From Ectocarpus siliculosus (Eukaryota > Sar > Phaeophyceae > Ectocarpales > Ectocarpaceae): DNA of 64,000 nt. Positions within the stretch are counted from its first letter, which is position 1. Each line of letters begins with the position of its first letter. Of this stretch, positions 1 to 64,000 are shown piece after piece. Location: the NCBI GenBank assembly GCA_000310025.1, contig FN649749.1, positions 212,217 through 276,216 of the forward strand, written 5' to 3'. A program made the translations under genes and the position numbers. The notes beneath the pieces are model-generated. The model had not been told where the DNA came from, did no database searches, and worked only from the letters and a program-made list of their open reading frames with translations.

Positions 1-434
1 CTGGTTTCATGTGCGACACGTGCTTAACGCCGCTGCCACTGATGTTACCCTACCAAGTTGATAAATAGTGGCTCGCCCTCCCTGAGTGAGTGATGCTGAG
101 CATACGTACATACGTATCGTGCTGATCAATAGAGCGACTTTAGTACAGCACAGGAGTAGTGAAACGTGAGCGCTAAACTAGTTGGAGCGTTTCCATTCGC
201 TGCGTGGCTGGTAAGGAGGTCCAGCACCGCAAGGACGCAGTCTATAGCAAACAGTACATAACAAATGTTGTGAGTCTTGGCCGAAAAATAAATGGTAACA
301 AGTCTTTGGAACTTCACGGAGAAAACTTAACAGTGTACACGGCGTAAGTGTCAAACTCATACGCACGGTCTCGACTCAGGTGTTCTGTGCTTCAGTAGGC
401 CTACGTGTTTCACGTTGACTGCCGACACTCCAAG

Positions 435-1249
435 TGCTGTTCTGGGTGTCCGCTAATCCCCAACGGTACGCAGATTTTCTGCGGCCTGGCACAAACGATC
501 CAATGCCGGGGTTGATCGGAAAGGCCTACGCCGAGATGGGTGGCACGGTGCACTACATCGGCAAGCCACACCCAGCGGTGTACCAGGCGTGCTTCCATGC
601 TCTCGCTACCGCCAAGGTGAGAGAGACGAATGCTATGTAAGCACTTCGACATCGCGACTAAACCAACAGGGTTTGGGGGGCGAGGCGATCGATCAGCAGG
701 ATCTTCATGCATGAAACTCGCGGTGGAATCCCATTGTCTTACCGTCTGATCTGTTTTTTGTCGAGTTCTGGTGCGCGCAAAGCAAAGGGGGTGACGGTGG
801 AGAGGGAGCTAAAAATACTGCGCGACGTCCCGGCCCTTTTCGTGCTGAACTCGATAACCGAGGAAGAGTTGCGAACGCCCTGCACTTTCAAGCCATTTTA
901 TTTGCTCCTTTCGATCACGCGCGACAGTAAAAGGTCAATGGCGCCACAATCCATCAAACCCCTCCCACCCCCCCCCTGGTCCCATTTTCAGGAGAGTGCG
1001 CCCCCCCCCGATGCTCCGACCAGGGCTAAGATTGTTGCGGTGGGAGACTCTCTCCCGCATGATATCCTCGGGGCGCTTCGGGCACAACTAGCTTCCGTTT
1101 TCGTGGCAGGAGGGGTGCATTTCGACGAGTTGAGGGTGGAGCAGGGGGGTGCGGGTGTTCCTAGCGACGAGGCGTATTCGGCGGCGTTTTCGAAGCACTT
1201 GGAAGGGGAGGGCACGCCAACGCACGTCATGCCGGCCTTTCGGTGGTGA
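435..1249 (+). CDS. HAD-superfamily (IIA-type) hydrolase, 3' exons
   Basis: Two exons are visible, 435-616 and 992-1249. They are joined in phase 0 across an intron with GTGAGA donor and a TTTTCAG acceptor. The first exon carries an S-A-N-P-Q-R-Y segment and then G-G-T-V-H-Y-I-G-K-P-H-P, the G-K-P block that in IIA-type HAD phosphatases carries the motif III lysine. The second carries V-G-D-S-L-P-H-D-I-L-G-A, the HAD motif IV acidic block that binds magnesium. The pattern resembles the HAD-SF-IIA 'hypothetical 4' group, so a phosphatase-like activity is likely; the substrate is unknown. The stop codon is at 1247-1249. The nucleophile-bearing N-terminal part is not in the window and presumably lies upstream of base 1, so this is a partial gene. 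The 5' border of the first visible exon (after CCAAG at 434) is the least certain point. Confidence 0.75.
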
Positions 1250-2250
1250 AATGAAACAACACCGTGCAATACACGAGGTCGGTGTTTGAGTAGGAGCTAC
1301 GCCCACCTGCACTTGATTTATGCAGCCGCCCCTGATTGTCCAAGTCAATTCTGGGCCTGTACTGTTAGCGTAGCGGGGAGAACTCAGGATTGACTGTTCA
1401 TGGTTGTGTGTGTAAATGCAATGGTTTGAGCGCTACACGCGCGGTTGACATTGTTTCTCGAGGAAGTGGAAACAACAAAGGTTTCCCTATAAAGGGTGGA
1501 TGATTTCTTGCTATCGTTTGTATACGGTATCACCATTAACGGAGGTATCGAAAGTAGAGTTTGTTGCTGGTCGTGGCGGTATCCCTATGGAGGACACGAA
1601 ATCGAGCAGCAATCTGCGTTGTACGGGCAAATAGGGGTGACTCCCGTCTCAAGCACAAATTTCTCAATTTAGTTTTTCAGTATGGCTACAACAATCGCAG
1701 CAAGCTTGTAAACTACTTCGGAAGTATGCAGAACAGGACGCTTTCGTCGCAGATATTATCCATTTAAGACACATAATAATGTTGGGATCATACAAGAGAA
1801 ACCAATTCATCCACGAACCGTCCTTTCTCTCCCGTGGCACAATGTGCCACTTGAATCTCTATTCATACAGCAGAACTTCCAATTTATACAAAGCTACAGA
1901 AATAAAATGGGGGCACAGGGGGCAAGAAGGATATACGCATCGGTTGACACAAGTTGCTCAACCGGAGCTCCGTCACATCAGATGCACAACGCGAACGCAC
2001 GTGCAAATTAATACCATCGCTTTTCTACCAGCAGCCAAGGGGTGTCTCGTGTGTAGCCTTATACCCCTAAACTGACGATCCCAGACCCAGAAGGCGGTGG
2101 CAGCGGAGAAATGGCCCTCATGAACATTTTGGGTCGGCGGCACGCATAGAATGTATGGGGGACAAACGCAGTATGGTCAAAATCGTTCGCTCTCTCCGAT
2201 GCCGTCATGTCACCATCCCGCTGCTGCTGCTGCTGCTGCTGCACCACCAA
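1250..2250. other. intergenic stretch between convergent genes
   Basis: This 1 kb holds the 3' flanks of the HAD-type gene (+) and the FUN14 gene (-), whose stops face each other. No conserved coding segment is seen. A short CTG run lies at about 2220-2241, directly beside the FUN14 stop codon. Confidence 0.5.
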
Positions 2251-3738
2251 TCATCCCATCCTGGCTCCGAGGAGTGCTCCAGCTACAAATCCAGATCCCG
2301 TGGGCAGGTTGTACGACAGCACCTGCGGTACGGCAACAGCAGCAAGGCAGCGCACGTCATCGGGCATCGGTAGAAAACATGCGCGTTCACTCGTCTGTGA
2401 CCAGAAACCGGCCGCCACGAGCGAAGGAACCAAACCAGAATCATACCGACACGTGCACAAACACTCAAGAGTATACAGGGGACGGGCGGGGGGGGCTTGG
2501 TAGAACACAGGAAAACAAAACAGGTGCAGAACCTCGATCGACACGACGCAAGTCTGCAAGTGTACGGAACAGGATCAGAACTATCTGCAGAAAAACGATG
2601 TTCGCGTCTAGACGCGTCAATCCTGTCCCTCCATGGTGCGAAAAGACTTCAGCTGCTGTTCTGTTGCCACGGTATTCGAGACAAAGCACTTTTGCTTTCG
2701 CGATCTTACGTGTCGATCGGTATCCAAGCCTACGACGCGCATTCTACGTGTTGTCAAAATTCACCTTCATGGTGCGGTTCCACAATTCTTGTATATCGTC
2801 GGTGTCGACCTTGCCGTTTTTGTCGAGGTCCAACGAGTTCATTACCTCGTCCTCGATCTTCGTGTAGTCAAGCTCGATGTACCCCATGTAGCTCAGCAAC
2901 TTAGCCATGGATCGGATTTGGTTGCAGAGGCAGCAGAGAGGTTGCAGGTAGGGGTCGGTTAGACCGTGCAACTAAAAACCGAGAGAGCAGGGTAGGCGAG
3001 GGTCGCAACATAATCACGAATCCCAGTAACTCTGGGCTTTGCATTTGATGACGGGTCACCGCGTGATGAAATTAGAAATTATTGATAGTACTCTTGAAGG
3101 GCTCTGTGACACCACCACTTAGAGTCGGAGCCAGTTGCACCTTTGCCCGTGCGAAGGGAATGAAGCCAACGACGTCACTCACGTACGCAATATTGATCTA
3201 GAATACTTCGGTAAATTAAGCCAATTGAATCACCTGGAGAGAGCCGAAGGCCAGGCCAGCACCCACTAGCGCCACCTTGGCTGTCTGAAAACGCCATCAC
3301 CCCCCGTCACCAACCAGAGGCATCAAACCCACCATGAGCAGTAGCAGTGGCAGCAGAAAGTGGAGGGAGAATGACGATGGCTGTCACGATGAAGACGAAA
3401 TATTTTGGGTCCGTGATGGCGGAGGATGCAACACCTAAAACACAAAACAAACGAGAGCTTTGGCATCGAAACACCAGGTTCAGTGTGGTCATTCGATTTT
3501 AACGTAGCTATAATAGAACCGCTGGGTGCGGTTCGGCTTGCGGTGCTTCAGGAGGTTGGTGCCATCGCCACTGCCGTCATCACGACTACAGCGCCATTCC
3601 TTCGGTGCACCAATCAGCGTGTAGAACACACTCGCAAAATTGCCATACAAAGTCCCCACCTTCTTCGCTGCAAACCCGCAGCAGACGCCCATCCCGAACC
3701 CGAAAGAAATCTGTGCAGGAGCACCAGATTCCATTAGC
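2251..3738 (-). CDS. FUN14-family membrane protein with an EF-hand
   Basis: Four exons are recognised on the minus strand: 3738-3660, 3284-3234, 2899-2765 and 2322-2251, all joined in phase 0. They encode about 112 residues, ending L-P-T-G-S-G-F-V-A-G-A-L-L-G-A-R-M-G. The order matches the FUN14/FUNDC domain: a G-F-G-M-G-V-C-C-G-F-A-A-K-K helix, a glycine-rich membrane segment (V-A-L-V-G-A-G-L-A-F-G), L-L-S-Y-M-G-Y-I-E-L-D-Y, and the closing membrane hairpin. FUN14 proteins sit in the mitochondrial or plastid outer membrane; animal FUNDC1 is a mitophagy receptor. The linker has a canonical EF-hand loop, D-L-D-K-N-G-K-V-D-T-D-D, suggesting calcium sensing. The 3738 exon starts mid-codon after a pyrimidine-rich CGCAG, so at least one upstream exon with the start codon is missing. 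Confidence 0.85.
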
Positions 3739-4368
3739 CTGCGGAACGGTAGAATCAACATGACACGTCAGGACGACGAATGTGGCATCGGTGACAGACG
3801 TGAGCTGCAGGACATTCACAAAGGGTGTTTTGAGAGCGATTCTACGAGAAAATTTAGCACGTGCATAGCAAGAAACGACGGGGGGGGATTGCACCGTGTT
3901 TACTCCTAGAGTATGATATCTCCTAGCAACTGGGATGACGTTCGCTAACAACAGCGCCAGACCTCAAAATAGCCGCATCAGTAATCGCTAACAATGCCGA
4001 GACCATGGAACCATGAAGGGGCTCCGTGGATGAGACGGAGAGAAATCCTTCATGGATAGAGAAGAGTCTAAAAAGAGTCTACTCGCGACAAGCCTAACAC
4101 TCGAGTGAAGCACTCGAAGGAACAACAGTTTTTTACGACTCGACACCGGCTGATCACACCCCGGCCGGGGGGACCGCCACCACTGCCTTGGTGCCCGAAA
4201 CAGCGGCGAAGGAGCTCATATGCTGTGGTACGACCGTGGAGATCTGCAGCCTCCCTACGCTCGCTCTTTAGCGGGTTTTCACACGCGCCAGTTGGGAGCA
4301 AATAATAAGGCCAGCTTGGTTCATCATTGCGCTGCTTTTTGCTAAAGCACTGGGCCAGGACGGGGACA

Positions 4369-4661
4369 TGGCGACACTGTTGCGGGGAGCGGAGCACCGC
4401 GGGCAGGGGCCAGTTCGAGCTTAACGCGCGAACTGAGCCCGTGTGTCCCTAGGCGAGGCGAACGACCCCCAACAGGACTGACTTCGTAAAGGAAACGGAC
4501 TACTATTACTACCCGCCGGCTGCACGAGTTACTTCTCCGTCTCCCCCACGAAGTCATGTAGGAGGTCGATCACCTCGCCTACGAAAGCACGGGCCTCGAT
4601 TGCTCCGTTCTGCTCTCACTGAGCCCCGCTCCTGGTGCTCCGCTCCCCGCAAGAGTGTCGC
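4369..4661. repeat. short inverted repeat flanking a coding-like segment
   Basis: About 33 bases at 4369-4401 recur inverted at 4629-4661, sharing the core TGCGGGGAGCGGAGCACC. Between them, on the minus strand, a short open stretch ending near 4549 reads V-I-D-L-L-H-D-F-V-G-E-T-E-K then a stop. It looks exon-like, but its acceptor phase does not fit the neighbouring exon at 4909-4812, so it is not joined to that gene here. Confidence 0.5.
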
Positions 4662-4807
4662 CTCACCCTATTATAGTGCCTTCACAATAGGCAAGTGCCT
4701 ACAGAAACACGTGCATGTCTATGTATCGGTAGTGTGATGCAGGGACATAGTGTAGGGCTCCCGCCATCAAGTGTCTGTACTGCGGCGTACCGTCTGCATA
4801 AACCGTC

Positions 4808-6017
4808 TCACTTGTTGAGCCGCTTCCGCACGACGTCGCCGAGGGGCTCCGGTTCATCGCGCCCGTTTTTTCGCTTCACGGCACCGTCCACGGCTTTTGT
4901 GACGTCACTCTGGCACAGCGAGAGTTAGGAGGTGTCACAGCGAGAATAAGGGGAATGTTAAGATGGGCAGCGGGGCAGTGACATCAACCTGCACGACAGA
5001 CGGCCAAGTAACCGTGTGTAGCACTGCTCAAGGCAACAAGGAGCTGTCTAGACAGCTGCTCATCACGGTCGTGGACCAATACAGTCGGGGGCACCATCAG
5101 TAGTGGAGGTTGCGTAGTGCATGTACCTGCCGTAGCGCCGCCGAAATCATGTGACACAGAAAGAGAAAAAAGTCGTTCCGAACTCTGAATCGAGCAATGC
5201 CGGCGTGTTGGCCGGGCACAGAGCGGCACTATCTACTGAGGGCTTGACTTTACCGTGTATTGGTTGCTTCATGCAGGGCACATCAAACACGTTGTGTCTC
5301 GCTCAAAACAATATATGGTGGTCTGCGGGTGCTATAACCGCAATATAAAGGTTACAGGGGTGCCACAAGTTCAGAGGAGGGGAAAAAAACGGATGACACG
5401 ACTCACTCCAAACCCGTTGACAGCAGCGACGAGGTCTTGCACAAGCTTCTTGGTGTTCTCCACGTCGTCATTTTCTCGCTTCCCGTTTCTCTTTCTGTCC
5501 GCGTCGTCATCGTCGTGGCGTCTGCCCCAGCACATCACCGTTTGTTGCTGCACACAACGACAATCAACCAACACAGGGAAACAAGAGGCAACGCACTCTT
5601 TTGAAGGCAGCAAGGTAGTAGGAAAAAGACGAGCAGCGGAGCTACAAGGTGTATGGCAACAAACACAACAGGTGAACGCCATTTAGAAACACGGGAGTGC
5701 GAAATACTCCTAGTGCACATGCCAGGTTTCTCGACCAAACTCACAGGCATGAGGAGGGTAACGGCCAAGGTTGAGGCGGCAGATGTTGCAAACAGCCTCG
5801 CGCCACTCATGGCAATAGAGCCACTACCGAAGGTGCTGGGACTGAAGGCACTGACGGTGCTCGCACTGCTCGCTCCAAGTGTAGCCAAAGCTGACAGGAG
5901 TACCGCCGTCGACCTCGACGAGCTTGCACCTTCGAACCACCGCGCCAACGAACGGGCCCGCAAGAATCCAACGTACAGCAGTATGTATGATGAGCGGGTT
6001 AAAAGTTGAAAGTACAT
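4808..6017 (-). CDS. Unknown protein with a heterokont plastid-type leader
   Basis: The model has three exons, 6017-5745, 5547-5407 and 4909-4808, joined in phase 0 with GTGAGT donors and TGTGCAG or TGCCAG acceptors. It gives about 171 residues ending V-V-R-K-R-L-N-K. The first exon has a hydrophobic stretch (A-V-L-L-S-A-L-A-T-L-G) followed by S-T-V-S-A-F-S-P. In heterokonts, a signal peptide followed by a motif around A-S-A-F is the known bipartite signal for import into the complex plastid. The second exon is charged (H-D-D-D-D-A-D-R-K-R-N-G-K-R) and then helical (K-K-L-V-Q-D-L-V-A-A-V). I do not recognise the mature protein. The start at 6017 is the first in-frame ATG and is uncertain, since an upstream exon may splice in. 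A donor-like GTGAGA overlaps the stop, so an alternative 3' exon is possible. Confidence 0.45.
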
Positions 6018-8699
6018 GGCAATTGTGGTGCCATAATCATTGATGTCAAACTAACAGCAACCGATATCAACCCGCGAGGAGAAGACGTCCTCCAGTCTCA
6101 TTCAGTGCTGCGTACAGCAGTGAGCCGCGGGCATATTCTACGCTGGAGAATGGGTTTGAAGTTGGGCTTGATCGCGTCTTCGCGATACACTACTGGCTGC
6201 TGGCTGCTGGCGCGTACACACAATTCCGCGACGAACATATTGGTTTGCGGTGTCAGCAAGAGTTCAATCGGAAGGTGTGGCCAAACGTCCAGCTAACGCT
6301 GAGAGAGACCTCCTCTCGTTGAACGGAAATAAGGACTTTTTCTGTGTGTATTATCTGAATAAAATATCGCAACGGTTACACCTATGTAACAGCTTTAGCT
6401 AAAAAACACACCAGGTTCGCCAACTGCAGCTTGAGAGCTTTAGCGGGTTGGTCCATCTGGACTTGCGTTGAAGCCACGCGAATACGCTGGCACATTAGAG
6501 GTTGAGTAAGAGCTCTACGGCTGTTCGCTGCCGTAGAAGGCCTGCTACGCTACGTGGAGCCAAAGAGGTCAGGCCCTCCCACGAAATTTGACACTGCCGA
6601 TACGTACAATTCCGCCGACTTTTCTTGCGTGGTATGCAGCTGGCGAAAGCAAGCGCCCAAGGTACTGACCAGGTGACTTTCTCGTTTAGGTTTTCATGTA
6701 GCTGCATCTGTTGAGCTCATACTTAACAAGCATTGCTTTGCTGGATAGGGCAGAACTCTAGCTGTGGTACATGTGTCGGCACGTCATCGTGCTGTGATAT
6801 CGGCAATGAGTAAGGGGGCCATCAGTCATCAGCAACTTGACCATCACAAGGGGGCCAGCGCGACCAACCTCAACATGCCTTTTCACATTGCATGCAGCAT
6901 GTACATCTACCTATCTGCAACAGGCGTACGAGCGAAGGATTCTGTGACGCAAACCGAACCACCTAAGATGAACGAGGGTACGCCAAACCTCGAGTCGCCG
7001 CCACACCGTCCACAGCAGCAGAGGTGCCAATCGTACGAGGAGACATTCCACGGAACTTGCTTCGACAGACCGTTCTCCCTCGTCGAGATGACATCGACGA
7101 CAACCTCGCTGCCGACCCCGATCTGATGGCGTGCATCCTCACAGAGGATTGAATGCGGAACACCTCTAGCGTCTCTAGCCCTTGTGTGGGTGCTCTTTTT
7201 GCCCTTCTCCCTCCTACGTCTCGGTGTTCGTTGCCGCTGCTGTCGGTCGTGGTTGACGGCACGAGCAAACAAAGCGCCTTGGAGCAAAGAGGCCCCGTGA
7301 ATCGAAGAACCAATTTCTAACCTGCCTCTTGGACTGCTGTGAATGAGATGAGCTGTCACGCACCGGTTGGCTGGGCACTAGTGGGCACCCAGCACTTGCC
7401 AAGCAAGTGCGCTCCATACTGTGCCGCTGTGCAGCTGTGCAAAGAGGCAAAGGCTGAAACAATCGAGAAAACCATGGCATCCGGTCCGTCTTGGATGCAA
7501 CGAGATCAACTGCAAGGCGAGGGACTGTGAGTTCCATGGATGGGCGTTAGTGTCGACGTTCGAAGCTCGAAGTTGGTTTGGTGCTTGGTTCAACGATCGA
7601 AGTACCAGTAGACGTAGACTGCATATGTATGCCCCCGTCACCAGCAATGTCCTGTTGGCGGCAGAGATGAAACCAGGAAGAGGTGCGATGCTGGCCATGA
7701 ACTTCTTCACGAGGACAGGGAGGCTCTGTCAACGTTCTTTGCGTTCTCAAATAAGCCGTGCCACGCAGAAGTGCATCAACGAGGTTACGCCGCATCGAAA
7801 GTGTCCCAAGTTCCAAGTGTTTCATGTTGTGCAGTAGTTCACGTTTTACACGAGCTCGCGGTTGTGTCCGTCCTCTCTTCATGGTAGTGCAGACCTTTTG
7901 CGCTTACAGCCCAAACCTGGTTTGGTGCATTGTTTTCCTCGGCCCATTTTGTATCATGTTGTGTGACGTGCTCGTCCTGATACTGATGATCAAATACCGT
8001 TCCAGTCAAAATAGCTGCGGGCATGTGCAGGGTTGCAAGAGCTTTGCACACGAAACCTCTGCAACTTCCAAATACACTCTTGCGTGACGGGCACACGCCA
8101 TCGTGTGCATAGCTCCCCAACTTGCCTCCGAGAAGCTCAAAGCAGTAGTGGAGCCTAAAGCCTCGAGGATTTGATTGCAAACGTGTCTTTGTGAGGCTGG
8201 CACCGCGCGCCGACGGGAAGTGATCTGGATTCCAACCGCCGTTTCCAGACCTCCCTGGTTCCTGGGGGGTGACGATTACGTCCCCGTTCCAAAGGGAAAA
8301 TTAACCGTAGCACTGGTCGTAGGCATGGTACCCAACATCACGATTATTTGTTATTATACTACCAGCTCCATGGGGTAACCCGTGCTCTAGTGGGTTAGTC
8401 ATACCAGTTGATCCTACAAGAGCCACTGCGGTTCCCAGCTTTTTTTTTATACTTGTCTTCATGTACGAACGAACCTGCGGGGACACCGCCAGGCAGCAGC
8501 ATCCTAGCGTCACGTACCGTAAGGAATTTCACGCACGCTTGGAACTTGTCTTGCTTCCTATGCATATCCTACCGTATACTCCGAAAATTTTTTGAATCAG
8601 GGCTCATTCTCCGTCTTGCAGTTGTCGTTTTACAGTTGTCGTTTGCGGCGTATTCTACCAGTGGATGCACGCCTCTGCCGATACTGCCATGAAAAACTG
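6018..8699. other. no recognisable gene
   Basis: Several open stretches on both strands reach 100-150 codons, for example around 6764-7359, but none shows a family motif, and overlapping frames are equally open. I see no repeat of note. Upstream exons of the plastid-leader gene could lie here. Confidence 0.4.
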
Positions 8700-9212
8700 C
8701 TATTTGTATATCTCGACAACGTTCGCGCGAACTCGTGCTGCTTGCTTGTACGACACAGTACGGCAACGGATGGAGGCATTGGCGCTGATGGCACGAACGA
8801 ACCAAACGCAAGCTACGGCGCAATCAAGGCAGAGATGACGGACACGTGAGTGGAGCTGGCCGCCAATGCTGTACTCGAATCGCATGCGCAGCCCGTTGTC
8901 GGCGTCGTTGCCACCCCGCCGGCAAAATGGCACCACGATTGATGGCATGTGGTTTCGGTACAATGTGTTAGACACAGCAAATGGTTGGATTCCGTTCGTA
9001 TGGTTTCGGAAGAGGTAGTTTCCATCCCGTACTTTTGATCCCCATTTGACCACGTATTTCACTCTATCCCCGTTTGTTTTTGGTCGGCTGCAAGGCTGTC
9101 GAAAGCCAACACCAGCGGCAGTGTATTTATGCATACATTCTTCGACCAGAAAAACGCGCTCGCAGTTTAAAAAATGTCGGTGTTGCTTTCTGTTGGGCAG
9201 AGCCACCATCAA
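8700..9212 (-). CDS. Unrecognised open reading frame
   Basis: An uninterrupted 170-codon frame runs on the minus strand. Its middle contains Y-V-V-K-W-G-S-K-V-R-D-G-N-Y-L-F-R-N and F-C-R-R-G-G-N-D-A-D-N-G, more protein-like in composition than other frames nearby. It has no signal peptide, no clear membrane span and no motif I can name. It may be a single exon of a spliced gene or chance. The next gene starts downstream on the opposite strand, so it would be transcribed divergently from it. Confidence 0.2.
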   Translation of the reverse strand: MMVALPNRKQHRHFLNCERVFLVEECMHKYTAAGVGFRQPCSRPKTNGDRVKYVVKWGSKVRDGNYLFRNHTNGIQPFAVSNTLYRNHMPSIVVPFCRRGGNDADNGLRMRFEYSIGGQLHSRVRHLCLDCAVACVWFVRAISANASIRCRTVSYKQAARVRANVVEIYK

Positions 9213-9467
9213 CCACCACGGGTGCAGCCATTAGTGCGGTATCGAAACCGTTTTTCTAGCGCTATACGGGAATAGTTTGTCCGATCTACTGCTGTACATC
9301 GCACATCGAAGCCAGGGTCGGAGAAAGTGTTTTTGTTATTTCACTGTTCCTGTCGAACCTAGTAACTACCATGGCAACTGATTTGCGAAGGCACGGCGGT
9401 AGCGTGTCACGGAGTCCTCTCACTACATACAACGTGTTCTCCACATCGGTATTCTACAATACCAGCG

Positions 9468-12174
9468 ATGTTGCAGTATCCTGGCGTTTGTCTTGTTCTT
9501 ACGATCGCTCCCTGTTGCGTGTGCTCTACCTTTCGGTCTCCTCTGCCAAGCAACGCGGTGCGGTTCGGATTTCGGGTGGCATCCCTGGCGCTGGGGTTGA
9601 TGATGATCATCGCCGCCTTTACGGAGGTACAGTATGTGAAGGAAAAACAGTTAGCATCCGCGCTTAATAGCCTGGGACGTCAGAAATTCAGGCTCAAAAC
9701 ATAGGACCTTTAAGAACTTGGCCATAGAAGAAAACTGCTCAGTCAAGAATCCCAACCTTGAATCTGTTAGTTGCTTGGAAACCTGCGAGTACTGTAAGAT
9801 ATTCAGGCTCAAAGCATAGGAACTCTATGAACTACAATACGCCATAGTAACACGTGCTCAGGCAAGCAGCCCACAATAAAAATCTTATATTATGATATAG
9901 TCGCTGTTGGGGTACAGTACCCCATATAGGAAATAACAAAGGAGCCTCGGCCGAAAAAAGTATTTCTCAAGGGCGGGCGCAAAACTGTGCGTTGGCTGGT
10001 GGTAGCTCATCGTGCTTGTTGCTGGAGATTTCACGGCTGTTGTTGTAGTACGGGCATCATGCAGTCGTCCGCGAGACTAAGTCGGGGTACCGTGTTCGTT
10101 CTGCACGGTGTTCTGTTTGTCTCATCGTCATCATGTCTTCCACATTACACCACCACACACAGATTGGTTGGCATTTTCCCGTTGACGTCGCGTCTGTCTT
10201 CTCGTGGTGCCCCCTTGCTCATCGCTGGCGACACTAACGTCGTCTCCTCTCGAAACATGACGCTTAATCACGGTGGACAACGTACGATGGTTCCCAGCTG
10301 TGGAACCTGTCGTCTTTCACGACATTCTTCATCGCTCTGTACAATCTCCTCTTCGCCGGTGTGCTGATTCTTCACGAGAGCCAGGTGAGTCAATTGTTGC
10401 ATACGCTGAGCACGATGGACCGTGGTACAAGTAGAGAAGAAGAAAATTGGGATTTCACGTGAGTCGAGTAAGTGAGGAGATGAGAAGTCGAGAAAGGAGC
10501 TGAGGTTGGCATGTCATGGGAGTCATCCAATACAGAATACCCAGGTGTTGTCATCCCAATATACTGGCGTCGTCAACACCAAATGTGTAGCCAAATGGTT
10601 GGTTTGTTGTGTGGTAGCTTGTTTTCTTCGGGCAGATGTTCCGTTGAGGCCACATCAGGAAGTAGTCTTGAATTGTTCTTTTTTGTACGACTCGTGAATG
10701 ACATGACCACCCGTCCGTGTTGACGTGACTGACGGCGGGCGCTTCGATTGGCCAACACTTCCACTGGATATCGATGCTACCCTTCACAGGGGTTAATTAT
10801 GTGCGACGGGGTGGACTACACCATGCGAAGATATTTCGGGCTGGTCTACGGCCACATGGGCAGGTATGGCAGGGTTAGTCTAGTCAAGGATTGGACGAGC
10901 GGGGCTGTTTGGGATTTCCGGCGACCATCTGCGCAGGTAGACTGACACTTACCGCGCGCACACGTGTTCTCCCGAGTTTTATGATTGGTTCATCTGCTCA
11001 AGCGGGTGATCTCGTTAGACACTGTGAGCGACATTCCGGTGTTGAACGTGCCACGCCACAATCGTGCCCCAATGCGACACAGCAGTTTTGGAAATGCGTG
11101 GTATTGTGTTCAAGCGTCTGGCGCCACTGGTGACAGGACGAAGCCAAGACCAATAACCGTTATTCTTGCGGCTTTCGCGTCTGCTTTTGTAACCCTTGCG
11201 CGAAGACATGGAGTTGGCCTCATGGCCTATGAGCTTCGTTGAATGTGCCACTCTTGATGGCCATGGAATGTGTCATGATCAAGGTCGGTCGTAGTGCGGC
11301 ACCATTTCACACCTTCGCTTGTATCGTTTCGGCCTTGAATTGTCATTCTTAGCGATGCCATGCTGAATGCCCCGTCACAGCCAAAAACGATACAACAACA
11401 GCAAAGGTGTAACCTGGCATTGTATTTTCGATCTTGATCATGGCACGTTTCATGGCAATCAAAATGTCGACGGTAATCCCTGTCGTTTCACTTCTCATTG
11501 TAAGACACAAGACTCGTGCTTCTAGTGACTGATGTAACCGCATCGTGTAGGCAGATGTGCTGTTATCTGATCTCTGCGAGCCTCTCCACACGCAGAAGCG
11601 AAATGACACCAAAGGTTAGCTCACGCTACTACCACTGCAGCCTGCTGTCGCCTGCGAGAATGCTGCACTGGCAAATAATCTGATAGTGAAGACGGCAGGC
11701 AGTAAAGAAGGGGGGTCCTGCTGAAATCCCACCAAGCAGAGTGTGATCCACTTGCTCAACGACAGCCATGCAAAAATGTCTCTTGCTGAGCAAGTGCATC
11801 TTGCCGTGCCTGGCGTGCTTTGAGCAGAGCTCCGCTTCTTTCCCTGTCGATACATCGCGATGAGATTGTTTTCCCACTGTAAGGGTAGGTTTGATTCGTA
11901 TCTACAATAGACGCATGTGTGCGCGGCGCGACGTAAATGTACGCTGTGTGCGTTTCTGCTTGATGTATGTTTGTTCGCTCATTTGCGTGTAGATTCAGAT
12001 GCTCTGCTTTGTTTGTTCCTTGCGGCTCTGGCCGTCTGCGTTTGCCGATCTTACTGGTGCGCGTTTTGCTCTGCATTGATGACGCAGGGCTCTTTTCATC
12101 ATCTTCATTGCCTTTCTCAACTTTGCCCTGACTGACGCCGGGTGGTTCGCAACATTTACGGGTCTTCTGTTGTT
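9468..12174 (+). CDS. Four-span membrane protein, COPI-associated-family-like
   Basis: Four exons are supported: 9468-9626, 10298-10384, 10790-10863 and 12088-12174, with matching phases 0, 0 and 2. Predicted spans are V-A-S-L-A-L-G-L-M-M-I-I-A-A-F (exon 1), F-F-I-A-L-Y-N-L-L-F-A-G-V-L-I-L (exon 2), and A-L-F-I-I-F-I-A-F-L-N-F-A-L then W-F-A-T-F-T-G-L-L-L-L (exon 4). Exon 3 supplies R-R-Y-F-G-L-V-Y-G-H-M-G-R, close to the aromatic-plus-G-R signature before span 3 in the COPI-associated/TVP15-like family of Golgi membrane proteins. The assignment rests on topology and this signature only. The last donor (GTGAGT) is in phase 2, so at least one more exon follows. Weak candidates are near 12719-12797 and 13333-13376. 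The ATG at 9468 is in frame, but an upstream spliced start cannot be excluded. Confidence 0.55.
9687..9873. repeat. diverged direct repeat, two copies
   Basis: A block of about 70 bases starting ATTCAGGCTCAAA at 9687 recurs at 9801 with substitutions and small indels. The period is about 114 bases. It lies in the first visible intron of the membrane-protein gene. Confidence 0.7.
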
Positions 12175-15100
12175 GTGAGTTTGTTGCAAGGACGTACGTA
12201 AACCAGCTTCCATGTTGCAGTTGCACAAGGCGCGGGAGACGAGGCCGATGCAATACGCGCCTGTTATTGACAGAAGAAGGAGCACTGCATCAATTCTGTT
12301 CCCACCGTTGGTTTGCTAGTACGAGGAAGGGTGTCTAGATCCGATCACCGTGTTGTCTGGTAGCTGGAACCCATGTTCTGAGTCTTAAGGCTTTGTACGC
12401 TTGCCTACCGCGTCATCGGGTGGTGGGTATGCTCTGTAGAGTATTGTTGTCTTCCCAATTCTTGTGTTGGCGGCGTCGTTTTGATGTTTTTCAGGACCTG
12501 CATGATGGCAAAGTTCAGCGGTTATCATGACATCAGGTTGTGTGATGGTATCATTTGACACTGCTGTGGGTGGTGCTGTGTGATAGTGTCATGTGACGCT
12601 ACTGTCGCCATGGGGGGATGGATGTGCCTGCATGGCAATGGTGGATGTCTCGACGAAATGAACGCGCGTGGTGCTACTCTCAGGTTGCATGGAGGGGCGA
12701 TGATTGTGGTGTTCACCAAGTACCCCCATCTGCTGGACGAAGCACCTGGACTGGGCGATCTCAAGACCACGGCACCGCCCAGACAAGACGAATATGTACG
12801 ATATGTCGCTCGTCACTATCTACATAGCTCGCGCCCTCACCCGTACGCGTTCTTTATTTTTTCTTGTACCCTTACTTCGCGGTGTAGATCAAACCGCGAC
12901 CGCTGTGTTTGTGCGACGGCCGCCCGAAGACTGGGTCTTCGATAGGATCTGTTCGTGAGACATCGCTATTTTTGCAACACACGTACACATGTTTCATGTT
13001 TTATCGGCATATATTTTGGCAAGTGCACGTACAAGGATCGTTTGCCTGCGGGAAAATGCGCTCCGTTCCATCGGTCGTGACATGCCGTCCAGCGATCATG
13101 CTTTTTAACGAAAGGCTTTGTGCCCCTTTGGATCACCTACCGAGTGCTGATTGTGATGTGCCACTGGTCATTGCGGCTGTGGACCGCTCTGCCCACGGTT
13201 GTACGACGTCGGATTGATTGCCGCCCTCTCTTGTCGAATCGCTTCGTTCGGCTGTCGCCTCGTTGTCCTCCCGGCTTGGCTCCCGTACATTGCTTTGTTT
13301 GTTTTCTGGCGGAAATGGTGCAGGCGCCTCCTCCGACGATGCCGTCAACAAGCCTATAAATAAGCCTGTGACCGAGGTGATGTGTAGCTGCACGGAACAT
13401 CGGCAAGGAGGGGGATGCGACGCACTGCGATGGCACGGCCGCCGGCGCCGGCGCGATGCCTGCCAACAAAGGCACAGGCACGGACGGGGTTAGGGAACGG
13501 GAGCACCCACAAACCCTCGACACCGAACTGTACAGCACGGCAGGATCGACACAAACAAGCCGACGGAGTGACATGGCTCATGTCGGTATGCCCCAGTTGT
13601 GATTGACGCTGCAACGGGGCCACCGATAGCGTGGATGTCTCGCACGAATCGTGCCCAACGAACCTGGGATGCCCATGACACAGTCGGAGCAGGTCGGGGT
13701 GGCTGTACGTTTGATGATGGTTTTGGTTCAGCGGTGTAGCGAGGTTGGCGAGGGATGTTTCAGGGGTGAGCTCTGTGGCTTCGCAGGCTGCTTGCAGACG
13801 GAATGGCTGGCTCGGTGCAATGCAGGATTTTTGGGTCTTGTAGGCTCGTGGTGTATCTACGTGTTTCTATATAAATAGAGAATAGGGAGCCCAAACCTGC
13901 CGATAGGGCGAGTCGTACGCAGCAGTGTGTATGCACGGCCGTGCCATGTTTCATGCACGTACAATATCTTGCCGTTGTTTTGCCTTTGGCAGTGCAACTG
14001 CCAGAATGTGTCGCCGCTGCTTGGTTGTTGGGAATACCTAGTAAGGAAGCACGGTGTTTTTCCAAGGCAGTCATTTGTCCAGAATTTTTTTAAGACGTGA
14101 TGTCTGAATACTACATATGTAGCAGAAATATTTCATACCGTTCATCAGAGAACGTTGCCTCCTCGTGTGTCTTGATCTGGCTCGTTGGGTAGTTAGCAAT
14201 CTGGGTGTATACCTTTCCCCCTTGATGGGATTGTTGTGTTGTCGTCGCATCTACAAAGGTACCCCTGTGACCTGTGCAGTCGGGGCCCGGAGATGAAAAA
14301 AGGTACTCTTGGGGTCGATGCTCGATGCTCGATATCTCTCGTAGTTTGTGCCGACCACCAGCTTGCCATGTGTGTTGTTGGTTGTAACAACGAAGTTTCA
14401 TGCTTTTCGGTCCTACCGATCCCTGCCGATTGTTAATTTTTTTTTCTTGAACATTCTTCCTGATTTCCCACGGAGCTTCCGTCCCACGTACTAAACGTCT
14501 CTATGTCATGTTTAGCCTCTATGCTGAGCGTCGATGGCAAGAAAGACCGTGGAGCAGAAAGCCCTTCGTTCCAGTGTAGGTGATGTGCATGGGGAGAGGG
14601 AACGCCGCAAAAAACACCACACACAGGCGCCCGCACGTGAATGGGTATAATATCCAGGAAAGGGCACCTACTACTGTTTCGCGTACCCCGTCGCTACCTA
14701 GTACATTGTATCTTACGGGGTACATTCATCTTGGTGCTTGGTGGGGATGTTTCCTCGTATCTTCTTTGTCGCTAAAAGAGCTAATAGATAAGACTACGTA
14801 CGGTAGTCTTGCATAGCTGTGTTTCACGTCCGTGCCTCCTTCAACCCACGGCTACAGGTCCACGCCGGTTCCTATACTCCTAACAGAAGTTTCTTACTTG
14901 CGGGCCCTACAGCTGTATTCACACGGTACTGGTACGAGGTACGCTTCAGAAAACGTGCAAGGACCGTCTACCCCCGTGTTTGAAATCATAGGGGCCTGAC
15001 AGAACTGTACATTTCAAAAATTCAAAAATTCAAAATTTCAGAACTTTCAATTTCGGTCTCGCCTCCCAAAAGTCCGCAAGACCGGTGAAATGAACATCGA

Positions 15101-15389
15101 TGCTGATGCAGTACTGCCACTAACACCATATGCTGCCGGAATCGTATGTGTGCGGCAGGCTGGTGGATGAATTAGTGTGGTGAATGGCTGATCAAGCGGG
15201 GCTCCGTGGGTGCGAACAGAGCCAGCGAGAGAGACATTTGGGGGGGCCGCAGAGTGCAGACGAAGTGCATCTTTGGACGAAGTTGCATCTTTTGGCACGT
15301 GCGTCTGAGAACACAGCCCACACTCACTCTTGCTCTGGTCTCCTAGCAGGCGACCACGCAAACGAGGAACGTAAGCAGGTAGGTGCGTC
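12175..15389. other. long gap between membrane-protein and coiled-coil genes
   Basis: This stretch must hold the missing 3' exon or exons of the membrane-protein gene. Two plus-strand segments with plausible splice borders are possible hydrophilic tail exons: 12719-12797 (reads P-H-L-L-D-E-A-P-G-L-G-D-L-K) and 13333-13376 (reads S-S-D-D-A-V-N-K-P-I-N-K-P-V-T-E). Neither is proven. The remainder shows no recognisable gene. An A/T-rich patch with repeated TTCAAAAA lies near 15010-15040. Confidence 0.35.
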
Positions 15390-17797
15390 ATGTTTTCATT
15401 CGGCCAGCACGTGCGTGCGCACGTGAACAGCATCGAGGAGCGTCAAAGGCGAACGCTCTCGGATGTATCCAACTCCGCGGGCAACGCGAACAACGAGAGC
15501 AGCGGCAGGGCTGCAAGGCAACCACAGCAGCAACAGCAGGGGAAGAATAACCCAACGCTCGAGACCCAGGAAGCTTTTCTACAGGTGTGCTTGCGTGCGT
15601 GCTGCAGGGGGAGAGCAACGAATGCGGATGTTGCCCTCTCTGTTGGTTCGAGGCTTCCGCTCTGAGTGCGTACGTAAAGCTTTTGGTTGGGCGCAACGGC
15701 ACAATTTGAAATCTCCTGGCAAGGTTCCACCTGCATCAAGGCGCATGGTGGTCACACAAACGAACTCGAGGTCGGGCTTATCCCCAAGCAAAGCAGTACA
15801 TCGCGACATCGTCCGCTGAATTCCTAGCGCTATTGACCCCAGCATATGCCCGTGCACAATCCCAAGAACTTGCCCTGGTGAACCCAGCGTAGCAGAGAGG
15901 GGACACAGCACACAGCACACAGCCCACACAACGGCAGAAACGGCCGTTTCCATCAGCATCGTTATTTCCAGTTATTTCGTTATTTCAACCATCCCTGATG
16001 TCCGATACCCCGAAACTATGTAGCAGTCAATCCATGCGCGTCGTATGGCATGCATATTGACTGGTAGGTATATCTGACTGGTTACATCTCAAGTCCGGCC
16101 TAGCCTCGTTTCTTCTTGTAGTTCCTCTGCCTTTTTTATTTTGAAAGATTCTGTTGAAAGCGTTTATGTAGTCTTAATAGATTTGTAGTATTGTAGTAGA
16201 ATGGATTCCGTACGTTGCAGAAGATACCACCTGGTCCGATTTTCAAAGCTCGAGTGCTCTGTAGCAAGAGTGACTTTTGGCAAAACTGGCGGACCACGTC
16301 GTTATTTTTGTCGATGACCCCGTGCGACTTCACTGGTTTTCATGTGTCTTCGGAATGTAGAATATATATAGGGAAACAGCAGTACATCCACATCACCCCT
16401 CTCTTTTTTTTCCGCCGAAAGTCCCTCGGTAAAGCAGACTATTGGCGCACCCTCAACCGTCGTTACATCTGTCATCCACACGTGCATCCAACGTGTTCAT
16501 CTAAATATCTTTATCTCGCAATATCACCAGGCGGCGATGCCTCCGGCGACTCACATGTCGTACGAAGACTTCGAGCTCAAGCGTCGACAGCAATATTTCG
16601 AGCTTCAGCGCCGCCAGCAGGAGCTAGAGAGCCTGGTCAAGCTCCTGCAGGAGCAGAACCACCAGCTGCGAAGGGAGAACGACAGGACGCTTGAGATAGA
16701 AGAGCTGCAACGGGAGCAAAGATCCGAAAGCACGCAGGTAGCTCTGGGCCCCGACAGCACGGAAGTAGCAAGCTTGCGGAGCGAAGTAGCGACCGCGCGC
16801 GGTGAAGCTTCCAAGGCTACGGCTTCTGCCGCTACCGCTAGTCGAGCCGCAGCCAGCGCGGAGGCGGCAGCTGCTGAATGGAGGGCAGAGCTGAACGTGT
16901 TGAGAAAACAGCAGGCGGGATCGACGTCGGAGTGGAAGAGGGAGGCGGCCGTTTTGGAGCATCGGGTCGCGGCCTGGCGGCGGCACGCGCAGGAGCAAGA
17001 GCGGCAGGTCAAGGCTCTGAGAGAGCAGGTGGGGCGGTGAAAGTGGCCTGGCCTATCGAAGGTCTTGTTTTGGCCCCTGCCCACCCCCACCATGGACGAA
17101 TCTTGCCCCTGAAGTGCTTTGTTGTTTCTCAGCGGGAAGTTACCGTTGCCACCCACGTGGTGTTGGAAACATCCTATCGCAAGAATAAGATTCTATTTAG
17201 CCGTAGGAACATATGAGGTGATGACCAGGCGAACGTAATCTCCAATTCTACAAGTAAAAACTCGCAGCCTTTTTTTCCGAGACGTACTACAACGCTTCGT
17301 TTGTCATGTTGTAGCCTGGTTCCTGTCTCATTGTCATTTTTTTGTCTCAGCAACAAGTCCGACGGATTATAGATGTATGGATACAGAAGTTAGATGGCTA
17401 CATATCGCAGGATTGAGTCAATTGCTTCGATCAACCCGAAAGGAGATGGGCGGAAATAGTTTACGCCGTCCTCGATAAAAGCCATCCAACTGTTGGCTAG
17501 GTGCCGACTCATGTCGGTGCAGGCTCTCACTTTGGTGTCTTTGTGTCGCGATGCCCCGTTGCTTACATTTCGTCGCCGAAAATGTATCTCGTCCGTGTGC
17601 AACTGGTTGTGATTGGTTCTTTCATTACTTCGTTTTTGCCCTCAACTGCAGCTGGTCGGTAGTAGTAGCGCTCACAGCGCGTGCGGGGGAGGGGTGATTC
17701 GTTTCGAAAAGCAACAACGACGCTGCTGCTGACTGCCTGTCGAATCGTCCGTGGCTGACACACAAACAGCTGGCACACTCCGAGCAGCAGCGGCGAC

Positions 17798-17861
<64 letters not shown>

Positions 17862-20800
17862 ACAGCAGCAACAGCGGCAGCAGCAGCGGTACAGCACTCA
17901 GGGATGTGATCGAGAGAGGCAGAGAGCACGAGAGAGAGAGGGCGTTGCCACGGCGGACGCTATTGTGAAGGAAGTCGTGCTCAACCGGTTTTTCGGGGGT
18001 AGCGTGAAACCAGCAACGGACGCGCAGGAGTGCTTCTTCGGGGGTAGGGTAAAGGTTAAGAAGACAGCGACGGGCAAGGGGGAGGCAGAGAGACTCAGGG
18101 CAGCTAAGAAACCGGTGGCGGAGGTGGTGACTCTAAGGAAGGAGGCGGAGCGTAAGGTGGGTGAAGGGTAAAGGTTGGGTGCGTGTTTCGGTGAGGTCGT
18201 ATAGCACGGTTGAAGAGATGCATCATCGGGGCGGGAACGGAACGGTGTTTCTTGGGGGCGAGGGCGTGCGCTCCTGGTGCTGCTTCTGGTGCTGCTGCCT
18301 CCGATTCCGACATTGGTTTTGTTTTATCACAAGAATAACATGCGGGGACAAGCTCGCAGCTAGTGGTTCGCCGTTTTTTGGAGAAGACGGATGTGTATCT
18401 GATTGCTTCCGTTGCTTGTTGGCTTTGTGTTACAACCGTGATTTTGATGGAGCCCTCCAATCTTTCTCCCCTCCCTTCCACCAAACAGCCAACACTTCGA
18501 CTACGGTTGCCGAAAGATTCCCCCATGAACGCAATAACTCGCATTGTAGTTATGGTCACAGCGATGTGTGCTATTTTTGTAGTATGTCTCGAAGGATTTT
18601 TCCTCGCGATTGTGTCACCTCGTAGCAACCCACCTGCGTGATTTTTTGTGCTCTTTGTTGCTTTAATTTGTTTGATAGAGTATTTTATTAGTGTGATGTT
18701 GATGCGCTATCAATATCTTGCTGCTCGTTGTCGTGATGTGTACAACTATTTGCCCCCCGGGGGGGGGGGTTCCCGAATAATATGCCCCGGTCTCCCCCTT
18801 CAGTCCTCCTCCGGAGGTTGAATTTCGCAAAAGACAAGAAGATAAATCCGTTCTCCGGGGGATGACGAATGGGATGGGATGATGGGATGGGGATTACCGT
18901 ATTCTGTGACCATGGTGGAGGTACTGCGATGAGCTGAGGATAGCTTCACATCTGTGAGTACCTCAGCCTCACTGCTGTCTTGTGCTCTGCTTTGGTTTGG
19001 TTTACAGGCGGTGCCGTTTGAGGATCGCGTCGAGGAGCTGGAGAAGGAGCTGTCAGAATCACGCCGGGTACGTAGACACACAGAGAGAAATAGGCAGAGA
19101 GAGGGAGGGAGAGAGAGAGAGAGATAGAGATATTGTAGGGAGGAAAGGGACGAGAGAGAGACAGAGACAGAGAGGGAGGGAGAGAGAGAGACACACACAC
19201 ACACAGACAGAGAGACAGAGATCCTGGTGGCTGGATGGATTGTGTCCGAACAATGAGTTTTGTTCTGTGGCTGCCGTCTCGTACTGGTATGCGCGGTTTT
19301 AGGATAACTGCTGTTGTTCGACGACGCCAAATCAGCGGAGTCACAGTGGCAGTCGGCAAGTACCGGCTCAGTTGTCTTTCCCGTAATAAACCACGGGAGA
19401 TTCATTGACCGCCTGTTCATACATGTGCCGAAGGCCCTTGGGTGAGGGTGGGATGGTTTTGAACAAACAATCACAACGACCACAGCGACAATAACGGCAC
19501 GTTCAAGAGACGGAGTATGTTCAGACTGTACTTGTGGTACGTTTCTCGCGTGTTTCTCTCCCGGCAGGTCTTGAAGCGATCAGATTCAGCAGCGTCCATT
19601 TCGACTGCTTTGTCCGCTGTGTCGTCTTCGACGAGCAATGACGGGGGGGAGGGCGAGGGCGAGAGCGAACACGAGAGCGAGGTAGAGGTACGTACCAGAC
19701 CGATGTTGGCGACATGCCCTCATGTTTCCGCTCTGGACAGACAGTACCAAAGGTGTGCCGCAGTTCTAGCTATTATGGTATCATTCGTAAGAGTATCGCT
19801 TCCAGGTGGTATTTGGTGGGGTACCGCAGAATTATTACCCGTCGGGACGGGGTAGGTTATATGATATATATAAGTCGGTATACGTCCAGCGATAGCGATT
19901 GCTTGACTGCCGCTTTCTATCATGTGCAAAAATATTCGATGGTATGTGTTACGGGCTACGGTGTTGCTTGGCATTGTCTTGCTAAAGGCTACGAGATTCG
20001 TGTACGTGTCCTTCGTGACGAGGTGGGAAGGGAAGGCAGCCGACAGCAAATGCTCTACAGCTCTTTCTTGTCTCCCAAATTTTGGCTTTTTCGCTGCTTC
20101 CCCTGCTGCACTGCCACTGCCACGTGCTATCTTGGTTGACAGTACGACTTATCTCGAACATGCACGATCGTTTCGCTTCGAACGCCTGCCTCTTGTTGTC
20201 ATGCCTCCACGCCCCATTCCTATTGTATGTTGATTGGTTTTGTCGGGGGTGGTCTTAACGGGCAGCTTACATAAAATGACGTCACTCCCACTGGGTACTG
20301 ATGTTGGTGTTCATATTGTCCTCCCCTCTCGTCTACGTGTGCGTTTGTGCATGCATAGGAGGATGTCACGGACACGGACAAACACAAGGACAAGCTGGTG
20401 GAGACGATGACCCTGCTCAAAGACGCCGAGAAGGCAATACGAATGGTAAGGGACGATGGCATGCCATGATTTCATGATTTCTCAACATGTAAGGGCGTCT
20501 GTCGTCCACCGGACATGACTATTAGCTTGATCTTGTGGGTATGACGAACACAGTGGACTTCACCCAGGGTACCTCGTTCCACCTTGTAGGTTTAGTTTTG
20601 TTCCTCCTCGCTCGTTTTTCGTTCCTCCCTTCCTCCCTTCCTTCGTGTGTCCTTCCGTCTTGCACTGTTCCTAATATGTTCTGTATTATGTCCAAACAAA
20701 ACCAAATAAATCGAACCGATTCAGGCACGGGGCGAGCTTGTCGGCAAGAGCGAGCGCTGCAAGCAACAGGTTGGAGAGGTGAGAACATTTGGAGCACAAA

Positions 20801-23800
20801 CGCCGTGTGTATCGTGTATGTATCACGAGGTTTCCCCCCCGAATGGGATCGTGAGAGCACAGCAGTGCCATCAAGGGGTGACACAAGATGAACATGGTGG
20901 TAGCACAGGCGCCGTGCGCTGCATGTTTTTTGTTATGAGAGGGCCGACGATACGGTACACTGCTTGCAGTTGTTCCGGGGCCTACGCGTTGGTGGCAACT
21001 ATGCTACTGAAGAGCTACATCACTTTATTGGAGCGCGGGCCGTGCTTGCTGTGAGTTTCGGATCAAATAGTCGAGCGTAGTTATTCCGGCGGCGGCGTAG
21101 TTGCGAAAGCTGCCAGTTGATTGTTGTTTGTTTCAAGCGTAGTTTCTCGTTCAGCCTCGGTCTGCCTCTAATTTTTTGGCCGTACAACCACCGGCCATTC
21201 GTGTACGAGAGAACCTCAACATCAATGTATGGCCTTGCGTTATTTCCCTCTACTGCTGTTGTATGTGTGTGCGTGTGTTTACCTGTAGGCGGGGTCCTAC
21301 AACCCCGTCTCACGTTTCCACCAGTCCTGCTATCACGCGACGTTTGGGGTATCTCACCCTTCTCCCATCGTCATCACCACACGTGGCCTCATGCGCACTT
21401 TGTTGTTGATGTTCTTCTTTCCAACTGCAACCGCAGGATGCTGTGTCGTTTTGCGAGGCCAATATCACCAACGCAACCGGCGGCTTGGACCACCAGCCCG
21501 GCTGCAGCGCCCCCGCTACGGGCGTGGAATGTGGCAAGGCGAGGCCGCTGGTCAGTGGCCTCGAGGAAGGGGCGGGGGAGGGCAGCGCCATGGAGGCGAT
21601 GGCGACAACCGCAGACAAGTCTGGTGGGGAAGGGGAAGGGGAAGGGCAGGACATGTCGGCCAAGGTCGCGAAGATGCAGGCAGAGGTGCGTGCGCCTGGT
21701 TTTGGATTGGCTGCTTTATTGCTGTAAGCGTTGTGTTCTTAGTTTTGTGTCGCACGTGATGATGACACAATATATTAGTGATTAATCGTGTAGAGCATCT
21801 ATTTACCCGCTCGGCGGGCGCGAACTATCGGCGAAGCCGCAACGATGTAGATGTCATCGGCAGGCCTGCCCGACGTTGCTTGCACGCATGTCAAGCCTTC
21901 GTCAAGGTTCTGTGTATAGCCGTGAGGTTTCATCCTGTTTGTGACCCATGGTTTGGGTGCACGTCGAGATGTGATGTTGTGGGTCGACCAAGGTGTCGCT
22001 TCAGGTGTTGTCTGCGTTGTTGTGAGTACGATGTGTTGGCAGCTACATGTAGCTCGTGTCGACGGACGAAGGCAGCCGCGTGCGAGAACAGGTGGCTGTG
22101 GTGCTTGGTCCGTGAGCACTGCTATCGCTTCAAAGCTGCACCTGTACTGTAACTAGGCACGTCAGAAGCCCCGAACACCCAAAGATTTTGCTCATCATGC
22201 TCTCTTGTCTTTACCTCCAATATTCCCGTCGGGGCGACTTAGCCAATAATCCACAAGCGCACAGGATGGTCGGCCCAATGAGATATATCATCCTGAGAAG
22301 GATCAAGAATGAGACAGACAGACAGACCTAACCAACACAACGCACGTATGCTGCGCTTTGGACGAATGTTCGCGGTGTGAGCACAGCTGGATGGCCTGCA
22401 CGCGGTGCTAGACAACCTGTCGGCCGAGAGGGCGGCCGCCGCGCTTGGGGGAGCCGTGGCTGGGAGGGAAAGGGAAGCCAACGGAGTGGACCTGTCGGGC
22501 AAGATTGAAGCGATGCAAGCAGAGGTACAGCAGTAGGCAAGGTTGTTGGTCTCGACCCGATCTCCCGGACAATTTTATCACAAACCGACATCTCTTGGGT
22601 GTTTCGTGCCAAGGTATATTAAACACGTTTGTTGAGGGGTGATCTCCGGAGAAGAGAAGTTGGCTTTGTTTGTTGGTGTGTTTTGTTTTCATTTGTGCGT
22701 GTTTTGTGTGAAATGAGCAAGCGAACCACACCTCTATGTAGACTCCAGGCTCTGATAGTCGTGCCTGCGGACCTGCTGCTGACGTGTGGTCCTGCCTCCC
22801 ATGTCTGGCACCCGAATCGCCCGATTGCAGTGAATCAGGCCTCTGATTTTGATCTGCAGGCTCTAAAATTGCCTTCCCCCAGAAATTTGTTGTCGACGTG
22901 TACGTGCAACACACTGATCGTGTCCATCTCTTTTGATTTCATGCAAGTACTCGGGTCTGGACAAATTTCCGTACAGTACACAGTTAGGCGTAACGGCTGC
23001 GGGGCACGCAGATAGTACTTCCTTCCGCGGTCCACCCACGCCTATGCCAAGTCATGCCCATAGCTCGTAGTATCGCACCACATCGCAGCGTGCGTTTGGT
23101 TTCGTCCCCCGCGACACTTCCGTCTGCTGTGCGTGTCTCTGGTGCTCGCTTGCTATCAATAAGTTGGACAAGGTGCTCCTGATATTAAGGAGGGAAGGCG
23201 TGTCTGGCGAGAGGGATGCTGCCCTCGAGGACCCCGGACCCGGTGGTGGTGCAGCGCAGGGTGCCTTCAACGATAGACCGACGAAGGGTTACGCCAGGGA
23301 GACCGCCACCGGTTCGGGGAAGCAGAAACAGAGCCAGGGAGAGGTGAAGGTGCTGAGAAGCTGCCACAAGCGGCGGGACCAGGTAAGGCGACCTTGTGTT
23401 GGCGTGCTTTTGTTGTAATGGCGGGGTGATCTCTTATGTTTCCGCGTTCTTGTTTTTTGTTTCGTGAAGGGGGAGGGTTGATGAGATGAGGGAGTGTTAC
23501 GCTTCCGCGGAGAGGCTTTGCTGTGGCCAGCTACCCACCTCAGTTGAATGTGGACGGGAAGGGGCTGGTCTCCGTTCATCTCGTTGCAGAGAGGGATGTA
23601 GCTATTGCTCGAGTCGATCGTTGGTCGAACGACCGAGTAAAGACGGCATTCCGTTCTCAAGCCAATCTCTCGAACCTGAGTATTTCGTTGGACTGGCTTC
23701 GCGGGGGTTTTACTTTTAAAATATGTGTATGTATTAGAGAGGGGTGTTTCGTATCCTTACCCCTATCGTTAACCCCCACCCCGTAGCCCCCATTAAATCC

Positions 23801-23968
23801 AAGCTTGGTACCTCGCGAAGTCTACTGATTTCTATTCCCCGTTGTGGTTGTCCCATTTTCACGCAGGTGAGACCGGAGAGGCGGGAGGGTCGAGGGGAGA
23901 GCGAGGAAAGGATATCGATGGCGGCCCACTTCGGCTACCCCAGCTGTATATACCAGCCCTTCTTATGA
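15390..23968 (+). CDS. Coiled-coil, polyglutamine protein; all introns phase 0
   Basis: Eleven exons: 15390-15584, 16531-17028, 17770-18156, 19008-19067, 19568-19687, 20359-20445, 20725-20778, 21437-21685, 22387-22524, 23164-23382 and 23867-23968. Each length is a multiple of three, so all ten introns are phase 0; the product is about 702 residues. Exon 1 starts M-F-S-F-G-Q-H-V. Exon 2 is a long coiled coil (L-Q-R-R-Q-Q-E-L-E-S-L-V-K-L-L-Q-E-Q) with an alanine-rich middle. Exon 3 has 25 uninterrupted glutamines, then a basic and acidic helix. Exons 4-7 are short helical modules such as R-V-E-E-L-E-K-E-L-S-E-S-R-R. Exons 8 and 9 end alike (K-M-Q-A-E and A-M-Q-A-E), and exons 9 and 10 both start L-D, suggesting exon duplication. 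There is no signal peptide or membrane span. I know no named family; a scaffold or cytoskeletal role is inference only. Confidence 0.75.
17800..17874 (+). repeat. CAG/CAA glutamine-coding microsatellite
   Basis: There are 25 consecutive CAG or CAA codons in frame inside exon 3 of the coiled-coil gene. The CAA interruptions lie at the start and towards the 3' end; the middle is pure CAG. It is followed by an R-Q-Q-Q-R segment. A pure CAG run of this length is expected to vary between strains. Confidence 0.95.
19069..19225. repeat. GA/CA microsatellite in an intron
   Basis: A purine-rich run of GAGA, GGGA and ACAC units starts immediately after the exon 4 donor of the coiled-coil gene. It is simple-sequence DNA with no coding content. 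Confidence 0.9.
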
Positions 23969-25195
23969 GCCCACTCACTCTATGTTGGCTCCTGCGTTGG
24001 TGTTGTTGTTGTGGGAGGGCCGGTGCCTGGCTGGACGTTGCGGCTGCTTGTGGGGGCTATTGTAGTCCCCGCCTGCTGTCGAGGGTAGGCGTGTGCTGTG
24101 TAGTTATTTCTGTGCTGCGAGAAATCCACGGGTGTTAGGAATGGGAGACAGGAGCCTTAGCAAGGTGTGCTGCAACGTGTACTTGCTCCGAGTGTCAGTC
24201 CTTTCAGCAGGGCAGGGATGCGATTTCATCTGTAAAACTTTGTTGTGAGTGAGTGTTGTTGGAAGCGTAGTGGCAGAAGCGAGAGGGGGGAAAGGAGCGG
24301 AGAACGTGGGAGAAAGGAAATAAATCTCTCCGGCATTTGTAACTGAAAGAAAACAATCACTAATTTAGACGAAAGAGGTGTTATGTTTTGGTCAGGAGAG
24401 GGGAGCAGGCATATTACACGCTACCGTATCCGCAACTGATTGGCCGGAGAAACTTCGTCCCCATCGGGCAGGGGGGAAAGCCCCTAATAGTGTACATAAT
24501 ACATTTCCGCCGTACGACGTTGGTGTGATTATGGTACAGTTCGGTCGCGTGATATCGTGATCACGAATGGATTTGTTTAGGAACACAGGTGATTTCATTG
24601 GTGGAGATAGACGCGTTTAGAAGGACTTTTCTGGGTGTACTTTTGTGTTGGACTGTGGTTGCGGAAGATGTTCCGCGTCAAATTACTCAGGTGGTTGGAC
24701 GTCAGTAAGACAAACACGCAGCGATTGATTTGTAGGGCTGGTTGTTTGGACCACGGACAAATTTTTCACATGTTTGCTTCGAACCTGCTGCCTTTTGCTG
24801 TAAGCTTCTTTTGTAAATAGTAACGTAAGACGTGAGAGTGAGATTAGTCTGTGGGATTACAAGTTGTTTTTGCAGGGTCAACATGAACGTGTGAGATTTG
24901 TTTTCATACAACGTCGTGAAGGGAGATTGATTTGTTTCCATTGAAAATCGCGCTTCTGTTTTCCTCAGGAAACGTTTCTTTCGGGCAGGGGAAAAAACAC
25001 AATAAATACCGAGGAGGGGAACTAAATCGCGTCAGCCTTTGGCTGCATCACTTTACGACTACTACGAAGTACAACACAAGATCCGAAAATGCATCGATAC
25101 GCTTTGGATAGCTCGATTCCATTACTCCCACCCTTGAGCCGAAGAAAGCACACCCTACAGTACAACGCCAACATCGCGACTGCCGGGCTGGCTGC
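23969..25195. other. intergenic stretch between convergent genes
   Basis: This is the 3' flank of the coiled-coil gene (+) and of the 2-hydroxy-acid oxidase gene (-). No conserved coding segment or notable repeat is seen. Confidence 0.45.
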
Positions 25196-28100
25196 CTAGA
25201 GCTTAGCGTGGTAGGAGCTTTGGTGTGCGACCATGCTTCGCTCGATGTCACCAAGCTTTTTGCAGCCCATGAGCCGCATCGCTTGGACGAGCTCTTCGTT
25301 GAGTAGGTTGATGACATCCGTCACTCCATGCTCGCCCTGGCATGCATCATGCAGTGCGTCATTGTCACCAGACGTGTACTGTGGTCAGGCAGGAGACTGA
25401 GAATCATTCTGTGACCAGTTCTTTTCTGCCACGTTGTTTATGGAAATTCATGTTGTAGTCATGGGGATGGGTCACTCCAGATAGCCCAGCCAACACGCAC
25501 CGCGACACGCCACGGTATCCGTGACTATCCGAACTACGGTAAACATCCAACATGCTCTTCTTCGTGGAGAGGCATCGCATTCGTCTAAACTAACACAAAC
25601 CAGGAATGATCGAATACTTACCATCCATCTCGCGTAAACGTGCTGTTTGCTGGTACGGAATGATTGCCGGGCGACAAATAATACAGGTACATCGCAAAAC
25701 TCACACTGTGGGCTAGCCCCCAGATGACAGGTCGGCCGATAAAAACAGCTGATGCGCCCAGGGCAAGCGCTTTCAGCACGTCCGTGCCCCGCCTGATACC
25801 TCCGTCCACAAAAATTTCGCAACGTCCACGCACAGCTTGCACCACCTGGTGAGGGAAGGGCCAACAAAATGGTCACAGCAAAATATCTCAGCTAGCGACG
25901 CCGGTAACAAGGTCGGCGAACGTCTCTTCTCTTGGACGTTCGGCATCTACTACAGCGCAAAAGGCAATGGTGGTGTTGCATGAGAGGAAATGAAAACGAC
26001 CTTTTCTCCGCCTGCCTTTTTTTTACCTTCCTTATTATGGTGGGTCAGCTTGTGACCACGGCAATACATTTTGAAGGTATGGACGAGCAGGTACTAGATC
26101 CATCCGAGGTCAATATTGATCATGTGAAGACGACATCAACATTTCCCGCGCGAGTGGCACGTTGGCCGTTGCAACGTGCTCATGCATAGTTGAAAACGCA
26201 TTCGATCAAAATTCGCGGCCGTTCCATGTCGCGTCTGCAGCAACAGACAGAGCCATACCACCTCAGAAGTCAGCTTTACTTTTGACGTGGATTCGGAGGG
26301 GACGTCGTCTTGAACGTCAGACTTTTCTTGTATCCAAGGCCACGCTCTGTTGGTGCCGTTGCCCAATGAAAACCGCATGGAAATGCCATCTCAGTATCCC
26401 TCGTTCCAGCATCCTTTCAATGTCCCACCTTAACCCTCTGGACTGTCGTCTATAAGCACAAGTCACCCGATGGTTCAAGTGTCATTCTATACGCGGTACC
26501 GGATGGTTAGAAAATGGTTCGCAGCCTATCCCACATCGCCGAGATACTCGTTCCGGCCCATCAATTACGGCAGTCAGCCCGTTCTTGTGAGTACTCTGGA
26601 GGGAAAGAGGTTTCTACCTGACTGCGCTCTGTCTAAACATTCGAAGGTAACCACCGAAGCAGCACCGGGGACTCCCGCGGCGTTGGGCGAAACGTCTATC
26701 TATATCCTCTCCTTCCGCCCCCCACTTTCTCGCACCTCTGGAAGGATCTCAATCGTGGCCGGAACGGTGTCTAGCTGTCGCCCTCCATGATTAGAGACCC
26801 ACACCGCGTCCACTCCGTGCGCCAGTGCCTCCTCCGCCGCTTCCCTCGTCATCACACTCTTGACCACTATCTGGATAAAAGAACGAATGCTCTGCTCAGC
26901 ACGCGTCCACTGGGCGTGTTTCTCGGCGGTTCAAAAACGGCCATGGCTGGGCAAAACGTATAGATAGACGTAAAATACGGTGCAAAAGCTATACGGTGCA
27001 AAAGCTAACCTACAGATAGTTTGGAAAAAAAAGGAATCATGACAACATGACAACTCAGGTGGTCACTGAAACCGTTCAGCAAATACCTTCATGTCCCCGC
27101 AGATAGTTCTCAGCCAGTGAACGTCGTCCCAGTTCAGACTCTTCCCTGCTTCAGGCCGAGCGTCAGACGCCTGTCCCTGCAAGAACCACGAACAACAGCA
27201 GCTGTTCAGTGTACAGCAAATACGGGAACACAAACGTATCATACAGGCAGCTAGCTGCCAGTGTAAGGGAAAAAATGTGGGACACATCTATCTCTGATGT
27301 GCCAGAACACTCCCTCCCGGGTAATGGGATGTAAGAGAGTGGAGCACGATTCGTGCACAACAACGGCATGCCGTACACTGAACTTATTCCGAGAGCGCCA
27401 GGCGACCCAGAGCTCGGAACGGTCATCCAAAATGACCTGCAGTTTGTATGCTTCCGGTTATTTGGCGTGAACAACAGCTTTGACTGTGACAAACTGTTTG
27501 CTGACCAAGTCCATGGTTCCGTCGGGACGGCGACCGATGCGTGCCCCCGTTGCCGATACCACTCGGCCCTCCGCAAGCCTAGGGGCCAACTCGTAGCAGT
27601 TCCGCAGATCCGCCTCCCTCCGGCCTAGCACGGGGCGGTCCACGGTAACGACAAGCGCGGTGTACCCGGCCGCGATGGCTCGCCTAACGAGCCCGGCGAG
27701 CACTGTTCTGTTCTTTTGTTTCAAAGATCATCAAATTGTGGTGCAAAATGTTGAAAGGGCGACAGCGAATGAAGGGGGTGAGCGGGGGGGGCAGGGAGTA
27801 AACAGCCACGTCGAGTGGGCATATTGCCTGAGGCTGTGCAGTATAAGAACAGGGACATTTGGTCATCAGGGTACAGGAAGCACACCAAAGCTCGTAACAC
27901 TGCAATGCGATGGCATACTGCATGCCCTATCAAGACGTGGTATCGACAGGTCAAGTGTTTGACCAGTATGGACAGATGACGGTACCGGGTAGAGAGATCG
28001 GAACGGTTTTTTTATCGATGTGAAGACAACAACAGCAAACGACAACATGAACAATCTTTGTCGCACCTTGCGCGATGACAATGAAAGCTGAAACCAGCGC

Positions 28101-29640
28101 TGCATGTTGGGACCACCGGCGGTGGCCACATCCTCCAGGGCGGTCGTTGCCGACGAGCTCACCACCATCATCGAACAAGTCCCGGCAGCAGCCCTCGCCG
28201 TGGCCAACTCACCGTCGTCATGGGCAGCGCGATGTTCAGCTTGCAGCATTGGTGATGAGACAGCGGCACGCGCAGCACGAAGAACCAATAGCAGTGGCAA
28301 TGGTAATAGTGGCCGTAGTGGAGTCGCGGGGGGGAAATGTTGTAGTCCTTATCGAGCTTAAACACAGAAGCGCGATTAGCGAGTATTCATTGGATGCACA
28401 TATTATTGACACATAAGAGTACTGTGAGGGAGGGCTAGGAACAAGGACCACGTCTGCTAGTCTCTGGCAGGGCTGAGGCAAAATAAATTGCCTTGTGGTT
28501 GGCTTCGGTGACAAAACGAAGCACCTAATTCGCTCATACACCTCCATGCGGCACCATTCTATTTCTCTTACCACCGAATTTGTGGCTATCAGTCGCACCT
28601 ATTTAGCTCTGCTGCAGGAATGTGGTGACACTGTATTCAGCTTAGACTAGCGGCGTCTACACGTTTTACTGTTCTCAAACAACTCAACGGTACATGGTAC
28701 GGGAAAAGCAAGACGAAACTATTACCCCTAATCACCTGTGGGCGAGATTCCAATGGGATGCGCCATGCGTTCACCAAGCACCGTGCGTGTGGTGTCGACT
28801 GAAGACACGTCTCTCAGCACGCGAGGCCGTAGCCGTAGACGCCTGTACGCAGCCCTGAAGCGACGCGAAAAAACATCGAGACCAGTCGCCTATCGTCCTT
28901 GCCGTGAAACGGTAGGAGTATTATAGTACCACTTGGTGGCTCTGTGTGGACGAGATGGGTGGGAAATAGACCCCCACATTCATGCGACACTTACCACTCT
29001 TTCGGTTCTCCGTGCTTACTTGCGGGTTGCCTCGGACTGCTAGTTGTTGTCCATGTCTTCAATCTCATAACAACGCCGATCGGTAACCAGTATCTCGATG
29101 TTCCGCGTTGGTCCCATCGTTGCGGAAGATTTGAAATTTAACTTCCATCACACAGCCCATGTTCGAAGTTTTCACCTCTAAATAGCGGTATCCCGAGAAG
29201 TTCCTCTTGCGCAAAATCGACAACAGGATAACTTCTTCAAACCATGTTTCGTTTCTGTCCCTAGCTCCAGGATTTGGATTTGGGTCCTTGTATACCTAAA
29301 CTAAATGCATCAACAAATCGCACGTCTTTGTTACAGTAGTCGTTTGGGAAAGGAGCCTGTCCGTCTGTGTGTCACTTCTATTGTTCGGGTGGCTCTTTTC
29401 TGCGTTGCCGCGCGCTAGACTACAATAGATATGCTGCACGCTATGTGCCACCTGATGTGTAGCGCGAACAATTGACTTGTACCATTCATCGTGAGGATGC
29501 ATTGCGTGCAGTGCTTGCTCACCTGTTCTCCCTGAGAGTAACCATGTCGTTCGCACCGCCTGCGAAGTAGTCAAACTCTCCTTTCGGCAGTACAACCTTT
29601 GCACGTCGTTCGTAGTCCGCAACGTTGACATGCGTGCATC
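25196..29640 (-). CDS. FMN-dependent (S)-2-hydroxy-acid oxidase, peroxisomal
   Basis: Eight exons on the minus strand: 29640-29523, 28854-28736, 28239-28067, 27712-27506, 27176-27087, 26870-26736, 25845-25705 and 25336-25196, about 374 residues, with matching phases. The family oxidises glycolate or longer 2-hydroxy acids with oxygen, releasing peroxide. Visible FMN and catalytic residues, in spinach glycolate-oxidase numbering: Tyr24 (F-D-Y-F-A-G-G), Arg164 (L-G-R-R-E-A-D), Lys230 (I-V-V-K-S-V), His254 and Arg257 (S-N-H-G-G-R-Q-L-D), and the phosphate loop [10 protein letters not shown]. The protein ends S-Y-H-A-K-L, a peroxisomal PTS1-type tail. Trp108 appears replaced by Ser (V-S-S-S-A-T) and Tyr129 also by Ser (W-F-Q-L-S), which questions glycolate as substrate. 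The 27506 donor (GTCAGC) is weak. A short 5' exon with the start codon is not located, because the 29640 exon begins mid-codon. Confidence 0.9.
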
Positions 29641-31419
29641 CTGGTCGTGCAGTATCTTAGCGGGAGAACCGTGCAGCAGCGTATGCATACATTACGACAC
29701 CGCGAGAGTTGCGGCGAACCTCACACTCGTTGGTACTGTAGACTGCATGTATGTACACCGCCAACATGCAGCAAATATAATTATGTACGTGAATGGCTTC
29801 TTCCTCAACCAGATGTGTGTTCAGGGTAAGGTTTACAACATGGCTGAGAACAAAACGTTTGGTACTCTAACGAGGATAGTGTAGACAAGTACCGCCAACC
29901 ACACGTCCTCGCTTCATTCCGTTCTTTCGTTCGCCGACACAGAACGAAGGTCCTCTACGAATGAATGCGCAGTTTAACCACTTGCGGTACGGTAGCGTTA
30001 TTCAGAATTAATGCCGAAGCCTCACCACTCTTCGGCGTTGGTAGGGGCATACCAGTAGAGGCAGCAGAGGCAGTAGCGCTTTGACCTTCAAGCCTCCCCA
30101 TCCCTCCGCACGAAGCTGCAGCTGCTGCAGTGATGACGTCATCCACCAACATCGATCGGGAGGATTATTACAGCGGCGACGAAGGAACATAGTGCGATTT
30201 CATGTACGTTGTGCGCGGATTCAAAATGGTTGGCGACGTGATCCATCTTGTGTACTCTCTCAGCGTTGAAGATCAGCACACATGAATTGCGAGTTGCAGC
30301 CTGAAGGCAGCGTGTCTCGCACATGGTCTGCAATCTGCAATACAGAAGCTTTCGGTCGAAGAATCAGCTTGGTACCATGGTCTGATTGAACTGACCCGAA
30401 AGACCTCCAAGTTGAGTTCGGAACTGCCGGCATTCGGATCCTGCCGTTGTACCACCTTATTAGCCTTCTCCGATAGGACTTGAGGCAAGACGGAGCGGTT
30501 TCAGCAAGTCATGTGCCAAGCGGATGACATGCGGCGGAACCACCTCTCGCCGAGGAGGAACCTTGGGAACAGAACCACGTGTGTTCGCCGCGGAGTCAGA
30601 GGTCGCATTTATGTGCAGTGGGCCTACCAAGTGTGGTAGTTGCTGAGTATGGAGTGATTCCGGTGGGACATTTAGCTGCACCGTATTCGCGTTCGTCGTT
30701 TTGTGTCTCTCATTTGTGAAAATCTCAATGCGACGAGTCATACCCTCTGAAGCTTTTCTACATACAACCTGGGACACATTATAATTTCCGCCCATGGCAC
30801 CGCGCGGTGTGTGAGAACCTAAGAGCTTGGGAACACCCGCGTACAAACATGGCACTGTTACCCCACCTTGGCGGGGACAAACCAGACGTAAAGGGCTAAA
30901 GACGACGAAAAAAAAATGCTGTTTCGTGCTGCGCGACAACACAACGTGAGGGATCCCACTGCGGCCATACGACTGCCCATGCAGTTGGGTTGCTTACATC
31001 CCCATCAGAATGCAGCCAACAAGGCAGAGCGGTCAAAAGGGCGATGGGCAAAGCAGGCTACAACCGTTATATCGGGTGGTGTGCTCTTGCAAGCAATCAC
31101 TGACAAAGCTCGCCGACGCAGCCAGCTGTAGATATTGGGGTGTGGTGTGTGTGCCTTTCCGTGGGTGGTTGATGTTGTCAGTGTCTTGGCCCCACTTGTT
31201 GCTCTGCAGGGTTGTTCATGGGTGGTCCATTCTTGGGCACGATTGCTATTGATGTAGAACACGCCCACCCCCAGCTTTCATGAACAGGCAACAGCATGTC
31301 GCACGGGAAACTGTTTTTACAACGTAACACAGCCAGCAGCAACGAGACGGCTCTGCGCCCGACGTGAAATAATCCTTGACCCCAACACACATGTCCATAA
31401 CACTTTATGACGAGTGTCG
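29641..31419. other. no recognisable gene; probable 5' region of the oxidase
   Basis: The missing first exon of the oxidase gene should lie here. A 160-codon minus-strand frame at 30942-30460 has no recognisable domain. No notable repeats are seen. Confidence 0.35.
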
Positions 31420-33822
31420 TCATCGGTGTTGGATCGTCGCCCAGCCTGCCGCTGCCGGCTTCGTGGGCTTCTTCTTCTGGTTTCGCCGCCACCAAAACAG
31501 AGCCAAGCTACAGGCCACAACTGCGGCATACACCCCGCCGACCTGCCAGTCCAGCAGCCGACAGACGAAACGCAACGAACACAAGTGATGTCGAGACAAA
31601 ACCAGATGGAAAGAACAACAGCAGATGGTAGATGACAGCATTGATAGAGGGGGCAACACGAAAATAAGGACAAAGAAAGGGGGTGCACTCTTACTCGTAG
31701 TCGTGCATGCATGCCGTAGTCGTTAGACCATTGACCTCGCACCCCTACAAAGCCGGGACGGACCACGCCGGGTTCTCACCGGACCAGGCTCTCACATCAA
31801 CAAGCGCGAAGCGCCGTGGGGTACTCGGCGAGGTGCATGGAGGGTGCGCTGCATCCTGTTAAGGGTGTTCGGCATCTTCTGCTTACTCCTTGCATACGGA
31901 TGACAGCTGCGAATGACAAAAGTTCTATTTTCTGGTGCTTTCACCTCCAGAGACAGTTATAAGCACTGTGTAACTGCCTCGAGGGTGCTTGACCAATTTA
32001 ACACAACGTAGAGGTATCACCCCCTTTGCGCGGAATGAGGGTTCTCGACCCCGCACAACATAATCTACTCGACCACCATTGTGGTTACCGCAAAAAAAGA
32101 GGCAAAAAAAAGCGGTAACCTGGTTGTCGAACTCACGAAACGATCGGCGTGTCTTACAACGTCGTTGCCAAACGACGAAAACCCAACCCCGATGGCAAAC
32201 ACCGGGGCGGGGGGGAGGGGGTGATGTGTGGGGCGTGGAGCGACGCGAACATCGGAGACAGCGGGGACAGGACAACTGTACCCGTCGTGAACCACTACCA
32301 AAAGTCGTGCACGGAGCCCTAAAACGAAAACCAAAAAAGACCTTTGATTGCACAACGTTTCCAAAGTCTCACCAAGCCCACGCCGAAGCCGTCTAGTACG
32401 GGTATTGGGTTCTTGTCGCTCACGTCCACGTCGATCGAGCCTCCTCCCGAGCATGCTTGCACACAGTAGTCGCACCTGCCGCACCACCAAACAACCGACT
32501 CAACCCAATAAACAAAAAACGAATTGGTTTGGAACAACACACCCCGCCAAGAAGATCGACCACCGAACCCACAGTAGAACATCGGAAGGGAACGTGGAGA
32601 GCCACGGGAAGCCCAAGAATACAACATGCTGACCAATAAACAGCCGACAATGCACCTGCTGCTTTTACCACAGCCTTGAGGGCGTGAAAAAAAGGTGAAG
32701 ATCGCACTTGGCGTAAAGAAAAGTGTAACACGGCACACGGGAGTAACGGAATCAGAAAATCGCGTCCAAGATAAATATACTACGAGGTAGAGAGTAGACA
32801 ATACTTGTAGAGTTGCACAGAAAATAAGGCAACGCTTGGTCATGCCGTGCGGCATAAAGTGCTACAGTATCCTTCCCACGAGGAGAAAGGGATTTTTTTC
32901 TTACGACAGATGAACCGCTTTTATCGCAAGCAAGGTGCACCGCGTGTGCCTCGGTTCGTGCAATCAAAAAGTTGACATGACACAAGACACCACACCCCGT
33001 GAAACGGTTTTTACAGCTCGATTTTTCCACAACATAAAGCGTGACAGCGCCGAAAACGGCGGCATTGAAGCTGTCTCATCGAGAAATTCCCGAAAATGTC
33101 TCGCTTCATGTATGCATCCTCTTCGCCGTCGGGTAATCGAGCTTGGAAATCGCGACAGGGTGTGTGGTACCTTGTGCTACCTACGGTAGGTTTTGCAAAT
33201 GAAAGCCTACATGTTGTTCGACCATGCCCGAGAGATGAGGGAAACACGCCGACCGAGCCAACAGGGCCTGTACAAGGACAAGAGAGTGACCCACGACATT
33301 CACGCGGAATCGGTTCTTCAAATCAAGGAAGGTCTCACGTGCAAGAAATGATGTCTTCCCTCTTGGGTGGGTATGCGAAAGGAATCGTCGAGCTCCCCGG
33401 ATCGAAGAACGAGTCGCACGCGAGCGTGTCGAAGGACATAGAAGAAGACTCAGAGGAAGCAGTCGGCGCAGATGCTGCGGCTTGTGGGTCGTCTTTCCTT
33501 TCCGTAGCACGCACATCAAGACCTCCGCTCACGGGTAAGCGCTTGTTTCCACACGGGGACTCTGCGCTCGCGTTCGCTGATAACACGTGCAAGAACAATC
33601 AACACGGGGTAGAGTCATCAAAGGCCGAAGAGCGACCAGAGAAGGACGACTAGACCTTGCGCATTTGGCGTCGGGTCGTGATGTTGCTATTGTATGGGTT
33701 CCTGCAAAACCAACTCAACGAATGGAGGGTTATGGTGAAAATAGCACATCATTGTCCCGAACGAAGGCGAGTCAAGTCGCCGTTGCAGCACAGGCAGAGC
33801 GACCGCTATTCCCCTGCAACCA

Positions 33823-33861
<39 letters not shown>

Positions 33862-36800
33862 GAGAGAGGGAGACAGAGGGAGGGAGGAAGAGAGAGGCAG
33901 GAGACAGACAGACAGGCAGACAAACAGAGGAGAAGCAAGAAGCACACGAACTACAGCAACCTAAAACAGACTCACTTTCAAAAGAAGGGAAGAAGAATTC
34001 CCCGTGCCCCACTGCGCCCGTTTGCAGCTGAAACTTCAGCAAGCCCTGTCGACATCGAGCAAAGCAAGTACCTCACAGCTTTCAGTGAAAAAGGCAGCCC
34101 ACCACCCATTCAAAGAGCATCGAAATTCCAACTGAGGGTGAAAAAGCAGCCACTTCAAGCAGACACCAAAAACATCTGCTGCAATCGTTGGGACACTCGA
34201 TAAAGCAGGAACATCAAACGAACCCCCTGGACGAATCTATAAATAGGACAAGAAAAGGTTTTGCGCACAACGGTGTACTTGCAATACTTCCGAGCTTGAA
34301 CGCGCCCGGCGTGGTGGATGCTATGTGACTGACCACTGCATGTGACCACTTACCAGTCCCGATTGCATAGCCGTCGTCTCTCCGACAACAGCGATGCTCT
34401 TGCACGACTCGTATATCCGGCAAGCCATGTCTCCGTCTACGTTGACGTCAAGCTGCAGGACTCGCGAAGATCCTCCCGTCAGGTCGTCCCTCCTCTACAA
34501 GGAACGAGACACCGATACATTCGTGCAACAGCGGAAATATTGCTAGTCGTAGGCGGTAAGCATGGACAGCCGGAGCATCGCCCATCTCCTGCAAAAAAAC
34601 GTGCATCACCTCTCCTCAATACTGATGAAACAGCAGTCTTTCAAACAGTTGCAACGCATGAATGTGTGGCGCATGTCAGGTGGTACGATTTACTACACGC
34701 GGTTAACTGCTACGAGTTGGATTGGAGCTCCCCGTTTTCTTCAAAGCCCTCATTGAAGACATTGCCGCATACCACCAACCATAAACAACAACAGAGACGG
34801 ACGGTGATAGTCCGCCCGATGTGAATATTTTTGAAGACCACCCGCATGTCCTCGGTGGAAAGAACAAAAACAATGACCCACAAGCTGGATGACGAGTAGC
34901 ATGGTTACTCGCCTGATCGAACGGTGGGTCATGCATGGAGGCGAAGGCCCCTTGGTCCGGTGAGCAAACCAAAGCGCACCAAAAGTTGACCAAGTTAACG
35001 GCACAGGCCAGGCAGCCTGTCGTAGACCCGAAGCTGTAGGAAAGGCAAGGGGGAGCGAAGAGTGGAGGCAGCGGAAGACAATTGCAAGCTTTGCCAACAG
35101 CAGCAGCAGCGCGATAAGTGCATAGGTAGCTGTAAGCGTGAGTCCAACGGCACGCCGCAGAGCGCGATAGTGCCCAAAAGACGCTTTACCATGTGGGAGG
35201 GCAGCAGGAAGCAACAGCATGATATGAAAAAGACCGGAAAGGAACGACGCGATGAAAGACGTCAACAGTCAAAAGCTCGCGTTTGCACAGCAAGGTTAGC
35301 AGTAAAAATCCGAGGAATGTCCACACAGTCGTCTTGAAGCAAATGTTTAATCAGTTACGCTGACATCCACATGTACGGAGGGACAAAGCATGAACACTCT
35401 TCTCTCACCCGAGGGAATCCGTTCACACCTAACGCCACATGTGAAAACCCTTTTGTCAGAAGGACACCTATTCTGCCAAGCATGCGAATATGGCCCACAC
35501 GACGCTTCAACACGTCCGTCCAGAAAGGTAGCCTGCGATACTCACGGATCGCCTTCTCTTCAGGATGTCCGAGTCTCTCAATATTTCCGTGGGTGCCTTG
35601 CCTGTCCTGGTAGCAATAGTGCAACAACGATCCTGTCATCCCCGTCTTGACCCTCCTATGCTACGTACCTCTCCACGAGCAAACCCAGGTTCTGGTAGAG
35701 GGCGTAGTTCTGTTGCCAGCTGCAGCATCCGCTATCTTTGTATTGTGGGCAGACGATGGGCGCCACGTCTTTCAGGCCCTTTGGAGCGACGAAGTCCACG
35801 ATGCACCTGTCGTCAGGATTAAAGGAGTGTTGTATCAGTATTCTTCATCGAGCAAGAGGGGAGTCCTAACCGCGGATGCGTTCGGCGTTCGATATGCCAC
35901 AATCTTCGTCGAAGCTACTGATACCGCGTGGCGTGGCCAGAATAACGGACGAATGAATCAGCAGCGGCCTTTCAGCGTCACGTATTGGATCAGCACTGTT
36001 GGTGTGGGTAAACATTGCTGCAGTTGAACGTAGCTAAACGCGTTGCTTGATATGACCTGCGGTGTGAGAAGCGCTTGGATAGCACTTGCTGCACTCTTGC
36101 CTGCGGTACTATAAGTAGTGCTAGAGGCAGCACCACCACCAGTGCTACACCACCAACCGCAGCGCTGACGGCCGCATTTAGTTCTTCGCGTCTGTCTTGT
36201 GTGCATGGCATGGCCTGGGTCAGGTATATGGATTATCTTTCTTGTTGCTTCTGACGTGAGGTAACTCAGAGCCGCACGAAAAGGCGTTCGTCCGTATGTA
36301 GTTGATTTTTTGTTATCGTTTCAATCAATCAATAGATCGTTAGATTGCATTGCACGACAGGAGTGTTTGCAGCACCACTACTAGCAACACAGGGGATTAT
36401 GTCGTTCTGCGGTTGGGCAGGAGGACGGACGGGGGGGGGAGGAAACAACAACTACCCTAAGCGGGCGCAAAGAAGCATGAGCCATCCGTTCGTGTCAACA
36501 GCAAAGGGCGCAACACAAAGTAAGCAGCGAAAGTAGTAGTAGTGCGGGAGCCAGTGAGGAGCCTGGCCAAACCCATGAAAAGGTCGGACGAACCTGCCGT
36601 CTGAATCTGGCCTTCCTTCGTCGCATAGGCCAGTCGATGGGTTTTCAACAGACCCGTCCCAGACTTTGTCGTGAAAAACGCCGAAGCCGTGAGAGCTATC
36701 CATGGGAAACGATACGGCCGTGTCACCTTCCGCTGGGATGGGGGTGCAGTCTGTGTCGAGCCCGAACTGAAAGCACTCCTGTGCCAAAATTAGCCGAGGA

Positions 36801-37324
36801 AGCAAGCAACAGATGGCTCGAGACATCATGGTTCGGAAGCTCGCCCTTCAACCGATTGGGTAAAGGAATAACAAGCGCTGCCGGTCACTCTCGCTCATCA
36901 GGACCATTGCATCGGTGTCTTAAGACAAAAACATGTTCACGGGAGAATGTGTTCTCGCTGAGGGTCTGCGCCAACACACACATCCTACTAAGCGAACACA
37001 CGTATGCGTCTGTTCCGTATGCGACTCCCTGGCATGACACGTCGGCGTGTCCTGGGGGTTCGTTCGCCCCTGTTATTCCCCTGGGTAACTCTTCTATTCG
37101 TGCCACTTATTGGTGGATATTACAAGAGAAAATCGCGTGTATCCGTGCTTGGTTATGTGCGTCGGAGCTAACACCATCTTCGAGCTCTTCCGCGATACCA
37201 CCATCAACGTGTCCTCATTAATCCCAAGTCCTACCTGCGTAAAGGCGCATTGTCCGGCGTCCACCGTAGGCAGCAGCAGGAGGAGAACGCCCCCGAGATG
37301 TGTCAAAACCGCCGCTGTCCCCAT
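31420..37324 (-). CDS. NPC1 N-terminal-domain (sterol-binding type) protein
   Basis: Five exons fit with matching phases: 37324-37235, 36778-36594, 35806-35669, 35033-34913 and 34494-34354, encoding about 225 residues. Exon 1 is a signal peptide (L-G-G-V-L-L-L-L-L-P-T-V-D-A-G-Q-C). The rest carries the NPC1_N cysteine pattern: S-G-C-C-S-W-Q-Q-N, then G-C-L-A-C-A-V-N-L-V-N-F-W-C, then C-S-P-D-Q, then R-I-Y-E-S-C-K-S. In NPC1 this lumenal domain binds cholesterol. A probable last exon, 31542-31420, encodes one membrane span (Y-A-A-V-V-A-C-S-L-A-L-F-W-W) and a basic tail R-R-N-Q-K-K-K-P, then a stop. Its link is inferred from position, strand and phase only, and exons between 34354 and 31542 are unresolved. 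No sterol-sensing or other multi-span domain of full NPC1 is visible. The exon 4 donor appears to be a non-canonical GC (CAG|GCGAGT). Confidence 0.7.
33828..33935. repeat. GA-rich microsatellite
   Basis: A GAGA run grades into GGGA and CAGA units. It lies in the unresolved intronic region of the NPC1-N gene. Confidence 0.9.
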
Positions 37325-37881
37325 GTCGCCGAAGAACCTCAGCAGACGGCAACAGCCGAATGCCCTTAGCATCCTCACCGCTCTCAACACCACAAACGAA
37401 CAGACGACTAGACACGAACACCATGCTCCTCCCCCGTGCATTCGACCGGAAGTTATCGTCACCATGACCATCAGCATCAACGTTGACATCAACATTGATC
37501 TTGGTATGGGCCGCTCGCATGATGACGTCTTGCGGTTCCTCTGCCAGCGTCTTCCTGGTTGCCGGCATTCCTCTCCCTGCGTTGAGCTAGCAGTGCCGTT
37601 CGCGTTTTCAATCTTGACACGAGTCCCAGAAAGCACAGCTATCGCCTTGTCACGTCCTCTTCCCAGCGATCCCATGTCGTTGCCCGCCCCCATCGGCATG
37701 CTTGCCAGTGTACTCTGCCTCTGACAACAACAGCGTGATCGCCACGGCTCGAGCCGCCCAGCCCTCGCCTTCCGATCAGACGAAACGTGAAAGTTTAAGT
37801 GCTCATCGAATCACGAGAGTTTTGAAGCACAATCTGGTAAGCACGACGGCTGGGAGGCTGGGCAGCGAGATGTAAGTACCA
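37325..37881. other. upstream region of the NPC1-N gene
   Basis: About 550 bases separate the start codon at 37324 (minus strand) from the edge of the foldback element. Promoter sequences for the NPC1-N gene should lie here, but no motif stands out. The minus-strand frame is open well above the ATG at 37324, so a longer N-terminus is formally possible. The 37324 ATG is preferred because it starts a clean signal peptide. Confidence 0.4.
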
Positions 37882-38284
37882 AAGGGCAAATGACAAAATG
37901 GGGTATGCCCCATGTGTTTGGGTACAAAATGGGGTATACTTTTTTTCGGTGTGGGGCGCAACGAATGACGCCGGGTAGGCTCCTTTTAACCGCCTTCTAG
38001 CGCTTCAGCTCCATGCGCCAGGTCCTTAGGAAGGACGCCCAACTTTTTTCTTTTTTTTCACCCACAGGAACAGGGTTAACTACTGTAGGGCCTGGAAGAC
38101 TGGAGCTTGTTGGAGGACCCCATTTTGTTCACGAAACCGCGGGGTACATCCCCATGTCTACTTCAAAAGTTTAATATCGTACCCCATTTTGTTCACAAAC
38201 GTACCCCATAATGTTCAAGGCATACCCCTTTTGTTCAGTGGTGACGCTCCTGCGGACTGCCAAAACGGCAACCAACAATCAACC

Positions 38285-38382
38285 GCAGACCACCATATCT
38301 CTGTATCTGCTGTCTCCTTGCCTTGCCGCAGACCACAACAAAGCCTGTTTGTTGGACCGCAGGCCAGCATACCTCAACATGT
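38285..38382. repeat. CGCAGACC minisatellite, left block
   Basis: About 95 bases beginning GCAGACCACCATATCTCTG also occur, nearly identical and in the same orientation, at 39344-39440. They contain spaced CGCAGACC or CGCAGGCC cores about 35 bases apart. Because this block is a direct repeat inside an otherwise inverted structure, it was probably added separately. Confidence 0.8.
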
Positions 38383-38814
38383 GGAAGGTTGTGTTGTACA
38401 ACCTGGTGTTTTGTCAGAACGGTTAGAAATATCAAAGGGGGCACCGTAGGTAAGAGAGAATCGATAGGTAGGTATGTATAACGAAAGGAAAAGAAAAAGG
38501 AAAGAGATGCACCTTGCTCATAACAGAAGAAACATCTGAACGAAAGAGCAAGACAACAAGCAAACAAGAGGAGGAGTAGAAGAGAGACAGAGGAGGAGGA
38601 AGAAGGAAGCGAGTGTACGGAAGGGAGGAGACAGACAGAGAAAGAGAGCAAGAGCATCGTCGGTTCGTTTTTTTTTCAACGTCGGCCGACCCGGCGCTTG
38701 AGCGCGGGGGCCGGGATCCTGCTGCCGAGCGCGGGGTCCCATGCCGAATACGGTAAGGCTTGGGACGTCGACACCGATGTGGTGCCGCGACGAGGAGGAG
38801 GAAGAGCAAGGCGG

Positions 38815-39334
38815 ATGGCGGGGCCAAGGAAGGGGAGAGGACGGGGGCTCGCCGCAGAGGGGCGGGGGTGAGAGGAGGAGGTCGTTGAGCCAGGGTGAGC
38901 GACGGGTGACCAGTGTAGAGGGCACGGGGACTTTGAGGATTGAGTCACGTCTATCGCCGTCCGCGTATTCAGGGGGGAGAGCGCGCCACTGAAGACCTAG
39001 GCAGACGCGTTCCAATTCCCCAATGGTAGCTAGGCGCGACCAGTCTACTTACGTCAGCTGACCATCAACTGACGTAAGTAGACTGGATCAGCTGACGTAA
39101 GTAGACTGGTCGCGCCTAGCTACCATTGGGGAATTGGAACGCGTCTGCCTAGGTCTTGAGTGGCGTGCTCTCCCCCCTGAATACGCGGACGGCGATAGAC
39201 GTGACTCAATCCTCAAAGTCCCCGTGCCCTCTACACTGGTCACCCGTCGCTCACCCTGGCTCAACGACCTCCTCCTCTCACCCCCGCCCCTCTGCGGCGA
39301 GCCCCCGTCCTCTCCCCTTCCTTGGCCCCGCCAT
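38815..39334. repeat. Near-perfect palindrome, 247-base arms
   Basis: The left arm 38815-39061 is the reverse complement of 39088-39334 with very few differences, around a 26-base spacer. The spacer itself holds a third, partial copy of the arm end (GACGTAAGTAGACTGG). The arms are far more alike than the surrounding outer repeats, so this palindrome is younger or has been homogenised by gene conversion. Confidence 0.9.
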
Positions 39335-39343
39335 ACAGACCAC

Positions 39344-39540
39344 GCAGACCACCATATCTCTGTATCTGCTGTCTCCTTGCCTCGCCGCAGACCACAACAA
39401 AGCCTGTTTGTTGGACCGCAGGCCAGCATACCTCAACATTGTCTGTCTTCTTGCCGCGCCGCAGACCGCGAAACCTGCGTACTGCACCGCAGACCACCAT
39501 ACCCCAACATCTTCTGTCGCCACAACTATGGTGATCTACG
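39344..39540. repeat. CGCAGACC minisatellite, right block
   Basis: About five degenerate units run head to tail, each with a CGCAGACC-like core and often an A-T-A-C-C-T-C-A-A-C-A-T segment. The unit length is roughly 35 bases. The first part matches the left block at 38285 directly. Confidence 0.75.
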
Positions 39541-39903
39541 GTTGATCTTTGGTTGCCATTTTGGCAGTCTGAGGGAGGAGCGTCACCACTGAACAAAAAG
39601 AGGTACAGCATGCCTTGAACATTATGGGGTACGTTTGTGAACAAAATGGGGTCCCCCAACAAGCTCCCCTCTTCCAGGCCCTAGTTAACCCTCTGTCCCT
39701 GTGGGTGAAAAATAAAATAAAAATTGGGCGTTCTTCCTAAGGACCTGGCGCATGGAGCTAAAAAGCGCTAGAAGGCGGTTAAAAGGAGCCTACCCGGCGT
39801 CAGGCGTTGCGCCCCACACCGAGAAAAAGCAGAAAAAGTTGCTTCCCATCTTGTGCCCAAAAACACGGGGTACCCCATTTGTATATTGCCCTAAAAGCAG
39901 GAT

Positions 39904-41902
39904 TACTGCTGTTGTAAATAGTACGCGGGACATACTACATGTATGAGAGACAAGAGAGGGGGTCAGAGAGCGTGCCCACACATTCACAATAGAGAGACGG
40001 GAGAGAGAGAGAGAGAGAGCCAGCGAAAGAGCAGTTCGGCACAGCAGTCGCCGCCATAGGGGGGTGGGTGGTATACACCGCTGCACCGACTGGTCGACGT
40101 CTAGGGTACAATAGAGAGAAAATCGAAAAATTGAAACTAAATGCTGCCCTGTAGATTGTACAGGTATGGCATGCGAAGATTATGTCAGCGCAGCGGCGTT
40201 GCACTACAGATGCGAACATGCGAACCATACCATACAGCGCAGGTAGGGTCGTCGGGTTTGAAAATGCGTTGTGCAAGCACGTCTCGCTACATACAGCAGT
40301 ATCTAGAAAATCAAAGGAAGACACTGACCTTCTCCTGTGCTTCGTGATGCAGCTAGTGCAGAGATACCACGTGGAACCTACTAGCAGTAGTCGGAGGCGT
40401 CTCCTCGGAGCTGGAGGCACGCTTGATCAGCTGTGCCTTGTGTTGGGTGTTGTCTTGTTTTCCAACTCCGGGGGGACGGCGGCTGAATGTTGTGGGGGGG
40501 GGGGGAGTATCCGGGCGGATTATTTGAGAGAGACAGCAGACACAGCTGCTGACATTCACGAGGCGGCGGCTAGAGGAGGCGGTCGCTCCGACTATTGGAA
40601 CACACCAACAGCAACTTGGCACTTGCTGCCCGCTGCAGCTCAAGACACACCCGAGAGGAAAGTGAGCGTGGAGGTGAGAGTAACTAGGCGGGCAAGATTA
40701 GATTGCTTACCGAGAGGGTGCACAACGACCCGACCAGCCACTTTGTATGACTGACGGACCCTGTCTGACTCCCATTTCCGACCTCCCCAGCTTCGCCGCG
40801 AATCTGCTAGCTTCGCCTGGTCTTAACATATTGGCCCTCTCCTGGGTGGTAGCATTGCCGGCAGCAGCACACACGCAGCCAAGTCAGCCATAAAAGACAA
40901 CGTCGGGTAGTTGCAAAATCTGGAGAGGGCGAAATAGGCGAGGAACGTTCCAGCGGGGGCCATATTTTTTTAGTCTGTTCCGCTGTTCGGCCACCAGAGA
41001 AAAAGAGAAAGAACGTGAGAACATGCTTTTGGGTGTGGTGTGTGGTGTTGTCGTGTTTGGTGTGTTTGCATTTCGTCTGCAAGGACAAGAGCAGCCATCT
41101 AATTTATCCTGGATCCCTGCTCTAGACCAAATAGCTGACAGACTTATTGATTCATTCTTTGGCATGACCCATCCCCCACTCCTAAAAATTTGTATGTCTG
41201 TTTCAGCTGTTGACTGACTGACTGCTACTCCTCTTTGAGCGGCATCCCACAACAATGACACGATTTGTGACACTCCGACATAGTCCTAAAAATATACTCT
41301 AAAAAATGTCTAGTCGGTCAATAATTGCACGTTTTTATACGTATATCGGAATTTCATGGGCGTGTGTCTAACACCAGCTTCTGACCGCTTCTAAAAAAGG
41401 AGATTACAGCAGTACTTTGTGAACACATGGGTTCGTTTGTTCGTTTGTTCGGGGATGTGGCATCTCCTTCTGGGTGTTCCTCACCTGTCCGAGACCCGAT
41501 GAACAACATGTTTTGAGTTCTGAAGGAAGCTTTTCCGGAATTATTTCAGTTCTCGCGTCTCTCTTTTTCGTTTTTGTGCTGCCGAGCGCCGCCGCTGCCA
41601 CCCACCATCCACTCCCTTGGTTGGTGTTACAACGAACGCTCCTTCCCTTTTTCGAACAGCAGGCAAGCAGGCAGAAAGGTTCGGGTGAACGAACGCTGTA
41701 CATCACCGGACGAACGTCAAGCCTTTTCCCTAGGATTCGACTCTGGGATCGGCCGGAGTGAGCTACAAAAGTGTTCCAATAGCGGCCTTCCGTCAACATA
41801 CGGACACATAGGCTAAGCACTGCAATTGGTCCCGAAGGCGGACAGCCAAGATACACCGGGGACAAAGGAGGGAAAAAAAAAAAAGAAGAGAATCAATCAA
41901 GC
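39904..41902. other. upstream of the phosphatase gene; one unrecognised frame
   Basis: A GA microsatellite lies at about 39995-40020. A 190-codon plus-strand frame at 40182-40754 has no motif I recognise and contains a G-rich run near 40493. The A-rich stretch just before 41903 forms the probable 5' leader of the phosphatase gene. No other gene is visible. Confidence 0.35.
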
Positions 41903-44900
41903 ATGGCTTGTTTCTCGTCCGGGGTTGGTGGTGGTGCCGGTGGTGTCTTCATTGGGTCATTCAACATCAACTCGGAGGATCTCACAGTTGACGCTGCCAG
42001 GGCCTGGCTCAAGCAGGCAGAGGGTGCAGACATCGTTGCCTTGGGACTACAGGTAGCTGAAGAAGTGGAGAGGGGTGGACAATCGTCGCGATAGAAGCGG
42101 AACCGTGGGCGTCCAGAGCTCAAACGTTGCTGTAACTCGAACAATCGCAGCGTTATTTTCAGCAAAGGACCACGACCGTGCTATCCACTCTTGGCGATAC
42201 TGTAGAGTAGATCGATGGTTGATTAACGCAAAAGTTGGCGTTCCGCCCTTCAAAACCCCAACCCTACCCTACCCCTCTCACGAATCGGCATTTGTTTGTT
42301 AACTCACTCTTTCTGCTGTAGACGGGAGCCTAGTGTGGTGCATTGAGTAGGTGTTTCGTTTGCGCACGTGGCCGTTTAGGGCACACACGACAACAACAAC
42401 AAATCAGCAACGCTGGTTGCTGGTCGGTATCCCGACGTGTGGAGACCACCGCCTTCGGCGAGATGTAAGCTGCAGTAAAAAGTGGATGGTATCTAGGGTC
42501 CGCCGACAAGCGCTGGTCACGATGCAGTTTCCCCGCAAACATGTTCTCCTCCAAGCGTTTTTTTTAATGCATGTGTGAAGACAGCAACAACCAACAGCAA
42601 CGATCGAAGCACTGCTGTAGGGGAGAACGGCTTAAATATTGCTGATTGGTGATTTGCCATGAGCGATACGTAGCGTCTGATGGTGAAACTAACTGCACAT
42701 GTTTTGGCGCGGAAATGTCATTGGTGATTGCTTCGCTTTGCGACATGATTCTCATATAATTGTCGTGCCGTGCGTGTTGTCTGTGTCTGGCTTGCTTGCT
42801 GCTGCTGCTGCTGCTTCAAAAGGAATGTGGTACCGTTCCAGCCAACCCGTTCCCAGAGCCAATCAACGGCAAGGCGATCGCGATGTGGCAACACGTCAAA
42901 GACGTCGCCGTCCCCGAGGCAAGAGTTGAATGCGCCAATCTCGCCGGTTGGGGGTCCCCTCGAATGGCCGGGGTGGCCCAAGCAGCCGCGGCAGCGAAGC
43001 TGGCGGCGGCGCACAAGGCGAAGAGAGCCCGAGCTGGCGCTACATACACCGGCGTGACGAAAGCGCCGCCGGCCTGCGGCAGTGGGGGTGATGCCGGGCA
43101 AGGACGGGAAGAGGATGAATTTTTCGCGGAGCCCCCGAGCAGCGGGCCGGTGCTGCTGGGTGGCTCTTCGGAGGGTTCCACGGGTATGCGGCAGGAGTCT
43201 TACTACCTTCGGGGTGTGATCGATGAACGTCGGGACAACAAGATGCTAGCAACCATCGCCGACTGCATCCCAGGTATGGCAAACGGCATTATTTTTCACG
43301 AAACTTAAACTTGTATTTCAACAACACTTGTTTGATACTCTACATACATTGATAGTCTTTCATCTAGAGTAGACAGAGATTTGTTGCGCTGTTGTGTTCG
43401 AGCCTGCTTGCCCAGTTCAGCGGCCAGGCTAGCTTAACCAGGACGGTGGCTCTATTTTTGTTTCACCGCCGTTTTGCTGGAGGGGTGTTGGTCGTTATCG
43501 TTAAGTGGTGTCAGCATACAGCGGTCCACATGGTTATTGCGTAAAGAGGCGGTCGCCAAGAAGCTTAAAGCTCCGAATGCGTCCTATTTTGCCCACATGG
43601 GTTGGAAATTCGATCTCGGCGAAGTTTCATTTCCCACGTTTCATAGACACCGTCCAATGTCGCGAGAAAACGAGATCCATGCACTGCTGGAAGATAAGTT
43701 ATTTGTGGGTTGCCCCGAATCGCAGCTGCTGAATGGAGAAGCAAGACGGCGGGGGAGGTAGGAACTGCAGGCGGCGGCTACAAAATGGTCTGAAAAATTG
43801 GCGTGTTGGTAGCTATACGATGTGCCTCCGCTCCTCCGATGCAGCTACCCTAGAGACGGCGTGAAGCATTTTCAATGTGCATCTTATATGACACTTGACT
43901 CCGGCTTGGCTCCGCTCCAATGGGTACAGGACGGCAATTGGTTGCCGATGTGGCCATGGGAGAGACGCCGACTCACGGCAAGATTAAGGTCAACATATCA
44001 AGAAACTTGTCACCAAAGACACCCCCGCGAGGCGTCTCTGCGTCATCAGCAGCAATCGAGGCTGCGATGGCAGCTAGCGCCAACCGCGAATCATGCGGGG
44101 AAGGGTTGGACACTGCCGGGTGCGACGGGCCTCTCGACGAAAGCGGAAGGCCGGAATGGTCTGCCGGGGACGTCGGTGCGGGGGGCGTCAACACCCATCA
44201 CAATGGTAGCGGCAGTGCAGACCCCGCTAACGGCGCTGTGTTCAAGACCGTAGAATGGTACGGAACTATCCGTCTTCTTGTCTTCGTAAGAAAAGGTCAG
44301 TGCCGATGGTGTAATAAACGTATATACAAGTATGTGTAACTTCCCTTTCATATGGTCTGGAACTGCTGGCGACTGCTCCACAATCGTACTTACTAGCACA
44401 GCTGTAGAGGGATGACTCGCTCTCCGCTCACCTTTGTAGCTGAGTACAGTTCGTGCGTAGACCGGTTCCTCGGGGCTGGCTATACTGTATCATGTATCAT
44501 GTATCATGTATCATGTATCATGTATCAGCGAGGAATGAGGACGCCTCCAGCTTCTCCTCGTCCATGGTCATCTCCATCTCTTGTCCGGAAATTGGCTGCC
44601 ATGTAGTGTGCCAACTTGCTGGAGACCCACAGGTTGACGTAGATCATCAAAGCTTCTCTTCCAGGGAAGACAATGACACGCGAACGGCGTCATAACAATT
44701 CGCACAGAATAGTCGCGGACGAGGCATGCGATAAACAGAGTAACGAACGAGTCATATCGTTCACTTTGACGGATAATTCGATCATTCGTTTTCACATTTG
44801 ATAGGGGGGGTTGAACTGAAACTCCGGATCTGAGAACGTTTGATGAAAGCGTGTCGTGGAAGAGACTGTAGGAGAAGTCCCTTCGTCGTAGATGCGGCAT

Positions 44901-47900
44901 AACCGCCGCCTCTTCGACACCTCCAGAGAGAAAACAGGGAAGCATCCGACCCTTCAATTCCTGTTTATCGCCCCCTTTACCCCTAGCGCCGCGGCCAGAA
45001 CGAACATGTTGTTCGTACCCGGACACCCACGGCCGATCATTAGTTTTTTTTTTTGGTGCAGATTCTGCGCGAAGCTGCCATAAAACACTGGGTTGCTTTT
45101 CGTCTTTCGTTGGTTCATGTGTTCGCTCATGATTGTTGCTTCGCTGACGGCGTTGCCGCGTCTATCTCACGGCTTGACACGCGCGTGTTGGTGTTAATTG
45201 TCGGCATCGATCGATCGCAACACAGACCTCTACAAGAACCTTAGAGTTAAAACCGTCGTCATTCCTGCCGGGGATAAGCCTTCGGTAGTTGCCGATGCTC
45301 CCGAGGACTACGCGAAAGATACCTCTCCGGACAAAGGCGCCGTGGCTTGCTACCTCGAGGACCCGTCGAGCGAGAGCCCGCTGCAGCTGGCGCTTGTGAA
45401 CTGCCACCTCTACGGCACGAACAAGTATGGCGTGAAGGAGGCCGTCTTCGACAAGGTGACTTGCTTGCTGCTAAATTATCACACGCCTCGGGATGGCTGA
45501 TGCGGATGCTGCTGCTGGTGCTAATGAGTAGTCTTGTCAACACTCGGTGGTTGGCGCGCACTACACTACCGTTCGTTTCTGTTGTACTACAGGCGCTTTA
45601 ACTATTTAGGTGATGCACACTGCATACGTGTCAGGTACAAGTACACGCGGCATTCACAGCACCAGCTGCTTGTACCCACGGGGTACATGCGCTCCCTGGA
45701 CTGCTGTGTTCATCTCGGTTGGGGTTGATGCCTACCCTACACTCTCCCTTGACGCTTGTTTGTAGTCACGCCCTGGCTGTGCTGCCTCGTTCTGTGCTGC
45801 CCCCTGTCCCCCGCTGTTGCCCTCAGTACCGAATGGCGCAACTCCGTGCGATAGACTTGGCCCTCCAGGGCACTATACCAACCGCGGCAACAGCACCGCT
45901 CGTACTCTTCGGAGACCTCAACTTCAGGTACGACACGATTTTCATGCTACTGTACGCTCTAATCTCGCTGTAGTTTAATGCCCACGGTTGTGGCTGTTGT
46001 TGCTCATCACGTGGCTTTGATTGCTCCAGGCGCTGCAATTGATGTGCTTCGTGCCAAAGCTGACCCGTTGTGCGCCCAGCTAAGTAGGAACTGCATGGCC
46101 TCATTCAGGTGCCGACGGTCTCACCAGGGTGGGCGGGGATTACGTGTGTGCTGAGCACCCGCGCAACTGATGCAAATCAACAATCAACCTTCATTTTTTT
46201 CTGCTTGCGTGTTTGCTACGGCGCGTTTTGTAATTGCGGTGGTATTGCGTCGGCGTCGGTTTCCTTTCCGAACACGGCAGGGTGGAGATGCTGAGCGGAA
46301 CGGAAGATAAGGCTAAGGGCGGGAACGATTTCCAGGCAGTCAGAGAGGTATTATTCGTTTCATGGCAGCCCCAGCGATAGCATGAAACTATGCTGCGCGA
46401 TGTTATGTGACGGCAGTATTCTAACATGGTGTATTGCGATGGCACCGGCCTCACACTGCGCTGCTGCGATATAGCCTCCCAAGCGACTGGGAGACAGACA
46501 TTCCGGGTGCGTTGCTGCTTCTGGATGGTTATTGCTGTGTTTTTGTGCACATGTAACCGACCATCAACGATCGGAGCAACAATGCTGCCCGTAAGAACCT
46601 GTTTTACTCCGGTTGATGCATGCATGCCTGATTCACTTGGTGATTACGGGGGCGTTTGATATATTATACAGCAGTATCGCGGCTTGTGTCGGTGATGGAA
46701 TGGACCATGAAAACAGCATTCTCACAAGCTAGCGGAAGGGTGCGTGTTTCCTGTGCGTCATAGGCAGCCCTCCCTCCCTCATCTCCCCTCTCCCTCCCTC
46801 CCTCCCTCCCCCCTTCCAACGCTGTATCCGTCCCTGCCTTTGGTGCGTTGCTCACGTCTGTCTTGTTGTATTTGCGCGTCATGTGTTTTGGCCACTGGGT
46901 GTCGGGATGCAATGCGCTGCCCGCCACTGGTGTGCGATGCGACAATCGGTGCACCGATGCGACGACGCCAAACGTCAATGTTTATGCAATACAATTGAAT
47001 GAAAATCAAGATGGCGGAAGAGTGCGACCCCAGGGTCCTACTCGACTTGTACAACAGAGCAGATAGGCTCAGGCCACTGCTCGACGGAGAAAAAGGAAGA
47101 TGCAGAGATAGCCCTTTCGCGGAAGGACACGGGGGAGAGACTGGTAGCGCTACGGGTGATGATGAAAGGGCGTCTCTCGAGGTTAGTAAGGCTTGAAGTA
47201 TGACACGGGTTGGGTGCTAACGTTGCCTGTTGTCCTTTTCCAGTTGTGCGGAATGTTTTGATTACTCAAGTGTCTGACCGACCGGTAGTTTTGGTGGCAT
47301 ATTCTACACAGCCGAAACCAACGCGCTGCACGTAGACTTCATGTGTTTATATCTAGGGATAGTCCTCTCGAGTCTCAACTTGCATGTCGTGTTTCTAATG
47401 TTATGGCGTACAATGTGCAACACACGTATTGTACTTGCTCCCTTGCATGCATCTTCACAGATCGTCGCCTTGTTGTCGAGAGCTCTGTTATGCTGTAAAC
47501 CGATATGCAGCTGTAGTTAAACGACGTTTTTAAATCCGCACCGAGTTCCAGGATGCTGCGATGCCGTGGCTACTCACGGGTTTGAGGGATGGTTTGGGCC
47601 AATCTCTTGCGGAAGGCCATGCGGTGCGACCAACCTTCACTTATAAGCCCAAGGACGCCTCGAGTACTCCCCGCAGGTGTGGTGTTGGCCACGTGCATAT
47701 TGTTGAAAGCACGGCCCCCCTCTTGTTGTGCCCCAAGAACAACTGTATTGTCTCTACATGCCTTGCAGCGTGAGTACCGTAGACGACACAAGATAACACA
47801 CCCCGGTGATAACATTTTGGGCTTTAAAAATATTATCACCGGGTGTGGTACCCTGTGGGGTGTGTGGTATCTTATGTAGCCCGGGTGATAAAGTGCAGCT

Positions 47901-48526
47901 CGCACGGGCCCCTAAGGGGGTGTGATAAACCAGGGGGTGTGATTGCACGTCCGAACACGCACAGGGTGTGTTTTGGGTGTGTGATAAATGAGGGTTTGAT
48001 AAAAAGCGGGTGTGATAGCACGTCCGAATACTCACAGGGTGTGTTTGGGGGTGTGATAATGAGGGTGTGTGAAAAAAGTTGGGGTGTAATAACACTGCTT
48101 GTAGAGTTGAACCGCTGCTGCCGCACACTTGAAGGGGTGTGTTATTGCGGGGGTTTGACAGCAATGCCTGTACGAACAATTCATGACTTGTGGTTCTGCG
48201 GAATGTTGTAAAAACAAAGGAACTGTTCCTGTGGTTTTTGCGGGCTACCGTATATTTTTTCCAGGTACAACGACAAGCGGACTCCGTCATGGACCGACCG
48301 CATCTTGTGGCGAGGCTTTGAAGACGACGAGCGCCTTGACGCCCATCCCCAACAAGAAGGCTCTCCTAGAGGACATCCTGTTTCTGGCGCTGGTCGTGCC
48401 ATCAATAGCACCTTCGCCGCGGTACAGGAAGTGATCGCGTCAGACCATGAGCCCGTGTTCTGCGTGCTTGGCCTACCACTTCCACTACCACTACCACGTG
48501 AGATTGTCGCACACAGCAGGGCGTAG
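41903..48526 (+). CDS. Inositol polyphosphate 5-phosphatase
   Basis: Nine exons with matching phases: 41903-42052, 42823-43273, 43930-44295, 45226-45455, 45827-45927, 46281-46347, 47011-47181, 47552-47676 and 48265-48526. The product is 640 residues. It removes the 5-phosphate from phosphoinositides or soluble inositol phosphates. IPPc motifs appear in order: S-F-N-I-N (19-23), A-L-G-L-Q-E with the metal-binding Glu (46-51), W-Y-G-T-I-R-L-L-V-F-V-R-K, V-N-C-H-L with the catalytic region His (380-384), F-G-D-L-N-F-R (427-433), F-T-Y-K-P, R-T-P-S-W-T-D-R-I-L-W (559-569) and S-D-H-E-P-V (613-618). The usual W-C-D-R is W-T-D-R here. About 150 residues of low-complexity, Ala- and Gly-rich sequence follow the Glu motif, longer than in most relatives. 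The domain fills nearly the whole protein; no membrane anchor or other lipid-binding domain is seen. The ATG at 41903 is the natural start, just ahead of the first motif. Confidence 0.93.
44486..44527. repeat. TGTATCA tandem repeat, six copies
   Basis: Six perfect copies of the 7-base unit TGTATCA lie in intron 3 of the phosphatase gene. Confidence 0.95.
46770..46813. repeat. CCCT-type microsatellite
   Basis: A pyrimidine run of CCCT and CTCC units lies in intron 6 of the phosphatase gene. Confidence 0.9.
47797..48165. repeat. GGGTGTGATAA-rich intronic repeat with hairpin
   Basis: This is a G/T-rich array of degenerate GGGTGTG and TGTGATAA units in intron 8 of the phosphatase gene. It includes two long direct copies starting at 47935 and 48008 (period 73), both with the core GCACGTCCGAA. 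At its left end, arms at 47797-47812 and 47833-47847 are complementary and can form a hairpin. Confidence 0.8.
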
Positions 48527-51259
48527 TCTGTTGTGGCGGCTGCGGCTCTGTTGCTGTCTGTACGTTCAGCAACCTCTACTGTACCATCCTGTACCAGTAC
48601 CTCCGCTGCGGTGCTCTTGGAGGCGATGAGAATCACATCTCGCCAATGGTCTGAAACGCTAGTTTCACCTATGAAAGACAAACAGCGGCGTAGCGTAGAG
48701 ATGGCACAAACGGAATGTAGGACCCGCTCATTGCTTCAACCCGGCAACTAAGGTCCGACCATACAACTAAGGTCCGACCATACAAAAAAAAAATCTCCGC
48801 GATTACTTTCCGACGTCTCCCTAGCTAGCTAGCGTTTGTATCCCACCGACCAATCAAGTCCGGCCTACACCGTGTGAAGGTGTGAGACACGCATGTCATG
48901 ATGCCATGCAAGGCAGTAGTACGCCCTGTGTTTGTGTCCACGCACCCCTCCGACACCGGCGGGCGAGCTCTTAGCTCTTCTTCTCTTCGTCAAGCTTTTC
49001 CCGAACCAGGCGCACATGACCCATCGCCCGATTATTTTGGGGGTCGTACAGTCTCTACTACAAAAAGGATACACGTGAATAATCAAAAGAGTAGGCCAGC
49101 TTGATCTAAGCGACCAGTCAGACAACACACCTATTCCGAAGCAAACAAGCCCCAAGTAGAGATGAATCAATTGTTTGGTGAAACGTGTACTGCTGAGGTA
49201 TCCGTGTTGTATGTAGCATACCACTCGTTCACATTGTCGTATAGACCGCTACTGTTGCATCATCGCAGTACAGCAGTATTATACTCCGTGTGACTTTCGC
49301 CGTGACTCGGAGAACGGCCGTTTAGTCGATTTGTCTGCTAATGGTCCAATACTGGCTGCCTTAGTGGTACAGTATCGCAGTAGCGCCACTCGTCGTCTAA
49401 ATAAACGATAATAGCGCACGATACCGCTCTCGACACATCGCTGCTGTAGTTCTTATCTTGTCATAGTGCGAGTCTAACAGCGCCGCCTGCCGCATGCAAC
49501 ACCGCAGGAAACGAGCCGGTGTCTTGACGGCCTCTGTGCTTCAGTGGCGCCGTCTGCGGGCTCCTCGTTTCGTCATCCCCATCACCACGTTACATATTGC
49601 CGCAGCCCAAAAGAAGGGGCTAGAAAGCTAGAGAACCTTTTTCTTGGTTAAACGAGGGGGAGAAGGAGGTCGTACAAGAAACCCATTGGCCTCTCCGCTG
49701 ATGGTTGTGGTGTACGTTGTGGCTTCAGCGCCGTTGGAGCAGCACCGATCGCATGGGCGAGTCAGATGAACAGGGTTTTGCGCTCACGGAAAATGATGAA
49801 CGTTCTCATGTAGCTGAGGCCGACGCCCGTAACGAAGCACGCCATGAGGAAGGATGCCGAAGGCTTGTAGAGAAACACAAAGGATGTACATATAACAGCT
49901 ATTCGTCTCTTCAGTACAAGAACTGGGTAGGTCTTAAGTGGTAGGATTTTGTTTTGGTTGGCAGTACAGCTGATAGACAGTTGAGTGTGCGGAAATTTGT
50001 CCGCGTAAGAGAATAACACGCAGCGCGTCGTGCGCCAGCAGACACCAGGATTAGCTTCTTTCAAAGCAGGATCAGGCGTGTGTTTTGCTGGTGATGCGGC
50101 ATTCAGTGTTTGGTTGAAGGTATGTACGCCAAACGACGCCATTTTCTGCAGGTGCTGAGCATGGAGATTACAACTGCAGCTGCTCTAAATAGACACGTCG
50201 AAGGTGGTGCATTGTTTGTGGGGCGTTCACGTGCACTAAATCAATTTTATGGCGGAGAGTGGAGGAGATCTCTCTACAGTCGTGCTTGTTGTAAGCTCTC
50301 TGATCGTGCTTGTTGTAACTAGCGTAAACAATTATTTTGTATGGTCCACGTAGGTGTTGAATTGATTGCCAAGTGTTTCGTGTGTATTGTGTGTCGGTAG
50401 ATCCCACATGTGTTCTAGAGTGTTGCACTACGGGCGTGAGAGAAATCATGTAATGCGTGACGCTATATCCATGAACCACTCCAGACCGCTCTGCAGCCGG
50501 CTTGCCATCTGCCGATCTACTGTTTACTGTAGCCGTACGTCGGGGCACTAGGATCGTACCCGTTTTCGTTCAGTCTTCTTCAAGTTGTGGCTGTGCCTCC
50601 GACACATGGAATTATCCAAACAGGCAAGTGCTGTGTGATGTCCACGCTATACTTTCACAGAAACGCCAGTGCGATTCACGCGAGACAACACGCGGTGCTC
50701 CCGCCAGATTGCCTGCCAGACTCTCGGTCGGCATGTTGCCACAAGGCCCTCTACATTCAATATCAAGAAGAAAAAGGAAAGCCATTATGGCCAACGCTGG
50801 TTGCGCACGCAAACGCGCTTTATCTACTCCTATGGACGTCGATACCGTGACAAACGCTTCAACGATTGACGCATTTGGGCTATTCGAGACTGTTTCGTAG
50901 GAACATCCTAAACCACAATCGTACCGCACCAGACATGATGGCTGCTCGCGGGATTGGGGACATGTAACAAATATTAACACGAGGCAAACACACTACCTAA
51001 AGTCCCCGAAGAATAGCCGCATCTAGTTTGCCATACACAAATCAAGAAGTTGCGCATCACGCTCTCCCCCTTCTGCCGGTACAAACAAAATCAATGGCAG
51101 ACGAATGCCCCCCCATCTCACCCTACCCCACGCTTACCTTTACCTTACGGTGCACACGAAGACATAGGGTGGGCAACGCTTACGGTCGCCCTCACACTTT
51201 CCAGCCTACCTAGGTACAGGAATAGCGTGACACAGAAGGGGTTGACTACTCTGACTACA
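48527..51259. other. mostly featureless intergenic region
   Basis: A tandem copy of CAACTAAGGTCCGACCATA lies at about 48747-48784. A minus-strand segment near 49865-49790 reads L-M-A-C-F-V-T-G-V-G-L-S-Y-M-R and ends at a GTGAGC donor. It may be one exon of a small membrane protein, but nothing around it confirms this. No other gene is recognised. Confidence 0.35.
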
Positions 51260-51730
51260 TAACGCCCCATCCCACGCTTACAGATATACGCACACAGTCC
51301 ACACGCCTAGCAGCCAAGGCTCGGGAGAAGAGCAAGTCGGCCACCATAACTGGTACCTTCCATCGTGAAGTGGCCAAGATTAAAGACAAATATGTCCTAG
51401 GATTAGACTACATGGTACCTGACAACCAAGACCAACGCTTCGGCTGAGAGTAAAGCCCACTATGCTCACGCTATGAAATGATCAAATGCAACTGTGACGA
51501 CGAAGGCGAACACGCTCCATTCTGCACAAAGACCGCCCTTGTAAAACTATTCCACACCAAAAGCATGAGCCTACATGGGACAACAGCGATAGGTGCGCAT
51601 CTGGCATTCCTAAACAAACAACGAGTGTGCCGACCAACACTGCACCAGTAACGATGAGAAAGCCTGGTCACTAATCAGCTGCGAGACCTTCCAAATCCAG
51701 ACAAGCGTCTGTTCTGAGATCATCCGCATT
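51260..51730 (+). pseudogene. Decayed coding remnant of unknown family
   Basis: One plus-strand frame retains protein-like segments, including R-L-A-A-K-A-R-E-K-S-K-S-A-T-I-T-G-T and a cysteine-rich part, K-C-N-C-D-D-E-G-E-H-A-P-F-C. It is interrupted and looks like a relic. Its family is unknown to me; a mobile-element origin is possible. It lies just beyond the 3' end of the epimerase gene. Confidence 0.35.
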
Positions 51731-51931
51731 GCTATGCTCGACAGACGTTTTGGGAGACGCGACCCTTAACGGTCTTCGTTAACGGTCATCTGCACAAGTT
51801 CCTCCCTAAGCACTAAACACACAACTTGTGGTTTGCTACAACAGCAGCAAGAACAGGCGGAGCGTCACAAGTAGACACGAGAAATACTTTGAACAAAGAT
51901 GGTCGTAACCGATGCTCGGCACTTCGGCCAA

Positions 51932-54900
51932 TCAACACGCAGGCTCTGCGTCCGAGTCTGTGGTGAAGCACGAGGTAGTTTTAACAATTGGTTCCAAGAA
52001 GCTCTCCACCTCGTTGTCTCTGTATGTCGTGTCGTCGCACCCTTCGAACCTTGTGAACAACGTTAAAGGACCAGGATCATGGGTGGAGGCAGAGAGTAAG
52101 CGGGGGAAACAATGCTTCAAGAAGCTGGCTCCTAGCAGCGGCCTAGTAGGGGCATAGACCTCGAGTGTCAACAAGGCCTATATATTAGTGTTTTGGCTGG
52201 CACCTTGCCGAGTTGTCTTGTTTTCTGGTTGGACAGAATAAATCTCTTGACAGGGAGCTAGACCTACTCTCCTAGGTTCTTGTACTTTCTTGTAGGAAGA
52301 ACGTTACCGTAAGAATACCAGAGTTTTTCCCGAACGATTGATTGATGCAATATTTCTGGGTTAGCCAGCTACTTCGCGGAGTGCTGTGTTGGGGAAGTCA
52401 ACGCGGTTTTCCAAAAAAGCACCTCATATTCTAACATCCCTCGGTGCCATGCGTCACCGTGTCACGTAAGGCGCCACGTGTGTCACGTAACAGTATCGGT
52501 GAAGAGCTCATCGGCATCACAGTGGCATCATTTCATTCATCACTCACGATATTGTGGCTGCGGAGGAGATGCGATTGTTGACGATGAAGATCGACTTGGC
52601 GTCCTTCAGCTTGATGGACTCCAAGTAAGTGCCACTCAAATAATTCCTCCTGTGTGCATGCGAGACACGTTTTAACGCTTCAGGACATCCGCCCGAACAA
52701 GTCACCATCGCCCAACAACATATTGAGCATGAGCTACTCACAAAATCATGCAACTGGCTAGAGCAGAAAGAGGCTAATCCTTTCCACCCTCCGCCTGATC
52801 TGGAGATGACCACGGCACAGAGATCAAACGAGGCACTACCCAGTAGAGAACTACAGGGGATGTATTGTAAAATGTAAGTTACCTATACAGATGTTTTTTG
52901 TACTTAGCGCCAGCTGGCATCACTGATATAAATCATCAGTGTAAAGACTTAAAAAGACTCGAAATAAGCCCAGTACCCAGCCGGTTTTCCTCCACTCACT
53001 GAAAAGAATCCACCACATCCCGTTCGACTGTGGGTATATCTCGAATGGGTAGTCTTTCTGTGTGTGTATTTATTATTCCTTAATTTACGGACAATGCCAT
53101 GACATTTCGACTCATGTGACGATGCCCACAGTGCACCGTTCCCTGCAACGGCAGCAAAGAAAGTGCGACCAACCATATGCATAGTACAACAAGCGCATGC
53201 GATAGAGAATATCCACAGCTCTTTGAGCATGTTCCTGTGTCAAGCCAGTGTCAAGCAAGCCATGTGACGCCCTTACCAGAAAACGATCCCATCGGAAAGT
53301 CCGTCTGAGCCTTCCACATCTGGTAAGTCAGATCCCACATCTGACAAGGGCGGGCGGGGAGCACATACATACGTTAGTACGTGTGACGCAAGCGTCATCT
53401 ATCTCATGAGACAACACATGGGCATGCACATACCCACGCAAAAATATACCTTGGCTCGTTTGTGCCCGTGGAGCAAACAGAACAGAGGTACGTGTTTGTT
53501 GCGTGCATAACAGCAGCTCGTCATTTCTAAAAGGCAGGTGTGTAGATGTGAACACTGTTTGAGAGCCGATCTCTCTGTTTACGAGGAGTCTGCGTTGACC
53601 CTAAAACACCACAAGACGCAGGGCACACGTTTCTCTTCTCTTCTTCTTGTCTGTTGGGGTCGGAAAAATATGTCAACCAGAGACGTCACTTTCGTTTCAA
53701 ACCGGCATCGCAGAGGGATCGTGTGATTTCCTGAAGAAAAAAAAAAACAGTGTACGGGATCGCGCGGGGCACTGTTGTACCCTCCCAGAGATGAGAATGG
53801 CTCTTCGGGTTTGACATCTTATTATATGCCGCGTCCAACGTACAAGCGAACAGAAGAGAAGAGAAAAGCGTGAGCCCTGCGTCTTGTGGTGTTTTCGAGT
53901 CGACACAGACTGCTCGGAAAACAGCGACGAACGCTTCAACAGTCTTCAGATCAAGCCACCTATAGACAAGCAACACAGCGGGATCGTACGGACGCACTGC
54001 CGCTCTGGTACCATTCTTCAGAGGACACGACGCCTGCTGCACCGAAAACGACGACCGACAAGCTTTTGCCCTGCCAAAGGGTGCTTCTACCAGTGGTACG
54101 CAGAAACAAGGACGAGACTTGTTTCGAACCTTCCGCGAATGCTTCTTCTGCTGTGCCCACCAGATACGCACCAACTAGGGCCCTACATCAACGACGCCCC
54201 CGGCATGAACTCAATCACGATCGACAGACAGACAGTACTCACAGGTAAAAATGTTGTAGCGGTAGGACTTGTTCAGNNNNNNNNNNNNNNNNNNNNNNNN
54301 NNNNNNNNNNNNNNNNNNNNNNNNNNNNNNNNNNNNNNNNNNNNNNNNNNNNNNNNNNNNNNNNNNNNNNNNNNNNNNNNNNNNNNNNNNNNNNNNNNNN
54401 NNNNNNNNNNNNNNNNNNNNNNNNNNNNNNNNNNNNNNNNNNNNNNNNNNNNNNNNNNNNNNNNNNNNNNNNNNNNNNNNNNNNNNNNNNNNNNNNNNNN
54501 NNNNNNNNNNNNNNNNNNNNNNNNNNNNNNNNNNNNNNNNNNNNNNNNNNNNNNNNNNNNNNNNNNNNNNNNNNNNNNNNNNNNNNNNNNNNNNNNNNNN
54601 NNNNNNNNNNNNNNNNNNNNNNNNNNNNNNNNNNNNNNNNNNNNNNNNNNNNNNNNNNNNNNNNNNNNNNNNNNNNNNNNNNNNNNNNNNNNNNNNNNNN
54701 NNNNNNNNNNNNNNNNNNNNNNNNNNNNNNNNNNNNNNNNNNNNNNTCGCTTCGTACCTTCTTCCGAAGGGTTGCCTCCTCCCTAATCTCTAGCATCTCC
54801 TTGACTTTCGTCTTGAACCCCCCAAGCCCTTCCGTGTCCAACGTCTCCTCCTCGTCTCCTATCTCCTTCCAAACCTTCTCTACCACCTTGTCCCATCTGA

Positions 54901-57900
54901 TTCCCTTCATCCCTGGAGTCGCTTTTCCCCAAACTGCCCTGTCAACCATGGCTGGTAGTCTATCGTCCGACATTCTACTTACCTTGTACTGCCAATTCAA
55001 CTTCTGCATGTCTCTCTTTGTTTTAAGAGAGTACATTCCCAATTCTGCTCTCAACACAGTGTTGCTCGTTGTACTTGAACATCCTAATATTTTCTTGGCC
55101 GCTGCCATCTGCACCTCAGGGGGGGGGAGGTTGAACATAGCGCGATGCTGCAGCAGTACCCAACACAACACGAAATGTGGCTAAGGACAGGCAGGTCATG
55201 CGCGGCACGCGAGCCACACCGTTTCATACCGGGCAAACGTAGACTTGAGTAGACTTTGCCACAGCAAACAGAAAGAGAACGCGGGCATTGCTGTACTGCT
55301 GTATGCGGGAAAGGGGCCATCCAGCTACCTAAATGCAAACATCCACAGCGGTTGCCGGTGTTTACCGAGCTAGCAGTCCAGGTGTCATCCCCATCAAATC
55401 AGCTTATATCGCGTTGGTTGGGAACATGACGTTATTCTCAACACAGTAAGTAGGGTTCCGTGCATATCTGTGCCCTGCTGCGGGGTAAGAAAAAAAAGGC
55501 AGCGTTGTAATACAAAGTGGCCTAATAGCTGCAACCATTCATTGCTTCCCAGACTTCAACCTGAAACAAATACGAGAGGGTTGGTTCAGCTGCACCTACA
55601 GCCCAAGGCAATGAAGAACCACGCACGTCGTCCTACGTTCCCAGATAGACGAGGGAGGCGGGCAACGCAGCCAGGATCTACCGTCCGGTGACAGGTGGCT
55701 CTCTCCACTCACCCAGTTATATCCAGAGCCCACCGAGAAACGTATTCCGTAGCGGTTCTTTATGAAGACGTTGTTGTTGACGTTCATGTAGAAAGACTCT
55801 AGCACGGCCATACCAGCATCTCCGTTGTCGTGAACGTGGTTGCCGGTGACGATGGCGTGGTCGGAGCTGCGATGCAAGAACAACCCGGTGTTGACCCCGT
55901 AGCTGACGTGGTTGTCGGTGATCCTCACGTGGTCACACCGCTTGGATGCGATGATGCCATGGTTGCCTGACGGTGTGGCGAACGTTGTGGGGTGTGACAT
56001 CGTGACGGTATGACACATGCGATGTTACGATGGCAACCACAAGAAAAAGCAAAAACGAGAGGTACCGAAGTTTTGATATAGGATGCGCGTAGTGAAGTTC
56101 CGGATACGATTTGTCAACAACGTCCGCGACTGTAGATACGAAATTTGTACTGAAGTAAAGTAAAACACCGTTCTTTCTACTAAAACAGGAGTCTGAAAAT
56201 GGAGTCATGCTATAACAGCGGTGAATTACGAGAGGGTGCGTGAAAACGAGAATCTGCCAAAAAAATAGAAAACAGAACTACATGCCATCATCAACCAAGA
56301 GAATTAAACATCGGTGCTACGAGTGAAAGTACACAACGTGGTGAAAGTGACCATGCTCACCATTTTCCCAAACGTCGTTTCCCACGATGTGTAGGTAGTC
56401 GCTGTCGTCGTGGGGATCGAAGCCGTACTCCACGTTTTCTGCAGTGCGCGAGACATGCAAAGCGGCAACCATTCCGACATGCCAATAGTATCAATGTGTA
56501 GGCAATGTGCATAGGCACAGGCACCGGGCGTATGCATAGCACGCGTTGCTCGTACTGCCGCAACGCCTAAGTTTCATCTATCAGTACCCTACCCCGGTGT
56601 GATCCTAGATGGATGTAGTTGTACGAAACAATACACTGAAAAGTGTAGTACTCTCTACTACATACACTGAAACACGTGTAGTTCACGTCTCACCACGAAA
56701 AATGGGGGGACTGTCGCCATAATAAATAGGACGAAAACGCATACACACACACCCTTGTGCAGGTGCAGGCCTTGATTCTACGGGACGCCCCAAAAGTCAT
56801 GTCAGGGCAGGCTTGTCAACCGGCTTTAAAAAAAAAAAAACGATTTCGAGTATCAGGCGCTGAGCAAATATATGCAAATGCAAAATACGGCGTTGCTCTA
56901 TGTAGTCGTATCGAGTCAGCCATAGCGACAGTGTTCGTGTTGACTGCTGGGCACTCACCGTGCATTTTGTTGTATGACCAATTGCCTCCTTGATGACCGT
57001 AGCTGTAGTGGCCAAAGTCTGCACAAGAAAGCAACGACGTCCGGGTCATGTCAAGCGAGTCAAGCCGACGTCCGGGTCATGTCAAACGAGTCAAGTCGTT
57101 GAAAAAGCCAAAAGCCAAAAGCCAAAAGCCAAAAGCCTCCAATGACACTCACTTGCGGCCATGGCATACAGCACACAGCACACAGCACGCAGCACACAGC
57201 ACACAGGACACAGCACACAGCACACAGCACACTCCTCGAGTCAGATACAAGCCGCCACAACTCATGTGACGCGATGCCACGACAACCAACAAGCAAGCGG
57301 GACACAATCGTAGGCCATTTACATTGCCAGAACGACACTGGAGAGTAGTGAATCAACCCAATGGAAGCAGTTGACGACAACGAGTAAAGCGGGCGCGGGT
57401 GTTCACGGCAGCAAATGTGACAGAATGTGTCGTTTATTCAACACGCAAGACTCACAGTTGTCGTGTATGTTTGAGTTGATCATGTCGCCGTAGACGTTGA
57501 CAAAGTCGAAAACATCGAGATTACTCTTGTCAATGCAGAAGCCGCGAACCTGGTCGTTGATAACACACGACAGCAACACACGGACAAGAATTGACGCATT
57601 CACGGGGGAGTAAAGCATTTGACTCCTCTTCTTGGCTTCAAGGGCTGCTATAATAGTCATCTATTTTCGTCCAGATCACGTATTCGAAACGACAGCAGCA
57701 CAGTCGGCGCGGGCGTCAACCTCCGTTCATACCGCCGTATCTAGTGTACCAGACGTTAATCGTATGGCCATCACCATCATCCCCGTCCAGGAACAAAAAC
57801 AAACTTTTGGCTCGTACGTATACATTCTGCTCAACTATTCGACACTTGACGTTGTTCAACAACAAAAAACACAGGGTGTCAAATTGCAATGCTCTCACCT

Positions 57901-60900
57901 TCCAGGTAAGGCCGTAGCTCTCAGACTCGTAGTACCCCAGGAAGGCGATCTCGCTGTCGATCACGTCCATGCGGGCTTCGCCCATCTCCGACTGCAACGC
58001 CACCGTATCACATGACAGCACGTCACACGGCACAGCACATTAGATGACACCAAGGTTCATCACGCCCCATTCCACACTACCAGCATCCAAGACGTAAGCA
58101 GTGCTGAAGAATCAGTCAGAGGAATAATATGAGTCACAGGCAGTGTCACGCCGAAGACATGAGCATTCGGCAAGACGAGAGTAGGAATTTGACTTGTCAC
58201 AACGAACGAGGATCCAAGGTGTACACCAGAGCGTCTGCTGACAATATTCCAACAGCAGTAACGCGAGGGCTTGGACGTCGATGGCACACAAGTGAGACGC
58301 CCTGCATTGGGTGGGGTGTGACCATTAATAGAGTAGACACCCCAGAACTAAAAAAAAATCATCAGCGACAAGTATGAACCACCCTGGACTACCAAACCGG
58401 ACCCCACCCAATGCCCCATCCAACTACTCGGCAAATTCTACCCAGGCGATGCCATCATGCTGTCACACCATACCATGCCGTACCAATCCATACCTTGGCC
58501 GTGCCGTTGCAGGTCTGGTTTGGGTCGTAGATCACCTCACTCACGGCGGAGATGTACGACCGCCCGTCCTCGTGGTTGGTGTCAACGGTGCCCTTGCCTT
58601 CGTTCCAGGACACCACCTGCAAGCATCGTATCGCAACCATTGATTGCCGCCGTTTGCTTTGCAACGCGTTGATTGCATGATATTTGACCGTTTACGAGAC
58701 TGTGGATTGTGCAGTTAACGCATCCCCAGCCAACCAGCCAACCATCGTGAACGACGGACGTCACGAGGGCCCATCCCATCACATCCCAGCCAACACGACT
58801 GCCTCTGCGATCGGTCTACTGTCAGGTGCACCCAACGCATGCCGTACTGCTGTAGGTACAGGGAGGGGTAGGGAGGGGCACGTGGCTCTTGGCGTATTCC
58901 ATGCGTGTGACAGTCTTTGGGTCCTTGTCTACTCTCTTGTTGCCGCCTCTTTTGAAGATATCGTCAAGTGAGGTGAGCAGCTGCAATGTAGCCGCTGAAA
59001 ACTTGGCGAAAGTCGCCTCTTTAGGGGGGAGTTACCGTGACAGTGACCACCTGTTGGCGAAGGCCGCTGGCCCAACCGCCACCATGCCAAGCGGCTGTCT
59101 TGCTTCTATCGAGTACAGAAGGCTGCACCATATGGCGTACTCATCGGAACGAAAAGTTGAAAGCACGTGTAAGACCGTGCCTCAGACACATTGCACGCTG
59201 CGTTCTTTAACAGGGAATACTCTACCATTACCGTACCTTTGTTCCTAGGAAAGAGAAGCTTCCTCCGTGAGCCCTGAGGTTGATGAAAGTGGTCTCGTCA
59301 CTCAACAGACGGAGCTCGTCGCAGTCGCCTCCTCTGTCGGTGCCGTGAACCTGTTGCAAGGCGTCAGAAGAAGAACGTGGAAATTTCGAAATTTCCACCC
59401 AAAGCGTCAGTACTGCAATACGACCGCCAACAAGAACAACAGCAACTGGAAGAAATACTATGCAATTTTCAACATTTAGTGTTAGCACAAGAGGAAGAAC
59501 GCCAAAACTCAAACGAGTTCGAGTCGTTCGAGGTGTTGGGACTGATGGACTAGACCAGCGTGTGTCATCATGAGCGTCAACAACACCAACCAAGCTCGCA
59601 AAAACAGCCGAAAAAATTAAACACGCGAAACTACACTAGGCCAAACCACCGTAAAAAAAAAAACTTATGTTGACAGAACGCATCTGGGAAACCGTCCATA
59701 AACAAGACTTGACATGCCACAAAAATACTGTGTGGGTTGGACCACCATCATGACTCATTGGGAGAGAATGGGGGGAGAGGCATCGCAGAAGCAGAGTGCT
59801 CACCAAGGGTACGACTGGTTGCGGTCACAAGACCCTTGCAATATTGCTGCACGGGTGCCTTGGTAGACTGTACTGCTGAGAGGACGCTGCTACAATACAT
59901 ACAGCAGTGCTGTTCGCAATCAAGTAGCAACACTCACATAGATGCTGTCGCATCGATAGGGATAAAAGAGAAAGGATGCAAGAGAATGTGTCAAACGGGG
60001 CGATCATAAACCAGCGAAAATGAGGCATCTACTGAGGTACTGCTGTAGTGTTGCCAAGGATAAGGTCAAGGGAAAGGTTCAGGTTCGCATTGGTATCATC
60101 GGTGCCCTCGGCAAGAAATTAAATGCTTAACCCACGCCCCTCCGCAAAGTTACCCGACTGCAACACTGGCACGACAGCAGTTGTGAGTACGAGAGTTATC
60201 TTCCGCAAGATATGGTACGGAAAGACAACTCGTGCTAGATGCCATGGAAGTACGTGCTTTACCTGGAGGATGACACCGTCAGTCACGTAGAGTTCTTCCG
60301 TGAGTAACCACACGCCGGTCACATAATCCACCCCTGCCAACCATCGACCATTACATCACAGCAGCGCATCACAAGGCAGCGCAGCCAAAACCATGGGAGC
60401 ACAGAATCAACGAGAAAAGTGGCATCAGAGAAATGCGAGACACACAATAAAAGGCTTCGCACAGCAGCAATTAAAAAACCAATAGGATCGCGTCGCCATC
60501 TGAAGCGCGAACAACTAGCATGGCAAGCACGGCGATAGATAGCAATACATCAGCATATTACTACTTTTGTATGGTGGCGTACATACAGCGCAGCGCACCA
60601 GCAGTCTAGCTGTTTCCGCATGGTGGCACCCGAAACGACATCACAAAACACGACGGACAAGCAGGAAGTAGCAAATACAGAAAGAGCAATCAAACAACCA
60701 GATATGTAATCAGACATCGAAACGGTACCTGGTAGGGTAGAAGCGGGGCTGATGGTACACGTGGCGACCTCAGTTACGATTGATAAGATTGACACAGACC
60801 AGACCGACAATGCAGCAGTGCCAATGGTGACAGCACATGATTAGAGAGTGCGGCTCACGTTCGTTCGTGGCGGGTTCCAGTGGGTAAAGGGGCCGTGACC

Positions 60901-63149
60901 CGCTCTCCCAGATCTCCGTTAGCGTGAAGCAGCCTCCCCTGTTGGTGGCTTGCTCCACGTAAATGCGCCTAAATGCCGCGACAAAAATATAATTGCACAT
61001 GAGTGGGTGAAACTGGAAATTCCAACAATAAGACCCACAGCATTTCCGTTTAGGTTGATCACAGCGACTTCTCTGGTGTGGGGTTGAAAGCAACCAAGAG
61101 CAACAAGAGTAAAGCTGCTGCAAAAAAACGTGCAACATGAAAAGTGATCATCCTAGCACTAGCACACGACCGTGGTATACCTTACTGCACGAGAGACGCG
61201 ACATGTAGACAATTATGCTACCCAATCAGACCGACCCTAACCCTCATCCCTCACCTCTTACGGTCAACACCCACTCCTCTTTTATTCTCGTGACAGCCTC
61301 ACATGTTAAAAAAGGGAGAGACTGCCCTCTGTGACTGCCCTCTGTGAGGGCGGCGTGCACCAATCTATCACGCATGGCCTTCGCCCGGCCGAGCGGAGGA
61401 ATCGAAATCGATCTACCTTCATTGTGTGGTCCCTCGGGTGCAAAAACGCGATAACAGCATGGTAACCATCAACTGGGTCCGATGATATAATGCCAGGCAT
61501 GCCACTGCTGTGACACCACAAGGTCGAGCGTCGTGTGCGCGTGTACATGGGCTTATCGTCCCAACGATTCTCGACATCAGTCGTGCCCCCTCTTCCGGTA
61601 TACGCTCTTGACGCATCAGCCAGGGTCGCACGAGTTATTTTGCCATTCTCCACCTTGTTGCTTCTGCGGTGCTGGCCTTAGTATTGATTGTGAGGATTCA
61701 GTCGTTCTATGCATAGCCTCGGTAAGCGTATGTTGCGAGTTTGGCTCCCCATACAGACAAGGCAAGACACGAAGCAACACATTCACCCATCATGTTCTCT
61801 ACGCAACACATCGACCAAAATACTTACGCAGTCGTAGAGGCGTAACGGACTTGGGGCACATCAATCGAGTCGCAGCCTGGCTGCTCCGGGGCGTAGTTTT
61901 CTTCTCCCCAGTCCGGCCAGATAGTGGGAAGGACTACCGGCTCGCTAGGCAGGTCTTCCACAGGGGGCGCCGTAACTGCACGAAACGAAAGAAAACGTCC
62001 AAAAAAAGGTAAAAAAAAGGATTAAAAAAAGATCTTCCACAAAAGCGTCTGAGGCCTTCATGCGTACATGTACTTGAACCGGAGGATGCAGGACCTTCGT
62101 CTGCTTGAAACAAGCCCACTTTTCCAAAACGTTTCCCAAAAAAAAGGTTTCCAAGTAACTCTATTATATTGGTTTGGGTGCTCTTATGTACCCGTACACT
62201 ACTTGTCATTGTATGGGAAGCACCAGTAACGACCAAATCGGTTTCAGAGATTCCAGACATTGAGTGGCCGTACGATCGCTTGACGCGGCTGTCGCACGAA
62301 TGGTCCTTAGACTACACCAACTACAGCAAGACGCGAAACCCAGACTGAGAGGCTATCCTTTGGCGAGATACGATAAGACGCAAGCCATTGTGCGTATCCT
62401 TTGTCAAAAACCCTGCAGGCGCCGTTGCAGCCGTGGTCATGGTGTTGACTTCATCCATCATCACCCTATATGTGAAGACAACAACAACAACAACAACCCT
62501 ACCAACTGCGCACCATGACAGTGAATGACACCATCATCGAGGTAGTGAGAGGCCATCTGCGGCGGTGTCATCTATGACGCCATGGTGCTCACATAATCAC
62601 ACCATCACACCATCATATCATCACTTGACATTATGTGGCGACTGTCGGTGTTACCACCACTACTATGGCGACTATTGTGGTAATAGCGTGGTGTGGTGGA
62701 CCGTTGCTGGTTGGTCGCATGAGCCACGCACACATACCAGTCAATGGCGCGGCATCACACGCATTCTCGTCAACAGGCACGGCCTGTATCATTCGCAGAG
62801 CTTGAGGTGGCCGTACCGTGTTTTCGCGTAATCTGCTGCAGTCCCAGAACTGGGCTGGGTCTTCTGGACGATCGTGTGCGGCCGTGTCAGATGGCGGGGG
62901 TAACTGTAACTGTTGCACCTACGTACCTGGGGGCCGGGGGTACAAGCTGACGTCACTGCTGTCGTAGAGTACCGTAGGAGAAGGCGTAGAGTACAAAGGG
63001 CGATCTTTTCCCCTGATCTCGAACTTGGGTGAGCACGAAGACCCGGGTCGGCGGATGCGTGACGATGTCGACACGCGGATCTTGTAGTTGTGGCTAGAGT
63101 ACACGTTTGGCAAGGTCACCATCTCGGATCCGTCAGAGTCCGGGCAAGC
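51932..63149 (-). CDS. Mannuronan C5-epimerase (alginate epimerase)
   Basis: Fourteen exons: 63149-62927, 61975-61828, 60968-60859, 60333-60263, 59350-59237, 58616-58494, 57991-57899, 57549-57456, 57018-56959, 56438-56361, 55966-55713, 53340-53277, 52649-52548 and 52049-51932. Together they give about 550 residues, and every junction but one is phase-matched. The enzyme converts mannuronate to guluronate within alginate in the cell wall. The right-handed beta-helix repeats (N-H-V-H-D-N-G-D-A-G and similar) and the catalytic D-P-H-D motif (Y-G-F-D-P-H-D-D-S-D, exon 56438-56361) are present, with H-G-I-I-A-S-K-R-C and L-F-L-H-R-S-S-D typical of brown-algal members. The junction 55713/53340 is out of phase, so a small exon is missing there, perhaps in the gap. 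The 63149 exon follows a good acceptor, so a signal-peptide exon should lie upstream. The first 100 residues or so are not part of the helix. Confidence 0.93.
53545..53945. mobile_element. MITE-like inverted-repeat element
   Basis: About 65-100 bases at 53545-53646 recur inverted at 53849-53945, with the shared core CCCTGCGTCTTGTGGTGTTTT and a flanking AGAAGAGAAGAG run. About 200 unrelated bases lie between. The size and structure fit a small non-autonomous DNA element. It sits in the same epimerase intron as the LINE tail and shows no coding capacity of its own. Confidence 0.6.
54277..54746. other. assembly gap (470 N)
   Basis: A run of 470 undetermined bases. It interrupts a LINE fragment inside an intron of the epimerase gene. 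The true length may differ. Confidence 1.
54747..55140 (-). mobile_element. LINE (non-LTR retrotransposon) ORF2 C-terminal fragment
   Basis: The minus-strand frame reads A-A-K-K-I-L-G-C-S-S-T-T-S-N-T-V, then L-N-W-Q-Y-K-V-S-R-M, L-P-A-M-V-D-R-A-V-W and K-V-W-K-E-I-G-D. This matches the region C-terminal to the reverse transcriptase in algal LINE ORF2 proteins. It is open for about 130 codons and runs into the assembly gap, so its 3' end and tail are not seen. The reverse transcriptase core upstream is absent, so this is a 5'-truncated copy, as is usual for LINEs. It lies in the same orientation as the host epimerase gene. Confidence 0.75.
57035..57137. repeat. 31-base tandem pair plus AAAAGCC run
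   Basis: Two copies of a 31-base unit (CGACGTCCGGGTCATGTCAA core) at 57035-57065 and 57066-57096 are followed by about five AAAAGCC units at 57103-57137. They lie next to the 57018 acceptor of the epimerase gene. Confidence 0.9.
57167..57232. repeat. CACACAGCA minisatellite
   Basis: About eight 8-base ACACAGC-type units with two variant copies, in an epimerase intron. A shorter run of the same unit lies at about 15905-15930. Confidence 0.9.
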
Positions 63150-64000
63150 CTGGCAAAATGAGCAACATGGCCCCATCACCAGCGGTCGTTCCAATCTCAG
63201 AGTCGGCGTATGATGATGGAAATTCGATTCTTTGCCCTTAGGTGTTCAACTAATAGGCACTGGAGAGAGTCCCAACGGTGCCTAAAATGAAACAATAGCA
63301 TCAACTAATAGGCACTGGAGAGAGTCACAACGGTGCCTAAATTGAAACAATAGCATCAACTAATAGGCACTGGAGAGAGTCACAACGGTGCCTAAATTGA
63401 AACAATAGCAACATCATCCATGTCCCATCTATGGACGTGAAACAGCGAGAATTGATGACAACCCACGCCGACCCATGAACATCAACGGCGGCAGGAGTAC
63501 CTCAACCACCGGCAATCACAATAGTACAGCGTTTGCACCACAACGCGCACACATCAACAGACCAGTCAAAAAGAATAACGAAAGAGGAGAGAGAAATTCG
63601 ACACACAACCTTACCGTACATTAACACCCCAGGCTCGAGGAAAGAGAGGTTCAGGAAAGCGCCGTCCTTTCACAACCTACGAGTGACGAACCCCAGGCTC
63701 AAGAAAAGGACAACCTTAAAGAAGCTGGCCTGAACATGACCATAAGAACAGGCGCTGAGTAAAGATTCCCACACAAAAACGAACATAGGTTACCCTTCGG
63801 AGGAAACACAGTAAGACCAACGAGCCTCGGGCAAGTAAGAGGTTCACTCAAAGTGTGACCGCGTTCGGTATCGTACCACGTACCACCTGCATGGTGGTGT
63901 ACTACAGGTTTTACTCCATCACACATCACGGGGGAGGTTTCGCACCTCGCAAAGCCTGGCGACTATTTCCCCGCAGTCTTCGGTGATGGAGCATCCCCCG
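63150..64000. other. upstream region of the epimerase gene
   Basis: The first exon, expected to hold a signal peptide, should lie here or beyond the window. No convincing one is seen. Apart from the tandem repeat at 63246-63410 nothing else stands out. Confidence 0.4.
63246..63410. repeat. 55-base tandem repeat, three copies
   Basis: Three nearly identical 55-base units start at 63246, 63301 and 63356, each beginning TCAACTAATAGGCACTGGAG. Each contains a short inverted pair, AGGCAC and GTGCCT. They lie just upstream of the first identified epimerase exon. Confidence 0.95.

Follow-up and report, generated by a model that had tools for sequence, protein, structure and literature searches.

The ROCO (LRR-ROC-COR) genes of brown algae carry LRR exons that, in the part of the published account that deals with exon structure, are described as uniformly 72 bp long and of phase 2, as encoding one LRR each and as being alternatively spliced (PMC11378527). 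The NB-TPR genes are cited in the same account as other brown-algal receptors that have undergone exon shuffling. A gene of Ectocarpus siliculosus, on the forward strand at positions 15390-23968 of the window (the whole stretch of 64,000 nt that was analysed), has introns that all lie in phase 0, and an initial annotation had read it as a scaffold assembled by exon shuffling. Our analysis suggests an alternative: this is very probably an ordinary coiled-coil gene, a shorter and diverged copy, with a phase-0 pattern that was inherited and that reflects a preference of the genome for phase 0. The older coiled-coil gene from which it would derive has its other copy on contig C15 of the same genome. 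A gene made only of symmetric exons resembles a product of shuffling, and the caution to be drawn here is that one paralogue suffices to point to inheritance.

Gene model and splice sites

When rebuilt from the sequence, the gene has 11 exons of 65, 166, 129, 20, 40, 29, 18, 83, 46, 73 and 33 codons in order, the last followed by the stop, each divisible by three, and its product has 702 residues; this exact rebuild confirms the annotated structure of 11 exons of 18 to 166 codons. The ten introns (279-946 nt, mean 647 nt) are all GT-AG and all of phase 0, and the nine internal exons are all 0-0. We also rescored the GT-AG pairs lying up to 45 nt from each junction, keeping both flanking exons open in the frame of the model, with a scorer whose weights are our own approximation of the splice consensus and were not trained on the Ectocarpus siliculosus genome. 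A phase-0 pair ranks first at all ten introns, in agreement with the claim that every intron is of phase 0, and the pair used in the model itself ranks first at eight of them. At the other two, introns 2 and 6, a different in-frame acceptor 21 or 45 nt downstream outscores that of the model (6.1 vs 5.3) or ties with it (5.5). The best pair of any other phase is much weaker or absent, except at intron 9, the weakest splice pair of the gene (0.9 vs 0.1).

As a separate observation on exon 3, its CAG run (17797-17836) is 78% complementary to a CTG-rich stretch at 18270-18309, 433 nt downstream in intron 3, and the two could pair in the transcript.

A collinear paralogue and its shared introns

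The size of the genome (189 Mb, 492 contigs) and its intron lengths are in keeping with a brown alga. A protein search of this genome with the window product, at E <= 1 and with 63 of 1116 candidates scored, gave 43 matches. Beyond the gene itself, these fall within residues 132-310, an Ala-rich coil with polyQ, and at one place on contig C15, which matches residues 549-597 at 64% identity (E 3.5e-5). When positions 15390-15990 were searched as DNA, a different contig gave a CAG-rich match of 47 nt to exon 1. In exon-wise tblastn, the DNA around the C15 match contains collinear matches to several exons of the window gene. The paralogue there (C15:2311620-2327294, forward strand) was modelled by hand, with the window gene already known, as 19 exons that encode 846 residues. 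In order, its first eight introns are of phases 1, 2, 0, 0, 0, 2, 0 and 2, and the last ten are all of phase 0, which makes 14 of 18 in phase 0. In the rescoring, the splice pair used for this model comes first at 12 of the 18 introns; at five it comes second or third, always behind pairs of the same phase. Intron 7, at C15:2316788, has an apparent GC donor (GAG|GCAAGT) and is probably a GC-AG intron, which a GT-only scorer is unable to list; a GT alternative of the same phase lies 33 nt downstream, and the best GT pair there is of phase 0.

The two products resemble each other more than composition would explain. In blastp without the low-complexity filter, window residues 420-670 align with the paralogue at 38% identity in 253 columns (E = 8e-26). 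The whole-length alignment scores 527, and shuffling the window protein 200 times gave no score above 162. When the genome was searched with the C15 protein, all 48 candidates were scored and 17 matches came back; with window residues 430-669, all 9 candidates were scored and 6 matches came back. Both searches brought up these two loci and no other. The genome protein searches as a whole thus gave no relative outside the Ala-rich and polyQ stretch other than the C15 paralogue, with the proviso that very short exons may escape them, as power is low for exons of 18-20 codons and exon 7 recovers even itself only at E 0.04. Judged from sequence similarity and from shared intron positions and phases, the window gene and the C15 locus are a two-gene family.

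Both ends of the window gene model are uncertain, since neither exon 1 (15390-15584; 65 codons, starting with ATG, its splice pair ranking first) nor exon 11 (23867-23968; 33 codons and the stop) has a convincing counterpart in the paralogue, with 6 identities in 63 aligned residues and 6 in 30, respectively. Exon 2 (16531-17028; 166 codons) is helical and covers the positions of paralogue introns 6-8, and exon 3 (17770-18156; 129 codons), which contains a run of 25 Gln, ends where paralogue exon 10 ends. Exon 4 (19008-19067) corresponds to paralogue exon 11, with 11 of 20 residues identical, and is the only matched exon of equal length in both copies (20 codons). Exon 5 (19568-19687; 40 codons, Ser-rich and acidic), exon 6 (20359-20445; 29 codons) and exon 7 (20725-20778; 18 codons) correspond to paralogue exons 12, 13 and 14, of 23, 23 and 14 codons. 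Exon 8 (21437-21685; 83 codons) and exon 9 (22387-22524; 46 codons) match best, corresponding to paralogue exon 15 (72 codons; 34 of 66 aligned residues identical) and exon 16 (42 codons; 29 of 42 identical), and exon 9 belongs to the duplicated exon set described below. Exon 10 (23164-23382; 73 codons), which has a weak acceptor (AAG), corresponds to paralogue exon 17 (65 codons; 26 of 65 identical).

In an alignment that is blind to introns, six of the ten window introns (3, 4, 6, 8, 9 and 10) have a phase-0 intron of the paralogue at exactly the same position, compared with a maximum of four coincidences and a mean of 0.19 in 100,000 trials of random placement of ten introns. The remaining four are less exact. 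Intron 7, the 3' border of exon 7, is 4 residues off a paralogue intron in the whole-length alignment; intron 5, the 3' border of exon 5, lies in an alignment gap, the nearest aligned residue being 3 off in the whole-length alignment and none being aligned in the later one. Intron 2 is 42 residues off the expected paralogue intron, or 14 with the polyQ removed, and coincides exactly only in the exon-wise tblastn, and intron 1 lies where the alignment is low in identity and unconvincing, with 13 residues between it and the closest intron of the paralogue. As six positions, together with their phases, are common to both genes, they were most simply fixed before the duplication and not drawn anew. 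The intron match also lends support to the middle of a gene model that is otherwise without a family, and the gene pair offers a small case of intron positions kept despite strong divergence of the protein.

The non-phase-0 introns of the paralogue are 1, 2, 6 and 8, all in its N-terminal half. No residues of the window gene align with the part that holds introns 1 and 2. Window exon 2 takes in the positions of introns 7 (window residue 149) and 8 (window residues 182/183), and intron 6 falls on an alignment gap within it. The all-phase-0 pattern of the window gene looks largely inherited from the ancestor that it has in common with the C15 paralogue, because the non-phase-0 introns of the latter lie where the window gene either lacks a counterpart or has the fused exon 2. 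The introns missing from exon 2 may have been lost in the window gene rather than gained in the paralogue, and the window copy may be the one that changed faster.

A comparison of the open frames in 60 kb around the paralogue with the window matched only exon 9 and two other stretches, which we took for repeats, and the possibility that the two copies sit inside a large segmental duplication was rejected for the 60 kb and the window so compared. The stretch at window 31707-32250 resembles C15:2321537-2322595, within paralogue intron 13, with another relative nearby on C15, and is probably a repeat. A second short stretch, at window 52947-53052, is common in translation with C15:2291741-2292202 and has stops in places. 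Elsewhere in the window, nearly the same translation, WRALPPEYADGDRR, is found at 38902-38997 on the reverse strand and at 39152-39247 on the forward strand, about 150 bases apart, and this opposite-strand pair may be part of a transposable element.

Phase preference, exon duplication and alternative explanations

A search of the literature on intron phase in Ectocarpus, brown algae and stramenopiles gave nothing on point at the level of titles and abstracts. We estimated the base rate from the genome itself. The sample is small and covers two families: 20 loci were fetched, 10 of them chaperonin (PF00118) and 10 kinesin (PF00225), using all 64 chaperonin matches and 35 of the 142 kinesin matches, and introns were called between adjacent exon matches. 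Among 79 adjacent pairs, 22 were skipped as too distant or overlapping too much, 11 had no acceptable sites and 46 gave an intron (28 of phase 0, 6 of phase 1 and 12 of phase 2). A score filter dropped nine of these (six of phase 0 and three of phase 1), and the 37 left comprise 22 of phase 0, the commonest, 3 of phase 1 and 12 of phase 2; by family, phase 0 accounts for 17 of 27 introns in the chaperonin genes and 5 of 10 in the kinesin genes.

Introns are reported to prefer AG|G sites, so that protein composition shapes intron phase, as stated in the portions of two earlier papers that bear on this (PMC8001218, PMC1626468). The exons of the window gene end in CAG, GAG or AAG at 8 of 10 junctions. 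Away from the junctions, AG|G sites are in phase 0 in 50 of 77 cases (65%) in the window gene and in 89 of 108 in the paralogue, compared with 79 of 105 (75%) in chaperonin exons, for which 30 of the 64 matches were used. We considered coiled-coil composition as an extra phase bias in the window gene and rejected it, as the AG|G bias of the chaperonin exons is at least as strong; a bias that is not special to the window gene counts against such composition as the cause. The proposed course of events would begin with introns that favour phase 0 in this genome and with AG|G sites that lie mostly at codon ends (GAG, AAG, CAG), both of which together suggest that the ancestral gene probably had mostly phase-0 introns. 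The preference of the genome is likely the reason why it did. The window gene would then have kept the phase-0 part of the ancestral gene.

Signs of duplication within the gene were sought in five exon pairs, namely 15/16, 16/17 and 15/17 of the paralogue and 8/9 and 9/10 of the window gene. Paralogue exons 16 and 17 have their first 30 residues in common (score 92; the best of 2000 shuffles reached 50) and exons 15 and 16 their ends (65; the best of 2000 reached 55), and exons 15 and 17 are not alike (38, a score reached in 182 of 2000 shuffles). Exons 8 and 9 of the window gene still carry the shared ends (54, reached in 1 of 2000 shuffles), and exons 9 and 10 show no shared start (26, reached in 662 of 2000). 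Each of the three exons has its own counterpart in the other copy, and the simplest reading is therefore that the exon set was duplicated before the gene was. There was probably one internal exon duplication before the genes separated, although the window gene on its own shows only half of it. The earlier suggestion that the symmetric exons could be duplicated is to this extent borne out, one symmetric exon having been duplicated in the set that is now paralogue exons 15-17.

That the gene arose by shuffling of symmetric phase-0 modules, with exons serving as skippable cassettes in many isoforms, is nevertheless very unlikely. The nine internal exons are indeed all 0-0, exons of the paralogue have been duplicated in tandem, and relatives of the shortest exons could have escaped our searches at the sensitivity given above for exon 7. 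Against these points, outside residues 132-310 and the 47-nt match to exon 1, our searches led to one further locus, the paralogue, which is collinear and has introns at shared positions; this indicates inheritance. Assembly by exon shuffling is not supported, and apart from the exon duplication nothing that we found points to it. The internal exons, from 18 to 166 codons, differ in length, no two being equal, which sets them apart from the uniform LRR exons described for brown algae (PMC11378527). The lengths of the internal exons modulo 7 are 5, 3, 6, 5, 1, 4, 6, 4 and 3, so none of the nine is a multiple of seven residues, the idea of heptad-sized cassettes was dropped, and skipping any internal exon would keep the frame and shift the coiled-coil register. 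The pattern of the coiled coil also continues from exon 8 into exon 9. A more specific version, in which a lineage-restricted coiled-coil family has exons 4-9 skipped or repeated by cell type and so tunes the reach of a cytoskeletal or organelle tether, seems to us most improbable, and nothing found here favours it. If exons did act as cassettes in this manner, the tandem duplication seen in exons 15-17 of the paralogue would record an instance of it that became fixed.

Could the pattern have no particular history behind it and simply have come about by chance, given the preference of the genome for phase 0? At a rate of 22/37, ten phase-0 introns out of ten have p = 0.0055, and by a rough calculation about 7 genes in the genome should have ten or more introns and none outside phase 0 (0.2-75 when the rate is varied within its 95% interval), assuming a geometric spread of intron number around the 17,418 genes and 6.96 introns per gene that are among the genome figures given for Ectocarpus siliculosus (PMC6418280). 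The 14 of 18 of the paralogue are likewise not unusual at that rate (p = 0.087 for at least 14). Yet the paralogue has six introns at the same positions and in the same phase, which refutes chance as the whole account; it is an unlikely explanation on its own and not a full rival to inheritance, in which the preference of the genome already has its part. A different doubt concerns the gene itself, which could be a decaying pseudogene or a model that joins unrelated open stretches. It is shorter than the paralogue, with a polyQ expansion and ends that have no counterpart, some of its splice sites are weak (that of intron 9 in particular), and the lack of stops is partly built in because the exons were chosen to be open. 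We regard this as highly improbable, given that the exons aligned with the paralogue stay open, exons 8 and 9 best of all, and that six junctions coincide exactly despite an identity of 38% over the best 253 columns.

The protein and its place among known systems

The absence of a recognised family, as first annotated, is upheld, in that neither the window protein nor the paralogue matches any Pfam family at E <= 0.1. Against PDB sequences, the window protein has 14 matches at E <= 1, of which 10 lie in the polyQ stretch and four are cysteine-synthase-like (E 0.02-0.4), the latter being taken as chance, and the paralogue has none at E <= 0.01. Five pattern matches of the paralogue in IMG/VR were followed by no confirmed one.

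Each exon had been thought to form a self-contained module, and two results contradict this. A heptad pattern runs through the exon 8/9 junction, with 7 of 8 core positions hydrophobic and none of 2000 shuffles as good, and exon 2 by itself is modelled as three long helices (11-67, 76-127 and 132-165) in a single-sequence AlphaFold model (mean pLDDT 73.6, pTM 0.37). In the paralogue, the heptad pattern likewise continues across junctions 595 and 637 (p below 0.0005 and 0.001, respectively). The heptad evidence is nevertheless thin, as such a pattern is seen at p < 0.05 against shuffles at only 1 of 10 junctions of the window gene and at 4 of 14 junctions tested in the paralogue. The helical, rod-like character that had been ascribed to the protein is supported in part. 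On present evidence, the locus would be a single nuclear protein-coding gene with a rod-like coiled-coil product that also contains flexible polyQ and acidic stretches. From this anatomy, the protein may dimerise through its coiled coil and serve as a structural linker, spacer or scaffold.

Likeness to long coiled-coil rod proteins as a general class lies in the long helices that are predicted and in a heptad pattern that is clear at some places; a difference is that neither product has a Pfam family at the threshold used above. With the shuffled brown-algal receptors (ROCO and NB-TPR), the window gene has in common symmetric exons of a single phase, which is phase 2 for the ROCO LRR exons as far as the published description of them goes. 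It differs from these receptors in lacking a uniform exon length and a recognised domain, and no related exon set was found elsewhere. Related exons in several genes, looked for in comparison with the ROCO LRR exons, did not appear in our genome searches, which have low power for the shortest exons, scored 63 of 1116 candidates in the search with the whole product, and returned only the collinear C15 paralogue. The C15 paralogue has 19 exons and 846 residues, compared with 11 and 702 in the window gene, four introns outside phase 0, one intron that is probably GC-AG, and about 100 N-terminal and 110 C-terminal residues without a counterpart in the window gene, and it lacks a long Gln run; yet it is alike in its collinear exons and in six introns at exactly shared positions, all of phase 0.
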